Part shown: one piece after another, positions 1 through 61,543 of the stretch
Numbering within the stretch: the first letter of the stretch is position 1
Layout of the letters: each line of letters opens with the position of its first letter
Virus record (IMG/VR): IMGVR_UViG_3300010354_000092
Span: 1-61,543 of that record
Source: a virus
Reading direction: 5' to 3' (one strand)
DNA length: 61,543 nucleotides
Translations under genes and position numbers: made by a program
The notes under the pieces: model-generated
Databases searched by the model: none
The model's input: only the letters and a program-made list of their open reading frames with translations
Told to the model about the DNA's origin: nothing

Positions 1-75
1 GGGATGGAGGTACCGGACAACCGCCTCTGCTAAAGACCCTAACGCTGTGTGACTATGCTACTCAGATGATGCATA

Positions 76-98
76 ACTTCGCCCGCCCTGGGCGAAGT
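76..98. other. 9-bp stem-loop at left edge
   Basis: ACTTCGCCC pairs perfectly with GGGCGAAGT around a five-base loop. No T-run follows, so it is not a textbook intrinsic terminator. It may mark the 3' end of a gene lying left of the window. Two short open frames run in from the edge (stops at 50-52 and 108-110), but neither can be assigned. Confidence 0.55.
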
Positions 99-145
99 GT
101 GACCACTTAATCTAGATGATACTTAATGCTACGCATTTATAAAAA

Positions 146-188
146 CTGCTTCAAGCGAAGCGTAGAAGCAGGTGAGCGCAAGCTCACC
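146..188. other. Tandem stem-loops before a late promoter
   Basis: Two hairpins abut. CTGCTTC (146-152) pairs with GAAGCAG (165-171), and GGTGAGC (171-177) pairs with GCTCACC (182-188) across a GCAA tetraloop of the stable GNRA class. The late promoter box starts two bases later. This could be the processed 3' end of an upstream transcript or an insulator between units. No cloverleaf fits, so it is not a tRNA. Confidence 0.5.
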
Positions 189-189
189 A

Positions 190-195
190 TAAATA
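190..195 (+). promoter_or_regulatory. Late promoter box TAAATA
   Basis: CATAAATAC matches the T4 late promoter core. Transcription would start near 201, giving a leader of about 20 nt before the ATG at 221. Confidence 0.6.
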
Positions 196-220
196 CATAA
201 AACATTTTCGGGATAAAATA

Positions 221-1225
221 ATGAAGTTAGATGATATCTTAACGGAATCTCAAATAGATGAATTAGGCATCGCAAAAAAGATTGCAGGCGGAGTTAGAGG
301 TGCCGTCACAGGATTTAAATCAAATAGAGATAAGCGTGCCGGATTACAACATAGTAATAAGATTGTAGATAATCTACGAAGAGAATTTATGAAGCAGGTA
401 GGTGGCGGAACTGAAGCCACTGTGCAAAATCTATTATCATTTTTACAAAATCAAGGTTTAGATGTTAGCTCAGTAAACACAGACCAACTTCCTCAAGAGC
501 CTGCACCTCAAAATCAACCTAAACAACGAATTGAACCTACTTTAGATTTAGAGCCAACTCCCGAAAAACCTAAAACTACTGCACCTACACCAAGTTCAAC
601 TGGTGGAACTGTAACTCCTACGGCTACTGGATTACAACACAAAGCTAGTCTCGACAATCCAAACCAACCAAAGACTACAGTCCCTCAAGGGCCCGGAGCA
701 GGAGCGTTTAGTTCTATGGCATCGCAGTTAGGTGCACCAAGCGGAAACCAACCACTAACTCCTACTAAACCGAAAAGAACAGGGGGTAAAGTTCCTGGAG
801 TAGTTAGCCAAACGCCAAACGCTCAACGTAAACGTGCTGCCAGGATAGCTAAAAGCGGGGGTGTGGTTAAAGAAGAAACCCAGCTAAATGCTGTTAACAT
901 TGATAAAATTATCAGAGATGTTGTACAGAAAAACTATAGCAAAATTCGTCAAGCACAGGCTGGTACACTGCCAGCACAGACTGTAGATTTAACGCAATTT
1001 AGTCAACCTGCTCAGCCTAAAGCTGAAGTACCTAGTAATAATGCATTTGCTAATCCAGAAGAACTTGAAAAATCTTGGGACGAGTATGTCAAAGCAGGTG
1101 GAACTATTTCTGATCAGCACAAAAAGCTATTTGCTAAGTTAGCAGGAAGTGCAACAGCTCCTGCTCCGGCGGCGCCTACTACAGAATCTGAATTTTACAG
1201 TAAATTCTTAGGACAGCGTCTTTAA
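221..1225 (+). CDS. Proline/threonine-rich virion-associated protein, unknown function
   Basis: This 334-aa protein is not recognised. The N-terminal 70 residues are charged and helical (start MKLDDILTES). Residues 90-200 are a low-complexity Pro/Thr/Gln/Gly linker, and the end has two short conserved-looking blocks around residues 225-255 and 275-305. A late promoter box lies 25 nt upstream, so it is probably made with the structural proteins. Several L-x-E tripeptides, the T4 prohead protease signature, occur in the linker, so an internal head protein is possible but unproven. Its stop overlaps that of the convergent gp51 frame by 3 bp. Confidence 0.6.
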   Translation: MKLDDILTESQIDELGIAKKIAGGVRGAVTGFKSNRDKRAGLQHSNKIVDNLRREFMKQVGGGTEATVQNLLSFLQNQGLDVSSVNTDQLPQEPAPQNQPKQRIEPTLDLEPTPEKPKTTAPTPSSTGGTVTPTATGLQHKASLDNPNQPKTTVPQGPGAGAFSSMASQLGAPSGNQPLTPTKPKRTGGKVPGVVSQTPNAQRKRAARIAKSGGVVKEETQLNAVNIDKIIRDVVQKNYSKIRQAQAGTLPAQTVDLTQFSQPAQPKAEVPSNNAFANPEELEKSWDEYVKAGGTISDQHKKLFAKLAGSATAPAPAAPTTESEFYSKFLGQRL

Positions 1226-1461
1226 AAGAATGGTAATTTAGTTTTATTAGTTAATTCTAAATTACTTTCAATAAGTTTGGCTATGATTTCTCTATCTTGA
1301 TAATCTGTATTATAAGCTTCTTCAAGTGTTAATCCGCCTCTCATAAACCAGCATAGTCTTATTAGTTCTTCTTTAACGGCTTTTATTTCTTTTTCTAGCT
1401 TTTCAGAAAGCTGGAGTATTTCTTCGATGCTAAGAGATAAAAGCCTTATGCGAAAAAATTT
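1222..1461 (-). CDS. 51: gp51-like baseplate hub assembly factor, in -1 frame after gp26
   Basis: Translating the minus strand gives about 69-79 residues containing SIEEILQLSEKLEKEIKAV, then WFMRGGLTLEEAY and a final TKLPFF. This matches my memory of gp51, the baseplate hub assembly catalyst of T4-like phages. No ATG, GTG or TTG exists between the last upstream in-frame stop and the conserved start of homology. The frame is exactly -1 relative to gp26 and overlaps its end. It is therefore probably reached by ribosomal frameshifting at the slippery heptamer 1455-1461, giving a gp26-gp51 fusion of about 362 residues. A rare AUA or AUC start is the alternative. The left coordinate includes the stop; the right one is the slip site rather than a start codon. 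Confidence 0.7.
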   Translation of the reverse strand, partial: KFFRIRLLSLSIEEILQLSEKLEKEIKAVKEELIRLCWFMRGGLTLEEAYNTDYQDREIIAKLIESNLELTNKTKLPFF

Positions 1462-2309
1462 GCAGGATCAAAAGTTAGAGGAATCTCGATTTCTTCTGAT
1501 ACACCATTATCTATCATTTCTTGACTAGGTCTTACCTTAATGGGTTTAAGGCCGTTTTGTTCTCGCATCAATTCAAGGTGTTGTTTAATGCTATCAAATA
1601 TATGAGCATCTGAATTTTCTAAAAATTCTTTAATATGATCTGGATCTTCTGTGGTTCCTGCTATGCTTTCAATTCTATACACACTGCTATTAATAACATC
1701 GACTGTGATAGATGTGAGCTTTTTAAAGCTTTCTCTAAATGTTTCTATTTTTTGTTCTTCTGTTAGTTGAGAACTGTTGACTAAACTAAGAATTTTTTGA
1801 GTTTCAAAATTTTGAATACTAGTCTGACTGGCTACGGCATAGTTAACTGGCTTAATAAACAGGACCATTTCTTTGCCAATTTCTAATCTTTCTTGCCACG
1901 AAATTTGATTTTGCAGTCTATCTAACACTTCTCTCAGATTAACAGTATAGGTCATATCTTCTTCACCTATGTTGATAGTAGTGTCCATATTTTCGCCAAA
2001 TGTTGCTAAACGTATAGCTATTAAAATAACGTCTATGTCTATGTTAGGTATGGCCCATGCATCTATAATATTAGGCATACAACTTTGAATAACGTCCACA
2101 ACTGCTTGTCCGTTGAGCAATGCGTCTGGAGTTTTTAACATAAGTTCATCTTTAGCCGTCATAGAGAATACCGGGTATTCTCCATTCGTCGTTTGATTAA
2201 GACTTCCTTCAGTCCAATATTGCCCGTTACTAGGCAATCTTATGTAGATTTTTGGTTGACGCATTAAGCTAGTCAACGGATTTATTTTCTTTACGGCTGT
2301 AGAATCCAT
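1446..2309 (-). CDS. 26: gp26-like baseplate hub protein (T4_baseplate family)
   Basis: This 287-aa protein contains the family core MTAKDELMLKTPDALLNG followed by a segment (VVDVIQSCMPNI) and IDVILIAIRLATFGE, typical of the T4 gp26/PF12322 baseplate group. gp26 works with gp51 in assembling the central hub. The next gene across the divergent promoters is the tape-measure-like protein, which fits a role as a tape-measure or hub chaperone. It is longer than T4 gp26 (about 208 aa). The ATG at 2309 follows a minus-strand late promoter with a leader of about 35 nt and a weak GGA. The last codons carry the slippery heptamer. Confidence 0.82.
   Translation of the reverse strand: MDSTAVKKINPLTSLMRQPKIYIRLPSNGQYWTEGSLNQTTNGEYPVFSMTAKDELMLKTPDALLNGQAVVDVIQSCMPNIIDAWAIPNIDIDVILIAIRLATFGENMDTTINIGEEDMTYTVNLREVLDRLQNQISWQERLEIGKEMVLFIKPVNYAVASQTSIQNFETQKILSLVNSSQLTEEQKIETFRESFKKLTSITVDVINSSVYRIESIAGTTEDPDHIKEFLENSDAHIFDSIKQHLELMREQNGLKPIKVRPSQEMIDNGVSEEIEIPLTFDPANFFA
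1455..1461 (-). promoter_or_regulatory. Candidate -1 frameshift site A-AAT-TTT
   Basis: Read on the minus strand in the gp26 frame the codons are GCA AAT TTT TTC GCA TAA. A-AAT-TTT fits the X-XXY-YYZ slippery rule. A one-base backward slip continues TTT CGC ATA and enters the gp51 frame, bypassing the gp26 stop at 1446-1448. About 40 nt downstream a small stem (AGCTTT/AAAGCT) is visible; a stronger stimulator was not found. Confidence 0.55.
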
Positions 2310-2322
2310 ATTTTAGTTCCGA

Positions 2323-2328
2323 TAAATA
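2323..2328 (+). promoter_or_regulatory. Late promoter box for tape-measure/portal unit
   Basis: GATAAATAAG on the plus strand, with a predicted start near 2334 and a leader of about 50 nt to the ATG at 2384. It lies upstream of, and is crossed by, the minus-strand gp26 transcript. Confidence 0.5.
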
Positions 2329-2350
2329 AGTTTAGATCACTCTCTCGATA

Positions 2351-2356
2351 TATTTA
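2351..2356 (-). promoter_or_regulatory. Late promoter box for gp26-gp51
   Basis: On the minus strand the sequence reads TATATAAATATATC, a full TATAAATA late core. Initiation near 2345 gives a leader of about 35 nt to the gp26 ATG. Together with the plus box at 2323-2328, the two transcripts overlap at their 5' ends. Confidence 0.55.
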
Positions 2357-2383
2357 TATACGTAGATAACCAGGAAAAATACA

Positions 2384-4438
2384 ATGGCCGGAATAGACAC
2401 TGCTGCGATGGAACAAATCCTTGAGCAACTGCTCAAGGAAGCTAGGAGCCAGGGAAGAACTCAATCTACATTCTTATCAGCATTGGCTAAGAAAGCAGGT
2501 ATAGATCCTAAATTAATTGCAGAGCAAGAAAAAAAATTAGCTGCTTTAGGTAATGCCGCAGAAGATACTGCTAAGAAGACTAGTAAACTCGGTGGCGTAG
2601 GAAATATGGTAGGCAGTGTACTTGCTGACTTAGCTAACGGTGTGACAGCTACAGCAGGTAACTTAGTTAATTTTGGTGCTAAAGCATCTTTAGGTAGTGC
2701 AAAGATAGAAGATTTATTTTCTGCTTTTAAAGATCTTCCTATTATTGGAGTAGTAGCTAATTTATTTTCTGCTTTAGCAAAAGTCCAAACTGAAACTTTA
2801 GATCAATTTAGATCATTAACTCAGTCTGGTATTAATTTTGGCACAGGATTAAATGTCCTTCGAGAAACCGCATTACAATCAAAAGTTTCTTTAGATTTTT
2901 TTGTACAAAATTTAAAACAAAGTTCAGATACGTTAGCTATTATTGGTACTACTGCTAATCAAGGTGCTAAAAATCTTAAAAATATTAACTTAGAAATTAC
3001 AAGAAGTGGCGGATTTGGTGAACAATTAAGGAATTTAGGCTACAGTTATGAAGATCTAAACAAACTTACTACAAGCTATGCAAGAACCGTTGGCGGACTT
3101 AATAGACAGCAACAAAATGATTATAAAGGTGTAGCAGAAGCCGCAGTAGCCTACGGTAAAGAATTAGATTTGTTAGCCAGAATTACTGGAAAATCTAGAG
3201 AAGCGCAGCAAAAAGAATTAGAAGAAGCTATGCAAGAATCTAATTTCCAAGCATTCTTGGCAACATTAGATCCCGAACAGGCTAAGAAATTACAGACTCA
3301 GGTTCAAGAAGCTATGGGTGTTGCAGGCAAAGGTGGCGCTGAAATCGTTAAAGCTCAGGCAATGGGAATTGCTGTTCAAGGACAGCAAGGTAAATTATTA
3401 ACTGCATTAGGTGGAGAATTAGCAAGTAAATTAAGAGATCAAACAGACATGGCTATGAACACTGCTGTTTCTGTTGAGCAATTTAAATCTCAAAGTGTAA
3501 GACGTATTGCCGAGTTACAAACTTCTGCCGCAGAAGCGTATCCAAGAATTGCTAAGCCTATGCAAGCTTTAGCTCTTCAAGGAGAAAACGTTGCAGAAAG
3601 TATTGGACCTTTAGCTAAGAATTTTACAGCATTAAAAAATGCAGGAGCAGAGACATTAGATCAAAGAATTCAACAGGTGGCCGCTGAAAAAGCTGCTCAA
3701 GAAAAAGATGCGGCTACTAGAGATGCAAGTTTACAAGCAATGTTGAATGCAGAAGAAAAAATGAAAGCATTTAACGCTGAAATGAGCAAGGTAGTAACAA
3801 CCCTAAGTGAAAAATTATTATTTCCTCTAATGAATAAAATTACTCCAATGTTACCAGAAATAGCTAGACAAATTTCTACATTTATACAAAATCTTTTCAC
3901 TCCGGAAGGACGAGCAAAAATCATTAAAGATATTGTAGATGGCGTAAAAGAAATTATAGCAGGCGTTTACACTCAAATGTCTGCTGGTCCAGATCAACAA
4001 GCACTAGCACAAGATAAAAAAAATTGGGATAGCATGGCATGGTATCAAAAAGCAGAATCTGGGTTAGCTAGAGGTATAGAAGGTGTTGGTCGCTTTTTAG
4101 GTATGGAAACTGTAGCCAATCGAGCAGCCGTAAACAGAATAGAAGCAGAAACAAAGGCATTAAGCGGTAGAGCATTTGGCAGCTACGGAGTGACTGGTAA
4201 ACTGTTTGAAGATTTTGGGAACGGTACAAATGTGACTTTACACGGTCAGGAATCTGTTATGACTCCTAGCCAATTGTCTAGTTTAATGGATGGTTCAGCG
4301 GCAAATAATCTTAAAGGTCTTGTAGAACAATTAAATAGTGTAAACAGTCAAATGTTACAGACAATGAAACAGGTAGCTGAATATACAAAACGCAATGTAG
4401 ATGCGACTAAAGCCCTAAGTGGCGATGCATTTGCATAA
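2384..4438 (+). CDS. Tape-measure-like tail/hub protein (gp29-like position)
   Basis: This 684-aa protein is Ala/Gln-rich and predicted mostly helical. It has a Lys/Ala-rich helical start (residues 1-70), Gly/Val/Leu hydrophobic segments at about 70-150 (including LPIIGVVANLFSALAKV), a long amphipathic helical middle (200-480), and a final region with LHGQESVMTP, a sequence common near the ends of tape-measure proteins. It sits directly beside gp26-gp51, the hub assembly factors, as T4 gp29 does. I infer a tail-length/hub role from composition and neighbourhood rather than a clear match. An internal head protein is the alternative. The start follows CAGGAAAAATACA. Confidence 0.6.
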   Translation: MAGIDTAAMEQILEQLLKEARSQGRTQSTFLSALAKKAGIDPKLIAEQEKKLAALGNAAEDTAKKTSKLGGVGNMVGSVLADLANGVTATAGNLVNFGAKASLGSAKIEDLFSAFKDLPIIGVVANLFSALAKVQTETLDQFRSLTQSGINFGTGLNVLRETALQSKVSLDFFVQNLKQSSDTLAIIGTTANQGAKNLKNINLEITRSGGFGEQLRNLGYSYEDLNKLTTSYARTVGGLNRQQQNDYKGVAEAAVAYGKELDLLARITGKSREAQQKELEEAMQESNFQAFLATLDPEQAKKLQTQVQEAMGVAGKGGAEIVKAQAMGIAVQGQQGKLLTALGGELASKLRDQTDMAMNTAVSVEQFKSQSVRRIAELQTSAAEAYPRIAKPMQALALQGENVAESIGPLAKNFTALKNAGAETLDQRIQQVAAEKAAQEKDAATRDASLQAMLNAEEKMKAFNAEMSKVVTTLSEKLLFPLMNKITPMLPEIARQISTFIQNLFTPEGRAKIIKDIVDGVKEIIAGVYTQMSAGPDQQALAQDKKNWDSMAWYQKAESGLARGIEGVGRFLGMETVANRAAVNRIEAETKALSGRAFGSYGVTGKLFEDFGNGTNVTLHGQESVMTPSQLSSLMDGSAANNLKGLVEQLNSVNSQMLQTMKQVAEYTKRNVDATKALSGDAFA

Positions 4439-4452
4439 TAAGGAAAAACAAA

Positions 4453-6147
4453 GTGAGTTGGAAAAAATATTTTACTCCTGTTAGCAACGGCGGCCAACTA
4501 AGTCCAGTTGGTAGTACATCGTCAAGTGCTAGCCCTACACGCAGTAATTACAGCAGTTATCTACCTGATCTTTATTCTGGACATCCTAATAGATTAGAGC
4601 GTTATGCTCAATATGATGCTATGGATACTGACAGTGAAGTAAATGCTGCCTTTGATATTCTAGCAGAATTTTGTACTCAAATTAATGAGGAAAACGGTAC
4701 TCCGTTTCAGGTATTTTTTAAAGATCAAGCTACTACTACAGAAATTACTATAATTAAAAAATATCTACAACAATGGTCTAAAATGAATAATTTTAGAACT
4801 AGGATTTTTAAGCTAGTAAGAAATTGTTTCAAATATGGCGACACATTTTTTATTCGAGATCCCGAAACTCAAAAATGGTTTTATATTGATCCTGCTAAAG
4901 TAGATAAAATTATTGTTAATGAATCAGAAGGTAAAAAACCGGAACAGTATCATATTCGAGATCTTAATCCTAATTTTAATAACTTAACAGTTACTCAAAT
5001 TAATCCTACTAATCAAAATGTAGTACCGGGAGGTACTGCTTATGTTACAGGCGGAGCACAACAGCGGGGTATGGTTGGCGCTTATCCCCAAGGCGCAGGT
5101 AGCAGATTTAATGTTAGCCAAAATCAACATGCTATAGAAGCCGAGCATGTTATACACATTAGTTTAAGTGAAGGACTAGATAACAATTTTCCATTTGGAA
5201 ATAGCCTAATGGAAACTATTTTCAAAGTTTACAAACAAAAAGAACTTTTAGAAGATGCTATTATCATTTATCGTGTTCAACGTGCTCCTGAACGTCGAGT
5301 ATTTTATATTGACGTAGGTAATATGCCTAGCCATATTGCTATGAGTTTTGTTGAACGTGTTAAAAACGAAGTTAATCAACGTAGAATTCCTAGCGCAGGT
5401 GGTGGCAGTCAAAGTGTTATAGACGCAGCCTACAATCCATTGAGCATTAACGAAGATTACTTCTTCCCACAGACAGCAGAAGGCCGTGGTTCTAAGGTAG
5501 AAATATTACCTGGCGGAACTAATTTGGGAGAGATTGATGATCTTAGATATTTTACTAATAAGCTGTTTAGGGCTTTACGCATTCCTAGCAGTTATCTACC
5601 TACTGGTCCCGACGACGGAGGATCTAACTTTAATGATGGTAGAGTTGGAACAGCATACATTCAAGAACTTAGATTTAACAAATACTGCGAACGATTACAA
5701 AGTTTATTAAACGATCCTTTTGATACAGAATTTAAGATGTATCTTAGCACCAAAGGTATCAATGTTGATCGTAATTTATTTGATATTAAGTTTAATCCTC
5801 CGCAGAATTTTGCTGCTTATCGCCAGGCAGAAATGGATACAGCAAGGGTAACAACTTTTACAGGATTAGTTGAAATACCATTTATGAGTAAACGTTTTGC
5901 AATGAAACGTTTCTTAGGCATGACTACTGAAGAAATTGCAGAAAATGAACGTATGTGGCGAGAAGAAAACTTAGATCAAGGCACAAATTTAAGTTCTCAA
6001 GCAGAATTACGTAGTGCAGGTATTACTGCCGGAGGGATAGCCGGAGACATTGAAGGTTTAGAAGGAGCTACTGAGCCCGAAGATGATTTAGAAGGCGATC
6101 TTGGTAATGAAACTGCTGCACCAGGCACAGAAGTACCACCTCAATAA
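4453..6147 (+). CDS. 20: Portal vertex protein gp20
   Basis: This 564-aa protein is the dodecameric ring at the head-tail vertex through which DNA is packaged. The T4 gp20 family is recognised from the N-terminal SWKKYF block, NRLERYAQYDAMDTDSEV at about residues 46-63 and the FRALRIPSSYLP region near 375. The C-terminus (about 510-564) is acidic and Gly-rich. The start is GTG at 4453, supported by AAGGAAAAACAAA just upstream and 14 nt after the preceding stop. Length is close to T4 gp20 (524 aa). It opens the head-morphogenesis run 20-67-68-21-22-23. Confidence 0.95.
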   Translation: MSWKKYFTPVSNGGQLSPVGSTSSSASPTRSNYSSYLPDLYSGHPNRLERYAQYDAMDTDSEVNAAFDILAEFCTQINEENGTPFQVFFKDQATTTEITIIKKYLQQWSKMNNFRTRIFKLVRNCFKYGDTFFIRDPETQKWFYIDPAKVDKIIVNESEGKKPEQYHIRDLNPNFNNLTVTQINPTNQNVVPGGTAYVTGGAQQRGMVGAYPQGAGSRFNVSQNQHAIEAEHVIHISLSEGLDNNFPFGNSLMETIFKVYKQKELLEDAIIIYRVQRAPERRVFYIDVGNMPSHIAMSFVERVKNEVNQRRIPSAGGGSQSVIDAAYNPLSINEDYFFPQTAEGRGSKVEILPGGTNLGEIDDLRYFTNKLFRALRIPSSYLPTGPDDGGSNFNDGRVGTAYIQELRFNKYCERLQSLLNDPFDTEFKMYLSTKGINVDRNLFDIKFNPPQNFAAYRQAEMDTARVTTFTGLVEIPFMSKRFAMKRFLGMTTEEIAENERMWREENLDQGTNLSSQAELRSAGITAGGIAGDIEGLEGATEPEDDLEGDLGNETAAPGTEVPPQ

Positions 6148-6149
6148 GC

Positions 6150-6155
6150 TAAATA
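6150..6155 (+). promoter_or_regulatory. Late promoter box, 5 nt before ATG
   Basis: GCTAAATATTTTTATG: TAAATA, five bases, then the ATG at 6161. Initiation six bases after the box would fall on the A of ATG, giving a leaderless mRNA. There is no Shine-Dalgarno. Confidence 0.6.
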
Positions 6156-6160
6156 TTTTT

Positions 6161-6400
6161 ATGCTATTGCAAGAATTCATTTATTTTGACAAAGACAAAG
6201 CCGATCTTAGTAATAATGATCGCTATGATTCTTCTGATGATACTAGTGTGATTAAAAGTTCTGATCTCAGAAAAAGTAGACTTACATTAAAAATGCTTAA
6301 CGATCTTCGAAAAGCAGGAGATGCTAGAGAGCAAGAAAGTAAAGCTGACTTAGAATTAGTTAGAACAATGTATGCTACACCCACTGAACCAACAGAATAA
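6161..6400 (+). CDS. Small prohead core protein (gp67/68-like)
   Basis: This 79-aa highly charged protein (MLLQEFIYFDKDKADL, then SRLTLKMLNDLRKAGDA) resembles the small prohead core protein found between portal and protease in aquatic T4-like phages. Such proteins form part of the scaffold inside the prohead and are degraded by gp21. The frame is open from 6101 inside gp20, but the true start is the ATG at 6161: homology begins there, and a late promoter box lies exactly 5 nt upstream. No Shine-Dalgarno is visible. Confidence 0.6.
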   Translation: MLLQEFIYFDKDKADLSNNDRYDSSDDTSVIKSSDLRKSRLTLKMLNDLRKAGDAREQESKADLELVRTMYATPTEPTE

Positions 6401-6582
6401 TCTGTAATTATAACTCATCTTTGTTAAAAATAAATATTTTTGCATAAAACATGTCAAATCCAGAGTAAATCTCTGCGTCTGTTTGCCTAAAACGGCTCGT
6501 TTTTGGCCTATTTCACATAAGTATATCATCTTGGCTGTAAATATACTCGACAGCCTTGCCAAGCTAATTAAGGAGACCCGCA
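6401..6582 (+). promoter_or_regulatory. 182-nt intergenic leader with late box in inverted repeat
   Basis: This gap contains no gene. TAAATA at 6538-6543 is flanked by the inverted repeat GGCTGT (6533-6538) and ACAGCC (6550-6555), so the promoter lies in a potential operator or cruciform. A symmetric AAAATAAATATTTTT at about 6427-6441 could be a second box on either strand. The gene at 6583 has a strong AAGGAG ribosome site. Confidence 0.45.
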
Positions 6583-7497
6583 ATGTCAGAAAAGTTTGAA
6601 AAACTTTTAGATTATCTTGTCAACGAGGAAATGGATAAGGCAAATGAATTATTCCATGAGATCGTTGTTGAGAAGTCTAGAGAAATTTATGAACAGATGA
6701 TTGCTGAGGAAGCAGAAGATGCTGACGAATCAGTAGAAGAAGAAACAGAAGACGCCGACGAGTCTGTAGAAGAAGAAACAGAAGACGCCGACGAGTCCGT
6801 AGAAGAAGCTTATATGGACGACGAACAAGACGAGTCCTATGAAATGGACAACGAAGAAACTACACTTGAAATTGGCGGCGATGCCGGCGATGCATTAGTT
6901 AAAGGTGTAGAAGACAAAGACGCTATGGACATGGACATGGATGGCGGAGAAGGTGGTGATGTTAGTCAAGGAGAAAAACAAATCCTTGATGTAGTATCTC
7001 AACTTCATGCTGAATTTCAAGACCTATTAGCCAAAGTAGATGGCGATATGGACAGTGAAATGCCAGCAGATGACGATGCTGCCGACATGGAATTTGATGA
7101 CGAAGATGACAGCGACAGCGAACCAAAAGATGAAGATCTAATGATGGGAATTGCAGAAGGTCGTAGACTTCGCGAATATTCAGAAAAAGTAAGTGATGGT
7201 CATGGTGCCGAGAAAAAAGGCAAAGCAGAAGAAGGTGACGGTAAAGCAGGACCAGTAAGCTCTGCTAAAGGTCGTCCAGCTTCCGATGCTCGTGCATCTA
7301 ATATTGCTCAAGGCGGAGAAGAAAAAGGTGGTGCAACACCAAAAGCCAAAGGCGAGTTTACCAAGAGTGGCACACATAATGTAAATGGCACCAAACACGG
7401 TGTTAAAACATTAAGTAAAGTTTCTCAAGGTCACGGTGCAGAAAAGAAAGGCGCCGGTGAACAATCAGCTAATACCAAGAGTATAGTTGGTCAATAA
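6583..7497 (+). CDS. Acidic prohead core/scaffold protein (gp67/68-like)
   Basis: This 304-aa protein opens with a helical block (about residues 1-40; KANELFHEIVVEKSREIYE) like the start of T4 prohead core protein gp67, then a very acidic Asp/Glu tract. Residues 45-76 are three tandem copies of EDADESVEEET. Residues 185-304 are Lys/Gly-rich with a duplicated GHGAEKKG motif. Acidic, repetitive and probably disordered, it fits an internal scaffold that is destroyed by the gp21 protease. It lies 11 nt before gp21. It is several times longer than T4 gp67 (80 aa). Ribosome site AAGGAG. Confidence 0.6.
   Translation: MSEKFEKLLDYLVNEEMDKANELFHEIVVEKSREIYEQMIAEEAEDADESVEEETEDADESVEEETEDADESVEEAYMDDEQDESYEMDNEETTLEIGGDAGDALVKGVEDKDAMDMDMDGGEGGDVSQGEKQILDVVSQLHAEFQDLLAKVDGDMDSEMPADDDAADMEFDDEDDSDSEPKDEDLMMGIAEGRRLREYSEKVSDGHGAEKKGKAEEGDGKAGPVSSAKGRPASDARASNIAQGGEEKGGATPKAKGEFTKSGTHNVNGTKHGVKTLSKVSQGHGAEKKGAGEQSANTKSIVGQ
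6715..6810 (+). repeat. Tandem 33-bp coding repeat, about 3 copies
   Basis: Copies begin at 6715, 6748 and 6781 and encode EDADESVEEET, EDADESVEEET and EDADESVEEA. The second and third copies are almost identical at the DNA level, suggesting a recent duplication. Confidence 0.85.
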
Positions 7498-7508
7498 GAG
7501 AACAATAG

Positions 7509-8132
7509 ATGCAATATCTAAGAGAACATTTAAGTTTTGACCAGGCTCAAGCTGTGCTTGAGTCTGATGATAAAGACGGAAAAAATCTTTACCTTAAAGG
7601 GATAGCTATTCAAGGTGGCATTCGTAATGCTAACCAACGAGTATATCCTGTTAAGGAAATAGAAATTGCTGTAAAAACTCTAAATGATCAAATACAAAAT
7701 GGTTATTCAGTTTTAGGTGAAGTTGACCATCCAGATGATCTTAAAGTTAATTTAGATCGTGTATCCCATATGATTACTCAGATGTGGATGGAAGGTCCAA
7801 ATGGATATGGTAAAATGAAAATTTTACCTACACCAATGGGCAACTTAATTCGCACTATGTTAGAAAGTGGTGTAAAACTTGGAGTCAGTTCTAGAGGTAG
7901 CGGAAACGTTAACGATATGAGTGGCGAAGTTTCTGAGTTTGAAATCATAACAGTGGATATAGTAGCTCAACCTAGTGCTCCTGGGGCTTATCCAACACCA
8001 GTGTACGAACATTTAATGAATACACGGGGCGGGTTGGCAGCATACAGGACAGCAGTAGAAACTAGAGAAGATCCTAAGAAGCAAAAGTATCTCCGTGAGG
8101 CGATGCTTAAAATAATTAACGGTTTGAAATAA
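7509..8132 (+). CDS. 21: Prohead core protease gp21
   Basis: This 207-aa serine protease cleaves the scaffold and the capsid N-termini during head maturation. The family signatures are visible: GEVDHP with the catalytic histidine at residue 74 and GVSSRGSG with the serine at 127-128, followed by SEFEIITVDIVAQPSAP. It has the length expected for the T4 gp21 family. It sits between the core protein and scaffold gp22, as in T4. The start follows AAGAGAACAATAG. Confidence 0.93.
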   Translation: MQYLREHLSFDQAQAVLESDDKDGKNLYLKGIAIQGGIRNANQRVYPVKEIEIAVKTLNDQIQNGYSVLGEVDHPDDLKVNLDRVSHMITQMWMEGPNGYGKMKILPTPMGNLIRTMLESGVKLGVSSRGSGNVNDMSGEVSEFEIITVDIVAQPSAPGAYPTPVYEHLMNTRGGLAAYRTAVETREDPKKQKYLREAMLKIINGLK

Positions 8133-8149
8133 CCGTATAGGAGGACGTG

Positions 8150-9235
8150 ATGTTGGACGCATTCAAACAATTGGTTGAGAGTGGTATAATGACAGATGAA
8201 ACAAGATCTGTTATCGAAACTGCTTTTGCCCAAAAGATTCAAGAGAATCGCGACCAGGTCACCGCTGAACTTCGTGAAGAGTTTGCTCAAAAATATACAC
8301 ACGATCGAGGTGTTATGGTTGAAGCTATCGACAAGATGTTAAGCGAGAGATTGGCCGCGGAAATGGCTGAACTTGCAGAAGATAAGAAAGCTTTAGCGGA
8401 AGCTAAAGTAGCTTATCAACGCAAGATGACTGAAGATTCTAAAATAATGGAATCATTCATTCTAAGTCAGCTAGGAAAAGAACTCGTGGAATTCCAAAGT
8501 GATCGTAAAAAAGTTACAGAAAATTTCCATAAACTAGAGCAGTTTGTTGTTCATGCTTTAGCTAAAGAGATCAAAGAATTTGCCATTGACAAACGTGATC
8601 TAGCAGAAACTAAGGTTAAGCTAGTTCGTGAAGCTAAGGCACAATTTGAACAAGTTAAAAAGAAGTTTATTGAACGCAGTGCTAAAGTTGTAGAAAATGT
8701 AGTGGCAAAGAATCTAACAGCTGAGATTAACCAGTTGAAAGAAGATATTGACAGTGCAAGAGAAAACAATTTTGGACGTCGTTTATTTGAAGCATTTGCA
8801 CAAGAATATTCTAGTTCTTATCTAAATGAAAAATCTGAAACAAGTAAATTGTTAAAGGTAATTCAAAAGAAAGAACAAGAATTATCAGAAGCAAAACAAG
8901 CTATTGCAGAAAAATCTACAATCGTTGAATCCAAAGATCGCGAAATTCGTGTTGCTAAAGATTTAATGGAACGTAAAGCTGTTATGGCTGAACTGTTAGC
9001 TCCATTAGGTGCTGACAAAAGAGAAGTTATGCAATCGTTGCTTGAGAGTGTAAAAACTCCTAGACTACGTGATGCATACGACAAATACCTACCCGCAGTT
9101 ATTGAAGGCGAGAAAAAGAAACCTGTGAAAACAGTTTTGAAAGAAAGCACCGAAGTTACTGGTGATAAACAAAGCAAGCCAGAGGTAGGCTTAGATAATA
9201 TATTAGACATCCGTAAGTTGGCGGGTCTAAAATAA
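8150..9235 (+). CDS. 22: Prohead scaffold protein gp22
   Basis: This protein of about 361 aa is almost entirely charged helix and coiled coil (residues 20-290; repeats of the AELAEDKKALAEAKV kind), as expected for the major scaffold that shapes the prohead and is then digested. Both GTG at 8147 and ATG at 8150 are in frame. The ATG is preferred because AGGAGG then has a 5-nt spacing instead of 2. It is flanked by gp21 and gp23. The end (NILDIRKLAGLK) resembles the conserved scaffold tail. Confidence 0.9.
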   Translation: MLDAFKQLVESGIMTDETRSVIETAFAQKIQENRDQVTAELREEFAQKYTHDRGVMVEAIDKMLSERLAAEMAELAEDKKALAEAKVAYQRKMTEDSKIMESFILSQLGKELVEFQSDRKKVTENFHKLEQFVVHALAKEIKEFAIDKRDLAETKVKLVREAKAQFEQVKKKFIERSAKVVENVVAKNLTAEINQLKEDIDSARENNFGRRLFEAFAQEYSSSYLNEKSETSKLLKVIQKKEQELSEAKQAIAEKSTIVESKDREIRVAKDLMERKAVMAELLAPLGADKREVMQSLLESVKTPRLRDAYDKYLPAVIEGEKKKPVKTVLKESTEVTGDKQSKPEVGLDNILDIRKLAGLK

Positions 9236-9254
9236 TTCAAGGAGACAATAGGAA

Positions 9255-10436
9255 ATGTCACAACTATTAAATGAAAGATGGTCAGAGACCAAAGAAGCTC
9301 TGCTTGAAGGCCTATCCGGTAACCGTAAAGCAAGCATGAGTGTTTGTTTAGAAAACACACGTAAGCATCTAGCAGAAGCTGCAACAGCAGGCGCAACTAG
9401 CGCAGGTAACGTTGCAACACTTAACCGTGTTATTCTGCCAGTTATTCGTCGTGTTATGCCAACAGTTATTGCGAACGAAATCATTGGTGTTCAGCCAATG
9501 ACCGGTCCAGTTGGTCAAATTCATACTCTACGTGTTCGTTATGCTGATGCTGACGCAAACGCTGGAATTATCGCAGGTGAAGAGGCTCTAAGCCCATTCA
9601 AAATTGCTGCTGCTTATTCTGGTAATGGCGTTGACGCTACTCCTAAAGCCGCTGCAACCAGCGCTCTAGAAGGTAACCCAGGTAAGCGTATGAGCATTCA
9701 AATCTTGAAAGCACCAGTAGAAGCCAAGAGCCGCAAACTAAGCGCTCGTTGGACATTCGAAGCTGCTCAAGATGCTCAAGCACAACAAGGCATTGATATC
9801 GAAGCAGAAATCATGGCCGCTCTAGCACAAGAAATTACTGCTGAGATCGACCAGGAAATCCTAGCTTCTCTACGTGGTTTAGCCAGCGTAGAACAGACAT
9901 ATGACCAGTCATTAGTATCTGGTACTGCTACATTCGTTGGTGACGAACATGCTGCTCTAGCAATTCAAATCAACCGTGTTGCAAACTTGATCGCTCAGCG
10001 TACACGTCGTGGCGCTGGTAACTGGGCAGTTGTTAGTAACCAGGCTCTAACAATTCTACAGAGCGCAACAACTTCTGCATTCGCAAGAACAACAGAAGGC
10101 ACATTCGAAGCTCCAACAAACACCAAGTTCGTTGGTACGCTAAATGGCGCAATGCGTGTATATGTAGATGCATATCTAGCTGATTCTAGCGATAACAACC
10201 AAGTTCTAATTGGTTATAAGGGTTCAAGCGAAGCTGACGCTGCCGCTTTCTATTGCCCATATATTCCTCTAATGAGTTCTGGTGTTGTTCTAGATCCAAC
10301 AACATTCGAACCAGTAGTTGGTTTCTTAACACGTTACGGATATGTTGAGTTGAATAACACAGCATCATCTCTAGGTAACGCTGCCGACTACCTAGGTAAG
10401 GTTGCAATTACAAGTTCTACAGTAAGCTTCCGTTAA
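9255..10436 (+). CDS. 23: Major capsid protein gp23
   Basis: This 393-aa protein is the hexameric shell of the head. The T4 family is recognised from the N-terminal LNERWSETKEALLEG, TLNRVILPVIRRVMPTVIAN and the C-terminal GYVELNNTASSLGNAADY. It is shorter than T4 gp23 (521 aa). The N-terminal 30-60 residues should be removed by gp21. Codon use is richer in C-ending codons than in neighbouring genes, as expected for very high expression. AAGGAG precedes the start and a strong terminator follows. Confidence 0.96.
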   Translation: MSQLLNERWSETKEALLEGLSGNRKASMSVCLENTRKHLAEAATAGATSAGNVATLNRVILPVIRRVMPTVIANEIIGVQPMTGPVGQIHTLRVRYADADANAGIIAGEEALSPFKIAAAYSGNGVDATPKAAATSALEGNPGKRMSIQILKAPVEAKSRKLSARWTFEAAQDAQAQQGIDIEAEIMAALAQEITAEIDQEILASLRGLASVEQTYDQSLVSGTATFVGDEHAALAIQINRVANLIAQRTRRGAGNWAVVSNQALTILQSATTSAFARTTEGTFEAPTNTKFVGTLNGAMRVYVDAYLADSSDNNQVLIGYKGSSEADAAAFYCPYIPLMSSGVVLDPTTFEPVVGFLTRYGYVELNNTASSLGNAADYLGKVAITSSTVSFR

Positions 10437-10463
10437 TTGGATCTTATATAAGCACTTACAAGA

Positions 10464-10487
10464 AACCCGCAAGTTGCGGGTTTTTTG
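10464..10487 (+). terminator. Intrinsic terminator after gp23
   Basis: ACCCGC pairs with GCGGGT over a five-base loop, followed by a run of T. It ends the head gene transcript. Confidence 0.9.
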
Positions 10488-10488
10488 T

Positions 10489-10494
10489 TAAATA
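10489..10494 (+). promoter_or_regulatory. Late promoter box with structured leader
   Basis: TTAAATATT directly after the terminator T-run. The leader of about 68 nt can form small stems (CCC/GGG near 10500-10510, GCGG/CCGC near 10515-10526, GAGC/GCTC near 10533-10549) before AAGGAG and the ATG at 10568. Confidence 0.5.
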
Positions 10495-10567
10495 TTAGGC
10501 CCAAGTGGGTTTATGCGGTCCCCGCCGCGTAGAGCCTAGAACGCTCATAAAATTAAGGAGAAAACAA

Positions 10568-11281
10568 ATGGGACGTCCTTTAAAAGATAAATTTTTTGGT
10601 AATACTACTTCTGCAGGAGTAGGCGGCGAAGGAGTTGCCGCTGTAGTACTAGGCGGAAGCTGGACAGGATTTGCTACTGCTACTACTGTGGTTAGTTTTT
10701 CTGCACCTCAGATCACTGGTGGTGTAGCACCTACTGCTACTCCAGTAATTAGCGGTACAACATTAAATGGAATCACAATAAATACAGCCGGTAGCGGTTA
10801 TACATCAACTGCTACAATGTTTATGAACGTTGTTGACCCAGATGGCGGCGCTGAAAGCTCTGGAACATATACAATTGTTTTAACATCATCTGTTCAAAAT
10901 GCTCTAACATTTACAGCATGGGTTCCAACAGCCAGTAACGGTACAGCCAATACAGGCGGTAGTGCTATTAATGGCGGCGATATTGTAAAACAAACAGGAA
11001 CAGGTCGTTACTATGTAAGAAATAGTCAAGGTTACGGTGCATGTAAATTAGTTGCAACTAATAGCCCTGCAAGAGGCGAAATGTATCTAGTAGCAACAGA
11101 TGCTAACGGTAGTACCTATTGGGTAACAAGATTAACTAATAGAGAAGCCAGATTAACACGTAGAACTATGAACACAGCATATGTCTATGCTACAAATGAT
11201 CAAGCAGGTTGGACATTTGGTTCTGCTTCAGGAACAAATAAAGCATTGCCTGGTACTGTAGTAAGTATTGCTAACGCTTAA
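10568..11281 (+). CDS. Virion structural protein, conserved unknown
   Basis: This 237-aa protein starts MGRPLKDKFFGN, a start I associate with a structural family found near the capsid gene in aquatic T4-like phages. The middle (residues 25-160) is Ser/Thr/Gly/Ala-rich beta sequence (NTAGSGYTSTATMF), and the end contains REARLTRRTMNTAYVYAT. The frame is open from a GTG at 10505, but AAGGAGAAAACAA places the start at the ATG. It lies between two terminators with its own late promoter, so it forms a single-gene unit and may be abundant. A head decoration or fibre-linked role is plausible but not shown. Confidence 0.65.
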   Translation: MGRPLKDKFFGNTTSAGVGGEGVAAVVLGGSWTGFATATTVVSFSAPQITGGVAPTATPVISGTTLNGITINTAGSGYTSTATMFMNVVDPDGGAESSGTYTIVLTSSVQNALTFTAWVPTASNGTANTGGSAINGGDIVKQTGTGRYYVRNSQGYGACKLVATNSPARGEMYLVATDANGSTYWVTRLTNREARLTRRTMNTAYVYATNDQAGWTFGSASGTNKALPGTVVSIANA

Positions 11282-11296
11282 TTATTAAGCATTCTA

Positions 11297-11325
11297 AAAT
11301 AGCTGCTTCGGCAGCTATTTTTTTC
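11297..11325 (+). terminator. Intrinsic terminator with TTCG loop
   Basis: AATAGCTGC-TTCG-GCAGCTATT followed by a T-run. The UUCG tetraloop makes it very stable. Confidence 0.92.
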
Positions 11326-11328
11326 TCA

Positions 11329-11334
11329 TAAATA
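11329..11334 (+). promoter_or_regulatory. Late promoter box, 7 nt before ATG
   Basis: CATAAATAATTTATCATG directly after the terminator. It predicts a leader of about 1-2 nt for the gene at 11342. No Shine-Dalgarno. Confidence 0.6.
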
Positions 11335-11341
11335 ATTTATC

Positions 11342-11857
11342 ATGCCTACAACTTGGACTTACCCTACAATAATAACTCAAACAGCAGAAGATCCTAGTCA
11401 CATAGAATGGGACAGTGTAAATAATTTTGTTTTTTTAAGAGCGGCCGACAGCAATTTTACTAAAACAAATAAAAGTCTTGTACATATAGCAGTTAGTAAA
11501 AATTCTGCTATAAAAAATAAAACTTGGTATCTTTACCTTACTGGGTTTAATTTTATTAATCTTCCTCAAATAATTACTGGAATAGAAGCTGAAATTCATA
11601 TGAATAGAGGAGGCCGGATAACCGATGATACTGTACAACTTAGATATAATAACGAATGGATAGGTGAAAATAGATCAACGTTAGCATTGGACATGTTTAA
11701 AGTTTACGGAACCTCAACTGATAATTGGGGGATAAACTTATCTTCTATCAATGTTCAAAGTTCGAGCTTCGGTATTGGAATAAGATTTCAAAGTCATCCT
11801 TCTTTCCCTCATAATTCTACTCCTTTACTAGACTATGTAAGATTACGAGTCCATTAA
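11342..11857 (+). CDS. Virion beta-sandwich-like protein, unknown
   Basis: This 171-aa protein has a predicted all-beta pattern (alternating hydrophobic strands such as IVQ/IGIEAEIHMNR and PLLDYVRLRVH). It lacks cysteines and signal sequence. It stands first in the fibre cluster behind its own late promoter and is predicted leaderless. It resembles fibre-associated domains in general shape, but I recognise no family. Structural role inferred from position and promoter. Confidence 0.55.
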   Translation: MPTTWTYPTIITQTAEDPSHIEWDSVNNFVFLRAADSNFTKTNKSLVHIAVSKNSAIKNKTWYLYLTGFNFINLPQIITGIEAEIHMNRGGRITDDTVQLRYNNEWIGENRSTLALDMFKVYGTSTDNWGINLSSINVQSSSFGIGIRFQSHPSFPHNSTPLLDYVRLRVH

Positions 11858-11860
11858 CGA

Positions 11861-11866
11861 TAAATA
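11861..11866 (+). promoter_or_regulatory. Late promoter box
   Basis: CGATAAATATC three bases after the previous stop. It predicts a leader of about 12 nt carrying AAAGGA before the ATG at 11884. Confidence 0.5.
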
Positions 11867-11883
11867 TCAAAAAGGACAAATGA

Positions 11884-12909
11884 ATGCCAACCACCAGTAT
11901 AGTTCGAGTTCCAGGTGACTACCTAGTTATTGCCAAAAATGGCGGAATTGTTTTTGATCTAACAAGTACATCTACTATTGTTTCTGCTAATACAGGTACA
12001 GTAACTATATACGGCGATCTAAATGTTATTGGTAGTACAACTTATGTTGCTACAACAAACACGAATATTACAGATAACTTAATTTATCTTAATGCCGGTG
12101 AAACAAACACATATGTAACAAAAGGTAGAGCAGGAATTGCTATTGATAGGGGTTTTGGTGTCAATACTACAACCGGCATAGCAAGTATTATCTTTGACGA
12201 TACTCGTACCTGGGCTTATGATAATGTAGCTTTATACAGGGGTGTTTGGGAATTAGATGCTGCTACTACTAGTTTAGGAAAGTTTGGATCTGCTCTACAG
12301 TTAAACGCAATTCGAGTTGATCCGTCATTAAACTTTTTAAATATCTTTGGTAAAGAGAATCCTACGGCTGTAATGAACGTTAGAGGTACGCTGAATTATG
12401 AACAGCGTGTGTTAGATGATGATGATATTCCAAATAAAAAATACGTAGATGATAGAGCATCTGTAAGTAACGAATTAGCAAGAAAATTACAAGTCGGAAA
12501 TACCTATGTCGAAATAAATGACAGCGATGTTGTACCATCGGATCCATACTTTAATGTAATAAGATCTATTAGTGCTTATTTAGGCACTAATACTAATAGA
12601 GTTTTTAGATTAGAAGGTATTTCGGCTCAAGTTCAAGGTTTGTTAATAAATGATACAAATATACAAGTATTAGCCGGAAGATCAAGTAATGACCTACAAT
12701 TAACTCCGGTTGGTACGGGAACTGTTATTGTTAATGCAGGATTAGGACTAAGACACACTGGCGATGTTTACGAAGAACCAAATATGACTCACATTTATTC
12801 TACTTCAACAGTAGGCGGCGGTGGAACAGGTGTTTACTTTACTGCGATAAATAGAAGTGATGAATTTGTAAGTCGTAAAAGAGCAATTATTTACGGAATA
12901 ATCTTTTAA
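11884..12909 (+). CDS. Fibre-like virion structural protein
   Basis: This 341-aa beta-rich protein contains GTVTIYGDLNVIGSTTYV followed by NITDNLIYLNAGE at residues 42-75, a motif shared with the 822-aa fibre protein at 25074 and typical of fibre proteins of aquatic T4-like phages. A second duplicated-looking block of short strands covers 190-300. The C-terminus is basic (RSDEFVSRKRAIIYGIIF). AAAGGA precedes the start. It is followed within 10 nt by the next structural gene. Probably part of the fibre or baseplate decoration; exact place unknown. Confidence 0.6.
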   Translation: MPTTSIVRVPGDYLVIAKNGGIVFDLTSTSTIVSANTGTVTIYGDLNVIGSTTYVATTNTNITDNLIYLNAGETNTYVTKGRAGIAIDRGFGVNTTTGIASIIFDDTRTWAYDNVALYRGVWELDAATTSLGKFGSALQLNAIRVDPSLNFLNIFGKENPTAVMNVRGTLNYEQRVLDDDDIPNKKYVDDRASVSNELARKLQVGNTYVEINDSDVVPSDPYFNVIRSISAYLGTNTNRVFRLEGISAQVQGLLINDTNIQVLAGRSSNDLQLTPVGTGTVIVNAGLGLRHTGDVYEEPNMTHIYSTSTVGGGGTGVYFTAINRSDEFVSRKRAIIYGIIF

Positions 12910-12919
12910 AGGTTTAAAC

Positions 12920-13249
12920 ATGGCGATTAATAACACAATGATTTCTAATCCTAGTCCTACTAGAATTTTCTTTGCAAGTACAGGGACTGAATTTGCTATT
13001 ACAACTATTATATTTTGTAATACTAACGTTGCATTCGATGCCGATCTTGATGTGTTTGTAGTCCCCAATGGCGGTGTTCCTGCTACTACAAATTTAGTTT
13101 TAAATAAGATCACTGTTCCTCGCACTGAAACCTTTGTTATGGATACGGAAAAATTAATATTAGCATCCGGTGATGCAGTATGGGCACAAGCATCTCCAGC
13201 CAACGCAGACCAAATTGTCTGTGCTACTGTTAGTTCTGTTCAGATATGA
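12920..13249 (+). CDS. Small virion structural protein, unknown
   Basis: This 109-aa all-beta protein (TEFAITTIIFCNTNVAFDADLD in outline, then GDAVWAQASPANADQ) has the look of a small fibre-cap or adaptor domain. It resembles in size and pattern the 127-aa product at 20927, suggesting both belong to one class of small beta proteins paired with large fibres. Overlaps the next gene by 4 bp (ATGA), so the two are translationally coupled. Confidence 0.55.
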   Translation: MAINNTMISNPSPTRIFFASTGTEFAITTIIFCNTNVAFDADLDVFVVPNGGVPATTNLVLNKITVPRTETFVMDTEKLILASGDAVWAQASPANADQIVCATVSSVQI

Positions 13250-13770
13250 AATTTTATAAACGTTTACCACTTGATCAATCTAATGTACAGAGTGATAAAT
13301 TTGCTGTACTTAACGACAACCGTATCACTACTAACACTAAGGTTGCGTTAGAAGTTCCCAAAGGCGGAAATATTGATAGACCTGGTCTTCAAAGAGAAAG
13401 CCAGATTAGATATAATGATGTGTCTAATGAATACGAAGTATACAATTCATTAGGCGACGGCCGAGGTTGGGAAATTGTACGCACCGTTAGACCTGCACCT
13501 ATTACAGCACAGAATTTAGGTTTAGGAGATTATGCCAAAACAGATTTTGGTCCACTAAGATTTAGTTCAGGCGAAAACTATACCGAATACACTCGTCCGC
13601 AGAATGTAATGGTTTACATTGAAAATGTTTACCAAATTCCTGTGACAAATTACAGTCTTATTCAAGGAACAGGTACTAATGTTCTAATAAGATTTACTAG
13701 CCCACCTCCTACAAAAACTGTTACTGCTCTTTTAGGATTTGACGGTAACTATCCTCCATTTAACCCCTAA
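13246..13770 (+). CDS. Fibre-associated structural protein, unknown
   Basis: This 174-aa protein has MKFYKRLPLDQSNVQSDKFA at its start, a central QIRYNDVSNEYEVYNSLGDG segment of the kind found in fibre trimerisation or neck domains, and a beta C-terminus (VTALLGFDGNYPPF). It overlaps the upstream gene by ATGA. Its product may join the beta-helix protein encoded downstream. No enzymatic motif is visible. Confidence 0.55.
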   Translation: MKFYKRLPLDQSNVQSDKFAVLNDNRITTNTKVALEVPKGGNIDRPGLQRESQIRYNDVSNEYEVYNSLGDGRGWEIVRTVRPAPITAQNLGLGDYAKTDFGPLRFSSGENYTEYTRPQNVMVYIENVYQIPVTNYSLIQGTGTNVLIRFTSPPPTKTVTALLGFDGNYPPFNP

Positions 13771-13794
13771 ACTTTAGAATACAGACCTTTGGAC

Positions 13795-13800
13795 TAAATA
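13795..13800 (+). promoter_or_regulatory. Late promoter box, 6 nt before a leader ORF
   Basis: GGACTAAATAAGTCT: the box sits in the loop of a five-pair stem (GGACT/AGTCT). Six bases later an ATG opens a 20-codon ORF, so the transcript would begin at or next to that ATG. Confidence 0.55.
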
Positions 13801-13806
13801 AGTCTG

Positions 13807-13869
13807 ATGCCGTGTATTTTGGCAGAACTAACTGTGGTAAACCCGCAATGTAAGGTGGTTCTAGGGTGA
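13807..13869 (+). CDS. 20-aa leader peptide candidate
   Basis: This ORF encodes MPCILAELTVVNPQCKVVLG and ends 23 nt before the giant fibre gene. Its ATG is placed 6 nt after the late promoter, matching the leaderless spacing seen elsewhere. The second half and its stop overlap a hairpin (AGGGT/ACCCT, about 13862-13876), and the fibre's ribosome site (TTGAGGAGCG) follows. Translation of the leader could open or close that structure. It is short enough to occur by chance, so conservation would be decisive. Confidence 0.35.
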   Translation: MPCILAELTVVNPQCKVVLG

Positions 13870-13892
13870 AATACCCTTGTTGAGGAGCGTTC

Positions 13893-16800
13893 ATGCCGAT
13901 TGGTCGTATATCAGGTCCGTTACTAGCTCAGAATCTATTCAGAGATGATATAGATCTAGCTTTCTATAACAGAAACAGCACTGAATTTCCATTAATTTAT
14001 CTTAACGTTGTCGGTAACAAAGTTGGTATTAGACAAGATAATCCACAGTACGATTTAGATGTACGCGGTACTATAAACGGTGATATACTTAGAGTTGTTG
14101 ACAATGGCGGCGGCCTAGGTTACGGTACTATCGGTAAAATCTTTATCAGCACCAATACAGTTAGTTCCACTGTTGGTCCTGTGAACATTGCCCCATCGGG
14201 CGGTAATGATATCAATCTACAAAGTAATACAACAGTATTTGGCGATTTACACGCTACAGGAAATATTACAGCTGACGGCGACATAGGATTAGGTAATGTT
14301 CCCACTGATCGATTAAAAATAGTTGCCGAAGTTGACAGCAACATTATTCCAGCATTAGACAATACCTATAATTTAGGAGCGTCTGGTGCATCATGGAAAG
14401 AAGCATATCTAAATAAAGTTGTTACAGATAAAGTAACTTCTAAAAATAATATTAGTATAACCCCAGAGATGGGTCTTTTAGAAATCAATGCTCAACTACG
14501 AGTTAACAGTTCTAAAGGATCATTAGGTACTGCTCCTGTTGTTACAAATGTATTGTATGTAACAATGGATGGTGATGATACTAACGATGGTGCTGCTATG
14601 GATTCTACTAGAGCTTGTAGAACAATCAGCGGCGCAGTAAAGAGTCCACTTTATAAACCAGGTACTAGCATTAAAGTAGCCCCAGGACGTTATTACGAAG
14701 ACAATCCAATTTTAATGCAGCCTTTTACAAGTATCATTGGCAGCGATTTAAGAACAACTTTTGTAGAACCAATTAATAAAACACAAGACTTATTTCACGT
14801 TCAGTCTGGCTGTTATATTGCCCAGCTTCAAATGAGCGGAGGAAGAAGCGGTTTATTACCAATTGAAAATGCCAGTGGATTTAATAGGGGAGCTTACTGT
14901 ACAGCATTTCCTCCTCAGGTTGGCGGGAAAAAGATTGATATATTTAGATCGCCCTACATTCAAAACTGTACCAACGAAAGCGGACCTTGGCTCAAAGATG
15001 GTACAATGTTTTTACCTAATCAAACAATACAAATTCCTAGTGCTGTAGGAGTTGCATCTTGGCCAGCAAATACTACAACATTGATAGTTAGTTTAACTAC
15101 TGGATCGATAGCCGTAGGTGACAGTATTAATGCAGGTCCTCAAAATTTAGGATTCTTTGATGCTAGAACATTAATATTAGCAAATAAGAGTTTTATTCAA
15201 GAACAAACTGTTAATTGGATCAGCAACCAAATAGCTACTGCTACTACTGGTTCGATATGGAAAAACTTTAGTTACAGTCAAGCTAAGTGTTACAGAGACG
15301 TTGGAATAATTTTAGAAAATGTTAGTTATGATACAACTTTTGGCGGTAATGAAAAATCTGTAGAAAGCGGGTTGGCGTATTACGAAGGTGTTATTAGTGT
15401 TATTGTAGGTCAAGAGCCTCAAACTATTGCTGCCATTAATTACGTAAATTCTTTAACACAAAGAGTAATTATAAATTCTACAGTAACTACATTTGGTACA
15501 GTTACTAAACCTCAAGTAATTAATACTGCATTAGACGAAGGATCAGTAGCTGGTCCTGGATTTAAAAATAATATTGACATTATTACAGATATTATTGGAA
15601 GAGGACCAAGTGTTGCTCCTAAAATTACAAAAAGCCAAGGACCTGATGCTTACATAATCAGTGCCGAAGTATTGTTACAAGCCAATAGAGCATTTATTCA
15701 GAACGAAGTAACTGCTTATACTGATGTAAAATATTCAAGTATAAATTATAATCAAGACAAGTGTAAGAGAGACTTGGGATTAATTGTTGACGCAATCAGT
15801 TTTGATTTATCATTTCCAACTGCGAACTTGTCTCAAAGCACATTTGCCGGTTTGCAATACTGGGATCAAAATGGATACACTGGCGACATTGCTAATGAAC
15901 TAACTACAACTACCAGTGCTATTAGTTACCTAAGCAGTTTAGCACAAGAAATAGTAACATTAAGTACAACTGGCGTAAGATATCAGTCCACTCTTACCCA
16001 AGTTACAAATTTACCTACTGGGTCTGTACAAGAACAATTAATTTTAGAATCAGAATTTAACTTAATTTTAGATATTATAATTAACGGTACTGTTGGTGTT
16101 ACTAATAGAATTATACCAAATAGAGGTAGCACCAGCACAGATTTTTCTGTAGTAAATGCTTACAATCTTTTAATTGCTAATAAATCATATATGCAGGCAG
16201 AAGTTGTTGCATGGGTAGAACAAAATAAAACTACTGGCTTTACATATGATGTAGCAAAATGCAATCGTGACGTAGGATTTATGATAGATAGTGTAGCATT
16301 TGATTTGTTATACGGCGGTAACAAACAGGCTATACAAAGTGGTGTATACTATTATAGTTTCAACGGAAGTTCAAGCGCCATTGCCGGAACTATACCTCAA
16401 ACTATCTACGCCTATAATACATTGACAAACATTGTACAAAGTTTAGTACAAAATATTGTCGTACCTACAAAACAAACTAAAGTTACACAAGATAGATCTC
16501 TACCAGCTGCAACTAGTGCAGAAGCTACATTGTTAACAAATTATTTAAACAACATTGTTAACATTATTACCAGCGGTCCGGGTGTTGCTCCTGCAAAAGT
16601 GCCTATTAATTTAACTAGAAGTACTTCTACAAATATTACTAGAGCATTTAATATTTTACAGGCAAATAGAGAGTTTGTCAAAGAAGAAGTCATTGCAAGA
16701 ACTAACGATATTTTCTTCAGACAGAATAGTTATAACAAAGTTAAATGTTATAGAGATTCTGGATTGATAGTAGATGCTGTAGTACAAGATATACTGTTTC

Positions 16801-19800
16801 CAACAACAGACAACAGTCAAAGCACATTTGCTGGACTAATGTATTGGAATCAAGGCAATACAGTTATACCTGGTCAAGAATCAACTACGACCAATGCTTG
16901 GATATATGCTAAGAGCTTATGCCAAAAATTAGTATTAAATGATACTTCTAATCCTCGTTATTCTACCGGTACACAGGTTACATCTTTACCGGCAGGAACA
17001 TTAGAAGAGTATACATTAGTTGGACAGAAATTTGACGCTATGTTAGATATTATACAAAATGGTATCACTGGCGTTACAGATAAAATTGTTCCTAATTCTA
17101 TTACACCCGATTTCCAAAGAGATGTAAAACAGGCATTTGAAATTCTACAGGCAAATAAGAGCTACATTCAGCAAGAAGTTATTTCATATGTTGACGCAAC
17201 TAAAACTGTCGGTTGGGTATACGATAAAGTTAAATGCGCAAGGGATGCAGGATATATTATTGATAGTATTGCATTTGATCTGTTATACGGCGGTAACAAA
17301 CAAAGTATTCAATGCGGTGTCTATTATTACGGATTTACAGCAGGAACTAGTGCAATTTATGGCCAGACTACTGGTACTATTGCAGCCTTTAATAGAATAA
17401 GGACAATAATACCTGCTATTATAAGAGGTGAAGCTGTTACTCCTTATCAGACTACTGAAAAACAAGTCTTTGATACTTCTACATTTACCTCAAGTACTAT
17501 AGCAACAGCGGTTAGTAAGGTTGATATCATAACTAATATTATAGGTAATGGTCCTATAGTAGCTTCTCCACCAAGCCCTATAGCAGTTTCAGCTTCTACT
17601 AGTACATCAGTTCAAAGTGCGGCTAAAATACTAGCTGCTAACAGAAACTTTATCCAAGCAGAAACAGTTGCATTTGTAGATCAATTTTTTGCATTTGATT
17701 ATAACAGAGCTAAATGTTCAAGAGATGCAGGATTAATTGTTGATGCTATAACTTACGATTTGATTATTGGCGGCAACACTAAGTCTATTGAATCTGGTAT
17801 TAGTTATTGGGTAGGTACTAAGAGTTATATTACAGGACAAATTCCTCAAACAGTTGACGCAGTTGAAAGAGCAAGACTTGTAGCATTAGATATTATTGAA
17901 AATAAATTAGTTACAAGAACAGTAGGTAATGGAACTGAACAAATAACCAATACCTATTATGCTAACGGTCAACGTGCAAGTAGTTATATTAACTCTAACT
18001 TTGGAATTATTAAAAATATAATGGAGAGAGGTGAAAGTGCAGCACCTCAAAATTATTTAGGTTCGGGATTGTTTGCCGCAAGCGGTATATCGTTTAATGA
18101 TACAAAGATTGCTCCTAAAGTTATCTCTGTACAGAACTTTGCTTACGACGAAACTCTTTGCAGAAGAGATACAGGTTATATTTTAGATGGCACTTATTAC
18201 GATATAGCATTGGCTACAAATTACAATGCAGTGACTTCGGGCAATGCCTATCGAAGAGGTATTAAATCGTCTCAGTATGTAATAAACTACGAATTAGCAC
18301 AAACTAAACAGGCAATTTCTTATATTAAAGCTAGCTCTGCTAATTTAGTAGTAGCTAGTTCGACATCTGTAACAAGATCTAATGCTGCCTACGACGAACT
18401 AGTAAGGGTACTAGAAGGCAATCCTCCTGCTATTGTAACTTTTACAAATCCAGCCGGTGCTAGTGCTGCCGTTGTAGCAGCCAAAGATCAACTTATTAAA
18501 AATAAAGATTTTATTATATCAGAAGTTGTAGCATGGGTGCAATATCAAGTGAATTATAACATTGCACCATTTGTAGGATTTGCATATACAGATTACATTA
18601 AAACAAAATGTGCTAGAGATATAGGTTATATTATTGATGCACTGTGCTATGATATTTTATATGGCGGTAATAGTGCATCTAGATACTGTGCTGAAGCATA
18701 TTTTACATTTGGTGCTTCTACAATTGCAGGCGAAGAAACTCAAAGTGTAGCAGCCTTTAACAGAATGAGCGCTGTTGCTCAGCAGGTAATTCAAGGCATT
18801 GCTGTAACAAGAACATTTGGGTCTACAGGATCTCAAGATAGATCAGGAGCAAATGCTACAGGCATTGAAGCAACTGCTTTAGCTAACCTTGTATCTATTA
18901 TTACTAATGTTATAACCGCAGGAAATCTAAGCGGTCTACCTGCAAAAGTTAACCCAAGTATTGCCTGGGCCGCAGGGGATGTTCAAACAGCCGTAGGAGT
19001 TCTTAATTCAAACAGAGCTTCTCTAATCAATGGTACGATAAGTTATGTAAACAGTCAGGCTAGCGCAGGATTGAAACAAATAACTTTAGATAGAGCAACA
19101 ATTGGTCCTTCTTTTAACGCTACATTATATTTTGGCGAAACTTTGGTGTTTCCTAAACAAGATAAAGAATTTACTCCGCAAGAGGCCGTTCAATGGGGAC
19201 AACGAATGGTTGATCAAAACGGTGCTATGGGCGGAAGTTTAGTAGATGGCGGTGTTGTCAGCGAGAGATCTCCAGTTAACTCTTTTGTTTATGATGCGTT
19301 CACTCAAGTTAATCAAGGTGGACGAGGCATACACATTATTAACAATGGCTACGCACAGCTAGTTTCTGTGTTTACAATCTTCTGTTCAACACACGTTGAA
19401 GTAACAGACGGTGGTATTGCTTCTATTACTAACAGTAACGCAAACTTTGGTAATTTATGTTTAGTTGCTAAAGGTAAAGGTCCTTTAGATTTTGGCGGCA
19501 CAATTTACAACCCTCCATATCCTACATTTGACCAAAGTGGTGGACAGACTGTTAACGGACAGTTTTATCCTAACGGATATTGGCCTCAGAACGCAGAAGT
19601 ATTAATTTATCTACCAGACCAATCAAATAGACCTCACATTGGTCAAGTAATGGAAGTTGTTCCTCCTAAAAACATTTTAATAGATACAACTGGAAATGGT
19701 GATTTTGTAGAAACACCTTATACAAATGAACAAGGCTTGCCGGGATTTTTATTGGCTGCTCCTAACAAAGCAACATTAACTACAGGAACTATAAAAATAA

Positions 19801-20915
19801 CTGAGATAGATACAGAAGGTATAGCCAAGGGTCATTCTGTTTTCATTAGAGATCAGTTTGGTAGTTTTAATGACAATACAGGAACAAGGTACTGTGCTAC
19901 AGGGACCGTAGTTACTGATATAGGTTGGAGAGAAATTACATTAAATCAGGCACTAACATCTGGCGGCGGCGAAGCTGATAACGATCAATTCTTTACTTTA
20001 TTGTTCTGCGGTAATGCTTACTACAACGTTTTAACCAGCAACACATCGACAGCAGTAACAACAGGAACTACTGTTATTCCTCCTGCTCAACAAGTAGCTG
20101 CTGAAATAGATGCTCTAACATTTATGAGTACATTGGTTCAGAACGTAGTTGCAAACAATACTATTATTGCTATTAATCCAACAGTTATACAAAACAAAAC
20201 TAACCCAAGCGGTGGAGCTGCAAACGGTTTCTTAGCAGACAGATTTAACGAAATAATAGATATTGTTACTAACGGCCCTTCGGTGGCCCCAGAAGCGAGA
20301 AAGAGAGGAACAAGTCCTCCTCAAGCTAGCGAAGCTATTGTACAGATAAACGCTAATAGAGATTTTATAGTTGCTGAAGTAACTCAACGTGTTATAAATC
20401 AAGCAATTTATGTCATGAGCGTTAAACAAACATATAAATGTAAAAGAGATACTAGTTTAATATTAGATAAGCTTATATTAGATTTAACCAATGGTGGAAA
20501 TTATAACAGTGTTTACAGTGGTCTAAGTTATTATACAAGACCAAATACACACCATATAGTAAGTTTAGAAGACCAAGTAAGGAATCCATTATTATTCCCA
20601 GACGGTGCAACTGCTAATTTCTATCAAAGAAGTTATATGAGTGCGTTAGGTTATACTTTTGAATATGTAGGTGCAGGCGTTACTTACGGCGGACTACCAC
20701 AGAGAGGTATAGCAGATCCTAAACAAAATCAAGAAGTGACTCAGATTGATAACGGTAAAGTATTCTTTACATCAACGGATCAAAACGGTGACTTCAGAAT
20801 CGGCCCAGGATTAGTAATTAGTCAGGCCACTGGTGTATTAAGTGGTAGAACATTTACCAAATCACTGTTTGCACAGATGACACCATTTATATTAGCTGTT
20901 GAAACAGGAGGCTAA
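13893..20915 (+). CDS. Giant beta-helix tail fibre/spike protein with nine internal repeats
   Basis: This 2340-aa protein starts MPIGRISGPLLAQNLFRDDI followed by fibre-like strands (residues 20-210). At about 215-390 a right-handed beta-helix of the phage tailspike type begins (VLYVTMDGDDTNDGA, then IKVAPGRYYEDNPI and QPFTSIIGSD). Residues about 430-1725 are eight copies of a repeat with the signature Y-x3-KC-x-RD-x-G-x-I-x-D followed by GGN or a variant. Helix-type sequence resumes to about 2050, a ninth copy follows, and the end carries GKVFFTSTDQNGDFRIG, a module common in fibres of aquatic T4-like phages. Likely receptor contact or a long virion appendage. The copies may give host-range variation by recombination. 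Confidence 0.75.
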   Translation: MPIGRISGPLLAQNLFRDDIDLAFYNRNSTEFPLIYLNVVGNKVGIRQDNPQYDLDVRGTINGDILRVVDNGGGLGYGTIGKIFISTNTVSSTVGPVNIAPSGGNDINLQSNTTVFGDLHATGNITADGDIGLGNVPTDRLKIVAEVDSNIIPALDNTYNLGASGASWKEAYLNKVVTDKVTSKNNISITPEMGLLEINAQLRVNSSKGSLGTAPVVTNVLYVTMDGDDTNDGAAMDSTRACRTISGAVKSPLYKPGTSIKVAPGRYYEDNPILMQPFTSIIGSDLRTTFVEPINKTQDLFHVQSGCYIAQLQMSGGRSGLLPIENASGFNRGAYCTAFPPQVGGKKIDIFRSPYIQNCTNESGPWLKDGTMFLPNQTIQIPSAVGVASWPANTTTLIVSLTTGSIAVGDSINAGPQNLGFFDARTLILANKSFIQEQTVNWISNQIATATTGSIWKNFSYSQAKCYRDVGIILENVSYDTTFGGNEKSVESGLAYYEGVISVIVGQEPQTIAAINYVNSLTQRVIINSTVTTFGTVTKPQVINTALDEGSVAGPGFKNNIDIITDIIGRGPSVAPKITKSQGPDAYIISAEVLLQANRAFIQNEVTAYTDVKYSSINYNQDKCKRDLGLIVDAISFDLSFPTANLSQSTFAGLQYWDQNGYTGDIANELTTTTSAISYLSSLAQEIVTLSTTGVRYQSTLTQVTNLPTGSVQEQLILESEFNLILDIIINGTVGVTNRIIPNRGSTSTDFSVVNAYNLLIANKSYMQAEVVAWVEQNKTTGFTYDVAKCNRDVGFMIDSVAFDLLYGGNKQAIQSGVYYYSFNGSSSAIAGTIPQTIYAYNTLTNIVQSLVQNIVVPTKQTKVTQDRSLPAATSAEATLLTNYLNNIVNIITSGPGVAPAKVPINLTRSTSTNITRAFNILQANREFVKEEVIARTNDIFFRQNSYNKVKCYRDSGLIVDAVVQDILFPTTDNSQSTFAGLMYWNQGNTVIPGQESTTTNAWIYAKSLCQKLVLNDTSNPRYSTGTQVTSLPAGTLEEYTLVGQKFDAMLDIIQNGITGVTDKIVPNSITPDFQRDVKQAFEILQANKSYIQQEVISYVDATKTVGWVYDKVKCARDAGYIIDSIAFDLLYGGNKQSIQCGVYYYGFTAGTSAIYGQTTGTIAAFNRIRTIIPAIIRGEAVTPYQTTEKQVFDTSTFTSSTIATAVSKVDIITNIIGNGPIVASPPSPIAVSASTSTSVQSAAKILAANRNFIQAETVAFVDQFFAFDYNRAKCSRDAGLIVDAITYDLIIGGNTKSIESGISYWVGTKSYITGQIPQTVDAVERARLVALDIIENKLVTRTVGNGTEQITNTYYANGQRASSYINSNFGIIKNIMERGESAAPQNYLGSGLFAASGISFNDTKIAPKVISVQNFAYDETLCRRDTGYILDGTYYDIALATNYNAVTSGNAYRRGIKSSQYVINYELAQTKQAISYIKASSANLVVASSTSVTRSNAAYDELVRVLEGNPPAIVTFTNPAGASAAVVAAKDQLIKNKDFIISEVVAWVQYQVNYNIAPFVGFAYTDYIKTKCARDIGYIIDALCYDILYGGNSASRYCAEAYFTFGASTIAGEETQSVAAFNRMSAVAQQVIQGIAVTRTFGSTGSQDRSGANATGIEATALANLVSIITNVITAGNLSGLPAKVNPSIAWAAGDVQTAVGVLNSNRASLINGTISYVNSQASAGLKQITLDRATIGPSFNATLYFGETLVFPKQDKEFTPQEAVQWGQRMVDQNGAMGGSLVDGGVVSERSPVNSFVYDAFTQVNQGGRGIHIINNGYAQLVSVFTIFCSTHVEVTDGGIASITNSNANFGNLCLVAKGKGPLDFGGTIYNPPYPTFDQSGGQTVNGQFYPNGYWPQNAEVLIYLPDQSNRPHIGQVMEVVPPKNILIDTTGNGDFVETPYTNEQGLPGFLLAAPNKATLTTGTIKITEIDTEGIAKGHSVFIRDQFGSFNDNTGTRYCATGTVVTDIGWREITLNQALTSGGGEADNDQFFTLLFCGNAYYNVLTSNTSTAVTTGTTVIPPAQQVAAEIDALTFMSTLVQNVVANNTIIAINPTVIQNKTNPSGGAANGFLADRFNEIIDIVTNGPSVAPEARKRGTSPPQASEAIVQINANRDFIVAEVTQRVINQAIYVMSVKQTYKCKRDTSLILDKLILDLTNGGNYNSVYSGLSYYTRPNTHHIVSLEDQVRNPLLFPDGATANFYQRSYMSALGYTFEYVGAGVTYGGLPQRGIADPKQNQEVTQIDNGKVFFTSTDQNGDFRIGPGLVISQATGVLSGRTFTKSLFAQMTPFILAVETGG
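15180..20560 (+). repeat. Nine degenerate protein repeats (KCxRDxG) in the giant fibre
   Basis: Eight copies of roughly 120-200 codons lie between about 15180 and 19075; a ninth lies at about 20340-20560. Each has a helix with AN+xFIxxEV before, then Y-x3-KC-x-RD-x-G-x-I-x-D, and usually LLYGGN. Copies 3 and 5 are most alike (DLLYGGNKQ), as are 2 and 4 (SQSTFAGLxYW), suggesting duplication of a two-repeat unit. Confidence 0.8.
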
Positions 20916-20926
20916 AAGGAAATATT

Positions 20927-21310
20927 ATGGCTTTAATACCATTAAATACATTCAAAACGAAAACAGCAGTTATAACAACTAGCTCGACCGCTACTATCTA
21001 TACTGCCCCAATTGGTGTAACTTCTATTATATTAATGACACAGGTAACAAATATTACAACTCAAACGCAATATGTTACGTTTGGACATTTTAGAAGATTA
21101 GCTGTCTTACCCGATGCTCAAGGATTTGGCGGACAACCAGCTAATACATTTACGCCAATGGTTGTAGATTTTGGAATACCCGGTAATGATGCAGGTTCAT
21201 TAACAACAGGTAAGATGATTTTAGAAAGTTTAGATAGCGTTAGATGTTATGCAAAAAATAATAATGCATTAAGAATAACACTTAGCGTCTTAGAAACTGC
21301 TAACCAATAA
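20927..21310 (+). CDS. Small virion structural protein, unknown
   Basis: This 127-aa all-beta protein contains TIYTAPIGVTSIILMTQVTN, a pattern seen in small conserved virion proteins encoded next to fibres. It follows the giant fibre by 11 nt with AGGAAATATT as ribosome site and precedes the collagen-like fibre. It may be a connector or cap. It resembles the 109-aa product at 12920 in size and fold pattern. No enzymatic motif. Confidence 0.55.
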   Translation: MALIPLNTFKTKTAVITTSSTATIYTAPIGVTSIILMTQVTNITTQTQYVTFGHFRRLAVLPDAQGFGGQPANTFTPMVVDFGIPGNDAGSLTTGKMILESLDSVRCYAKNNNALRITLSVLETANQ

Positions 21311-21335
21311 TTGAAGTGAGTACGGAGAATACCTA

Positions 21336-24300
21336 ATGCCAAGTTTATTAAGCGGCTCAACACTTAGACAAGGGGGAAGCGGAGACTTTATTCAGCTCTC
21401 TGGTGCTCAGCCAGCATTGGGTCCATCTCCTTCTACAACTACAGGTTTTACATTAGTAGGTGATGCAGTTGGTAGAGTTACCTATACAAGTAGTTTAGGT
21501 AATTTAGATTTTAACACAGGTACAATACTTGCTCAGCCGGGAATTAATATTACATTACGAGCTGATGCTAATGGTGTTATATTTGTTGATTCTACAGCGA
21601 CAATATTCTTACAAGGTTTAACAGTACCAGAACCGCAGCCGATTAATCATGGTGGAAGACCAAGTTTTAGAATTCCTAATTTTTATACAGGTTCTACTCC
21701 TCCATTAGATGCCATTGCCAGAGAAGGCGATATATGGTATGACAGTGTAAACGATGTACACTACGAATATATAGACGATGGTACTCAATTTGTTTGGGTA
21801 GATACTACAGGTCCATTTTTCTCAACTACAGTAGCACAATTTGGTTTTGGGGGTTCTGTAGGATTCACAGGTAGTCAAGGCCCTATTGGGCCTCAAGGAC
21901 CAGCAGGCGGATTTACAGGTAGTCAAGGCCTCATAGGATATACAGGATCTAGGGGATATACAGGATCTAGAGGTGATCAAGGATATACTGGTTCATTTGG
22001 TTACACTGGTAGTCAAGGACCTATTGGACAGTTTGGATTTAGCGGTAGTGCTGGTTTTATAGGAAGTTTTGGATATACCGGTTCATTCGGTTATACTGGT
22101 AGCATAGGTTACACTGGTAGCCAAGGGGCAGGATTTACAGGTAGTCAAGGTGTTGAAGGTTATGTTGGTAGTCAAGGACCTTTAGGATTCTCAGGTAGTC
22201 AAGGACCTATCGGATTTACTGGATCATTTGGATTTACTGGATCAGCTGGCTTTAAAGGTAGTCAAGGTGAATTAGGTTATACTGGTAGTCAAGGACCTAT
22301 TGGTTTTACTGGATCATTTGGTTTTACTGGATCTCGAGGTTATACTGGTAGCGCAGGCGAACAAGGTTATACTGGAAGCTCGGGATTTGTAGGTTCTAGG
22401 GGTGATGTAGGTACTCCTGGATTTACAGGTAGTAGAGGTTTCGTAGGTAGTCAAGGTAATCTTGGTTATGTTGGTTCTGTGGGATTCACCGGTTCCAGAG
22501 GCGCTACAGGTTTTGTAGGATCTAGAGGTGATTTAGGTTTCACTGGTAGTATTGGTTTTACTGGTAGTATTGGTTTTGTAGGAAGTCAGGGTATAACAGG
22601 ATTTACCGGCTCAGTAGGTTTTACTGGATCAGTGGGATATACCGGTAGCCAGGGTATAGGATTTACAGGATCGCGAGGTTTTGTAGGTAGTCAAGGTGAG
22701 GTAGGTTTCACTGGTAGTATTGGTATTAGAGGATTTACAGGCTCAGTTGGATTTGTTGGTAGCTTAGGTTTTACCGGTAGTATTGGCTATACTGGAAGTG
22801 TAGGTTTCGTAGGATCTGCCAGTACTGTTCCTGGATATGTTGGTAGTATTGGTTACACTGGCAGCTCTTCTGGCTTTACCGGTAGCCAAGGTTATACTGG
22901 ATCATTTGGTTATACTGGATCATTTGGTTATACTGGATCACGCGGAGGCGGATTTACAGGTAGTCAAGGTTATACAGGTAGTGAAGGTTTCACCGGCAGT
23001 GTAGGCTATGTCGGTAGCCCAGGCCCAATTGGTTTTGCAGGAAGTTTTGGTTATATAGGAAGTGCAGGTTATGTAGGTAGCCCAGGCATGGGCTATGTAG
23101 GTAGCCCAGGCGGTATTGGTCAAACAGGTTATAGAGGTAGTGAAGGTTACTACGGATCTGCTGGATTTAGAGGATCTGCTGGATTTAGAGGATCTGCTGG
23201 ATATCAAGGTTCTGCAGGTATTCAAGGAAATCAAGGTCAACAAGGAGATCCAGGTTTCCAAGGCAGCGAGGGTTACTTAGGTAGTCAAGGTATTCCTGGA
23301 TATCAAGGTTCTGCAGGTTATAGAGGTAGTGAAGGTTATAGAGGTAGTTCTGGTTTCCAGGGAAGTTCGGGAACTGGTTTCTCAGGATCTGAAGGTTTTA
23401 GAGGATCTGAAGGTTACGTTGGTAGTCAAGGTATTCCTGGATATCAAGGTTCTGCAGGTTATTTTGGTTCGGCTGGATATCAAGGAAGCTCGGGTGTTGG
23501 TTACAGAGGATCAGAAGGGTTCCAAGGTAGTTTTGGTTTAACTGGATTTACCGGATCTGAGGGCGTAGGCTTTACAGGTAGTGCAGGTTATAGAGGTTCT
23601 GAAGGTTATAGAGGATCGGCTGGTTATTATGGATCTGAAGGTTATAGAGGATCTGCAGGTTTTGCAGGTAGTATCGGAGCTATTGGTTTCTACGGTTCAG
23701 CTGGTTATAGAGGCAGCGAAGGCTACAGAGGATCTGCTGGATATCAAGGTTCAGCTGGATCAGGATTCTCAGGTTCAGAAGGTTTTAGAGGATCTGCTGG
23801 ATATCAAGGATCAGCTGGCTATACAGGGTCAATTGGTTATTGGGGGTCGGCTGGATATCAAGGAAGCTCAGGTGTAGGTTTCCAAGGATCCGTAGGCTAT
23901 ACAGGAAGTATAGGATTTAGAGGTTCAACTGGTTTCTTAGGTAGTCCTGGATTTTTTGGATCATCGGGATTCCAAGGATCTATCGGTTTCCAAGGAAGCC
24001 AAGGTAATATAGGCTGGACAGGATCGGCAGGACCTGGATTTGGTGGATCTGCTGGATTTAGAGGATCTACTGGATATCAAGGTTCGTTAGGATATATTGG
24101 AAGTCCAGGTTTTAGGGGATCAGCTGGGTATACCGGTTCTATAGGATATACGGGTTCTGTAGGTTTTAGAGGTTCAGCTGGATATGTAGGTTCTACTGGT
24201 GGTACTGGATTTAGAGGAAGTGACGGATTCAGGGGTAGTTCAGGATTTTTAGGATCATCCGGTTTTAGGGGATCAGTCGGTTTCCAAGGTTCGACAGGCG

Positions 24301-25058
24301 GAATAGGAGCTACAGGTTTTAGAGGATCTGCTGGATTTACAGGCAGTCAAGGTATTCCTGGTTTCAGAGGCAGTCAAGGTATTCCTGGATTCCAAGGTAG
24401 TACAGGTAATATTGGATTCCAAGGATCTGCGGGTAACCTTGCTTCAGTTGGGTCTGCTAACCAAGTACTATATAAAAATGCTTCTAACGCATTAGCTACT
24501 AGTGCTTCGTTTACATTTGATGGTACTACAGTAACTTCAAACCAGCTAAGAGCTAACGGCGGCTTTGTATATTTAGGTGCAACAAATACCTATTATCTAC
24601 AGTATCAAGCAAGCCCAAGTAGATATAACTTGCCTTCTGCAGATTTATATCTAACTAACGCTTCTAACGATGTGTATGCTAGATTCTTTAGAGGAACTGC
24701 AACTTCAGCTCAGTACGCTGACGTGGCAGAAAAGTATCTCACAGATAAAGAATATCCTGTAGGTACAGTGGTAAAAGTTGGCGGACCTAATGAAGCAACA
24801 ATAGTAACAGATAATTCTGATTATGTACTTGGCGTTATTTCTGCTAAACCGGCTTACTTAATGAATTACGATAGCGAAGGACAAGCCATAGCATTATTAG
24901 GTCGTGTTCCTGTTAAGATTAAAGGTAGAGTTAAAAAAGGTGATGCTATATGGCCTGCAGATAATGGACAAGGATGCACTGTAAATAATGGCAAACAACC
25001 ATTTGCTTATGCTCTAGAAGACGGCGAAGATAGCTTAGTTGAATGCGTAGTAAAATAA
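21336..25058 (+). CDS. Collagen-like tail fibre with C-terminal fibre module
   Basis: This 1240-aa fibre has three parts. Residues 1-168 are a beta N-terminus including a GDIWYDSVNDVHYEY module. About 170-1035 are uninterrupted Gly-X-Y triplets dominated by the hexapeptide G-(F/Y)-x-G-S-x, with few prolines. About 1040-1240 are a globular end with YADVAEKYLTDKEYPVGTVV and GVISAKPAYLMN, a C-terminal module shared by many phage fibres that may act as an assembly chaperone or self-cleaving domain. The protein is probably a long trimeric fibre or whisker. GC rises locally because of the glycine codons. Ribosome site ACGGAGAATACCTA. Confidence 0.8.
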   Translation: MPSLLSGSTLRQGGSGDFIQLSGAQPALGPSPSTTTGFTLVGDAVGRVTYTSSLGNLDFNTGTILAQPGINITLRADANGVIFVDSTATIFLQGLTVPEPQPINHGGRPSFRIPNFYTGSTPPLDAIAREGDIWYDSVNDVHYEYIDDGTQFVWVDTTGPFFSTTVAQFGFGGSVGFTGSQGPIGPQGPAGGFTGSQGLIGYTGSRGYTGSRGDQGYTGSFGYTGSQGPIGQFGFSGSAGFIGSFGYTGSFGYTGSIGYTGSQGAGFTGSQGVEGYVGSQGPLGFSGSQGPIGFTGSFGFTGSAGFKGSQGELGYTGSQGPIGFTGSFGFTGSRGYTGSAGEQGYTGSSGFVGSRGDVGTPGFTGSRGFVGSQGNLGYVGSVGFTGSRGATGFVGSRGDLGFTGSIGFTGSIGFVGSQGITGFTGSVGFTGSVGYTGSQGIGFTGSRGFVGSQGEVGFTGSIGIRGFTGSVGFVGSLGFTGSIGYTGSVGFVGSASTVPGYVGSIGYTGSSSGFTGSQGYTGSFGYTGSFGYTGSRGGGFTGSQGYTGSEGFTGSVGYVGSPGPIGFAGSFGYIGSAGYVGSPGMGYVGSPGGIGQTGYRGSEGYYGSAGFRGSAGFRGSAGYQGSAGIQGNQGQQGDPGFQGSEGYLGSQGIPGYQGSAGYRGSEGYRGSSGFQGSSGTGFSGSEGFRGSEGYVGSQGIPGYQGSAGYFGSAGYQGSSGVGYRGSEGFQGSFGLTGFTGSEGVGFTGSAGYRGSEGYRGSAGYYGSEGYRGSAGFAGSIGAIGFYGSAGYRGSEGYRGSAGYQGSAGSGFSGSEGFRGSAGYQGSAGYTGSIGYWGSAGYQGSSGVGFQGSVGYTGSIGFRGSTGFLGSPGFFGSSGFQGSIGFQGSQGNIGWTGSAGPGFGGSAGFRGSTGYQGSLGYIGSPGFRGSAGYTGSIGYTGSVGFRGSAGYVGSTGGTGFRGSDGFRGSSGFLGSSGFRGSVGFQGSTGGIGATGFRGSAGFTGSQGIPGFRGSQGIPGFQGSTGNIGFQGSAGNLASVGSANQVLYKNASNALATSASFTFDGTTVTSNQLRANGGFVYLGATNTYYLQYQASPSRYNLPSADLYLTNASNDVYARFFRGTATSAQYADVAEKYLTDKEYPVGTVVKVGGPNEATIVTDNSDYVLGVISAKPAYLMNYDSEGQAIALLGRVPVKIKGRVKKGDAIWPADNGQGCTVNNGKQPFAYALEDGEDSLVECVVK
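21843..24440 (+). repeat. Collagen-like G-(F/Y)-x-G-S-x coding repeats
   Basis: About 2.6 kb of imperfect 18-bp units encode G-aromatic-x-G-S-x. Locally identical stretches recur, for example GGATCTGCTGGAT and GGTAGTCAAGG. Such repeats allow slippage and length variation. Confidence 0.9.
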
Positions 25059-25073
25059 TAGGAATAGTATAAA

Positions 25074-27542
25074 ATGGGATTTCCACTAACTCCAGTAAAC
25101 GGTCAGACAGCAATTGTAAATGGGATCAAATACATTTACATATCTGTTTATAAGAGCTGGCGCCGAGATTTTAATAACGTTCTTGACCGTTTATATCTAA
25201 TCGGCGGCAACGAAACAGTTAGTAGTTCAACCGGTGATCTGGTAGTATTGGGCGGTGGATATTTTGGAAAAAGTGTAATAATAGGCAAAGATTTAACCGT
25301 CTATGGTACGGCAACATTCTACGGCCCAATAATCGGGTCAGTAAGTTCTACAACAAATATAACAGGAGGCGCACCCGGATCTCTTCTTTATCAGGTTAAT
25401 ACTAGTACCACAGGATTCATTGGTATTGGTCCTGCAGGTTCGCAATTAATAAGCGACGGTACCGTAGCTTATTGGACAATTACTCAAGGTGGATATGCGA
25501 ATACTGCTACCAATATTGAGGGTGGCGATACATGGCAAGTTCCCTTCCAAGCATCAACAAGTACAACAATATTTTCTCCAGATTTTACTTATGATAACAA
25601 TTTAGGTAGTCTGATAATCAAAGATCTTACATCTAGTGTTGGTACAGATACTGGAGCTATTATAACTTATGGTGGATTAGGTGTTGGAGAGAATTTAAAT
25701 GTAGGAGGAAATCTTACTGTTGGAGGAGATTTCACAGTCAACGGTTCTTTAACTTATCTTAATACTACAAATTTAGATATAACAGATAAACTTATAACCT
25801 TAGCAAAAGGCTCTACTACTACTGCAATCAGCGTAGGAGCAGGTTTTGAAATTGAAGGTACCGCAGCAAATATAACCTATGCAAATAACGAAGAAAGATT
25901 TGTAAGTAGTGTAAAAATAGAAGTTCCAAGTTTAGTAGCTACAGCAGGCATACCTGCCACAGATTCAAATACCGGAACAATCCAGGTAACCGGGGGAGTT
26001 GGTGTAACTGGTAATGTTGTTGCAGGTTTATTTGTAGGATCAATAGGTGATGACTTGTTAGGTCGTAATACTAGCAAGTTTACAACTGTAGATGCCAACG
26101 GACAAATTACTGCTGGTTCGTCTGCTCAAGCAATATTTTGGAATACAACTACACAGTTATTATCGACCACTGCGTCTGTTTATGTAGTAGGAGGCCTAGC
26201 CGTAGAAGGTAATGCTATAATTAAAGGATTAGTAGAAACTCCAGGAGGAATACAAATTCATTCTTCTGGAACAAGCGGCCTGCACCTATTATCAAGAAGT
26301 AGTAATCCTGAAAATTCGCCAAAACTTAAACTTGAGGCACGAAATCAAGGTTATGTAGAATTATACAGTTCGTCTGCTGGTGGTGCATTAATTATTGATT
26401 ACCTTGGAACAAATTATCTATCTTTAGATAATAATCAATTAGTTTATTACGGAACAACTCCTGCTACTTCAACAGTCGATGGATCTATAACAACCTATGG
26501 CGGTATAAGCGCAGCGGATAACGTTTTCATAGGTGGACATTACAATGGTATAAAATTAGACACAGGAAGCATTCGTCCTTACACGACACAAAATTTAACT
26601 ATTAATACAACAGGTTCGGGAATACTAACTTTACAGACTACATCAATTTTTATTGATGCTACATCATCGGCATCGATTAGCACAAGTACGTTTATTCAAG
26701 GCGCCGTAGAAGCTGTTAGGTTTAACGAAATTGAAATATCAAATAATCTAAGCCCGCTTACTAAAATTACGCCTACACCCACCGACAATAATTTATTCTT
26801 AGTAGGTAACGGAGCTGGCACTGTTTTTATAGGTACAGCGTCAATAGTTACAAATATAGTAGGCGGATTATCAATAAATGAAGATTTATCAGTAGTTGGT
26901 TATGCATCTGCAAATAGATATAATGACTTAATTATAGATAATAGTACTGTTACTAACTTAACCATTAGTGCATATAATGCCAATCAAGGATTAAATTTTA
27001 CAGCTAGTGGATCTGGCAATATTGGATTTAATTCTACTAGAGTTGAGATAACTGCAACTACAGTAGTTAACGGTGCAGTGACCGCCAATTCATTTAACGA
27101 TATAGAGATTGCTAGATCTATAAACAGTGCAACAGTTACATTATCTTCTTTACTTCAAAATCAGAGTATAGAAATTGCACCAAATGGAACTGGAACTACA
27201 ATTGTTTCTTCCAAGTTAATTGCTAATGATATTATTCAAGCAAACGACTTTATAAGAAAATCTGTATTAGAGCTTAGTCAGTTGCAGGTATCTAATAATA
27301 TAACATTGGCAATTAACGACATTACGGCAAATATTATTACTTCCGAGCCTATGATGTCTAACAGTGATATATACCTTCCTCCGGCAGGACCAGACCTAGC
27401 AGGTTACGATTTAGTTATTAGAAATAGATCTACACTGTATACAATTAATGTTAATGATACTAGTACAAGCTTTGTAGCATTTATAAACACTAGTTCTAAC
27501 ATTAGAGTAATATCAGACGGATTAACTTGGTTTATCCAATAA
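25074..27542 (+). CDS. Tail fibre protein with repeated beta modules
   Basis: This 822-aa protein starts MGFPLTPVNGQTAIVNGIKY, an N-terminal motif common in fibre proteins of aquatic T4-like phages. It has at least two copies of a GDLVVLGGGYFGKSVIIGKDL-type stretch in shorter form (GLGVGENLNVGGNLTVGG; GGVGVTGNVVAG), the same fold pattern as the 341-aa gene at 11884. The rest is short beta-strands rich in Thr/Ser/Asn to the end (DGLTWFIQ). It probably forms an elongated trimer. It closes the fibre cluster before the sugar genes. Confidence 0.7.
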   Translation: MGFPLTPVNGQTAIVNGIKYIYISVYKSWRRDFNNVLDRLYLIGGNETVSSSTGDLVVLGGGYFGKSVIIGKDLTVYGTATFYGPIIGSVSSTTNITGGAPGSLLYQVNTSTTGFIGIGPAGSQLISDGTVAYWTITQGGYANTATNIEGGDTWQVPFQASTSTTIFSPDFTYDNNLGSLIIKDLTSSVGTDTGAIITYGGLGVGENLNVGGNLTVGGDFTVNGSLTYLNTTNLDITDKLITLAKGSTTTAISVGAGFEIEGTAANITYANNEERFVSSVKIEVPSLVATAGIPATDSNTGTIQVTGGVGVTGNVVAGLFVGSIGDDLLGRNTSKFTTVDANGQITAGSSAQAIFWNTTTQLLSTTASVYVVGGLAVEGNAIIKGLVETPGGIQIHSSGTSGLHLLSRSSNPENSPKLKLEARNQGYVELYSSSAGGALIIDYLGTNYLSLDNNQLVYYGTTPATSTVDGSITTYGGISAADNVFIGGHYNGIKLDTGSIRPYTTQNLTINTTGSGILTLQTTSIFIDATSSASISTSTFIQGAVEAVRFNEIEISNNLSPLTKITPTPTDNNLFLVGNGAGTVFIGTASIVTNIVGGLSINEDLSVVGYASANRYNDLIIDNSTVTNLTISAYNANQGLNFTASGSGNIGFNSTRVEITATTVVNGAVTANSFNDIEIARSINSATVTLSSLLQNQSIEIAPNGTGTTIVSSKLIANDIIQANDFIRKSVLELSQLQVSNNITLAINDITANIITSEPMMSNSDIYLPPAGPDLAGYDLVIRNRSTLYTINVNDTSTSFVAFINTSSNIRVISDGLTWFIQ

Positions 27543-27578
27543 TTTTCTTTGAATATTCTTGCAGGATAAATTATAATT

Positions 27579-28127
27579 ATGATGCAAGAATTATCTATAC
27601 CTGGTCCAAAATTAATTAATCTAAAAAAACTATCTGATAGTCGAGGTTGGTTTTCTGAAACGTTCAAATCTAGTTGGCTGAAAGATTTTGATATAGACTG
27701 CAATTTTGTCTTTGAATTTTGGAGTTTTAACGAACACCGAGGAACATTAAGAGGATTGCATTCTCAAAACGATAAATTTGTACCTGCAAAATTGATAATG
27801 GTTCTTAATGGTTCTATACAAGATGTTATCCTAGATGCTAGAATCAATTCTCCTACATTTGGACAACATTGCTCTTTAATTTTAGATTCAAAAAATCCTC
27901 AATTATTATATGTACCTAAAGGATTTTATCACGGATTCGTAACTTTAGAACCAAATACTTTTGTAGGATATAAAGTTGATGAATATCATGCTCCGCATAA
28001 CGAATGTGGTGTTGATTATAGAGATACTAATTTAAATATTAATTGGGCTATAACAGATAATCTCATAATAAGCAATAGGGATTTAAACAATCCAAGTTGG
28101 GATAGTTGTTATAAATTTAATATATGA
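27579..28127 (+). CDS. dTDP-sugar 3,5-epimerase-like (RmlC family)
   Basis: This 182-aa cupin-fold protein matches the RmlC family, which epimerises dTDP-4-keto-6-deoxyglucose on the way to dTDP-rhamnose. Visible key residues are SRG at 22-24, RGLH with the catalytic base His61, Lys71, VPKGFYHGF at 112-120 and Tyr131/Tyr136. The usual RGLHYQ reads RGLHSQ. It overlaps the dehydratase/reductase gene by ATGA, and together they could make or alter a nucleotide sugar for host surface glycans or for glycosylating the fibres encoded upstream. The start at the first of two ATGs is uncertain by one codon. Confidence 0.85.
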   Translation: MMQELSIPGPKLINLKKLSDSRGWFSETFKSSWLKDFDIDCNFVFEFWSFNEHRGTLRGLHSQNDKFVPAKLIMVLNGSIQDVILDARINSPTFGQHCSLILDSKNPQLLYVPKGFYHGFVTLEPNTFVGYKVDEYHAPHNECGVDYRDTNLNINWAITDNLIISNRDLNNPSWDSCYKFNI

Positions 28128-28924
28128 AAATTTTAATTACCGGCGGAAAAGGATTTGTAGGATCTTATCTTGCAAATAATTTACGAGCCGATAATATAGT
28201 AGCAGTTGGCAAAGACAAATTAGATTTATTAAACCCGCAACAGGTTAATGAGTTTTTTAATAATTTTCAATTTGATGTTGTAATTCATACGGCTTTAGTT
28301 GGTAGAGAACAGTTATTCAGCACAGATCCTAAATACCTAAATGAAAATTTATTAATGTTCACTAATCTTTATAATAATAGACAAAAATTTGGTCGACTTT
28401 TTAATTTAGGAACTGCCTACGAATACGATCTTACTAAAGATAACAGATTTGTTCATGAAGAAAGTGTAATAAACTATCTACCTAACACGAGCTATGGCTT
28501 AGCAAAAAACATAATAGCTAGAATAATTAAAGAAACTGATAACTTTTATAATTTTAGATTGTTTGGAGTATTTCATCACACAGAAAAAGAGACTAGATTT
28601 TTTAAAAAATTATCTTTACAAAAAACAATTAATATATCTAACGATATCTATTTTGATTATATAAGCCTAGATGATTTAGTTTTAATAATTAAATATTTTT
28701 TGAATAATACACATTCAGTTAGAGATATCAACTGTGTATACCATGAAAAATTTAGATTAAGTCATTTGGCAAAAAAATTCTGCGAAATACATAACTTAGA
28801 CCAAGCTAATATTTTAGTTGAAAAGAAAGGCAATAATAATTTAACAGGCAATGCTACAAAATTAATGTTAATTCCGGTTAAATTAGCAGGTTTAGACGCA
28901 GGATTAAAATTATATCAAGTCTAA
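28124..28924 (+). CDS. NAD(P)-dependent sugar epimerase/reductase (extended SDR)
   Basis: This 266-aa Rossmann protein has the nucleotide-binding ITGGKGFVG at residues 5-13 and the catalytic Tyr124-x3-Lys128 (YGLAK). Size and pattern fit the RmlD/GDP-fucose synthase branch, which reduces 4-keto sugars, though the exact substrate cannot be read. ATGA overlap with the RmlC-like gene implies coupled translation and a shared pathway. Its 3' end overlaps the convergent Nudix gene by 15 bp. Confidence 0.8.
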   Translation: MKILITGGKGFVGSYLANNLRADNIVAVGKDKLDLLNPQQVNEFFNNFQFDVVIHTALVGREQLFSTDPKYLNENLLMFTNLYNNRQKFGRLFNLGTAYEYDLTKDNRFVHEESVINYLPNTSYGLAKNIIARIIKETDNFYNFRLFGVFHHTEKETRFFKKLSLQKTINISNDIYFDYISLDDLVLIIKYFLNNTHSVRDINCVYHEKFRLSHLAKKFCEIHNLDQANILVEKKGNNNLTGNATKLMLIPVKLAGLDAGLKLYQV

Positions 28925-29335
28925 TATAAGTTGAAGTTTATCTTTTATAAATCTATTATTTAGAGTAACTTTAACACCCTGGTGCAACGGTTTAGGATAA
29001 TTTTCAAAACTACACCAAGCATAACCTGAGTGTTCGTTATTCAAAACAGGTGTAAATTCATTATCAACAATTAAGATATAAGTATTATACTTGAAAGATT
29101 GATCATTACTAGCGTACTGTTCTAAGGGAATTATTTTTTTGATAGGTGGAGTATTACCAATTTCTTCGCTTACTTCTCGATTTAATGTATCATATGGGGT
29201 TAGGTCTAACGGCTCTTTTTTACCCCCTACAAATCCCCAAGTATTAGCAGTCTTTCCCTGTGTTCTTAACAAGAACAAAAATCTTTTTGTATCTCTAGCT
29301 AAAAATAAACCACCACTGCAAATAATTTCTCTCAT
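28910..29335 (-). CDS. Nudix hydrolase
   Basis: This 141-aa protein carries most of a Nudix box: GGKKE, then LNREVSEEIG. Nudix enzymes split nucleoside diphosphates linked to another group, such as nucleotide sugars or (d)NTPs. The stretch between the first Glu and REVSEEIG is four residues longer than the canonical 7. The ATG at 29335 is chosen because it overlaps the gp15 stop as ATGA; an in-frame ATG at 29350 also exists. It is co-transcribed with gp14-gp15 and lies against the two sugar genes, so a nucleotide-sugar substrate is possible. Confidence 0.8.
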   Translation of the reverse strand: MREIICSGGLFLARDTKRFLFLLRTQGKTANTWGFVGGKKEPLDLTPYDTLNREVSEEIGNTPPIKKIIPLEQYASNDQSFKYNTYILIVDNEFTPVLNNEHSGYAWCSFENYPKPLHQGVKVTLNNRFIKDKLQLILDLI

Positions 29336-30756
29336 AGTACTAAACGCCATCTAGCAGGCTCGTATATACCTTCAAAGCTTTTTGTCCAAGCCCACCCATC
29401 TGGGCTATCAGACCACTTGTATTGTATGCCTGTATATGAATTAGTTATATATGTTAGTGTTCTTACAGTTAAACTATTGAATAAAATATCCCATCCAGTA
29501 CCATTCCATTCTATTATGTCGTTAGTTTTTGCTTGAAAGTCGGTGCCGTCATTATTCTTCCAAGCATCAGGTCCGTCATACCCTATATTTCCGTATTGGC
29601 TATTAACATTTATATCTTCTAGTATTAGATATCTAGTACCGGTAACCTTATTATCAGGGTTGTATGTTTGAGGGTTAATAATTGCATCTATGGTCCCCCT
29701 CCCACCAATACTTGTATTTGATGGAACTGTGTCCGCATCAAAATTCAGTTGCATACTAAAATCGTCTGTAGGGTTTAGGCTTATGTAAGAAACAATTTCA
29801 GTATTGTCTGGTCGTAATAATCTAATTTGACTTAGCCCTGCCTTAAACTGCCCTGGATACAGATCTAAAATCTTATACCAGTTAGTACGCTTGTCAACAT
29901 CAGTAACTGCAACAAATCCAGTCTCATCTGCTTCTTTTTGATATATCAAAGAAGCTGTATTATTAAGCACCAACAAACCAAAATTTCCAGGTGTTACAAC
30001 AGTTTTTCCTACCAGTGTATCACTATTAAATAAATCACCTAAAGCTAAATCGTTGTAAGAACCTGTGGCACTTATTTGTCCTACAGCATCACTGGCAAAA
30101 ACACTTGTAATAATTTTTGTTACAATACCTAGTTTTTTAACCTTAGCTGGAGGATTAATCCAAATAGGGCAATTAAAAGTTAAAGTAGCAATACTAATAT
30201 CTGATTCAAGCCCTTGAGGTATAGACCTAGATTCAAATACTTGATTTACTAATTCAACTACGCTAAGACTAGACCAATCAATATAATTATCGGAACTTTG
30301 CAATTCTAAACTAGGATTAAAAAATACTGTGATCTGTTCCCATATTTGTAATTTTTGATCAGTATTGGTGGTCCATATGTCAGCGTTAAATGTTGCAAGA
30401 TAAGGAGTAGGCATTAGTCTTTCTATAGTATACCCTGGACCTTGAGTATTCAAATACTCTTGAGCTTGTTCGTCGTAGTCTCTTTCTCTAACACTGATCT
30501 TACTGATAAATGTTGGATCTTGCATTCTATTTCTGTCGTGTTGAAGATCTTTAATATAACACGATATAAAAGGCGCACCTTGTATGGTATTTTCACTATT
30601 TTTCTTAAGGATACTGGCTACTTGCCTAGTCATGTCACCGTAGCGTATAGGAACTTCTATAATATTTCCTCTAGCATCTTTATAGCTAAAATTACTCATC
30701 AGTCTCATAAATTGAGTGAGATATCTTTTAACCTGTCCGTCGTAAAAGTAATCCAT
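29332..30756 (-). CDS. 15: Tail sheath stabilizer/completion protein gp15
   Basis: This 474-aa protein matches the gp15 family, the ring that caps the tail tube and sheath and joins it to gp13-gp14. The N-terminus DYFYDGQVKRYLTQFMRLMSN lines up with T4 gp15 (YFYNSSFRRY...LFSNI), followed by VPIRYGD, RVQ-type and PPAKVKKLG blocks. T4 gp15 is about 272 aa; here the last 200 residues are extra and contain beta modules with Trp-rich repeats (WNGTGWDI, WSDSPDGWAW). Overlaps gp14 by 1 bp. Confidence 0.8.
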   Translation of the reverse strand: MDYFYDGQVKRYLTQFMRLMSNFSYKDARGNIIEVPIRYGDMTRQVASILKKNSENTIQGAPFISCYIKDLQHDRNRMQDPTFISKISVRERDYDEQAQEYLNTQGPGYTIERLMPTPYLATFNADIWTTNTDQKLQIWEQITVFFNPSLELQSSDNYIDWSSLSVVELVNQVFESRSIPQGLESDISIATLTFNCPIWINPPAKVKKLGIVTKIITSVFASDAVGQISATGSYNDLALGDLFNSDTLVGKTVVTPGNFGLLVLNNTASLIYQKEADETGFVAVTDVDKRTNWYKILDLYPGQFKAGLSQIRLLRPDNTEIVSYISLNPTDDFSMQLNFDADTVPSNTSIGGRGTIDAIINPQTYNPDNKVTGTRYLILEDINVNSQYGNIGYDGPDAWKNNDGTDFQAKTNDIIEWNGTGWDILFNSLTVRTLTYITNSYTGIQYKWSDSPDGWAWTKSFEGIYEPARWRLVL

Positions 30757-31964
30757 TAATTATCCGCCTGTGGTTTTAAAATCTTAGACAACGCCTGTTT
30801 TTGCGGCACTACTTTGCCGCCTATAGTAGCAGTTGTATCATTATTAATGAATCCGCTCTTCTGGTTAAGTCTTACAGGCTGGCCGGGATATCTACCTCCA
30901 GGTTCTGTAGCATCTGTACCTAGAGGGCTAATAGTCATTCTAACATTATCTTCAAATTTAACCCATTTATTCCCGTCCCATCTAAAAAGTCTATTAGGAA
31001 AATAATCTGTTCTTAAATGAAACTGGCCTTGAGTCGGAGATGAAGGAAAAGTGATACCAAAACTATATGGAGCGCCGTTTGGAGGAATGCCGTCTTCTGT
31101 AAGGTATCCTAAATAGATGTTCTTTTCTGGTGTTCCTAATACTGTGGTTGCGTCTACTGTACCAGTTGTTACAGCATCTACAGTAATATCTGTATTACTT
31201 GCATCTACATATTTTACTAATCCATTATCATCTAAGGGTATTGTAAACAAATTAATATTGTTATACCCGCTTAAAGGAGCTTCAATTTCTGCTTGTTCTA
31301 TAATTGCTTTACTAATTTCTAAGCTCTTATTATAAACACTTAACACATCTCTAAGAGTTTTATTTCCGTCTCCAGCAGGAGCATCTAAAATTTCTTTAAA
31401 TTCTTGACTATCAACTAACGGTTCGCACTTTGCTCTAAGTAAATGAGGATACCATGTTTGACTAAATCCTGTAGCTGCTCTGCTAACATCTGTAACAACA
31501 TAAAATCTTTTTAGTGCTACCATACTATCATCTAAGGCGTATTCATCTTTTAAATGAGGCAATTCGAATACATCGCCGGGCATAATTTTTCTACCTAAAG
31601 TATCTACAGTAGCCTTTAAGTGAAAAGTTATCATCACATTATCGTTTTGCAAAAACAGCCCAAATTGACTAAGATTGAAGTCGATATCTTGCATAGTGTA
31701 TATGCCGCGTATCTGATAAACATCCGAATCATAATGGCGATCTCTATTTTCCATAAAAACAAGATCTTGTATACCTAATTCAGTGATAGGATTTGTATTG
31801 GTAGGAACTCCAGGAGTAGACTCTCCTTCTGCGGGATTTACAGGGCCTAGATACTTATGAATAAAGACATCAGTTCCTCCAATCTGGAACTGCTCGTTTA
31901 TAGCACGATCAATAAATTTAAAATCATTGCCCTTTTCAGGGCGGTACAATGAGAGTCTTGGCAT
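30756..31964 (-). CDS. 14: Neck protein gp14
   Basis: This 402-aa protein is the neck component that bridges the head and the completed tail. The family form in aquatic T4-like phages is recognised by YRPEKGNDFKFIDRAI at the start, GGTDVFIHKYLGP, MENRDRHYDSDVYQIRGIY and GRKIMPGDVFELPHLKDEY. It is longer than T4 gp14 (256 aa). The C-terminus carries a module (FPNRLFRWDGNKWVKFED) like those in the sheath and fibre. It has a predicted leaderless start 7 nt after a late promoter, divergent from gp13. Confidence 0.85.
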   Translation of the reverse strand: MPRLSLYRPEKGNDFKFIDRAINEQFQIGGTDVFIHKYLGPVNPAEGESTPGVPTNTNPITELGIQDLVFMENRDRHYDSDVYQIRGIYTMQDIDFNLSQFGLFLQNDNVMITFHLKATVDTLGRKIMPGDVFELPHLKDEYALDDSMVALKRFYVVTDVSRAATGFSQTWYPHLLRAKCEPLVDSQEFKEILDAPAGDGNKTLRDVLSVYNKSLEISKAIIEQAEIEAPLSGYNNINLFTIPLDDNGLVKYVDASNTDITVDAVTTGTVDATTVLGTPEKNIYLGYLTEDGIPPNGAPYSFGITFPSSPTQGQFHLRTDYFPNRLFRWDGNKWVKFEDNVRMTISPLGTDATEPGGRYPGQPVRLNQKSGFINNDTTATIGGKVVPQKQALSKILKPQADN

Positions 31965-31971
31965 AGTGATG

Positions 31972-31977
31972 TATTTA
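31972..31977 (-). promoter_or_regulatory. Late promoter box for gp14-gp15-Nudix
   Basis: The minus strand reads AATAAATAC, then 7 nt to the gp14 ATG. It forms the left half of a TATTTA-N5-TAAATA palindrome with the plus box. Confidence 0.65.
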
Positions 31978-31982
31978 TTGGC

Positions 31983-31988
31983 TAAATA
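31983..31988 (+). promoter_or_regulatory. Late promoter box for gp13, 5 nt before ATG
   Basis: GCTAAATATCATTATG: the box is 5 nt from the gp13 ATG. Only 29 bp separate the two divergent start codons, and they contain both promoters. Confidence 0.65.
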
Positions 31989-31993
31989 TCATT

Positions 31994-32752
31994 ATGAGTG
32001 ATACTATACAACAACGAGAATTAGTCATCGAATACATTAAAACTATGTTAGGTGACGGCATGGTTGATATTGAGCTAGATCCTAAGCATTATAATATTGC
32101 TATCGATAGGGCTTTGGGGAAATTTAGACAACGTAGTTCTGCAGCCGCGGAGGAAAGCTTTGGATTTTTAACTTTTTCTCAAGATGTAAATGAATATACA
32201 CTTAGCCATGAAGTAATGGAAGTTCGTCAAATCCTGCGTAGAACAATAGGTTCTAGATCGGGTGGCGGTGAAGGTGGTACAGTATTTGAACCTTTTAATT
32301 TAGCCTATACAAACACATATCTTTTAAGCTCTAGTAATATGGGCGGATTGGCTACGTATTATGCTTTTGCAAGTTATCAAAAACAAGTAGGAAAAATGTT
32401 TGGTAGTGATATTAATTTTACGTGGAATTCTACTACTAAAAAATTGACCATTATGCAAAGACCACGAGGTGAAGAAGAAGTATTACTTTGGCTTTATAAT
32501 TACAGACCAGATTTTAATCTGATTCAAGACACTTATGCAGGACAGTGGTTACGTGATTATGCTCTTGCTACTTGTAAAATCATGCTAGGTGAAGCTCGTG
32601 AAAAATTTGCTACAATTGCTAGTCCGCAAGGCGGTACAACACTAAACGGTACAGCGTTAAAAGCTGAGGGCAAAGCTGAAATTGAGGCGCTTGAACTCGA
32701 TTTAGTTAATTACAAAGATGGCGGAAAACCATTAACATTTGTAATTGGTTAA
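31994..32752 (+). CDS. 13: Neck protein gp13
   Basis: This 252-aa protein attaches to the portal and receives the tail, acting with gp14. The gp13 family is seen in RELVIEYIKTMLGDGMVDIEL at the N-terminus, then LDPKHYNIAIDRAL, and WLRDYALATCKIMLGEAREKF near 185-205. It has no Shine-Dalgarno and is predicted leaderless. It is divergent from gp14, whereas these genes run in the same direction in T4. Confidence 0.85.
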   Translation: MSDTIQQRELVIEYIKTMLGDGMVDIELDPKHYNIAIDRALGKFRQRSSAAAEESFGFLTFSQDVNEYTLSHEVMEVRQILRRTIGSRSGGGEGGTVFEPFNLAYTNTYLLSSSNMGGLATYYAFASYQKQVGKMFGSDINFTWNSTTKKLTIMQRPRGEEEVLLWLYNYRPDFNLIQDTYAGQWLRDYALATCKIMLGEAREKFATIASPQGGTTLNGTALKAEGKAEIEALELDLVNYKDGGKPLTFVIG

Positions 32753-32760
32753 GAAACAAG

Positions 32761-32789
32761 TTGACCTTAATTTAAATTGATTATATATT
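32761..32789 (+). promoter_or_regulatory. Sigma70-type early promoter
   Basis: TTGACC (32761-32766), a 17-nt spacer and TATATT (32784-32789). It lies just after the gp13 stop. It predicts host-polymerase transcription of the dNMP kinase from about 32796. Confidence 0.6.
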
Positions 32790-32810
32790 ATGATATCTGA
32801 GGGATATCAT
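32790..32810 (+). promoter_or_regulatory. Palindrome with ribosome site in its loop
   Basis: ATGATATC-TGAGG-GATATCAT, a perfect 8-bp inverted repeat whose loop is the ribosome site (GAGG), ending exactly at the ATG at 32811. It could limit translation initiation, or it could be a DNA-level operator overlapping the predicted transcription start. Confidence 0.5.
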
Positions 32811-33476
32811 ATGATCATAGGTTTTGTAGGATTTATTGGTTCGGGCAAAGATACTGCCGCAGACTATCTTGTTAATTTTCACGGATTTCGTAGAGACTCA
32901 TTTGCTAACACACTTAAAGACGCGGTTGCAGCCGTATTTGGTTGGGACCGCGTTCTGTTGGAAGGACGTACTAAAGAAGCCCGAGAATGGCGAGAACAAT
33001 TAGATTTATGGTGGAGCGAAAGACTAGGTATTCCGGAACTCACACCAAGATGGGTTCTACAACAATGGGGTACAGAAGTCTGCCGTAAAGGATTTCATGA
33101 TGACATTTGGATTGCCAGTTTAGAAAATAAACTGCGTAATAGTAAGGATGATATTGTTATTTCCGATGTACGCTTTCCTAACGAAATAACTGCCATACAT
33201 AATGCTGGTGGAAAAGTAGTTCGAGTAGTACGTGGCCCAGATCCTGATTGGTATCAAGATGCATTTAATGTAAACGTAGGTCCTACTAATATGAGCTGGG
33301 CTATTTCAAAAGCTCGTATGGAATCTTTAAAGATTCATTCATCTGAAACAGCATGGATTGGCAATGGGATAGATCAAGAAATAGACAATAATGGAACTAT
33401 TGACGATCTTTTTAAACAGCTTGAAAGTTTAGTTAAAAGTCAGGAGTCAAGTCTCCCTGCCGCCAAGGCAGCTTGA
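32811..33476 (+). CDS. Deoxynucleoside monophosphate kinase-like
   Basis: This 221-aa P-loop kinase has GFIGSGKDTAADYL at residues 7-20, close to the start of T4 gp1 dNMP kinase, which phosphorylates dNMPs for phage DNA synthesis. The NMP-binding and lid parts include RRDSFANTLKDAV and later ISDVRFPNEI, a motif common in this family. The ATG at 32811 is chosen over 32790 because the GAGGG spacing and family start agree. It has an early promoter of its own inside a late region and overlaps the HNH-like gene by 44 bp. Confidence 0.8.
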   Translation: MIIGFVGFIGSGKDTAADYLVNFHGFRRDSFANTLKDAVAAVFGWDRVLLEGRTKEAREWREQLDLWWSERLGIPELTPRWVLQQWGTEVCRKGFHDDIWIASLENKLRNSKDDIVISDVRFPNEITAIHNAGGKVVRVVRGPDPDWYQDAFNVNVGPTNMSWAISKARMESLKIHSSETAWIGNGIDQEIDNNGTIDDLFKQLESLVKSQESSLPAAKAA

Positions 33477-33768
33477 GAATATGCAAAATTCTTTGGCAGT
33501 TTGCACAAACTGTCTTTAAATTTGTATGTCTACAATTATCTTGATTTCCGTCTATGTGATATACATTAAACTGATCTTTGTACCTGCTAGTATACCCGCA
33601 TCTATCACATTTGTTAGTTAGCCTGTAACCTGCTTTATACCATTTAGGTTGCCCGTCTTTGCTTCCTCTACTACAATGGTCACACTTTGATCTGTAAAAT
33701 ACTCTATCTTCTTTTTTATAATTGATGGCAACAGGTCTTTTCCTACAAACTTTGCAAAGATCACGCAT
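33433..33768 (-). CDS. HNH-like zinc-binding protein
   Basis: This 111-aa protein has four Cys pairs (CKVC at 5-8, CDHC, CDRC, CANC) and the sequence YHIDGNQDNCRHTNLKTVC, which fits an HNH nuclease active site (His, Asn, zinc Cys). Such proteins are often free-standing homing endonucleases or packaging-associated nickases. It is convergent with, and overlaps, the dNMP kinase 3' end. A minus-strand late promoter precedes it. Confidence 0.65.
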   Translation of the reverse strand: MRDLCKVCRKRPVAINYKKEDRVFYRSKCDHCSRGSKDGQPKWYKAGYRLTNKCDRCGYTSRYKDQFNVYHIDGNQDNCRHTNLKTVCANCQRILHILKLPWRQGDLTPDF

Positions 33769-33798
33769 ATCACGCCCTTTTAAGGTCCCTTTGTATCT

Positions 33799-33804
33799 TA
33801 TTTA
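33799..33804 (-). promoter_or_regulatory. Late promoter box for HNH-like gene
   Basis: The minus strand reads GGTTAAATAAG. It gives a leader of about 25 nt with AAAGGG before the ATG at 33768. Confidence 0.45.
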
Positions 33805-33830
33805 ACCAGTTAAAAAACCCAAGAATTCAA

Positions 33831-33836
33831 TAAATA
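33831..33836 (+). promoter_or_regulatory. Late promoter box for gp18
   Basis: CAATAAATAAAAC, about 26 nt of leader and AAGGAG before the sheath ATG at 33868. Confidence 0.55.
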
Positions 33837-33867
33837 AAACAAAGAATCCATTAAGGAGATTTGGAAA

Positions 33868-36800
33868 ATGGCATTGAATTCACCTGGAGTACAAGTAACA
33901 GTTATAGACGAGAGTTTTTACACAAACGCCGCTCCTGGAACTGTACCTTTAATTTTTGTAGCAACAAAAGCCAATAAAAACAACGCATCTGGAACTGGCC
34001 TCGCAGCTGGTACGTTGCCTGGTAATGTAGGGAAAGTTTATACTATTACTAGTCAACGAGACTTAACAGATACGTTTGGTACACCTTTATTTTATACTGA
34101 TTCTAATTCTAATCCAGTGCATGGGGGAGAATTAAACGAATACGGATTGCAAGCCGCGTATAGTGTGTTAGGTGTAAGTTCTAGAGCTTATGTTGTTAGA
34201 GCTGATGTTGACTTAGATGAATTGAAGCCTACAGCTTCTGAACCTAAAGGAAAGCCTGCATCAGGAACTTACTGGTTAGACACTGCTAATACTAAGTTTG
34301 GTATTGGAGAATGGGATGCTGTTAATAAAGTTTTTATAAACAAAACTCCTTTAATAATCGATGACACTAACAAAGCAGTAGCAAGTTTAAACAAAGTACC
34401 TTTATCAAGCTTTGGTAATATTGGTGATTATGCTGTGTACCTAACAGCAGAAAATGACAACGCTATTTTCTTTAAGAACGCTGATAACGTCTGGGTTAAA
34501 GTAGGATCAAGCATTCAAACAAACTTTGGTGCTCCTATTGTTGCACCTACATTTACTTCAAATTGCTGGCAAACAAGCTGGCCTGTAGCTATTGGTACTC
34601 CTACCGCAGTTGCAGTTAACAGTAAAATAACACTCAATGGTGTAGAAGTTACCTTTGTTGATGTATCTGTAAACGGTATATGCCAGTCAATTAACTCTCA
34701 AATGCCTCAGCTAGGCATCGGTGCAAAAAATATTGACGGTAAAATAGCAATTTTTGCAGATGCTACCGCCCAGTCTAATCTGTTGGCTCCACAAGACGGT
34801 AAAGTAATTTTAGCAAACGTAACTTCAGGTACGTTACAATCATTAGGTTTAGCCCCTGGTACATACGGTCCTGTTACATTAACTATTGCACCTCATTATC
34901 AATTCCCACAATATGCAACACAAGGCGTGGCAACAGGAAGTGTATATATCAAGACAACCAAACCAAACAGTGGTGCAGAATGGATTGTAAAATATTACAA
35001 CGGTAGTACACAAACTTGGGACTCAGTATCTGCTCCAATCTATCCTACCACACAGGCAGCTATTGCAGGTTTAGATACTACCGGAGGAACTAATATTCCT
35101 GCAGGTAGAATATTTGTAGAAAGTAATCCAGACGAGGGCGTAGGAGCTACTCCTCAGTCTCCACAAACAGCAGAGTTTAAAGTATTCAGAAGAACAACTT
35201 CTAGTCCTACAACTATTGCAACAACAGTATCTACATCTACAATATTCACTGTAGGTAGTACATTTATTGTTGCAGAAACTGTAGCAAATAGCCCAACATT
35301 AGCTTCTGCTAGAACAGTGAATATTACAACAAGTTCTATAGCTGGTTTTGCAGCCGCAGTTAGTGCTGCCGGCCTAAGTAATGTTGTATCAACATTTGAT
35401 CCGTCAACAAGAGTTCTTACTTTAAGTCACAAGTTAGGTGGTGACATTTATCTAACAGACGGTGCTAATGCTCCGTTAGAGTTAGTAGGATTTTATAATG
35501 CTAGTCTACAAACATACACTAGCAACTTATATCCTACAGGGCCTTTTGCAACATATCCATTAAGAGCAAGTAACTGGAAACCAGTAGAATTGCTAACATC
35601 TACAGTAGTTGCTTCGGCTAGCTCTCCAAGCACAACACCTGCCAACGGTACATTATGGTATTCAAGTATTACAGATGAAGTTGATATTATGATCCATAAT
35701 GGTACTACATGGGTAGGATACAATAACGTATACCCTAATGCAAGTCCTAATGGTCCAATTATTAGGGCAACAGCACCTGATAAGGACACCGGTCAAAGCG
35801 ACGGTACTGCACTTGTAGACGGGGATATATGGATCGACAGTTCAAGCAGTGAAAATTATGGAAAAAATATTTACGTTTGGAGTGCCGCTCAAGTTAAGTG
35901 GGTAAAACAAGATTTAGCAGATAACACTAGCCCATCTGGTTGGTTATTTGCTGATGCTCGTTGGGGTCTTACCGGAGTTACCGGTTCTGCGGCAACTATA
36001 AAAGATCTTCTAACTAGTAATTTCTTAGATGCAGATGCACCTGATCCTACTTTATATCCACAAGGTATGAGACTATGGAACACTCGTAGAAGTGGTAACA
36101 ATGTCAAAATGTATAAAACAGACGCCATTGATATCACTGCTAATAATGCACAAAACAAGCGTTTTAACAATGAAGTGATGGACGGTAGTACTGGCCAAGC
36201 TAAGTATTCAACTGCACGTTGGGTAAATGCTACAGGTAATAACGCAGATGGTAGCGGTAAATTTGGTAGAATGGCTCAGAGAGGTTACGTAGTAAAAGCT
36301 ATGAAGTCTCTTATAGATACTAATCAGTCTATTAGAGATACCGATACCCTAGTATTAAACTTAATTGCTTGTCCAGGATATCCTGAAGCTATTCAAAACA
36401 TGATAGGATTAAACACCAGTCGTGGGTTGACAGCATTCGTTGTAGGCGATACACCAATGAGATTGGCATCTAATGGAACAGACCTCAGAGCATGGGGTTC
36501 TAGTACAACTGCATTAGACAATGACGATACCGGCAGCGTAAGCTATGATGAATATATGGGTATGTTCTATCCAAGTGGTCTAACTACAGACAATACTGGT
36601 AATACAATTATGGTTCCTGCTAGCCATATGATACTAAGAACTTTTGCAGTTAGCGATCAAAGAAGTTACCCATGGTTTGCTCCAGCTGGTACTCGACGCG
36701 GCGGCGTTGATAATGTAACCGCTGTTGGATATTTGAAAGATGGTGAGTTCCAACAGAGCCCATTGCCACAGAATATCCGTGATGTTCTACAAGATGTAAA

Positions 36801-37203
36801 AATTAATCCAGTAGCAACATTACCAGGTTCTGGCATTGTATTGTTTGGTCAAAAAACTCGCGCTAAGAATGCTAGTAGCTTAGATAGAATTAATGTTTCT
36901 AGATTAGTAGCGTACCTAAGACGCCAGCTTGATTTATTAGCTCGTCCATTCTTATTTGAACCTAATGATAGGATTACAAGGAATGAAATTAAGCAATCAG
37001 CTGAAAGTCTATTACTAGAATTAGTAGGTCAGAGAGCTCTATATGACTTTATCGTAGTGTGCGATGAGTCCAATAATACTCCTTCTAGAATAGATAGAAA
37101 CGAGCTATATGTTGATATAGCGATTGAACCAGTTAAATCTGTGGAATTCATTTACATTCCATTGAGATTAAAGAATACTGGTGATATTGCAGCTGGAAGA
37201 TAA
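33868..37203 (+). CDS. 18: Tail sheath protein gp18
   Basis: This contractile sheath subunit of 1111 aa is recognised by MALNSPGVQVTVIDESFYTN at the N-terminus and the C-terminal ILRTFAVSDQRSYPWFAPAG (about 920-940), followed by RINVSRLVAYLRRQLD. T4 gp18 is 659 aa. The extra length is a central insertion rich in Ser/Thr/Pro with four copies of a small G-x-x-W module starting near residues 133, 357, 594 and 652 (GTYWLDT, GSVYIKT, GTLWYSS, GDIWIDS). These probably decorate the outer sheath surface. Strong AAGGAG and a late promoter upstream; gp19 follows 31 nt later. Confidence 0.92.
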   Translation: MALNSPGVQVTVIDESFYTNAAPGTVPLIFVATKANKNNASGTGLAAGTLPGNVGKVYTITSQRDLTDTFGTPLFYTDSNSNPVHGGELNEYGLQAAYSVLGVSSRAYVVRADVDLDELKPTASEPKGKPASGTYWLDTANTKFGIGEWDAVNKVFINKTPLIIDDTNKAVASLNKVPLSSFGNIGDYAVYLTAENDNAIFFKNADNVWVKVGSSIQTNFGAPIVAPTFTSNCWQTSWPVAIGTPTAVAVNSKITLNGVEVTFVDVSVNGICQSINSQMPQLGIGAKNIDGKIAIFADATAQSNLLAPQDGKVILANVTSGTLQSLGLAPGTYGPVTLTIAPHYQFPQYATQGVATGSVYIKTTKPNSGAEWIVKYYNGSTQTWDSVSAPIYPTTQAAIAGLDTTGGTNIPAGRIFVESNPDEGVGATPQSPQTAEFKVFRRTTSSPTTIATTVSTSTIFTVGSTFIVAETVANSPTLASARTVNITTSSIAGFAAAVSAAGLSNVVSTFDPSTRVLTLSHKLGGDIYLTDGANAPLELVGFYNASLQTYTSNLYPTGPFATYPLRASNWKPVELLTSTVVASASSPSTTPANGTLWYSSITDEVDIMIHNGTTWVGYNNVYPNASPNGPIIRATAPDKDTGQSDGTALVDGDIWIDSSSSENYGKNIYVWSAAQVKWVKQDLADNTSPSGWLFADARWGLTGVTGSAATIKDLLTSNFLDADAPDPTLYPQGMRLWNTRRSGNNVKMYKTDAIDITANNAQNKRFNNEVMDGSTGQAKYSTARWVNATGNNADGSGKFGRMAQRGYVVKAMKSLIDTNQSIRDTDTLVLNLIACPGYPEAIQNMIGLNTSRGLTAFVVGDTPMRLASNGTDLRAWGSSTTALDNDDTGSVSYDEYMGMFYPSGLTTDNTGNTIMVPASHMILRTFAVSDQRSYPWFAPAGTRRGGVDNVTAVGYLKDGEFQQSPLPQNIRDVLQDVKINPVATLPGSGIVLFGQKTRAKNASSLDRINVSRLVAYLRRQLDLLARPFLFEPNDRITRNEIKQSAESLLLELVGQRALYDFIVVCDESNNTPSRIDRNELYVDIAIEPVKSVEFIYIPLRLKNTGDIAAGR

Positions 37204-37207
37204 TGGT

Positions 37208-37213
37208 TAAATA
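37208..37213 (+). promoter_or_regulatory. Late promoter box for gp19
   Basis: GGTTAAATACAAGG, just after the gp18 stop. It gives a leader of about 16-20 nt with AAGGAG before the tube gene. Confidence 0.5.
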
Positions 37214-37234
37214 CAAGGAACAAGGAGCATCTAG

Positions 37235-37861
37235 ATGGCTATTACTAGTTTAAGTAAATTTACAGTACCTCTACCTACAGGGCAGAGTGCTACTTCTCAG
37301 GGCTTATTAATGCCCAAATTGAAGTACAGATTTAGGGTGTCTCTAGAAAACTTTGGAATCTCTAAACCTACTACAGAACTAACCAAACAGGTTATGAACG
37401 TTACACGCCCTGCTGTTAGCTTTGATAATATTGAATTACACGTATACAACAGTAAAATTAATTACGCTGGTCGTTATACATGGGCAGATATTTCTTTAGT
37501 TGTTAGAGACGATGCTACAGGCGAAGTAAGCAGATTAGTTGGAGAACAAATTCAGAAGCAATTTGATTTCTTCGAACAAAGTTCTGCATCCAGTGGTATA
37601 GATTATAAGTTTTTGACAAGAATTGAAATCCTAGACGGCGGTAATGGTGCTAACGAACCAAGAGTTTTAGAAACATTTGAATTAACTGGTTGTTACTTAC
37701 AGAATACTGTATATTCTAACACAGATTACTCAAGCAGTGATCCTATTGACATTACATTAACTATCAAGTACGATAATGCTATTCAAGTTGACGGATCTAA
37801 TACTCCAGTTGGTATTGGTGGCGCCGTTGGAAGAACTCTAAGAACATTGGCTACCGGTTAA
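37235..37861 (+). CDS. 19: Tail tube protein gp19
   Basis: This 208-aa subunit stacks in hexamers to form the inner tail tube. The gp19 family is seen in YRFRVSLENFG near residue 30, then TRPAVSFDNIELHVYNSKI and FELTGCYLQNT. It lies just after the sheath gene, as in other myoviruses. T4 gp19 is 163 aa; here a longer Ser/Thr-rich N-terminus and Gly-rich C-terminus are added. It is followed by a strong terminator. Confidence 0.9.
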   Translation: MAITSLSKFTVPLPTGQSATSQGLLMPKLKYRFRVSLENFGISKPTTELTKQVMNVTRPAVSFDNIELHVYNSKINYAGRYTWADISLVVRDDATGEVSRLVGEQIQKQFDFFEQSSASSGIDYKFLTRIEILDGGNGANEPRVLETFELTGCYLQNTVYSNTDYSSSDPIDITLTIKYDNAIQVDGSNTPVGIGGAVGRTLRTLATG

Positions 37862-37878
37862 TTTGGTTGACTTTGTCT

Positions 37879-37918
37879 AAAGGCATATATACAATTGCGT
37901 ATATATGCCTTTTATTTT
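37879..37918 (+). terminator. Intrinsic terminator after gp19
   Basis: A 14-bp perfect stem, AAAGGCATATATAC with GTATATATGCCTTT, over a six-base loop, followed by TTTATTTT. Confidence 0.92.
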
Positions 37919-37928
37919 GGAGTAAATT

Positions 37929-38576
37929 TTGCCGCAACAGATATATATTCATAAAGAAGAACTTTATGGCCGGCATGAGGTCATTTCTCATGTACAAAAA
38001 CTAAAACAGAGAACAAATAATTTTACACTAATAGACATTGGTGCTAGCCATAATCCTTTTTCTCCTGACTTGTTAACTCATACCTTTGATCTAAGGCCAA
38101 ATAATCTTACCGATAAACATAGTTTCTTAGGAGACATTAACCAATACGAAGATTGGCAACAGATATTTGATTATGTTGATCAAAACGGTAAATTTACTTT
38201 TTGTAATTGTACTCATACCTTAGAAGACATTGCTTATCCTATGGCTGCATTAAGATACATGCCAAGAATTGCCGAACAGGGGTTTATAGCAGTACCTAGC
38301 AAATATTACGAACTACAATATAGAGAAGAATTTAAAGGTGCTATACATCATAGGTGGATTTTTGATCATAAAAACAATAAGCTTATTGGTTACCCTAAAA
38401 TTAATCTTATCGAAACATTAACTTACTTTCCTTACGGGAAACTTATAGAAGAAAATGCTGAAACTGAACTTAGATTATTTTGGAAAGACACTATAGATTT
38501 TGAGATTATAAACAACGATTATCTAGGACCTACTAGAGAAGCAGTTATAGATCTATATAAAAATCTTATGCCTTAA
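37929..38576 (+). CDS. SAM-dependent methyltransferase-like protein
   Basis: This 215-aa protein has FTLIDIGASHNPFSPDLL at about residues 33-50, resembling motif I of class I methyltransferases, then a DLRPNN acidic strand end and a CNCTHTLEDIAYPMAALRYM block like the strand-4 region of FkbM/glycan methyltransferases. The fold match is moderate and the substrate unknown. The start is TTG at 37929 with GGAG 7-8 nt upstream; the next ATG is 38 nt inside. It lies just after the gp19 terminator, so it may need read-through or a promoter I cannot see. Confidence 0.5.
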   Translation: MPQQIYIHKEELYGRHEVISHVQKLKQRTNNFTLIDIGASHNPFSPDLLTHTFDLRPNNLTDKHSFLGDINQYEDWQQIFDYVDQNGKFTFCNCTHTLEDIAYPMAALRYMPRIAEQGFIAVPSKYYELQYREEFKGAIHHRWIFDHKNNKLIGYPKINLIETLTYFPYGKLIEENAETELRLFWKDTIDFEIINNDYLGPTREAVIDLYKNLMP

Positions 38577-38603
38577 GCAGAAATTACCATAATTTTATTC
38601 GAA

Positions 38604-38609
38604 TAAATA
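38604..38609 (+). promoter_or_regulatory. Late promoter box, 5 nt before ATG
   Basis: GAATAAATAAAGTTATG: exactly 5 nt between TAAATA and the ATG at 38615. Predicted leaderless. Confidence 0.65.
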
Positions 38610-38614
38610 AAGTT

Positions 38615-39781
38615 ATGGCTAACGCATTTACACAATTTCTATCTAATTTTGCAGGCGGTGTGTTTGCAGATCAAGGATATCTTAAAGATTATAAACACGC
38701 CGCACGTCTTTATGCAGACGAAAACTACGGTCTTGCACCTAAAGCAGGATGGAGTTATTTTGTTGAATTTGCTTTCAATCCTAGAATAAAAGAACGTTTA
38801 GTTTTTCCAGCTATAGACCAAACATGGTTTAATAGATATTCCGGTAAAGTTGGATTACTTTGTAAAACTGTAGATCAGCCGAGAGTTTCTATATTAACAG
38901 AAACCCTTAATCAATACAATAGAAAATCTGTTGTTCAAACAAAAATTAATTATAATCCTATTAGTATTACATTTCACGATGACATGAATAATGTGACTAC
39001 TAACTTATGGAAAAATTATTATCAATATTACTATGCTGATAGCAGATACAACGGTATCAGTGTAGGTAATACCAAAGGGCAACATAGAGCAATACCTCAG
39101 GCTTTTAGAGATACCAAATATGAAACTAGGGCCTACGCATACGGATTAAACAACGGTCAAACAGAACCATTCTTTTCTTATATTACTATCTACCTATTAA
39201 ACAGGAAAAAATTTAACACAGTTACTTTGATCAATCCGTTAATCACAGAATGGAATCCGGCAAACTTAGATCAAACCAACGGTCAACGTCTTTTAGATAG
39301 TAGAATGACTTTAAGTTACGAAGCTGTCTATTATGATTTAAGCAATATTCCGATATCAAAAGAAAATCCAGGGTTCCAAAAAGAACATTATGACAATAGT
39401 CCTAGTCCTTTAAGTATATCGGGAAGAGGAACAAAGAGTATATTAGGACCAGGCGGTTTATTAGCCGGCGCATCTGATATTTTCGGAACACTAACACAAG
39501 AAGGTCCGTTAAGTGGTGCTGACCTTTTACGTGTAGCTATACAAGGAAAAAATTTAGTTCAAAATGCTAAATCGATAACTAAAGAAGGACTAAAACAAGA
39601 AGGGTATAGTGTTTTAAATGGTGTGTTCGCAGCCGCAGCCACAGGGTCTGGAAGTTTTGTAGACAATGCGGCTACCGCTGCAAGTGCAAAGTTAGCACCT
39701 GCAGGCATTGAAATATTTAAAAATATAGACCAATCAAAAAATACTACAGCCCAGCCTAGAAATATAGGCGGTGGAACATGA
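38615..39781 (+). CDS. Baseplate/tail-tube junction protein (gp54/gp48-like)
   Basis: This 388-aa protein contains YLKDYKHAARLYADENYGL at the start, LAPKAGWSYFVEF, TLNQYNRKSVVQTKINYNPI and LWKNYYQYYY, blocks shared with the aquatic T4-like proteins annotated as baseplate tube initiator or cap. The NQYNRK...ISITFHDD segment recalls T4 gp54. The C-terminal 120 residues are Gly/Ala-rich. It overlaps the next gene by ATGA and lies in a late tail region. gp54 or gp48 identity is not settled. Confidence 0.55.
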   Translation: MANAFTQFLSNFAGGVFADQGYLKDYKHAARLYADENYGLAPKAGWSYFVEFAFNPRIKERLVFPAIDQTWFNRYSGKVGLLCKTVDQPRVSILTETLNQYNRKSVVQTKINYNPISITFHDDMNNVTTNLWKNYYQYYYADSRYNGISVGNTKGQHRAIPQAFRDTKYETRAYAYGLNNGQTEPFFSYITIYLLNRKKFNTVTLINPLITEWNPANLDQTNGQRLLDSRMTLSYEAVYYDLSNIPISKENPGFQKEHYDNSPSPLSISGRGTKSILGPGGLLAGASDIFGTLTQEGPLSGADLLRVAIQGKNLVQNAKSITKEGLKQEGYSVLNGVFAAAATGSGSFVDNAATAASAKLAPAGIEIFKNIDQSKNTTAQPRNIGGGT

Positions 39782-40155
39782 AAAAATTATACAATAATAT
39801 TCCTATAGATAAGAATGCAAGCAGCTCAGACTCAACAGTAAAATTGTTTGACAACTATTACGATAGTCCTATTGAATTAGATGGACCTACATTAGACGCT
39901 ATGACTGCATTCTTTGAAAAAAGAGGTTTTCAACCAACAGCAGCAGAATCAACATCTATTGTAATTCTGTCACAGGCAAAACGAGATGGTCTTAATGCTA
40001 TTAAAATTTTAGATACATTAAGCGGATTAACTAATGTAGAAATAAGCGGATTAGTAGCAGAAATTTTAAATTACAATAGATTCAAATCTAGCAGTTTAGG
40101 TATTGTAATCAATCAACTACCTGCTGACGAAATACAACGAAACATTCTTCCATGA
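39778..40155 (+). CDS. Conserved unknown between baseplate protein and gp4
   Basis: This 125-aa protein is predicted helical after residue 35 (LDAMTAFFEKRGFQPTAAE, ILSQAKRDGLNAIKILDTL, NVEISGLVAEILNYNRFK). It resembles a small protein found beside gp4 in aquatic T4-like phages, of no known function. ATGA overlaps on both sides (39778-39781 and 40152-40155) imply coupled translation with the baseplate protein and gp4. Confidence 0.6.
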   Translation: MKKLYNNIPIDKNASSSDSTVKLFDNYYDSPIELDGPTLDAMTAFFEKRGFQPTAAESTSIVILSQAKRDGLNAIKILDTLSGLTNVEISGLVAEILNYNRFKSSSLGIVINQLPADEIQRNILP

Positions 40156-40595
40156 GCTTAAAGTTTGCTAAAGATGCTTACAAACTTAAAAACCCTGACA
40201 AATATGTAGGCACAAGAACACCCGTATATCGTAGTTCCTGGGAACTGTCAGTAATGAGAATGTGTGATGAAAATCCAGCCATACAACAATGGGCTAGCGA
40301 AAGTGTTAAAATACCTTACAGAGATCCGTTAACAGGTAAAGCCACAGTTTATGTGCCAGATTTCTTAGTTGTTTATATTGATAAAAATCAAAAGAAACAT
40401 GCAGAGCTTTGGGAAGTAAAACCAGAGAATCAAATGGTTCTAGAAAAAGTAGGTAAAAATCCTTACAACCAAGCTCAATATGTTAAAAATTTAGCTAAAT
40501 GGGCAGCGGCTAGGAACTGGTGTAAGAACAACGGGCTTATTTTTAGGGTTATTAACGAGCATGATCTTTTCCATAATGGTAAAAAGAAAAGATAA
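40152..40595 (+). CDS. 4: Head completion protein gp4 (gp50/4)
   Basis: This 147-aa protein belongs to the T4 gp4 head completion family, which has a TnsA/PD-(D/E)xK nuclease-like fold. Visible marks are YRSSWELSVMRMCDENPAIQ, then TVYVPDFLVVYID (Asp of the nuclease core) and HAELWEVKP (the E-x-K element). It acts after packaging, before neck joining. Length matches T4 gp4 (about 150 aa). ATGA overlap with the upstream gene. Confidence 0.88.
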   Translation: MSLKFAKDAYKLKNPDKYVGTRTPVYRSSWELSVMRMCDENPAIQQWASESVKIPYRDPLTGKATVYVPDFLVVYIDKNQKKHAELWEVKPENQMVLEKVGKNPYNQAQYVKNLAKWAAARNWCKNNGLIFRVINEHDLFHNGKKKR

Positions 40596-40603
40596 GTAAA
40601 AAT

Positions 40604-41080
40604 ATGACAAAAAAGCTAGAAGAAATACTAAACATCGAAAGTACTGAAAAAGAGCTAGAAGAGCCTAAGACTGACATCGAAGTTCCTACTATCGATCTTC
40701 AAGAAAAACTTGAAGAGTTTGACAAAATATCTGCTGCCCTCCCTAGGGTTAGAGGTTTAGGAGATATCAGTGATGCAGAATTAGATGCATTGGCAGCAAA
40801 AGCAGAACAGGCCTACGATGATCTTATGGATTTGGGCATGAACGTTGAAGCCAGGTATAGTTCAAGAATGTTTGAAGTAGCTGCTCAAATGATGAATGCT
40901 GCCATTACTGCAAAAACAAATAAGATAGATAAAAAATTAAAAATGGTTGATTTGCAGTTAAAAAAACTAGCTATTGATAAAAAACACGGTGCTTCTGAAA
41001 ATAATACTGTGGAAGGTGAAGGTTATATAATCACTGACCGCAATAGCATACTAGAAAAACTAAAGAAATTAGGTAAATAA
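40604..41080 (+). CDS. 16: Terminase small subunit gp16
   Basis: This 158-aa protein has an acidic start (residues 1-55) and a helical core with SDAELDALAAKAEQAYDDL, ARYSSRMFEVAAQMMNAAI and KMVDLQLKKLAIDKK, the pattern of gp16, the small terminase that regulates the gp17 packaging motor. Length matches T4 gp16 (164 aa). gp17 lies 1.4 kb downstream with two unknown genes between, whereas 16 and 17 are adjacent in T4. Confidence 0.82.
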   Translation: MTKKLEEILNIESTEKELEEPKTDIEVPTIDLQEKLEEFDKISAALPRVRGLGDISDAELDALAAKAEQAYDDLMDLGMNVEARYSSRMFEVAAQMMNAAITAKTNKIDKKLKMVDLQLKKLAIDKKHGASENNTVEGEGYIITDRNSILEKLKKLGK

Positions 41081-41097
41081 GTGATAGGAAAAAGGTT

Positions 41098-41709
41098 ATG
41101 AAAACTTTTAAAGAACATCTATCTGAGAGCAAAAAAACCTATACCTTCAAAGTGAAGGTAGCAGGCGATATGACCAATGAGCAAGAAACTAGCTTAAAAT
41201 CACTTTTAGATCGCTATGAAGTATCTGGATTTAAAAAGAATGGTAAAACACCTATTCAAGAATTGCCACTAGATTTCCCTCAGTTGAAGAACATGGAAGT
41301 TAATATATATGAAGTAACTCTAGCATATCCTACTACTCAGTATGAGTTAGTTGAATATCTAACACATAATCTTCAAATAGGGAAGGATAGATTAGTAGTT
41401 AGGAGCCCTAACGAACCTTACGAAGAATACCAAAAGCCTGCAGAACCAAGGACTGAAGCTTTATTAAAAGACCCTGATTATAAAGAATCTCAAAATGCTA
41501 ATTTTGAAGATTTTTACGGAGACAAATATAATTCTAACTTTGTTAAAGAATTAAATGATATTCTAAAATTACAAAGGAAAGAAAGAGGAGAAGTTATTCC
41601 AGAAGCTGCTAATACGGCTCAAGGAACAAAAGACAAAGCATCGTTTAATACAGATGCTCCTCAAAACAATAAAAGTCCTATAGTTCAAGCACAGGATCCA
41701 AGGAAATAA
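41098..41709 (+). CDS. Probable internal virion protein, unknown
   Basis: This 203-aa protein starts MKTFKEHLSESKKTYTFKVK. The MKTFKEHL start resembles T4 internal head proteins, whose N-terminal signal directs them into the prohead, but the match is short. Residues 15-110 look like an alpha/beta domain (VNIYEVTLAYPTTQYELVEYL) and 110-203 a charged disordered tail. It lies between the terminase genes. Function unknown; a capsid-internal protein is a guess. Confidence 0.5.
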   Translation: MKTFKEHLSESKKTYTFKVKVAGDMTNEQETSLKSLLDRYEVSGFKKNGKTPIQELPLDFPQLKNMEVNIYEVTLAYPTTQYELVEYLTHNLQIGKDRLVVRSPNEPYEEYQKPAEPRTEALLKDPDYKESQNANFEDFYGDKYNSNFVKELNDILKLQRKERGEVIPEAANTAQGTKDKASFNTDAPQNNKSPIVQAQDPRK

Positions 41710-41711
41710 TT

Positions 41712-42392
41712 ATGCAAATGATAGATGTTTTAAAAAGACTAGCAGAGTTAGATGATCAAAATCCCAGAGTCTATAAGGACACTGAAGTTCTTAATAAAGA
41801 AACATTAGATGAATGCGGCATGATGCCCGGTTCGTCTACTCCTGCTTCAATTAATATAACAGCAGGAAGCGGAGAAGAATTAAGTCATATGCTTCAAGAC
41901 ATTATGAGTTTAGCAGGTGTACATCAGCATAAACCTGAACAATCAATGTCAGCTGGCCCAGATATGGACAGTATGAGACAAATGATCGACAGTATGAATG
42001 AACCAGCAGAAGAAGGCCTATTAGGTACAATGGCTGGTGCAGGAATCGGAGCTGCTGTTGGAGGACCTCTAGGGGCTGCTGTTGGCGGCGCAGCTGGAGA
42101 TGCTATAACAGGAGACAAAGAGGAACAAGAGGAAGGATTTGATAATGAACCAGAAGATCCTAACGATGTTCCAGCTTTTGATACTAATAAATTCGCCTAC
42201 GATCCTAATGACGGTGATCACAGGGAAAGACAGGCAGGCTTGGCAAGAGCACATCCTATGGAAACTACGGAACAAAAATTATATAGAGAGTATCAAGAGT
42301 TCATTGCGGAAGGTAAAAAGGCCAAGTGTAATCATACACCAAAAGGCAAGGAGTGTCCGGTACACGGCCTTAAAGAGTGTGGAACAATGTAA
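41712..42392 (+). CDS. Unknown protein with glycine-zipper segment and Cys/His tail
   Basis: This 226-aa protein has a helical N-terminus (MQMIDVLKRLAELDDQNPRV), a Met/Ser/Asp-rich middle with GEELSHMLQDIMSLAGV, a hydrophobic glycine zipper at about 103-132 (GAGIGAAVGGPLGAAVGGAA), which may span or perturb a membrane, and a C-terminal Cys/His cluster (CNHTPKGKECPVHGLKEC) that could bind zinc. Similar proteins lie upstream of gp17 in aquatic T4-like phages as I recall them. It may be a packaged internal or ejection protein. A terminator follows. Confidence 0.5.
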   Translation: MQMIDVLKRLAELDDQNPRVYKDTEVLNKETLDECGMMPGSSTPASINITAGSGEELSHMLQDIMSLAGVHQHKPEQSMSAGPDMDSMRQMIDSMNEPAEEGLLGTMAGAGIGAAVGGPLGAAVGGAAGDAITGDKEEQEEGFDNEPEDPNDVPAFDTNKFAYDPNDGDHRERQAGLARAHPMETTEQKLYREYQEFIAEGKKAKCNHTPKGKECPVHGLKECGTM

Positions 42393-42407
42393 GAAGCACT
42401 CGCTTCA

Positions 42408-42436
42408 AATAGGCTCTTCGGAGCCTATTTTTTTCT
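42408..42436 (+). terminator. Intrinsic terminator with TTCG loop
   Basis: AAATAGGCTC-TTCG-GAGCCTATTT followed by a T-run, ending the gp4-gp16 unit. Confidence 0.92.
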
Positions 42437-42437
42437 G

Positions 42438-42443
42438 TAAATA
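42438..42443 (+). promoter_or_regulatory. Late promoter box for gp17, 5 nt before ATG
   Basis: TGTAAATAAACATATG: TAAATA, 5 nt, then the gp17 ATG. The promoter begins two bases after the terminator T-run. Confidence 0.65.
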
Positions 42444-42448
42444 AACAT

Positions 42449-44035
42449 ATGGCGCTGAAAAATATAGATCAGTTGGTCAAAAAGGCCAACGCAACCCAAA
42501 GATACTCAGAAGATCAAATTCAAGATCTACTGTCTTGTTCTGATGCTTTAACTGGGCCGAGATTTTTTCTAAGTAATTACTTTTTTATTCAACATCCAAC
42601 ACAGGGTAAATTAAAATATACGCCTTATGGATACCAAACCGAATTGCTAGATAGCTATCACGGCCATAGGTTTAGTGTGAATATGCTAGGCCGTCAGATG
42701 GGTAAAACTACAACGGCCGTTGGTTACTTACTTTGGTATGCAATGTTTGTACCAGACAGTACTATATTAATTGCCGCTCACAAATACACCGGCGCTCAGG
42801 AAATTATGCAACGTATTCGATATGGCTATGAATTATGCCCTGACCATATACGATGCGGTGTAACTAGCTATAACAAACAAAGTATAGAATTTGATAACGG
42901 TTCACGTATTGTTGCACAGACTACTACAGAAACAACAGGCCGTGGTATGTCTGTATCGTTACTATACTGTGATGAGTTTGCTTATGTAGAACCTAACATA
43001 GCAGTCGAGTTTTGGACTTCTATTTCGCCTACACTAGCTACTGGTGGTAAGGCAATTATTACTTCGACTCCTAACTCAGATGAAGATCAGTTTGCAATGA
43101 TATGGAACGAAGCAAACAAGAAATTTGACGAATACGGAAATGAACAAGAATTAGGACGGAACGGTTTCTTTCCTTATATGGCCATATGGAGCCAGCATCC
43201 GGATAGAGATGAAACATGGGCAGAAACAGAGCGTAGTCGTGTAGGAATCGAAAGGTTTGAACGAGAACATGAATGTAAATTCTTGATTTTTGATGAAACT
43301 CTTATTAGTAGTTTAAATCTAGCCAAATTAGAAGGTAGAGAGCCTATAATGCGTATGGGCCAAGCTAGATGGTATAAAGACATAGACGTAGCCTCCACAT
43401 ACATCGTAAGTTTAGATCCTAGTCTAGGCACTGGCGGCGATCCTGCCGCTATACAAGTTATAGAAATTCCTAGTCTGATACAGGTAGCAGAATGGCAGCA
43501 TAACAGCACTCCTGTGCAGGCGCAGGCTAGAATATTGCGAGATATTTGTAAGTTTATCGATGATAAATTTACTGCAAAAGGTAGCCAAAGCAGTATATAT
43601 TTTAGTGTAGAAAATAATTCAGTTGGTGAAGCGGCCCTAGTAGCAATCAGCGAAATAGGAGAAGACACATTCCCTGGACTCTTCTTAAGCGAACCAATTA
43701 AAAAAGGTCATGTACGCAGATTTAGAAAAGGTTTTAACACCACACACAGCTCAAAGATTACTGCCTGTGCTAAACTAAAACAACTCATAGAAACTGACAA
43801 TATTAAAGTTAATAGCAAACCGCTTATTAGCGAACTTAAAACTTATGTAGCTAGAGGCATAAGCTTTGAAGCCAAAACAGGACACCACGACGACCTTGTA
43901 TCGAGCTTATTGTTAGCAGTAAGAATGATTATGATATTACAGGACTGGGATCCTAGTGTTTATGATAAAATGCGAGATCACAGTGGCCTAGAAGAATACG
44001 ATATGCCCTTGCCAGTTTACATATCTACATATTGA
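42449..44035 (+). CDS. 17: Terminase large subunit gp17
   Basis: This 528-aa ATPase/nuclease drives DNA into the head and cuts headfuls. The N-terminal ATPase has Walker A GRQMGKTT at 81-88 and Walker B LLYCDEFAYV at 171-180, followed by the ITSTPNSDED coupling motif. The C-terminal RNase H-like nuclease has VSLDPSLGTGGDP near 325 and HHDDLVSS near 485. T4 gp17 is 610 aa. No Shine-Dalgarno; predicted leaderless. The stop overlaps the next promoter. Confidence 0.96.
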   Translation: MALKNIDQLVKKANATQRYSEDQIQDLLSCSDALTGPRFFLSNYFFIQHPTQGKLKYTPYGYQTELLDSYHGHRFSVNMLGRQMGKTTTAVGYLLWYAMFVPDSTILIAAHKYTGAQEIMQRIRYGYELCPDHIRCGVTSYNKQSIEFDNGSRIVAQTTTETTGRGMSVSLLYCDEFAYVEPNIAVEFWTSISPTLATGGKAIITSTPNSDEDQFAMIWNEANKKFDEYGNEQELGRNGFFPYMAIWSQHPDRDETWAETERSRVGIERFEREHECKFLIFDETLISSLNLAKLEGREPIMRMGQARWYKDIDVASTYIVSLDPSLGTGGDPAAIQVIEIPSLIQVAEWQHNSTPVQAQARILRDICKFIDDKFTAKGSQSSIYFSVENNSVGEAALVAISEIGEDTFPGLFLSEPIKKGHVRRFRKGFNTTHSSKITACAKLKQLIETDNIKVNSKPLISELKTYVARGISFEAKTGHHDDLVSSLLLAVRMIMILQDWDPSVYDKMRDHSGLEEYDMPLPVYISTY

Positions 44036-44041
44036 TAAATA
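44036..44041 (+). promoter_or_regulatory. Late promoter box, 5 nt before ATG
   Basis: TGATAAATAGCTTTATG, starting just at the gp17 stop. It predicts a leaderless mRNA from 44047 and rules out the upstream TTG at 44032 as start. Confidence 0.65.
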
Positions 44042-44046
44042 GCTTT

Positions 44047-46038
44047 ATGAACTCAATACACATAATCAGCCAAGACGTTTTTGATAAAATACGCTCTAGA
44101 TTCAGCAACCTTGAAATGGGTGACGAAACTGGCGCCGTAACCTCTGATCCTAAAAAAGCAAGATTTTTTGATTTTGACTTTGTTGCTGAAAATGAAAATC
44201 TTGGTCGAGTAAGTATTAGTATAAATGAGTTAGGCTCACTTAAAATTTTTTATAGCCAGGGCATCCTCGAAGACACAGAATCTTTTGTAAAAACCGTTTG
44301 GTACGATTTCTTAAGAGAAATGCGTATGTTTGCTAAACGACGTTTGCTTAGATTTGATACTAGAGACATTACTAAGAGTCACTTAGATAAAAATGATTTT
44401 CAGTATCTAGCTGCTACTGGACAAAAGGACGAAACAACCATGCAAGAAAGTAAAATGTTCGGCAGTTCAAAAAGCTCATATCTGCCTTTAGAGAAAACAA
44501 AACTTATTGTTCGACATAATAAGCCAGTTGATGAAACACAGATTGGTGCAAGAAGTAGGCGTCATAACATTAAGGCACTTTATATTGAAAATCAAGATGG
44601 TGAACGATTCAAATACCCATTTGAACACCTAGCAGGTGCTAAGGCTATGCAACGTCATGTGGCTAACGGTGGCAGGCCTTATGATGACGTAGGTAAAAAA
44701 ATTATAGAAATGAGTCAGCATATTGCTGAACTAGCAGCCTTTAAACGTCATGTTCATGGTCATGATAAAATGAATTATGAAGTTAATGAAATTACAGAAA
44801 AAGCTGACGGAAAATTACAGAACCTAAAACAGACTATGGAGAATCTTTGCAAACAGGGATTTTATGAAAGATGGAAAGATTCTGTACAACCGTATAATGA
44901 TGACGAACAAATGGTTCTAGATCAGGCAACCATGGAAGATTATAAATCTAAATTTACAGTTAAATCTTTTAAAGAAGACTTAACGCAATTCTTTCCGCTG
45001 ATTCACAGAATCATGCAGGAAACAGGCACTATTGAATTAGAAAATTATGTAAATGAAACTGATTCGAAAGAATATTGCGATGCCTGTGATCGTCCCGCTA
45101 AAGACTGTATCTGTGACGATGTTAAAGAAGGTACGTTTGATGAATTTGTCGAATGGGCTAACAGAGTTGAAGAAGGCAGAATAGAGCCAGATACACTAAT
45201 GTCGCTGAAAGAATTAGTAGAGGCCGGATTAACATTAGGCGTAGACGGTGTTAGTGCTATTGAGGCATTACAAGGCATAGGTATACACGATGAGGGATTA
45301 GAAAACGCATTAGTAGAATTATCTAAAGTAAATGCTGGCGCTGACCCTATCCCTACAATTAAAGCTTGGTTAACAAAAGAAGATCCAGAAGCCGCAGAAG
45401 AATTAGGATTAAAATCCAATGAACCAGCAACACAAGAATCCGGTGAAGGGTTAGAGCAGACAGAAGAAAGAGAACCAAATCTAAGAGAGATTGCAGAAAT
45501 GGTTAAATCTTTTTATGACAAAGAAACTGGAAAATTTCCAAAAGGTGAGACTGGCGTAATTGTTCATGTTAAAAAAGAACTAGGAGACAGAGCAGGAGCA
45601 CTAGCAGAAAAATTAGTACATAAGCTTATGTCTGAGGGACCTGCTGTAGACGCCTATATGGCCGGAAAAAGTCCAGCTATTGCTAATTTCGCTGCCCATT
45701 TAGATAAAAACAGAGATCAGTCCGAAGAAGGTAATGCATTTGGGGCTGCGGCCAGTGCGGCCGACCCAGGCGAAAAATTCAAAGTTGGCGATCAAGAATA
45801 TATCAAATCTGAGGACAATCCCCAGCATAGTCATCAATATAAAACTACAATGAAACATGCTGATAACCCAACAGTTCAACAACGTATGGCTGCACACGAT
45901 ATCAACCCGGGTATTGCTGGATATAAAGATCGTGTTGATCTATTAAAAGATTTGGAAAGAACTGGAAAGCTCAAAAGTGAAGGATTGGAAGATAAAGAAA
46001 TGGAACGTATAAAAATTTTATCTGGTTTGGTAAAATAA
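44047..46038 (+). CDS. Large conserved unknown after terminase, possibly virion-associated
   Basis: This 663-aa protein has an N-terminal domain at about 1-110 (ARFFDFDFVAENENLG, WYDFLREMRMFAKRRLLRFD) and a second at 135-250 (KLIVRHNKPVDE, ARSRRHNIKALYIENQDGE, HLAGAKAMQRHVANGG). These resemble a conserved protein found after gp17 in aquatic T4-like phages. A Cys cluster (CDACDRPAKDCICDD) near 345 could bind zinc. The rest (375-663) is helical and acidic with Gly/Ala-rich parts. Function unknown; late promoter and position suggest a virion or packaging role. Confidence 0.55.
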   Translation: MNSIHIISQDVFDKIRSRFSNLEMGDETGAVTSDPKKARFFDFDFVAENENLGRVSISINELGSLKIFYSQGILEDTESFVKTVWYDFLREMRMFAKRRLLRFDTRDITKSHLDKNDFQYLAATGQKDETTMQESKMFGSSKSSYLPLEKTKLIVRHNKPVDETQIGARSRRHNIKALYIENQDGERFKYPFEHLAGAKAMQRHVANGGRPYDDVGKKIIEMSQHIAELAAFKRHVHGHDKMNYEVNEITEKADGKLQNLKQTMENLCKQGFYERWKDSVQPYNDDEQMVLDQATMEDYKSKFTVKSFKEDLTQFFPLIHRIMQETGTIELENYVNETDSKEYCDACDRPAKDCICDDVKEGTFDEFVEWANRVEEGRIEPDTLMSLKELVEAGLTLGVDGVSAIEALQGIGIHDEGLENALVELSKVNAGADPIPTIKAWLTKEDPEAAEELGLKSNEPATQESGEGLEQTEEREPNLREIAEMVKSFYDKETGKFPKGETGVIVHVKKELGDRAGALAEKLVHKLMSEGPAVDAYMAGKSPAIANFAAHLDKNRDQSEEGNAFGAAASAADPGEKFKVGDQEYIKSEDNPQHSHQYKTTMKHADNPTVQQRMAAHDINPGIAGYKDRVDLLKDLERTGKLKSEGLEDKEMERIKILSGLVK

Positions 46039-46071
46039 ATCAATTATCAGCAGTCATTTAGGTTGCAGAAC

Positions 46072-46077
46072 TAAATA
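46072..46077 (+). promoter_or_regulatory. TAAATA box running into a terminator
   Basis: AACTAAATAAAAG. The predicted start lies within the following terminator stem, so a late transcript would be expected to stop at once. It may be fortuitous. Confidence 0.25.
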
Positions 46078-46112
46078 AAAGTGCGTATAGTTAACTATAT
46101 GCACTTTTTCTT
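46077..46112 (+). terminator. Intrinsic terminator before gp32
   Basis: AAAAGTGCGTATAG-TTAA-CTATATGCACTTTTT, a long stem with one G-T pair and a T-run. It separates the late gene block from the replication block. The remaining gap (46113-46172) holds only the gp32 leader with AAGGAG. Confidence 0.9.
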
Positions 46113-46172
46113 TTTAGTCAGTGGGCTAGAAAGAAGTGGCAAAACAAAGGCATAACATTAAGGAGAAACATT

Positions 46173-47168
46173 ATGGCAACTTTGGCAGAAATTCGTGCGA
46201 AACTTCAACAGGCTTCCCAGCAGCAAGGCGGAAGCGGCGGCGGTGATAATGCAATTTTTCCACATTGGAATATTGCAGAAGGAACAACTACTACAGTTCG
46301 TTTCCTACCCGACGGAGACTCTAATAACACTTTCTTCTGGATTGAACGAGCAATGATTAAATTGCCCTTCGCCGGAATCAAAGGTGAAACAAATTCAAAA
46401 CCAACTCAAGTTCAAGTTCCGTGCATGGAAATGTGGGGCGAAACCTGTCCTATTCTTACTGAGGTTCGTCCTTGGTTTAAGGACAAGAGTTTGGAAGATA
46501 TGGGTCGTAAGTATTGGAAGAAAAAATCTTATCTATTCCAAGGCTTTGTTGTAAACACTGACCTTAAAGAAGATAAAACTCCAGAAAATCCAATTCGTCG
46601 ATTCATTATTGGTAGTCAAATTTTTAATATTGTTAAAAATGCTCTCATGGACAGTGAGATTGAAGAACTGCCTACTGATTTGGTACGTGGTTTGGATTTT
46701 AAGATTGCTAAAACTAGTAAAGGTGGCTATGCTGATTATTCTACTTCTACTTGGGCTCGTCGCGAACGTGCGCTAAGTGAGGCAGAGCAGGCAGCAATTG
46801 CACAACATGGATTGTTTAAACTCAGCGACTTCCTACCGAAGAAGCCAGGCGAAGTTGAACTCAAAGTTATCAAGGAAATGTTTGAAGCATCGGTAGATGG
46901 TGAAGCATTTGACATGGAACGTTGGGGGCAATATTTTAAGCCAGCCGGTATGGGAGGAAACAGTGAAGGTGGTGCTACTGCCAAGGCTGCTCCGGCTCCT
47001 GTTAAGGCTGCTCCAGCTCCTCAAGCTAGCCAAACTACAGAGGAAGATGATCCTCCATTTGAACCAGATAATAAACCCGCAAAGGCAGAAAGTTCATCCA
47101 ATAACAGTGAGGCAACAAGTCGAGCCGCTGATATTTTGGCGATGATTCGTAACCGCAATAAGCAATAA
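46173..47168 (+). CDS. 32: Single-stranded DNA-binding protein gp32
   Basis: This 331-aa protein coats single-stranded DNA in replication and recombination. The gp32 family is seen in the basic Gln-rich N-terminus (ATLAEIRAKLQQASQQQ), FPHWNIAEGTTTTVRFLPDG, a Cys pair near 83-92 (PCMEMWGETCP) within the zinc region, and YLFQGFVV. The C-terminal 65 residues are Pro/Ala-rich then acidic, the tail that recruits replication partners. Length is close to T4 gp32 (301 aa). AAGGAG upstream. Confidence 0.93.
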   Translation: MATLAEIRAKLQQASQQQGGSGGGDNAIFPHWNIAEGTTTTVRFLPDGDSNNTFFWIERAMIKLPFAGIKGETNSKPTQVQVPCMEMWGETCPILTEVRPWFKDKSLEDMGRKYWKKKSYLFQGFVVNTDLKEDKTPENPIRRFIIGSQIFNIVKNALMDSEIEELPTDLVRGLDFKIAKTSKGGYADYSTSTWARRERALSEAEQAAIAQHGLFKLSDFLPKKPGEVELKVIKEMFEASVDGEAFDMERWGQYFKPAGMGGNSEGGATAKAAPAPVKAAPAPQASQTTEEDDPPFEPDNKPAKAESSSNNSEATSRAADILAMIRNRNKQ

Positions 47169-47183
47169 TTGGGGGATGATAAA

Positions 47184-48242
47184 ATGGGAAAAGCATTTGA
47201 CATCTCTAAATTTCGCAAAAGCATTACTAAGTCTATCGACGGTTTGGGTATTGGGTTTAATGATCCTACAGACTGGATTTCTACTGGCAATTATGCTCTC
47301 AATTATCTAATTTCTGGGGACTTCTTCAAAGGAGTTCCCCTTGGCAAAGTTACAGTGTTTGCCGGAGAAAGTGGTGCAGGTAAATCATATATCTGCTCCG
47401 GCAATATTGTAAGACACGCTCAAGAACAAGGTATTTTTGTAGTATTAGTTGACACAGAAAACGCTCTTGACAAGGATTGGTTGCAGGCATTAGGTGTGGA
47501 TGTTTCTGAAGAGAAACTATTCAAACTTAATATAGCAATGATCGATGATGTAGCAAAAACTATAAATGAATTTATGAAAGAATATAAGGCCATGCCCGAA
47601 GGCGAGCGTCCTAAAGTTCTTTTTGTCATTGATAGTTTAGGTATGTTGTTAACTCCCACTGATGTAAATCAGTTTGAAGCTGGTGATTTGAAAGGTGACA
47701 TGGGTCGTAAACCTAAAGCATTAACAGCTTTAGTGCGTAACTGTGTAAATATGTTCGGTTCTTATAATGTAGGATTAGTTGCTACTAATCATACCTATGC
47801 AAGCCAGGATATGTTTGACCCCGATGATAAAATTTCAGGAGGTCAAGGATTTATCTACGCTTCAAGTATTGTAGTGGCCATGAAAAAACTCAAACTCAAA
47901 GAGGATGAGGATGGTAATAAGATATCTGATGTTGTAGGTATTCGAAGTGCATGTAAGGTTATGAAAACTCGTTATGCAAAACCTTTTGAATCAGTACAGG
48001 TTAAGATTCCCTATTCAACAGGTATGAGTCCGACTAGCGGATTAGTTGACATGTTTGAAAAAATGGGAGTTTTATCTAAAGTTGGTAACAAACTCGCGTA
48101 TACTAATAAAGAAACAGGCGAGATTGTAGCCGAATTCCGTAAGAACTGGACTGAAGAAAAACTGACGCTAATAATGCAACAATGGGACGAAAATTCAGTT
48201 GGCAAAAATCCTAGTGAACTAATTGAAACAGAGGAAGCATGA
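47184..48242 (+). CDS. uvsX: UvsX RecA-like recombinase
   Basis: This 352-aa recombinase catalyses strand invasion for recombination-dependent replication. Walker A GESGAGKS is at 61-68, FVIDSLGMLL is the Walker B strand, and a SGGQGFIYASS stretch fits the DNA-binding L2 region. The ATG at 47184 is preferred to the TTG at 47169 because GGGGGA is spaced for it. It follows gp32 by 15 nt, and its product works with gp32 and UvsY. Confidence 0.93.
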   Translation: MGKAFDISKFRKSITKSIDGLGIGFNDPTDWISTGNYALNYLISGDFFKGVPLGKVTVFAGESGAGKSYICSGNIVRHAQEQGIFVVLVDTENALDKDWLQALGVDVSEEKLFKLNIAMIDDVAKTINEFMKEYKAMPEGERPKVLFVIDSLGMLLTPTDVNQFEAGDLKGDMGRKPKALTALVRNCVNMFGSYNVGLVATNHTYASQDMFDPDDKISGGQGFIYASSIVVAMKKLKLKEDEDGNKISDVVGIRSACKVMKTRYAKPFESVQVKIPYSTGMSPTSGLVDMFEKMGVLSKVGNKLAYTNKETGEIVAEFRKNWTEEKLTLIMQQWDENSVGKNPSELIETEEA

Positions 48243-48496
48243 TGGACGAAAGTTTAGTTATGGAAATATGGGATACATTCCGCGAATATATCCCAGATAA
48301 AAACAAAGAAATGGCAGCAAATCAATTTGTCGACTTTCTTTTAGGTAAAGATTTAGAAGCTTCTGACCTCGAGAGTTTTATGGGCTATGATCCTCATCTA
48401 GATGAAGCAATTAAAACTGTTTTAGATGAGGAATCTGAGTATGAAGATGAAGAGTCTGACGACGACTGGGGCAATGACGTAGACGAGGACTATTAA
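48239..48496 (+). CDS. Small acidic unknown after UvsX
   Basis: This 85-aa protein has a helical start (MEIWDTFREYIPDKNKEMAA), FVDFLLGKDLEASDLESFMG and a very acidic tail of about 25 residues (ESDDDWGND). It overlaps UvsX by ATGA and the next gene by 1 bp, so it is translated with them. The acidic tail suggests a DNA mimic or a protein-binding tail. An in-frame second ATG at 48242 is possible. Family not recognised. Confidence 0.6.
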   Translation: MMDESLVMEIWDTFREYIPDKNKEMAANQFVDFLLGKDLEASDLESFMGYDPHLDEAIKTVLDEESEYEDEESDDDWGNDVDEDY

Positions 48497-48954
48497 TGTC
48501 TCAATGGTACGCCAAAGTAAGTAAGGATATTTCTTACTTACCCCCATGTTTAGATTTTTATTATGATGAACTAGGTCAAGCAAGGCTAGAAGTTAAAATT
48601 CATGGGAACATTGAAAAATCTAGCTCTGCTTTGCCCGGTATTGTTGAACATCGATTTAATCAACTTCAAGAAATTGAAGCAATATTAGAATATCTTAATA
48701 TTGAGTTAAGAAGAATTCGTTCAAAGTCATTTAAAAAATATTTAGAAAACTATCAACGAGCACTGAGCTCGAGAGATGTTGAAAAATACGTCGACGGAGA
48801 AGCCGATGTAGTTGATATGGAAAAAGTTATTAACGAATTTGCTCTACTTCGAAATCAATGGCTCGGTATTGTCAAAGGTTTGGATATAAAACAATGGCAA
48901 TTAAGTAATATTATTAAACTTAGAACTGCTGGATTAGAGGATGCCTCTCTTTAA
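48496..48954 (+). CDS. uvsY: UvsY-like recombination mediator
   Basis: This 152-aa, mostly helical protein has DVVDMEKVINEFALLRNQW followed by KGLDIKQWQLSNIIKLR, which lines up with the C-terminal half of T4 UvsY (VDTSLQYW..., IKSRGFAIKHIQDMR). UvsY loads UvsX on gp32-coated DNA. Length (T4 137 aa) and the place between uvsX and uvsW support this. The similarity was judged by eye and is moderate. A terminator follows immediately. Confidence 0.65.
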   Translation: MSQWYAKVSKDISYLPPCLDFYYDELGQARLEVKIHGNIEKSSSALPGIVEHRFNQLQEIEAILEYLNIELRRIRSKSFKKYLENYQRALSSRDVEKYVDGEADVVDMEKVINEFALLRNQWLGIVKGLDIKQWQLSNIIKLRTAGLEDASL

Positions 48955-48977
48955 AGACTCGGACTTGAGTCTTTTTT
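48952..48977 (+). terminator. Intrinsic terminator after uvsY-like gene
   Basis: AAGACTC-GGACTT-GAGTCTT followed by a T-run. The 3' arm contains the -35 element of the next promoter. Confidence 0.88.
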
Positions 48978-48993
48978 GTTTTTAGTGTATAAT
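48965..48993 (+). promoter_or_regulatory. Sigma70-type promoter overlapping terminator, leaderless
   Basis: TTGAGT (48965-48970), 17 nt, TATAAT (48988-48993), then 5 nt to the ATG at 48999. The -35 lies in the terminator stem and the spacer in its T-run. Initiation would fall on or next to the ATG. Confidence 0.65.
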
Positions 48994-48998
48994 AAATT

Positions 48999-50201
48999 AT
49001 GTTTGTAGAAGATATCATTCATAGATTAGCCAACAGTGGACCATTTTTATTCACCGGTCCAGTTATACGTGTCAGTTCTATTGACCAAAACCTGATCAAT
49101 AGCCTCTCAGATCAACTGTCTAGGGGTAACGGTTTTACAGAAAAACAATCTGTACTTGCATTACGGTTAATTAACAAGTATTGGATGCAGTTAGAAGCGG
49201 CATTAAAAATTAATATTACTAAAATTACTTTAAATCCGCAATATAAACTTCCTATGCGAGTTTTATCAACGATAAAGACCGTTAAAATATCAGAAAGTGC
49301 TCAGTCAACCGGTTCTGCTATTCAGGTCGTATTCCCATATGACGAAAATTTAGTTGCAATTATAAAAAATTATAAAAAAGAAACTAGAGACAATTATATA
49401 AATTGGAACGGTGAAAATAAATCCTGGGATTTCCCATTAAAGGAAGAGTACTTGCATTGGATCAAACAAACATTGACTCCGTTGAACTTCGATTTTGACG
49501 AAAAAATCAAAGAACTGTTTGTTCAAATTGAACATATTGAAAAAAATATCGAAAATTATGTTCCTATGTTAGTTTTTGAGGATAATAAATTTCTTTTCAA
49601 AAACACACATACAAATATTCCTCAACCTACTTCTACAGATTTAATAGATGTGATGATTGAGGCAAAAAAATACGGAATTTTTACCTGGAGTGAAGATATA
49701 AATCTTGCTTTAGAACAATTAGACATAAACGAGTATCTAAAAAAATATCTTTTAGACAGCAATGTGAGAGTTTTGCCGTCTGGAACAGAAAAACTATCTT
49801 TTGACGATGTAAAATCTATAGCAAAATATAATTTACCATGTTTAGTAGTTCTTCCGGGAGGTTCAGAATATGCACATCTCAAGACCTGTATAGAGATGTT
49901 CAAAGATTCGGGCATCTTATCAGAAGAAATGACTGTTTTGTTTAGACTTGATAATTCAACAAAGAAAGATTTTAACGTTTTTGTAAAGGATTCTAATTTA
50001 AACAATCCATTAAGTGAAAAAATTAAGGTAGTGTTTATATCTGGTAAAATTCCTAAGCCTTTAATTGAATCAAAGATTAATTTTCCGGTTATAATTAACT
50101 TTGGTATAAGCGGAGTACATTATACTTTGTCAAATTATCTAAAAAATCATCATTTTGTAGTAAACTATACACTTAAGGAGCAAGATTTTGCCAAGCTGTA
50201 A
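48999..50201 (+). CDS. HARP-domain-like protein partnered with UvsW
   Basis: This 400-aa protein has a helical start with GFTEKQSVLALRLINKYW (45-62) and, at about 108-160, AIQVVFPYDENLVAIIKNY, then NWNGENKSWDFPL and a helix. This is the pattern of the HARP domain of annealing helicases such as SMARCAL1, related to the DNA-binding front of UvsW. The rest resembles no enzyme I know. It overlaps the UvsW gene by 14 bp, so it may guide the helicase to forks or remodel DNA beside it. No Walker motifs are seen. Confidence 0.5.
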   Translation: MFVEDIIHRLANSGPFLFTGPVIRVSSIDQNLINSLSDQLSRGNGFTEKQSVLALRLINKYWMQLEAALKINITKITLNPQYKLPMRVLSTIKTVKISESAQSTGSAIQVVFPYDENLVAIIKNYKKETRDNYINWNGENKSWDFPLKEEYLHWIKQTLTPLNFDFDEKIKELFVQIEHIEKNIENYVPMLVFEDNKFLFKNTHTNIPQPTSTDLIDVMIEAKKYGIFTWSEDINLALEQLDINEYLKKYLLDSNVRVLPSGTEKLSFDDVKSIAKYNLPCLVVLPGGSEYAHLKTCIEMFKDSGILSEEMTVLFRLDNSTKKDFNVFVKDSNLNNPLSEKIKVVFISGKIPKPLIESKINFPVIINFGISGVHYTLSNYLKNHHFVVNYTLKEQDFAKL

Positions 50202-51645
50202 AGTTATTATTAAAGATGAGGTTAATGTTAAGATTGAAAATTTACATCTTGACACAAGAAAGGCCTTGGTGCGTAAATTTAAGTACGAGGATCCTACTGC
50301 AAGATTCCGACCAGCCTACAAATTGGGTCGCTGGGACGGGACTGTAAGCTTTTTTGGGCTCGGTGGCACAACCTATCTGTCAATGTTACCCCAGGTTTTA
50401 GAATTCTTAGAAGAAAAAAATTATTATATAGAACTAGAAGATCATAGAAACAATACTGATCTAAAATTTGTCGAAATTTCCAGTGATTTTTGGGGTGAAA
50501 AACGGTGGCCAAAAGGACATAGATTTGAGGGAGAGTTGATAAGACTTAGAAATGACCAAGTAGAAGTTATCAACAAATTTTTAGAAAATCCTCAGTGTAT
50601 ACAAGAAATTGCCACAGGCTTTGGAAAAACCATAACCACAGCAACTTTGGCAAAAATCTGTGAAAAATACGGTCGTACTATCACCATCGTGCCAAATAAA
50701 AGTTTGGTAGAACAAACCGAAGAAGACTTCATTAACGTAGGTTTAGATGTAGGTGTGTATTACGGAGACAGGAAAGATCTTAATAAAACACATACTATTG
50801 CAACTTGGCAAAGTTTGAACATTTTAGAGAAAAAATCTCATGATTTTCCTGACGAAATTGTCACTTTGGCTGAATTTTTAGAAGGTATTGAATGTGTTAT
50901 GGTTGATGAGGTACACATGGCTAAAGCCGAAGTACTTAAAAAATTATTAACACAAAATTTGAGCCATGCACCAATACGATGGGGACTTACAGGAACAGTT
51001 CCTAAAGCAGATCATGAGTTTCAAAGCCTTAAGGCCAGTCTAGGAGAAGTGGTAAATCGAGTAGCTGCACACGAACTTCAAGAGAAAGGTGTCCTTAGCG
51101 AATGCCATGTTCAAATCATACAAACGGCAGAATGGAAAGAATTTAAATCTTATGCTGAAGAACTAAAATACCTAGTTACTGATGAAACAAGAATGACCTG
51201 GATTAGCCAACTAATCAATAAAATCTCAGAATCTGGAAATACATTGGTGTTGGTTGACAGAATTGAATCAGGACGTATAATAACAAATAGTATAGCTGAT
51301 TCTGTTTTTATATCAGGAGAAGTGAAGACTAAAGATCGAAAAGAAGAGTATGACGAAATTAGGACCGCAAATAACAAAATTATTGTTGCAACATATGGTG
51401 TTGCGGCTGTTGGCATTAATATTCCTCGTATATTTAATTTGGTCCTCTTGGAGCCTGGTAAATCGTTTGTTAGAGTTATCCAATCAATAGGAAGAGGAAT
51501 TAGAAAGGCAGATGACAAAGATTTTGTTCAGATATGGGATATCACTGCTGGTGCAAAATACGCTAAACGCCACCTCACTGAAAGGAAAAAATTCTATAAA
51601 GAAGCCAAGTATCCATTTACGATTGACAAGGTAAAATACATATAA
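50188..51645 (+). CDS. uvsW: UvsW-type DNA/RNA helicase
   Basis: This 485-aa SF2 helicase unwinds R-loops and branched DNA and favours fork regression. The N-terminal domain (1-110) has RKFKYEDPTARFRPAYKLGRW. Motif I ATGFGKT is at about 142-148, DEVH at about 239-242, the GLTGT motif III at about 268-272 and motif VI QSIGRGIRK at about 430-438. Length equals T4 UvsW within a few per cent. The start is TTG at 50188 with AAGGAG 7 nt before, inside the preceding gene. Confidence 0.94.
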   Translation: MPSCKVIIKDEVNVKIENLHLDTRKALVRKFKYEDPTARFRPAYKLGRWDGTVSFFGLGGTTYLSMLPQVLEFLEEKNYYIELEDHRNNTDLKFVEISSDFWGEKRWPKGHRFEGELIRLRNDQVEVINKFLENPQCIQEIATGFGKTITTATLAKICEKYGRTITIVPNKSLVEQTEEDFINVGLDVGVYYGDRKDLNKTHTIATWQSLNILEKKSHDFPDEIVTLAEFLEGIECVMVDEVHMAKAEVLKKLLTQNLSHAPIRWGLTGTVPKADHEFQSLKASLGEVVNRVAAHELQEKGVLSECHVQIIQTAEWKEFKSYAEELKYLVTDETRMTWISQLINKISESGNTLVLVDRIESGRIITNSIADSVFISGEVKTKDRKEEYDEIRTANNKIIVATYGVAAVGINIPRIFNLVLLEPGKSFVRVIQSIGRGIRKADDKDFVQIWDITAGAKYAKRHLTERKKFYKEAKYPFTIDKVKYI

Positions 51646-52148
51646 TGCAGATATTAACATTAGATAACAAAACATTCTACTTGAATGATTTGCCGGATGA
51701 ATTAGAGGAAGATTTAAGATTTTCAGTATTAGACAATAGTGATAATCAAAATCCAGATTATTTTTTTATTCCTTTAATCTTTCTCGAAAGTTTTACAGGA
51801 CCGGCTGTAGTTTTAAAAATAGGTCCTCATGAACTTACTATGCCATTAGATTGGTGTACCATAGTCGGAGATCCAGAAGGTCCAGATATGGAAGTTCTTC
51901 CGATCACTAGTTTAAATGATAGAGGATTTAAAACATTCTGTTTCAATCCTTTGTCCAGTTTCAGGCCCGAATTTCATGAAATTGACATTATTAATGTATA
52001 CCAAGATGTAAAGTGGTATTTTCCTAAGATGCGTCCCGGGCAACTATTATGCACTCCATTACATGGAGGAGAAAATCCTCTCTGCGCATATTTCGTCAAA
52101 GAAGTAAGCAGACAATGTGAAATAGTAGATTATACTAAATGTTGGTGA
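51645..52148 (+). CDS. Conserved unknown after UvsW
   Basis: This 167-aa protein has an acidic start (LPDELEEDLRFSVLD), a middle of beta type with PAVVLKIGPHELTMPLDW and DPEGPDMEVLPITSLNDRG, and a C-terminal part with KMRPGQLLCTPLHGGENP and four Cys. The family appears beside uvsW in aquatic T4-like phages as far as I recall. Function unknown. It starts at the last base of uvsW's stop (TAATG), so translation is coupled. Confidence 0.6.
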   Translation: MQILTLDNKTFYLNDLPDELEEDLRFSVLDNSDNQNPDYFFIPLIFLESFTGPAVVLKIGPHELTMPLDWCTIVGDPEGPDMEVLPITSLNDRGFKTFCFNPLSSFRPEFHEIDIINVYQDVKWYFPKMRPGQLLCTPLHGGENPLCAYFVKEVSRQCEIVDYTKCW

Positions 52149-52151
52149 TCT

Positions 52152-52427
52152 ATGGGAACGCTAAGACCTGGAGCAACTATTGTATATGAAACACCAGATA
52201 ACGGAAAAACTATCTATGGTAGATACGAAGGTGAAACTGAGAGATTTATTGTAGGGCAAAACATTTCCACTAGGCATGATCCTTTAGAAGATCATGAAAG
52301 AAATCTTTGGTACGAGATAAGACAGACCGCTAAAACTGATCCTGCTTTACAAAAAGAATTAGATCGTGTAAAATCATTGTATTACCTTAAATTAAAAGAC
52401 AAACCTTTATTTTGGCATCCGGTATAA
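52152..52427 (+). CDS. Small conserved unknown
   Basis: This 91-aa protein has MGTLRPGATIVYETPDNGKT at the start, RYEGETERFIVGQ, a helix (NLWYEIRQTAKTDPALQKEL) and FWHPV at the end. Similar short proteins occur in the replication cluster of aquatic T4-like phages, without known function. Spaced 3 nt from the previous gene and 1 nt from gp62, so part of one translational run. The first residues include a beta-hairpin pattern; no cysteine or catalytic motif is visible. Confidence 0.6.
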   Translation: MGTLRPGATIVYETPDNGKTIYGRYEGETERFIVGQNISTRHDPLEDHERNLWYEIRQTAKTDPALQKELDRVKSLYYLKLKDKPLFWHPV

Positions 52428-52428
52428 A

Positions 52429-52890
52429 ATGGCAGCAAAGTTAGATATTAAAAGAGAACTTAAGGCAGTAGATCTAAAAAATTACGACTTCTATAGTAAT
52501 CTCACAGATGAAGAAAAGAAATCGTTCAGCCCCTATATATTAATGAGATACACCAGTAATGTACAGGGTGATAGAGAAATACAAGAGTGGTTTCTAGAAA
52601 TGACTAACGAAGCAGTGAATAAGAATCACTGGCTGTTAAGTAAGCATCATAAGAATTTACTATGGAAATTATTTGCTACTACAGGAGCAGGTATAAGCTG
52701 TTACCATCCCTATTTGGCCGCCGGAAAAAAAGAAAAAATTAATAAAATAGAAAAACTTTTAGCCGAATTAAAACCATCAATGAAAATAGATGAAATAAAA
52801 TTACTTGCTAAAATGATGACGGCTGAAGATATAGAAGATCTATTTGATAGTTTAGGTTTTGATAAGAAACAGAGAAAAGAGTACGAATAA
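52429..52890 (+). CDS. 62: Clamp-loader small subunit gp62
   Basis: This 153-aa protein matches the compact gp62 form of aquatic T4-like phages: KLDIKRELKAVDLKNYDFYS at the start, EEKKSFSPYILMRYTS, KNHWLLSKHHKNLLWKLFA and YHPYLAAGKK. With gp44 it loads the gp45 sliding clamp; neither partner is in this window. It lies in the replication cluster and is shorter than T4 gp62 (187 aa). Confidence 0.72.
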   Translation: MAAKLDIKRELKAVDLKNYDFYSNLTDEEKKSFSPYILMRYTSNVQGDREIQEWFLEMTNEAVNKNHWLLSKHHKNLLWKLFATTGAGISCYHPYLAAGKKEKINKIEKLLAELKPSMKIDEIKLLAKMMTAEDIEDLFDSLGFDKKQRKEYE

Positions 52891-52891
52891 A

Positions 52892-53587
52892 ATGATAGCA
52901 CTAGTCGAACAACCGTTTGATTGCGTACACTGTGGCAAGAGTTTTATGAAGGAAAAAACTCTAATAGCTCATATGTGTGAAAACAAAAGAAGATTTTTGC
53001 AACGCGATGAAAAACGTGTTCAAACTGGTTTCTATACCTATACAAAATTTTATCAAACTACTCAAAATAGTAAAAAACAAAAAACCTATGAGGATTTTTG
53101 TAAGAGTTCGTATTATAATGCATTTGTTAAGTTTGGTAGTTATATTAACAATATTAATCCTTTATACCCAGAAAAATATATTGACTATGTAATTAAATCT
53201 GGTGTTAAATTAGATCATTGGTGCAGAGACGAACTATACGAAACTTACCTCTATGACATAATTAAAAAAGAGCCAGTAGAAAGTGCCGTACAAAGAACAG
53301 TTCAAAATATGATGGCCTGGGCAGATGTTAGCCAGGCAGAATTCAATCACTATTTTCTTTATGTAAATCTTAATAAAGCAGTTCACGATATCAAAGATGG
53401 TAAAATTAGTCCTTGGGTCGTATTAAATTGTAAGAGCGGCAAGGATATGTTGAATAAATTTACTGATGAGCAGCTAGATCTTATTTCTCCTGCGCTAGAT
53501 GTAAGCTACTGGCTTAAAAAATTTAAATCATTGCCGGCTGATGTAATGTTGGTCAAAGAAATTTGTAAGGAGGCGGGTATATTATGA
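52892..53587 (+). CDS. Zinc-finger protein of unknown function
   Basis: This 231-aa protein has an N-terminal finger, CVHCGKSFMKEKTLIAHMC (residues 10-28, Cys/Cys/His/Cys), then RRFLQRDEKRVQTGFYTYTKF and a helical domain (YEDFCKSSYYNAFVKFGSY; YIDYVIKSGVKLDHWCRDE; DIKDGKISPWVVLN). The whole is conserved in T4-like phages of aquatic bacteria beside gp62. The finger suggests nucleic-acid binding. The frame is open from 52859, but the ATG at 52892 directly after gp62 is the likely start. Overlaps the next gene by ATGA. Confidence 0.62.
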   Translation: MIALVEQPFDCVHCGKSFMKEKTLIAHMCENKRRFLQRDEKRVQTGFYTYTKFYQTTQNSKKQKTYEDFCKSSYYNAFVKFGSYINNINPLYPEKYIDYVIKSGVKLDHWCRDELYETYLYDIIKKEPVESAVQRTVQNMMAWADVSQAEFNHYFLYVNLNKAVHDIKDGKISPWVVLNCKSGKDMLNKFTDEQLDLISPALDVSYWLKKFKSLPADVMLVKEICKEAGIL

Positions 53588-54327
53588 ATGTTGCATATCT
53601 ATTTCATGGACATTCTAGAACATGGAATCAGTGTTATCAAAGTTTTTTTGAAAAAGTTTTTAATCATATGCCTGGGGATATCTATATCCATACCTGGGAT
53701 AAAGTTAATGCCAAGGCAGGATCTTGGTGGAACGGATATGGTCATTTACGTGGACACAATTTAGAAATATCATTACGGGATGCCGATTTGTCAGGAATCT
53801 TTGCCGCCTATCGTCCTAAAAAAATGATAGTAGAAGAACATCCTCAGCCTGATATTACTCAATATAATTTTCCTGCACACATAGCAGACCAAGCACCTGC
53901 TATAATGGGTATAAAATGTATGCTAAAATCAAGAAGAACAGTTTTTGAAGAGGCTATGAAGGAAAAAACTTATGATAGACTCTTTAGTCTACGTATGGAC
54001 ATTGAGTTTCTTAATAATATAGATGTTGAAGAATTTAAACAAAATTTTTTATATAGACCTAATAAGCTAGACAACATAGATTTATGGAATCAAGGATCTC
54101 CAGACGGTATTGACATACTGTCAAAATATTATTACAATATAGATACACACTGGTTTAACAATTCAAGTATTCATAATCCTTTTTATGAAATGAGATTGTC
54201 AAGCTTCTTAGGAGAGAATGGAATTCAAATTGATCATCCTGGATTTGCTCATTTTAACGGTGGTGGTCCAAAAAACATTTCAATGAAAGAATCAACCTTA
54301 GAAGCTAAAATGGTAAGATTATTTTAA
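53584..54327 (+). CDS. Glycosyltransferase-like protein
   Basis: This 247-aa protein begins NVAYLFHGHSRTWNQCYQS, then PGDIYIHTWDKVNAKAG and YDRLFSLRMDIEFLNNID. The layout (Rossmann-like first strand, a surface-sugar enzyme style, and R-x-D-x-E in place of DxD) resembles viral and LPS-type glycosyltransferases, but the match is to overall pattern. It lies inside the replication cluster, which is odd for such an enzyme. AAGGAGG precedes the start. It may modify DNA bases, host glycans or proteins. Confidence 0.45.
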   Translation: MNVAYLFHGHSRTWNQCYQSFFEKVFNHMPGDIYIHTWDKVNAKAGSWWNGYGHLRGHNLEISLRDADLSGIFAAYRPKKMIVEEHPQPDITQYNFPAHIADQAPAIMGIKCMLKSRRTVFEEAMKEKTYDRLFSLRMDIEFLNNIDVEEFKQNFLYRPNKLDNIDLWNQGSPDGIDILSKYYYNIDTHWFNNSSIHNPFYEMRLSSFLGENGIQIDHPGFAHFNGGGPKNISMKESTLEAKMVRLF

Positions 54328-54328
54328 T

Positions 54329-54907
54329 ATGCCAGATATTGATATTGATTTTTTTGATAGAGAAATAATTCTAGAAAAACTAGATCACATTCGTGCCTCT
54401 AGACAAGAAAACAACGAACTAAAAAAACATAACACTGGTGTTTATTTCCAACCAATACCTATAAATCCTTTTTTAGGAATAGCCTCTATAGATCATAAAG
54501 AAGCTGATCAAAGAGGTTATTTTAAATTGGACTTTTTAAATGTAAACATATATAAAGATATACGTAGCGAAGAACATCTAAATGAATTGTTAAACAAGGA
54601 ACCATTATGGGATTTACTGGAACAGGACGATTTCGTCAACTTGCTCTTTCACGTCAACGGACATGGTTCGATCTTAAGAAGTATGAAGCCAAGGACGATA
54701 CCCCAACTTGCGGCAGTTTTGGCAATGATTCGCCCCGCGAAACGTTATCTGATTGGGAAAGACTGGAATATCGTGATGAACGAGATATGGACTAAACCTC
54801 AGGGCGACGAGTATTATTTTAAAAAATCACACGCTACTGCTTACGCAATGGTGATCGTAGTTCAAATGAATTTGATCTGTGAACAGATCAGTTACGAGTT
54901 TTCTTAG
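54329..54907 (+). CDS. Mini DnaE-like protein (C-family polymerase core remnant)
   Basis: This 192-aa protein preserves, in order, the signature pieces of bacterial Pol III alpha: MPDIDIDF at 1-8 (catalytic Asp3 and Asp5; E. coli MPDFDVDF), KHNTGVYF at 33-40 (KHAGGVVI), DQRGYFKLDFLNV at 60-72 (third Asp at 68; VKFDFLGL), ILRSMKPRTIPQLAAVLAMI at 115-134 with RPAK, and YYFKKSHATAYAMV at 162-175 (YGFNKSHSAAYALV). The PHP, most finger, clamp-binding and OB parts of the usual 1100-aa enzyme are missing. The ORF is intact and lies between other genes, so this is not a broken copy. Function unknown: a reduced enzyme, an interaction decoy or a domesticated fold. Confidence 0.75.
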   Translation: MPDIDIDFFDREIILEKLDHIRASRQENNELKKHNTGVYFQPIPINPFLGIASIDHKEADQRGYFKLDFLNVNIYKDIRSEEHLNELLNKEPLWDLLEQDDFVNLLFHVNGHGSILRSMKPRTIPQLAAVLAMIRPAKRYLIGKDWNIVMNEIWTKPQGDEYYFKKSHATAYAMVIVVQMNLICEQISYEFS

Positions 54908-55271
54908 GATTCCTAACAAGCTGAATAGACTTTCTCTTTATTCTTTTTTCAGCTATATCACCTAAATTAACTGTAGGACCAAAAACTACTTCTACATCTT
55001 TACTGTTAAATGTTTTGATGTAGGGTCTAAAAACTATCATATCTTGTTTTAGAAAAATATTAATAGGTATTTTCCTATTACTCTCCCACCACCATACTTC
55101 GCCAAGTTCTAAAAATTGGTTTTTTTCTTGGTCGGTTTTTATAGAAGCATAGTCATATATGCTAGTTACGTGATTGTCAAAATTAATAATTATTCCTAGA
55201 TATTCAGTATCTGTACATTTTATACAGGTCATAAAAGGATAATTTGTTTGGAAGCTGTTCTTGGCTGTCAT
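54888..55271 (-). CDS. Conserved unknown protein
   Basis: This 127-aa protein has NSFQTNYPFMTCIKCTDTEY at the start, YLGIIINFDNHVTSIYDYA, ELGEVWWWESNRKIPINIFL and a basic end (KRIKRKSIQLVRNPKK). I recall this as a small protein conserved in aquatic T4-like phages, with no known role. The Trp-rich WWWES core and basic tail suggest binding to nucleic acid or to a partner protein. Its 3' end overlaps the mini DnaE gene by 20 bp. A full TATAAATA late core lies about 37 nt upstream, inside the divergent gene. Confidence 0.6.
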   Translation of the reverse strand: MTAKNSFQTNYPFMTCIKCTDTEYLGIIINFDNHVTSIYDYASIKTDQEKNQFLELGEVWWWESNRKIPINIFLKQDMIVFRPYIKTFNSKDVEVVFGPTVNLGDIAEKRIKRKSIQLVRNPKKTRN

Positions 55272-55278
55272 TATTGAA

Positions 55279-55284
55279 TAAATA
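55279..55284 (+). promoter_or_regulatory. Late promoter box, 5 nt before ATG
   Basis: GAATAAATACGCTTATG: exactly 5 nt to the ATG at 55290. It lies 8 bp from the divergent start codon at 55271. Confidence 0.65.
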
Positions 55285-55289
55285 CGCTT

Positions 55290-56132
55290 ATGCAGAAATT
55301 ACCAGTCTATTTATACACCAATTTGTTCGAAGTAGTGCTAGATCTGGACAATAACAAAGGGATACATCAGATTATGTACCAACGACCTTTACAAATACAA
55401 AAAGGAATTAAAACACCTGTACAGATTCAATTTAAGAACAGCGATCAAAAGCTCTTAAATATTAGCTCTTCTACTTTTATAATGCAGGTAACAGATCCTA
55501 TAGACAACAGGACTTTACTTTCAAAAACAGTTGATATTCTAGACGACGGAGTTACCTTCAGTCTTAAAGGATTGGCAAAAGTTACATTTACAGAAGCAGA
55601 AACATTGGAATTAGATAAGAAAAGTTATAATTTCAGTTTCCTAAAATTAGACACAGACGGCAGTTATATTCCTGCCTACAGTGATGTGTATTATGGTGTA
55701 AGTGGTACATTGGAAATTAAATCTGATATCTATCCTGCTGCTAATGCCAGTAAAGAAGTTACTGTTTTTCAAAGATTTTACAATACTGATCCTGGAAAAC
55801 TATATTGGGAATATTACTCAGGTAATATAGATGCTGACCCGGAATTACAAACAGGACCTGCTCTCCATACAGTGGCAGTATATATGACCAATTATAAAGG
55901 GTCAGTTTACATAGAAGCAACTATGGATAATAGCCCTAGCACATTTGGCGATTATACAATAGTAGCCAACGGGCAATATAGAACGGCAACCACTGATGTA
56001 AAATATTTTAATTTTAATGGGGTCTTTAGCCACATTCGAGTAAGACACATTCCGGATAAGGATCCGGGTACAGGACAAAACGATAATCCTGCTTTAACTG
56101 GTACAGTTGACAAAATATTGTACAGAAGTTAA
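55290..56132 (+). CDS. Late structural-type protein, unknown
   Basis: This 280-aa all-beta protein has an N-terminal part with QKGIKTPVQIQFKNSDQKLL and a C-terminal part (165-275) whose strands look like a carbohydrate-binding or fibre sandwich. A late promoter with the leaderless spacing, in the middle of the replication cluster, suggests a virion protein placed among early genes. Similar proteins occur in aquatic T4-like phages as I remember them. No enzymatic motif. AA-rich leader is absent. Confidence 0.55.
   Translation: MQKLPVYLYTNLFEVVLDLDNNKGIHQIMYQRPLQIQKGIKTPVQIQFKNSDQKLLNISSSTFIMQVTDPIDNRTLLSKTVDILDDGVTFSLKGLAKVTFTEAETLELDKKSYNFSFLKLDTDGSYIPAYSDVYYGVSGTLEIKSDIYPAANASKEVTVFQRFYNTDPGKLYWEYYSGNIDADPELQTGPALHTVAVYMTNYKGSVYIEATMDNSPSTFGDYTIVANGQYRTATTDVKYFNFNGVFSHIRVRHIPDKDPGTGQNDNPALTGTVDKILYRS
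55308..55315 (-). promoter_or_regulatory. Late promoter TATAAATA inside divergent gene
   Basis: The minus strand reads GTGTATAAATAGAC, a full eight-base late core. It would drive the 127-aa gene from about 55302, overlapping the first codons of the plus-strand gene. Confidence 0.5.
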
Positions 56133-56141
56133 ACTGTATGC

Positions 56142-57137
56142 ATGAATCTTATTCAGCAAACCGTTAATCAATTCTTACCTTTAAAAAAGAAAAATACTCC
56201 AAGCGGTTGGATAAGTTTTAACGCACCTTGTTGCCACCACAGAGGTGAAAATGTAGATAAACGTATGCGAGGCGGTCTCCTTTTTTCAGGAGAAGGTTTT
56301 CAATATCATTGTTTTAACTGTAATTTTAAAGCTGGTTGGACTCCTGGAAAATTGTTCAGCAAGAACAGTAAAGAACTGTTAAAATGGTTCGGTATTCCAG
56401 ATAGTGAAATTCAAAAGTTAAATTTGGTAGTGTTAAAGACCAAAGAAGATATACCAAAGCCAGAAAAGATAATATCGTTTGATCTAGAAGAACGGCCTTT
56501 ACCAGACGGCACAGTAAAGATATCTGATCTATTAAACGCCGGATATCAAGATGAGAATTTTTTACAGGTTGTAGAGTATCTGCTAATTAAAAGAAAAGTG
56601 GAACTAGAGTGGTTTGACTGGATGTGGACAGATGCCGCAGGATATAATGACAGAGTAATTATTCCTTTTTATAATCAAGGCAAAGTTGTAGGTTGGACTG
56701 GAAGAAAGATTTCAGACGGAAAGCCTAAATATCTAACCAGTGCCCAACCGGGCTATGTTTTTAATATTGATCGTCAAAATGTAGATAGAAAATATATCAT
56801 AGTTGTAGAAGGTCAGTTTGATGCTATAGCTGTTGATGGCTGTGCTATTATGCATAATGAACCTAATGATACTCAGGTTGCTAGGATTAACCAACAGAAC
56901 AAGGAAGTAATTGTAGTACCTGATAAAGATAAACCCGGGGCAAAGTTAGTCAAGGCCGCATTAGAAAACAATTGGTCTGTGAGCCTACCAGATTGGGGTG
57001 CAGAAATTAAGGATGTTGCAGATGCTGTGAAAATCTACGGAAGATTGTATACTTTATATTCTATACTGCAATACAGAGAATCAAATAAAATAAAGATAGA
57101 ACTTATTAAGAAAAAGTTAGAAAATTTACATGAATAA
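56142..57137 (+). CDS. 61: DNA primase gp61
   Basis: This 331-aa primase makes RNA primers for lagging-strand synthesis. The zinc site is CCHHRGE near residue 29 and YHCFNCNF near 56; the TOPRIM part includes VIIPFYNQGKVVGWTGRKI and VVEGQFDAIAVDG. Length matches T4 gp61 (342 aa). It overlaps the helicase gene by 8 bp, matching the physical gp61-gp41 primosome. Confidence 0.9.
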   Translation: MNLIQQTVNQFLPLKKKNTPSGWISFNAPCCHHRGENVDKRMRGGLLFSGEGFQYHCFNCNFKAGWTPGKLFSKNSKELLKWFGIPDSEIQKLNLVVLKTKEDIPKPEKIISFDLEERPLPDGTVKISDLLNAGYQDENFLQVVEYLLIKRKVELEWFDWMWTDAAGYNDRVIIPFYNQGKVVGWTGRKISDGKPKYLTSAQPGYVFNIDRQNVDRKYIIVVEGQFDAIAVDGCAIMHNEPNDTQVARINQQNKEVIVVPDKDKPGAKLVKAALENNWSVSLPDWGAEIKDVADAVKIYGRLYTLYSILQYRESNKIKIELIKKKLENLHE

Positions 57138-58611
57138 GAAACAACAAAACAAACCAAACTATGATTCTGATATGCAGAAACTCTACTTAGAAATGTTTCT
57201 ATCAGATGCCGAAACTTTTATACGTTGTCAAAATATATTTGACCCAGAAAACTTTGATCGCAAATTAAAAGAAGCCGCAGAGTTTATGACTACCTATGTA
57301 GACAAATATAAGGTAGTTCCTGAAACAGATATTATTAATGCAGCCTGTAAAACTGATCTCAAGACTGTTTCACTGCCCAAGGAAAACTACGAATGGTTAA
57401 TGGAGGAGTTTGAAAACTTTAGTAGACATAAAGGATTAGAACGTGCTATTTTAAAATCTGCAGATCTGTTAGAAGCAGGCGATTATGGTCCGGTAGAAAA
57501 GTTAATCAAAGATGCTATCCAGATTAGTTTGAACAAAGACATGGGCACAGACTACTTTGAAGATCCTAGGGCCCGCCTTACTAAACTCAAAGACGGAAAC
57601 GGACAGATATCTACTGGGTGGCCTAGTATTGATAAGAAGTTGTACGGTGGATTCAATAGGGGTGAGCTTAATATTTTCTGTGCAGGATCAGGTGGTGGTA
57701 AGAGTTTGTTCTTAGCTAATCTTGGTGTCAATTGGGCATTGCAGGGTTTAAACGTGCTATACCTTACATTTGAATTAGCAGAAGGTTTAGTGTCAATGCG
57801 TTTAGATTCTATGACCACAGGTATTGCTACTCGAGAAGTTTTTAGAAACATCGACGACGTAGAACTTAAAGTTAAAATGTTGGGAAAAAGCGCAGGAAAC
57901 ATACAGATCAAGTATATGCCTTCAGGGAAAAATTGTAACGATATTAGGTCATATTTGAAGGAATATCAGGTCAAAAAAGGCCATAAACCAGACGTAATTT
58001 TAATAGATTACCTGGATTTGATGATGCCTTTGTCTGTGAAGGTATCGCCCAGTGATTTGTTCGTAAAAGACAAATATGTATCAGAAGAGATTAGAAACCT
58101 AGCGATGGAGACGCAGTGCATCACTGTTACAGCTTCACAGTTAAATCGTTCAGCAGTAGAAGAAATCGAGTTTGATCACAGTCATATTTCAGGAGGCCTG
58201 TCAAAGATTATGACAGCAGATAATGTGATTGGTATCTTTACCAGTCGTGCTATGAAAGAACGCGGACGTTATCAAATACAGTTTATGAAAACTCGTTCAA
58301 GTTCTGGTGTAGGACAAAAGGTAGATTTAGAGTTTAATGTAGAAACTCTGCGTATTACAGATCTAGGAGAAGACGGAGACAGTCAATCAAGTTACAGTCC
58401 GGGACCTAAACCTCAGACCAACGGTAGTGGAATTTATAGTAATTTAAAACGTACCAGCTCTGTTAGCACAGTGACCAGTGTAGACCCTGATACAGGAGAA
58501 ATTACTGAAGTCGATCCTACACAGGGTAGTTCTGCTCCCAAAGTCAAAGCGGATGTAGGCGGTAGTAAACTGCGGGCTATGTTGGCAAATCTTAACTCAG
58601 AACGAGATTAA
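57130..58611 (+). CDS. 41: Replicative DNA helicase gp41
   Basis: This 493-aa hexameric DnaB-type helicase unwinds the fork and activates gp61. It has STGWPSIDKKLYGGFNRGEL, then Walker A AGSGGGKS (about 184-191), VILIDYLDLM (Walker B) and the ITVTASQLNRS DnaB motif near 337. The C-terminal 75 residues are Ser/Pro/Thr-rich. T4 gp41 is 475 aa. Its stop overlaps the convergent AlgH-like gene by 4 bp. Confidence 0.94.
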   Translation: MNKKQQNKPNYDSDMQKLYLEMFLSDAETFIRCQNIFDPENFDRKLKEAAEFMTTYVDKYKVVPETDIINAACKTDLKTVSLPKENYEWLMEEFENFSRHKGLERAILKSADLLEAGDYGPVEKLIKDAIQISLNKDMGTDYFEDPRARLTKLKDGNGQISTGWPSIDKKLYGGFNRGELNIFCAGSGGGKSLFLANLGVNWALQGLNVLYLTFELAEGLVSMRLDSMTTGIATREVFRNIDDVELKVKMLGKSAGNIQIKYMPSGKNCNDIRSYLKEYQVKKGHKPDVILIDYLDLMMPLSVKVSPSDLFVKDKYVSEEIRNLAMETQCITVTASQLNRSAVEEIEFDHSHISGGLSKIMTADNVIGIFTSRAMKERGRYQIQFMKTRSSSGVGQKVDLEFNVETLRITDLGEDGDSQSSYSPGPKPQTNGSGIYSNLKRTSSVSTVTSVDPDTGEITEVDPTQGSSAPKVKADVGGSKLRAMLANLNSERD

Positions 58612-59174
58612 AACCATTCTTTAACTTCTAGATTAACCGCGGTCTGTAGGCTGCGGTTCCATAGCTCTCTGCCATCGCTTTCAAATATTTCAGATGAAGC
58701 AGGAGCGGTTAACCATCTGTGCTGTGGCGTCCAAGGAGCCTGTCCGGACATTTCCCCTTCTAATTGTCCAGAACCCCAAGCACTAAGACCGCAGATAATT
58801 CTATATTGATCAGGGCCTTCATTTCTACTAATAGCTGCCAATATACTGATATCATTGGTCATTGATATATTATCAGTGATAGGTTGAGTGCTGTGACTAA
58901 ACCATTCTGAACTGTGTAATACAGCTACCTTACTTCTTTCCACAGGCCCGCCGATGTACAAGGGATCAGTAAAGTTTTTATGACGTTCTATGCCCACACT
59001 GTCTAAAAGATCGTTGAGCGTCATAGCATCGCCGTCAAATTTTTTATTCAGTATCAAACCCCAGGATCCATGATGAGCATGGCTGACCAGCAGTGTCACA
59101 GTTTCTGTGAAAAAACTGCTGACACATCGGGGCTGGGCTATTAACAATTTTCCAGTATAGTTTAGCTGTACCAT
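58608..59174 (-). CDS. AlgH/UPF0301-like protein
   Basis: This 188-aa protein matches the UPF0301 (AlgH, DUF179) family: LNYTGKLLIAQPRC at the start, LLVSHAHHGSWGLILNKKF, PLYIGGPVERSKVAVLHSS and IICGLSAWGSGQLEGEM. In bacteria the family is linked to regulation, but its biochemistry is not established. The ATG at 59174 is chosen over 59201 because a late promoter box lies exactly 5 nt upstream and homology begins there. Late expression of a bacterial-type protein in a T4-like phage is unusual. Confidence 0.8.
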   Translation of the reverse strand: MVQLNYTGKLLIAQPRCVSSFFTETVTLLVSHAHHGSWGLILNKKFDGDAMTLNDLLDSVGIERHKNFTDPLYIGGPVERSKVAVLHSSEWFSHSTQPITDNISMTNDISILAAISRNEGPDQYRIICGLSAWGSGQLEGEMSGQAPWTPQHRWLTAPASSEIFESDGRELWNRSLQTAVNLEVKEWF

Positions 59175-59179
59175 ACACG

Positions 59180-59185
59180 TATTTA
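59180..59185 (-). promoter_or_regulatory. Late promoter box, 5 nt before AlgH-like ATG
   Basis: The minus strand reads GGTAAATACGTGTATG. It forms one half of TATTTA-N5-TAAATA, identical in layout to the gp13/gp14 promoter. Confidence 0.7.
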
Positions 59186-59190
59186 CCGCA

Positions 59191-59196
59191 TAAATA
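59191..59196 (+). promoter_or_regulatory. Late promoter box, 5 nt before ATG
   Basis: GCATAAATACCCATATG: 5 nt to the ATG at 59202. Both promoters fit in the 27 bp between the two start codons. Confidence 0.7.
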
Positions 59197-59201
59197 CCCA
59201 T

Positions 59202-59915
59202 ATGACTAATAAGATTGTTCCTGTGGTACAGAATACAGCATTAAACCCTAAACTTTGGGAGCCTAGCGGTCAGTTACAGCCCAGAGTCAAAAAAGCTTTG
59301 ATGAAAATTGCTGAGAAGTTTGTTGAGTTCTTGGACTTTGAAATTGCTATCAAAGATCTGCAGATCACGGGCAGTCAGGCCAATTACAACTACACAGAAT
59401 TTTCAGATCTTGATTTACATATCATAGTTGACTACAGAGAAATAACCTGCGATCAACCTGTGGAAGATCTATTTGATACCAAACGAAAACTATGGGGCAA
59501 ACGTCATGATATAACCATACGAGGTATACCCGTAGAATTATATGTAGAAGATCTAGCCAAACCTGCTGTGAGCAGTGCTTATAGTTTGAAAACAGACCAC
59601 TGGGTCAAGCAACCCAAGCAGATAGAAAAAACCTGGGATCTCATGGATATTGAACAGGAAACTCTGCAATGGCTTAAAAAAATCCGAGATGCTGTCAGCA
59701 GTCAACGGATCAGTAAATTAGACAGAGTACAGGACCAACTCAGAGCTTATAGACAGCAGAGTCTAGATCAAGGCGGTGAATTTTCAGATGGAAATTTAGT
59801 ATATAAGAATCTTAGAAATTTAGGTGCCCTGGAAATACTAATGACTGCCAAGCTCAAACTAACAGACAACGAATTGAGCCTCAGAGAGGTTGACCCTAGA
59901 CAGCAAAGATCATAA
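59202..59915 (+). CDS. Nucleotidyltransferase-fold protein
   Basis: This 237-aa protein has the NTase signature GSQANYNYTEFSDLDLHIIV at 57-76: Gly-Ser, then Asp69-x-Asp71, as in the catalytic strand of minimal nucleotidyltransferases. A third acidic residue may lie at PVELYVED (about 107-114). The C-terminal helical part (150-237) is basic and Gln-rich. Substrate unknown: it could add nucleotides to protein, RNA or small molecules. It is expressed late and predicted leaderless. GC is higher here than in the genes to the left. Confidence 0.7.
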   Translation: MTNKIVPVVQNTALNPKLWEPSGQLQPRVKKALMKIAEKFVEFLDFEIAIKDLQITGSQANYNYTEFSDLDLHIIVDYREITCDQPVEDLFDTKRKLWGKRHDITIRGIPVELYVEDLAKPAVSSAYSLKTDHWVKQPKQIEKTWDLMDIEQETLQWLKKIRDAVSSQRISKLDRVQDQLRAYRQQSLDQGGEFSDGNLVYKNLRNLGALEILMTAKLKLTDNELSLREVDPRQQRS

Positions 59916-59924
59916 ACTTAGTTT

Positions 59925-60629
59925 ATGAACAAAACACTGAGTATCGCCTGTATCGATACACTAAAATACGACCAAACACTGACTGCTGTAAAAAGCACCC
60001 TGGCCTGCACACCGGCCAGCAGAGTCTACTGGCTCAGCGATCGACCCTGTCCAGAAACACTGACTGTACCAGTGGATTGGATACGCATACAGCGATTTAA
60101 TCCTGAACTACACATTTATAATCACTGGTACAGCCACAGTTGTCTAAGAATCCTGCCCGCAGTGGTTAACACGGATTTCAACATAATCTGTCACTGGGAC
60201 GGATTTGCTGTCAATGCCGATGCTTGGACCGATGAATTCTACCACTATGATTACATAGGTGCACCTTGGCTATGGTGGCCCCAGAATGAAAACATAGGCA
60301 ACGGTGGTTTCAGTCTGCGCAGCCGTAGACTCTATGATGCACTGATAGATTGGCACCCTAGCTATCTAGTCAAAGATTGGCCCCAAATAGATCCTAGATT
60401 CCTTTATCAAGATCGTTCGGGTCACCAAACATTCTGTGAAGATAATCTCCTAGCAGGCCCTTATAGACAGCATCTAGAACAGCACTATGGCCTACGTTGG
60501 CCCTCCACGGAGCTAGCACACAGATTTTCAATAGAAGGCAGTGAGAGTTACTCAAGCCCCTGGTTCAAAAAGAGCCTGGGATTTCACGGCGTAGAAGCCG
60601 CAGAACATTATGGATATAAACTAAGATGA
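59925..60629 (+). CDS. DUF5672-like glycosyltransferase
   Basis: This 234-aa protein carries HWDGFAVNADAWTDEFYHYD, YIGAPWLWW and GNGGFSLRSRRLYDAL, the hallmark blocks of the DUF5672 family, regarded as glycosyltransferases of the GT-A type; the HWDG Asp would hold the metal and sugar nucleotide. The acceptor cannot be seen. The gene overlaps the HAD gene by ATGA and shows high GC and Leu CTA/CTG and Pro CCC usage unlike the phage core, hinting at a later acquisition. Confidence 0.75.
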   Translation: MNKTLSIACIDTLKYDQTLTAVKSTLACTPASRVYWLSDRPCPETLTVPVDWIRIQRFNPELHIYNHWYSHSCLRILPAVVNTDFNIICHWDGFAVNADAWTDEFYHYDYIGAPWLWWPQNENIGNGGFSLRSRRLYDALIDWHPSYLVKDWPQIDPRFLYQDRSGHQTFCEDNLLAGPYRQHLEQHYGLRWPSTELAHRFSIEGSESYSSPWFKKSLGFHGVEAAEHYGYKLR

Positions 60630-61144
60630 GATTACACCTAGACATGGATGGAGTAGTAGCCGACTGGCGGGCCTATGTAGCCCAAGTAATAGGCTATGAC
60701 CTACCCGATCCCAGAGCACACTATCCCGACCAAGATTGGCAGAAAATAAAGACACACGCTAGAATTTTTCGCGATCTACCCAAAACACCCCTAGCAGACG
60801 AATTAGTCTCAGTGGCTAGACAGTTTAGAGATCACTGGGGCTATGAATTGGTATTTCTCACTGCTATACCACATAACAACGATTTTCCTTGGACATTTCA
60901 TGACAAGTTTACCTGGGCTAAAAAACACTATCCAGACATACCTGTATGGTTCGGCCCTTACAGTCGTGACAAGCAACTACGCAGTAAACCGGGGTATATA
61001 CTAGTAGATGATCGCAAGGACAACTGTGCGAGTTGGCAGGCTCAAGGTGGCACTGCGGTATTAGTGCGTGAACCTTCAAATCTCACAGAAGCTATCCGTG
61101 AATTAAGAGAGCTCAAAGAGCGCGAAGCGCAAAAAATTGCCTAA
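60626..61144 (+). CDS. HAD-family 5'-nucleotidase/phosphatase
   Basis: This 172-aa haloacid-dehalogenase-like phosphatase has LDMDGVVADW at 5-14, with nucleophile Asp6 and Asp8, VFLTAIP (motif II) near 90, and YILVDDRKDNC (motif IV) near 127. It resembles 5'(3')-deoxyribonucleotidases, which remove phosphate from nucleotides. It might balance dNMP pools or act on sugar phosphates linked to the adjacent glycosyltransferase. ATGA coupling to the upstream gene. Confidence 0.78.
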   Translation: MRLHLDMDGVVADWRAYVAQVIGYDLPDPRAHYPDQDWQKIKTHARIFRDLPKTPLADELVSVARQFRDHWGYELVFLTAIPHNNDFPWTFHDKFTWAKKHYPDIPVWFGPYSRDKQLRSKPGYILVDDRKDNCASWQAQGGTAVLVREPSNLTEAIRELRELKEREAQKIA

Positions 61145-61152
61145 GAGAAATT

Positions 61153-61543
61153 TTAAGGATTATTATCTACGTTGATAATGTTTTGAGCAGCGGCAACAGC
61201 CTGAGCCTGTTCATCAGTAAGTGACACAGTGATAGGTGCCCAGGGTAATCTCACTGACAGTGTACCGCTGACTTCACTGAGTCTACGATCCACTTCAGCA
61301 AGTGTGTCCGCCAATGACTGCTCAGTGAATGAATTAGCTACCCAACCAAGAACATCTGATTCTGTTAACTGATCTCTGGGTATATAACCTTGACTGAGAT
61401 CGCCTATGGCAATGTCTGACTGTCCTAAGAGCATAGCACGATTAGCGCCGTCATCTGCCCATAGTTCCCACTGTGCTAGAGTGACTACGCCCGTGTAAGT
61501 GTCATGAGTTTGACTGTTAATAGCTATAATTTTCCAAGAGTAA
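61153..61543 (-). CDS. Phage protein cut by window edge (DUF7936-like)
   Basis: The frame stays open to the window edge: upstream of an internal ATG at 61434 it continues with YSWKIIAINSQTHDTYTGVV and TLAQWELWADDGANRAM. At least 129 residues are visible; the N-terminus is outside. The middle has LTESDVLGWVANSFTEQSL and the end AQAVAAAQNIINVD. The pattern recalls small phage proteins of the DUF7936 kind, possibly tail-assembly related. A low-confidence family guess. Confidence 0.6.
   Translation of the reverse strand, partial: YSWKIIAINSQTHDTYTGVVTLAQWELWADDGANRAMLLGQSDIAIGDLSQGYIPRDQLTESDVLGWVANSFTEQSLADTLAEVDRRLSEVSGTLSVRLPWAPITVSLTDEQAQAVAAAQNIINVDNNP

Follow-up and report, generated by a model that had tools for sequence, protein, structure and literature searches.

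The gp26 locus and its reading frames

The window, i.e. the whole stretch of DNA analysed here, is a single 61.5-kb virus record from a phage of the T4 superfamily, which carries the genes for the portal protein gp20 (PF07230, E 7e-110), the prohead protease (PF03420, E 4e-26) and the major capsid protein gp23 (PF07068, E 2e-99) further along the plus strand. On the minus strand, gp26 (positions 1446-2309) encodes a putative TAC-N-like protein of 287 amino acids that matches the PF12322 T4_baseplate family (E 2.5e-9; 37.6 bits against the cut-off of 24.5) and the baseplate hub family phrog_150 (E 1.3e-11). The top named relatives of this gene come from Sinorhizobium phage Phosso and Agrobacterium phage Atu_ph07, followed by jumbo phages of the Rak2/GAP32/121Q/PA5oct type, and two IMG/VR relatives are carried by contigs of 331 and 355 kb.

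The last codons of gp26 are GCA AAT TTT TTC GCA TAA, with the stop codon TAA at 1446-1448. The -1 frame is closed by a stop a few codons upstream of this junction and then remains open for 76 codons (1222-1452, minus strand), up to a stop at 1222-1224; the first ATG, GTG or TTG of this ORF is the ATG that forms codon 37, counted from the slip. A preliminary description of the locus had placed gp51 in the -1 frame of gp26, with no start codon at its beginning, and had predicted products of 287 and about 362 amino acids. All three statements agree with the reading frames: translation yields 287 amino acids for gp26 and, with one slip at T_TTT_TTC, 362 amino acids for a predicted TAC-NC-like fusion (1222-2309, minus strand; junction ...PANFFRIRLL...), in which the extension is the C-terminal part. 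The gp51 label itself applies in part, as the fusion aligns with gp51 but the short ORF is the C-terminal extension only, not the whole of gp51; because this ORF alone has no significant match in Pfam or PHROG, its name is based on the profile alignment of the fusion. Across the 65 ORFs of at least 100 amino acids in the window, the junction is the sole in-frame X_XXY_YYZ motif that feeds such a -1 ORF (motif within 45 nt of the stop codon, -1 ORF of at least 40 codons).

The neighbouring gene (2384-4438, plus strand), which adjoins gp26 and is divergent from it, encodes a 684-amino acid protein that is tape-measure-like by position only. The gene at the corresponding place in RaK2 carries an annotation of similarity to a tape measure protein; the 684-amino acid product itself has no sequence match in the phage collection, and no known tape measure was matched. 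Thus, of the tape-measure-like neighbour that had been described, the gene and its location stand, and the tape measure identity is positional. Genes of similar size occupy the same position in the jumbo relatives.

A near-invariant slippery heptamer

The slippery heptamer T_TTT_TTC (1452-1458, minus strand; gp26-frame codons TTT TTC) is found near the end of gp26, in the gp26 frame, in 187 of the 192 surveyed gp26 loci, which include those of jumbo phages, cyanophages, Vibrio phage nt-1 and Aeromonas phage P19. Among the exceptions, XacN1 (further upstream) and Melnitz-2 both carry T_TTT_TTT at the corresponding junction, Rhizobium phage RHph_I1_9 carries T_TTT_TTG, RB43 is of the two-gene type, and Vibrio phage D510 has no such heptamer. 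In D510 (L188, 2200-2240), gp26 ends with CTT TTC AAG TAA and an overlapping ATG, so the frameshift may have been lost in this lineage.

In the codon null derived from the same genes of the 68 non-redundant loci (<70% amino acid identity, taken from the heptamer-holding loci), the heptamer is expected with a frequency of about 4% per locus, given two Phe codons: TTC accounts for only 19% of the Phe codons, and a T precedes a Phe codon elsewhere in only 27% of the cases. This value is not an independent-trial probability because the loci are related and many of the cyanophage ones are near-identical. The T run is exactly six nucleotides long in all 68 non-redundant loci, and the codon before TTT TTC can be AAT, GAT, AGT, CAT, ACT, CGT, TAT or TCT, always with a single final T. 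In Escherichia coli, UUY codons and all-pyrimidine motifs tend toward being shift-prone (Sharma et al. 2014, PMC4066793).

A second in-frame motif, A_AAT_TTT (1455-1461, minus strand), overlaps T_TTT_TTC in the window, and a slip at either would produce the same 362-amino acid fusion. A_AAT_TTT had initially been taken for the slippery heptamer. It is indeed present and in frame, but conservation does not extend to its first bases; since the codon before TTT TTC varies yet retains its single final T, this motif is incidental, and the conserved site is the overlapping T_TTT_TTC.

A covarying stem downstream of the heptamer

The heptamer is followed by a 6-nt spacer, GCATAA (1446-1451), that contains the gp26 stop codon, and by the 5' arm of a predicted stimulatory stem, GGCUUUUAU (1437-1445), which pairs with the 3' arm AUAAAAGCC (1378-1386) about 60 nt further on (all on the minus strand); the fold z of the stem in the window is -2.45. 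The spacer is supported by the sequence itself and by the enrichment of stem starts, and both arms by pair counts and RNAalifold, along with the slide control for the 5' arm and the fold z for the 3' arm. A strong helix (score of at least 8) starting 4-7 nt past the heptamer is found in 60 of the 77 gap-free loci, compared with a mean of 2.1 and a maximum of 5 loci in synonymous-codon shuffles; the remaining 17 loci have no strong simple stem. Only helices whose 5' arm begins 3-11 nt past the heptamer are enriched, with no enrichment beyond offset 11.

In the 34-locus clade of the window, defined from the tree, the helix comprises 10 bp and is paired in 95.9% of the cells of the structure alignment, the rows of which are the window and IMG/VR sequences only. 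Compensatory changes account for 40 cells altered on both sides, none of 500 shuffles reaches the observed level of pairing, and when the 3' partner is slid, pairing falls to 29-56%. Applied to the 34 relatives, RNAalifold recovered, unprompted, exactly the GGCUUUUAU/AUAAAAGCC helix, with two-sided changes in 5 pairs. The covarying stem probably acts as a frameshift stimulator.

The helix of the window is not a universal structure, given that only 62% of the cells pair over all 77 loci; this is because the sister clades keep the 5' arm and pair it with other 3' arms. Such partner swaps around a fixed 5' arm provide a natural series for the evolution of a stimulator inside a coding frame. An upstream Shine-Dalgarno (SD)-like stimulator was also considered for the clade of the window and rejected, the best anti-SD energy (-2.1 kcal/mol) being no better than the control (-3.0 kcal/mol).

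Selection in the -1 frame and the case for frameshifting

The gp26 stop codon lies 0 to 11 codons past the slip in the 68 non-redundant loci, and the residue at the second codon of the extension varies as well (I, M, L, V, S, T, Q, A or R), so that neither the stop codon nor a start codon is conserved. By comparison, the first codon of the extension encodes Arg in 66 of the 68 loci, and extension residues R1, W35, M37, R38, G39 and N64 are invariant in 58 relatives. Between the window and its relative L011, the first 33 codons of the extension, which precede any start codon in the window, differ with dN of 0.047 and dS of 0.54 (dN/dS about 0.1), and dN is likewise lower than dS in the extension for other close pairs. 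The frame past the slip is under purifying selection at the protein level ahead of any start codon. None of the 77 loci has a stop codon in this frame, whereas the other two frames have 7 to 8 per sequence, although the loci of this set were selected for 76-codon extensions. Early ATG, GTG or TTG codons (among the first codons after the slip), which would also permit reinitiation, are present in 13 of the 63 non-redundant jumbo loci, and in PA5oct there is no such codon in the whole 73-codon extension. The alignment of junctions from relatives, proposed in the preliminary description as a check, turned out in favour of a frameshift, with T_TTT_TTC kept in 187 of the 192 loci and no early start in 50 of the 63 non-redundant jumbo loci.

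Taken together, the conserved heptamer, the conserved -1 frame that lacks a start, the purifying selection and the covarying stem at the canonical spacing support the original proposal that gp26 and gp51 are joined by a -1 frameshift and make it very probable that this is canonical programmed frameshifting yielding the TAC-N and TAC-NC tail assembly chaperones. In particular, the conservation of the heptamer and the frame, against the varying stop and second codon, counts for a frameshift, and the slippage itself would occur at T_TTT_TTC. Under this mechanism, a ribosome translating gp26 would come to have its P and A sites over the TTT TTC of U_UUU_UUC; the majority of the ribosomes would then read one more in-frame codon and stop, releasing the 287-amino acid gp26. 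The stem six bases downstream would pause ribosomes, and a fraction of these would slip back by one base, with both Phe tRNAs re-pairing with UUU, and read 76 more codons to complete the 362-amino acid fusion. By analogy with gpG and gpGT of phage lambda, many short copies and few long copies could coat the tape measure, with the extension recruiting the tail tube protein.

A distinctly improbable alternative is termination-reinitiation, whereby ribosomes restart at a start codon overlapping the gp26 stop and make a separate small gp51. ATGA or TAATG is indeed found at the junction in Phosso, Atu_ph07, 121Q and two contigs (L012 and L015), and the 121Q and Phosso annotations give a separate gp51 from an overlapping start. 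However, the window has no overlapping start, and neither do most of the non-redundant jumbo loci as far as the first post-slip codons are concerned, up to the extreme case of PA5oct. Furthermore, the residue at the start position, variable as described above, follows from the stop codon that is used, and Arg 1, which lies ahead of that position, is invariant in the 58 relatives. An ATG-started gp51 in the absence of the heptamer, which the preliminary description had named as evidence against frameshifting, occurs in Vibrio phage D510 only; the other relatives with an overlapping ATG retain the heptamer.

Even less likely is transcriptional slippage, in which RNA polymerase would slip on the T run and generate mRNAs in both frames. 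The site is a T run, but one of exactly six nucleotides in every non-redundant locus, which is short for polymerase slippage; moreover, the stem is fixed at the 6-nt spacing past a heptamer that is specific to the reading frame, and this dependence fits the ribosome. That gp26 and gp51 are truly a single ORF split by a sequencing error at the T run, a concern raised at the outset, or that gp51 is a decayed gene, can be dismissed almost entirely, because the same two-frame arrangement recurs in independent sequences, including L011 (85% amino acid identity) and, overall, about 190 contigs and named phage genomes, and the extension is under purifying selection.

Cyanophage counterparts and the relation to T4 gp26 and gp51

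In the cyanophages P-SSM2, S-CRM01 and S-RSM4, gp26 has the heptamer of the window, T_TTT_TTC, at its end and is followed by a -1 extension, and the cyanophage fusion profile aligns with the jumbo fusion profile through the junction, with a probability of 98.5%. The cyanophage extension is shorter (60-63 codons against 76 in the window), and the putative stimulators differ from those of the jumbo clade. Unlike the stem of the window, the cyanophage hairpin is local; most members have it, as a short structure 5 nt downstream. Upstream, at a distance of about 9 nt, the majority of the set, including P-SSM2 and S-CRM01, carries an SD-like GGAGGG (best anti-SD energy of -8.0 kcal/mol in the cyanophage-type set against -3.8 for the control). 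The cyanophage loci in question are L025 (P-SSM2; 7170-7250) and L106-L185.

The gp26 and gp51 proteins of T4 both belong to PF12322 and are paralogous to each other (blastp E 3e-6). Direct BLASTP searches of the window proteins against T4 gp26 and gp51 produced nothing significant, so profiles were needed. In comparisons with the cyanophage-type fusion profile, for which E-values were computed for a target set of four sequences, T4 gp26 aligns up to the slip point, which is where the protein stops (...GLKEFFEL), and the alignment of T4 gp51 runs over the slip point into the extension; the match between the jumbo and cyanophage extension profiles alone is weak (17% probability, E 0.0014). Judging from where these alignments end, T4 gp26 is the counterpart of the predicted short product and T4 gp51 that of the predicted long product; by the same token, the short ORF of the window probably matches the C-terminal extension of T4 gp51, the N-terminal part of which is gp26-like.

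The proteins are homologous, but T4 has two paralogous genes, of which gene 26 lacks the heptamer at its end, whereas the window has one gene and a predicted frameshift. This suggests that the two-gene state of T4 is derived, the simplest reading being that the ancestor used frameshifting and that the gene was duplicated afterwards on the T4 branch. It appears reasonably likely that the ancestor of the T4 superfamily (jumbo, cyanophage, nt-1 and P19 types) had a single gp26-gp51 gene with a -1 slip at the near-invariant U_UUU_UUC, that T4 and its nearest kin escaped frameshifting via duplication, with each product fixed separately, and that the 5' arm of the stem stayed fixed while its 3' partner was replaced several times between clades.

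Predicted structures and the proposed chaperone role

The structures of gp26 (AlphaFold model, pLDDT 86) and of the extension (pLDDT 89; helices 9-37, 43-47 and 51-71) were predicted separately. The gp26 model superimposes on the HK97 tail assembly chaperone 2ob9 over 98 of 107 residues (rmsd 4.5, Z 6.4), a middling score that falls short of proving a shared fold; most of its other top structural matches involve a long helix only, and the best PDB match from Foldseek in the test for the TAC fold has an E-value of 0.28. Against viral models, Foldseek matched gp26 to a T4-like baseplate hub assembly protein (E 9e-22), and for the extension there was no match at E <= 0.001, the best being an uncharacterised phage protein (E 6e-3). 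In the papers that cite the 2022 work of Vladimirov and colleagues, the genes meant as the chaperones of T4-like phages are presumably gp26 and gp51. By analogy, gp26 and the fusion are likely to be TAC-N and TAC-NC chaperones, and two of these papers (PMC10885494, PMC12846349) treat the genes so understood as the tail assembly chaperones of T4-like phages.

Known systems and public records

Tail chaperone frameshifting is an already known kind of event. In the G/GT system of lambda, the chaperone ORF adjoins the tape measure gene, and a -1 slip near its end gives an abundant short product and a rare long one (PMC5009743). The present system has the heptamer U_UUU_UUC and a downstream stem, is known from sequence signals, and differs from lambda in the placement of the tape-measure-like gene, which is divergent here and downstream there. 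In Vandenendeviridae and Andersonviridae, the TAC is made with a -1 frameshift at a poly-T motif that is conserved close to where the TAC-N gene ends (PMC12846349); that motif is reported as GTTTTT, compared with T_TTT_TTC here, and the likeness is one of motif and place.

In a 2016 review, tail chaperone frameshifting is described as conserved among long-tailed phages 'except T4' (PMC5009743). In the present survey, frameshift signals recur at one near-invariant site in a large part of the T4 superfamily. Some of the finding for T4-like phages may already have been published, since PMC12846349 names Vladimirov, Gautam and Davidson (2022) as the source for poly-T slip signals in the 'TAC-N genes of T4-like phages'. 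A literature search, beyond the reach of which lay the full text of that 2022 paper, found no paper on a gp26/gp51 frameshift in the jumbo/T4-like group. The additions made here are the covarying stem with its swapped partners and the survey of jumbo phages.

In the public records of jumbo phages and cyanophages, the predicted second chaperone is lacking, is given a wrong start or figures as a gene of its own. The ORF downstream of gp26 is missing or mis-started in the records of L002, L003, L005, L006, L007 and L010; it is absent from those of PA5oct and RaK2 and begun at internal codons in those of Atu_ph07, GAP32, CBB and Munch. In the cyanophages, gp26 and gp51 are annotated as two separate genes.
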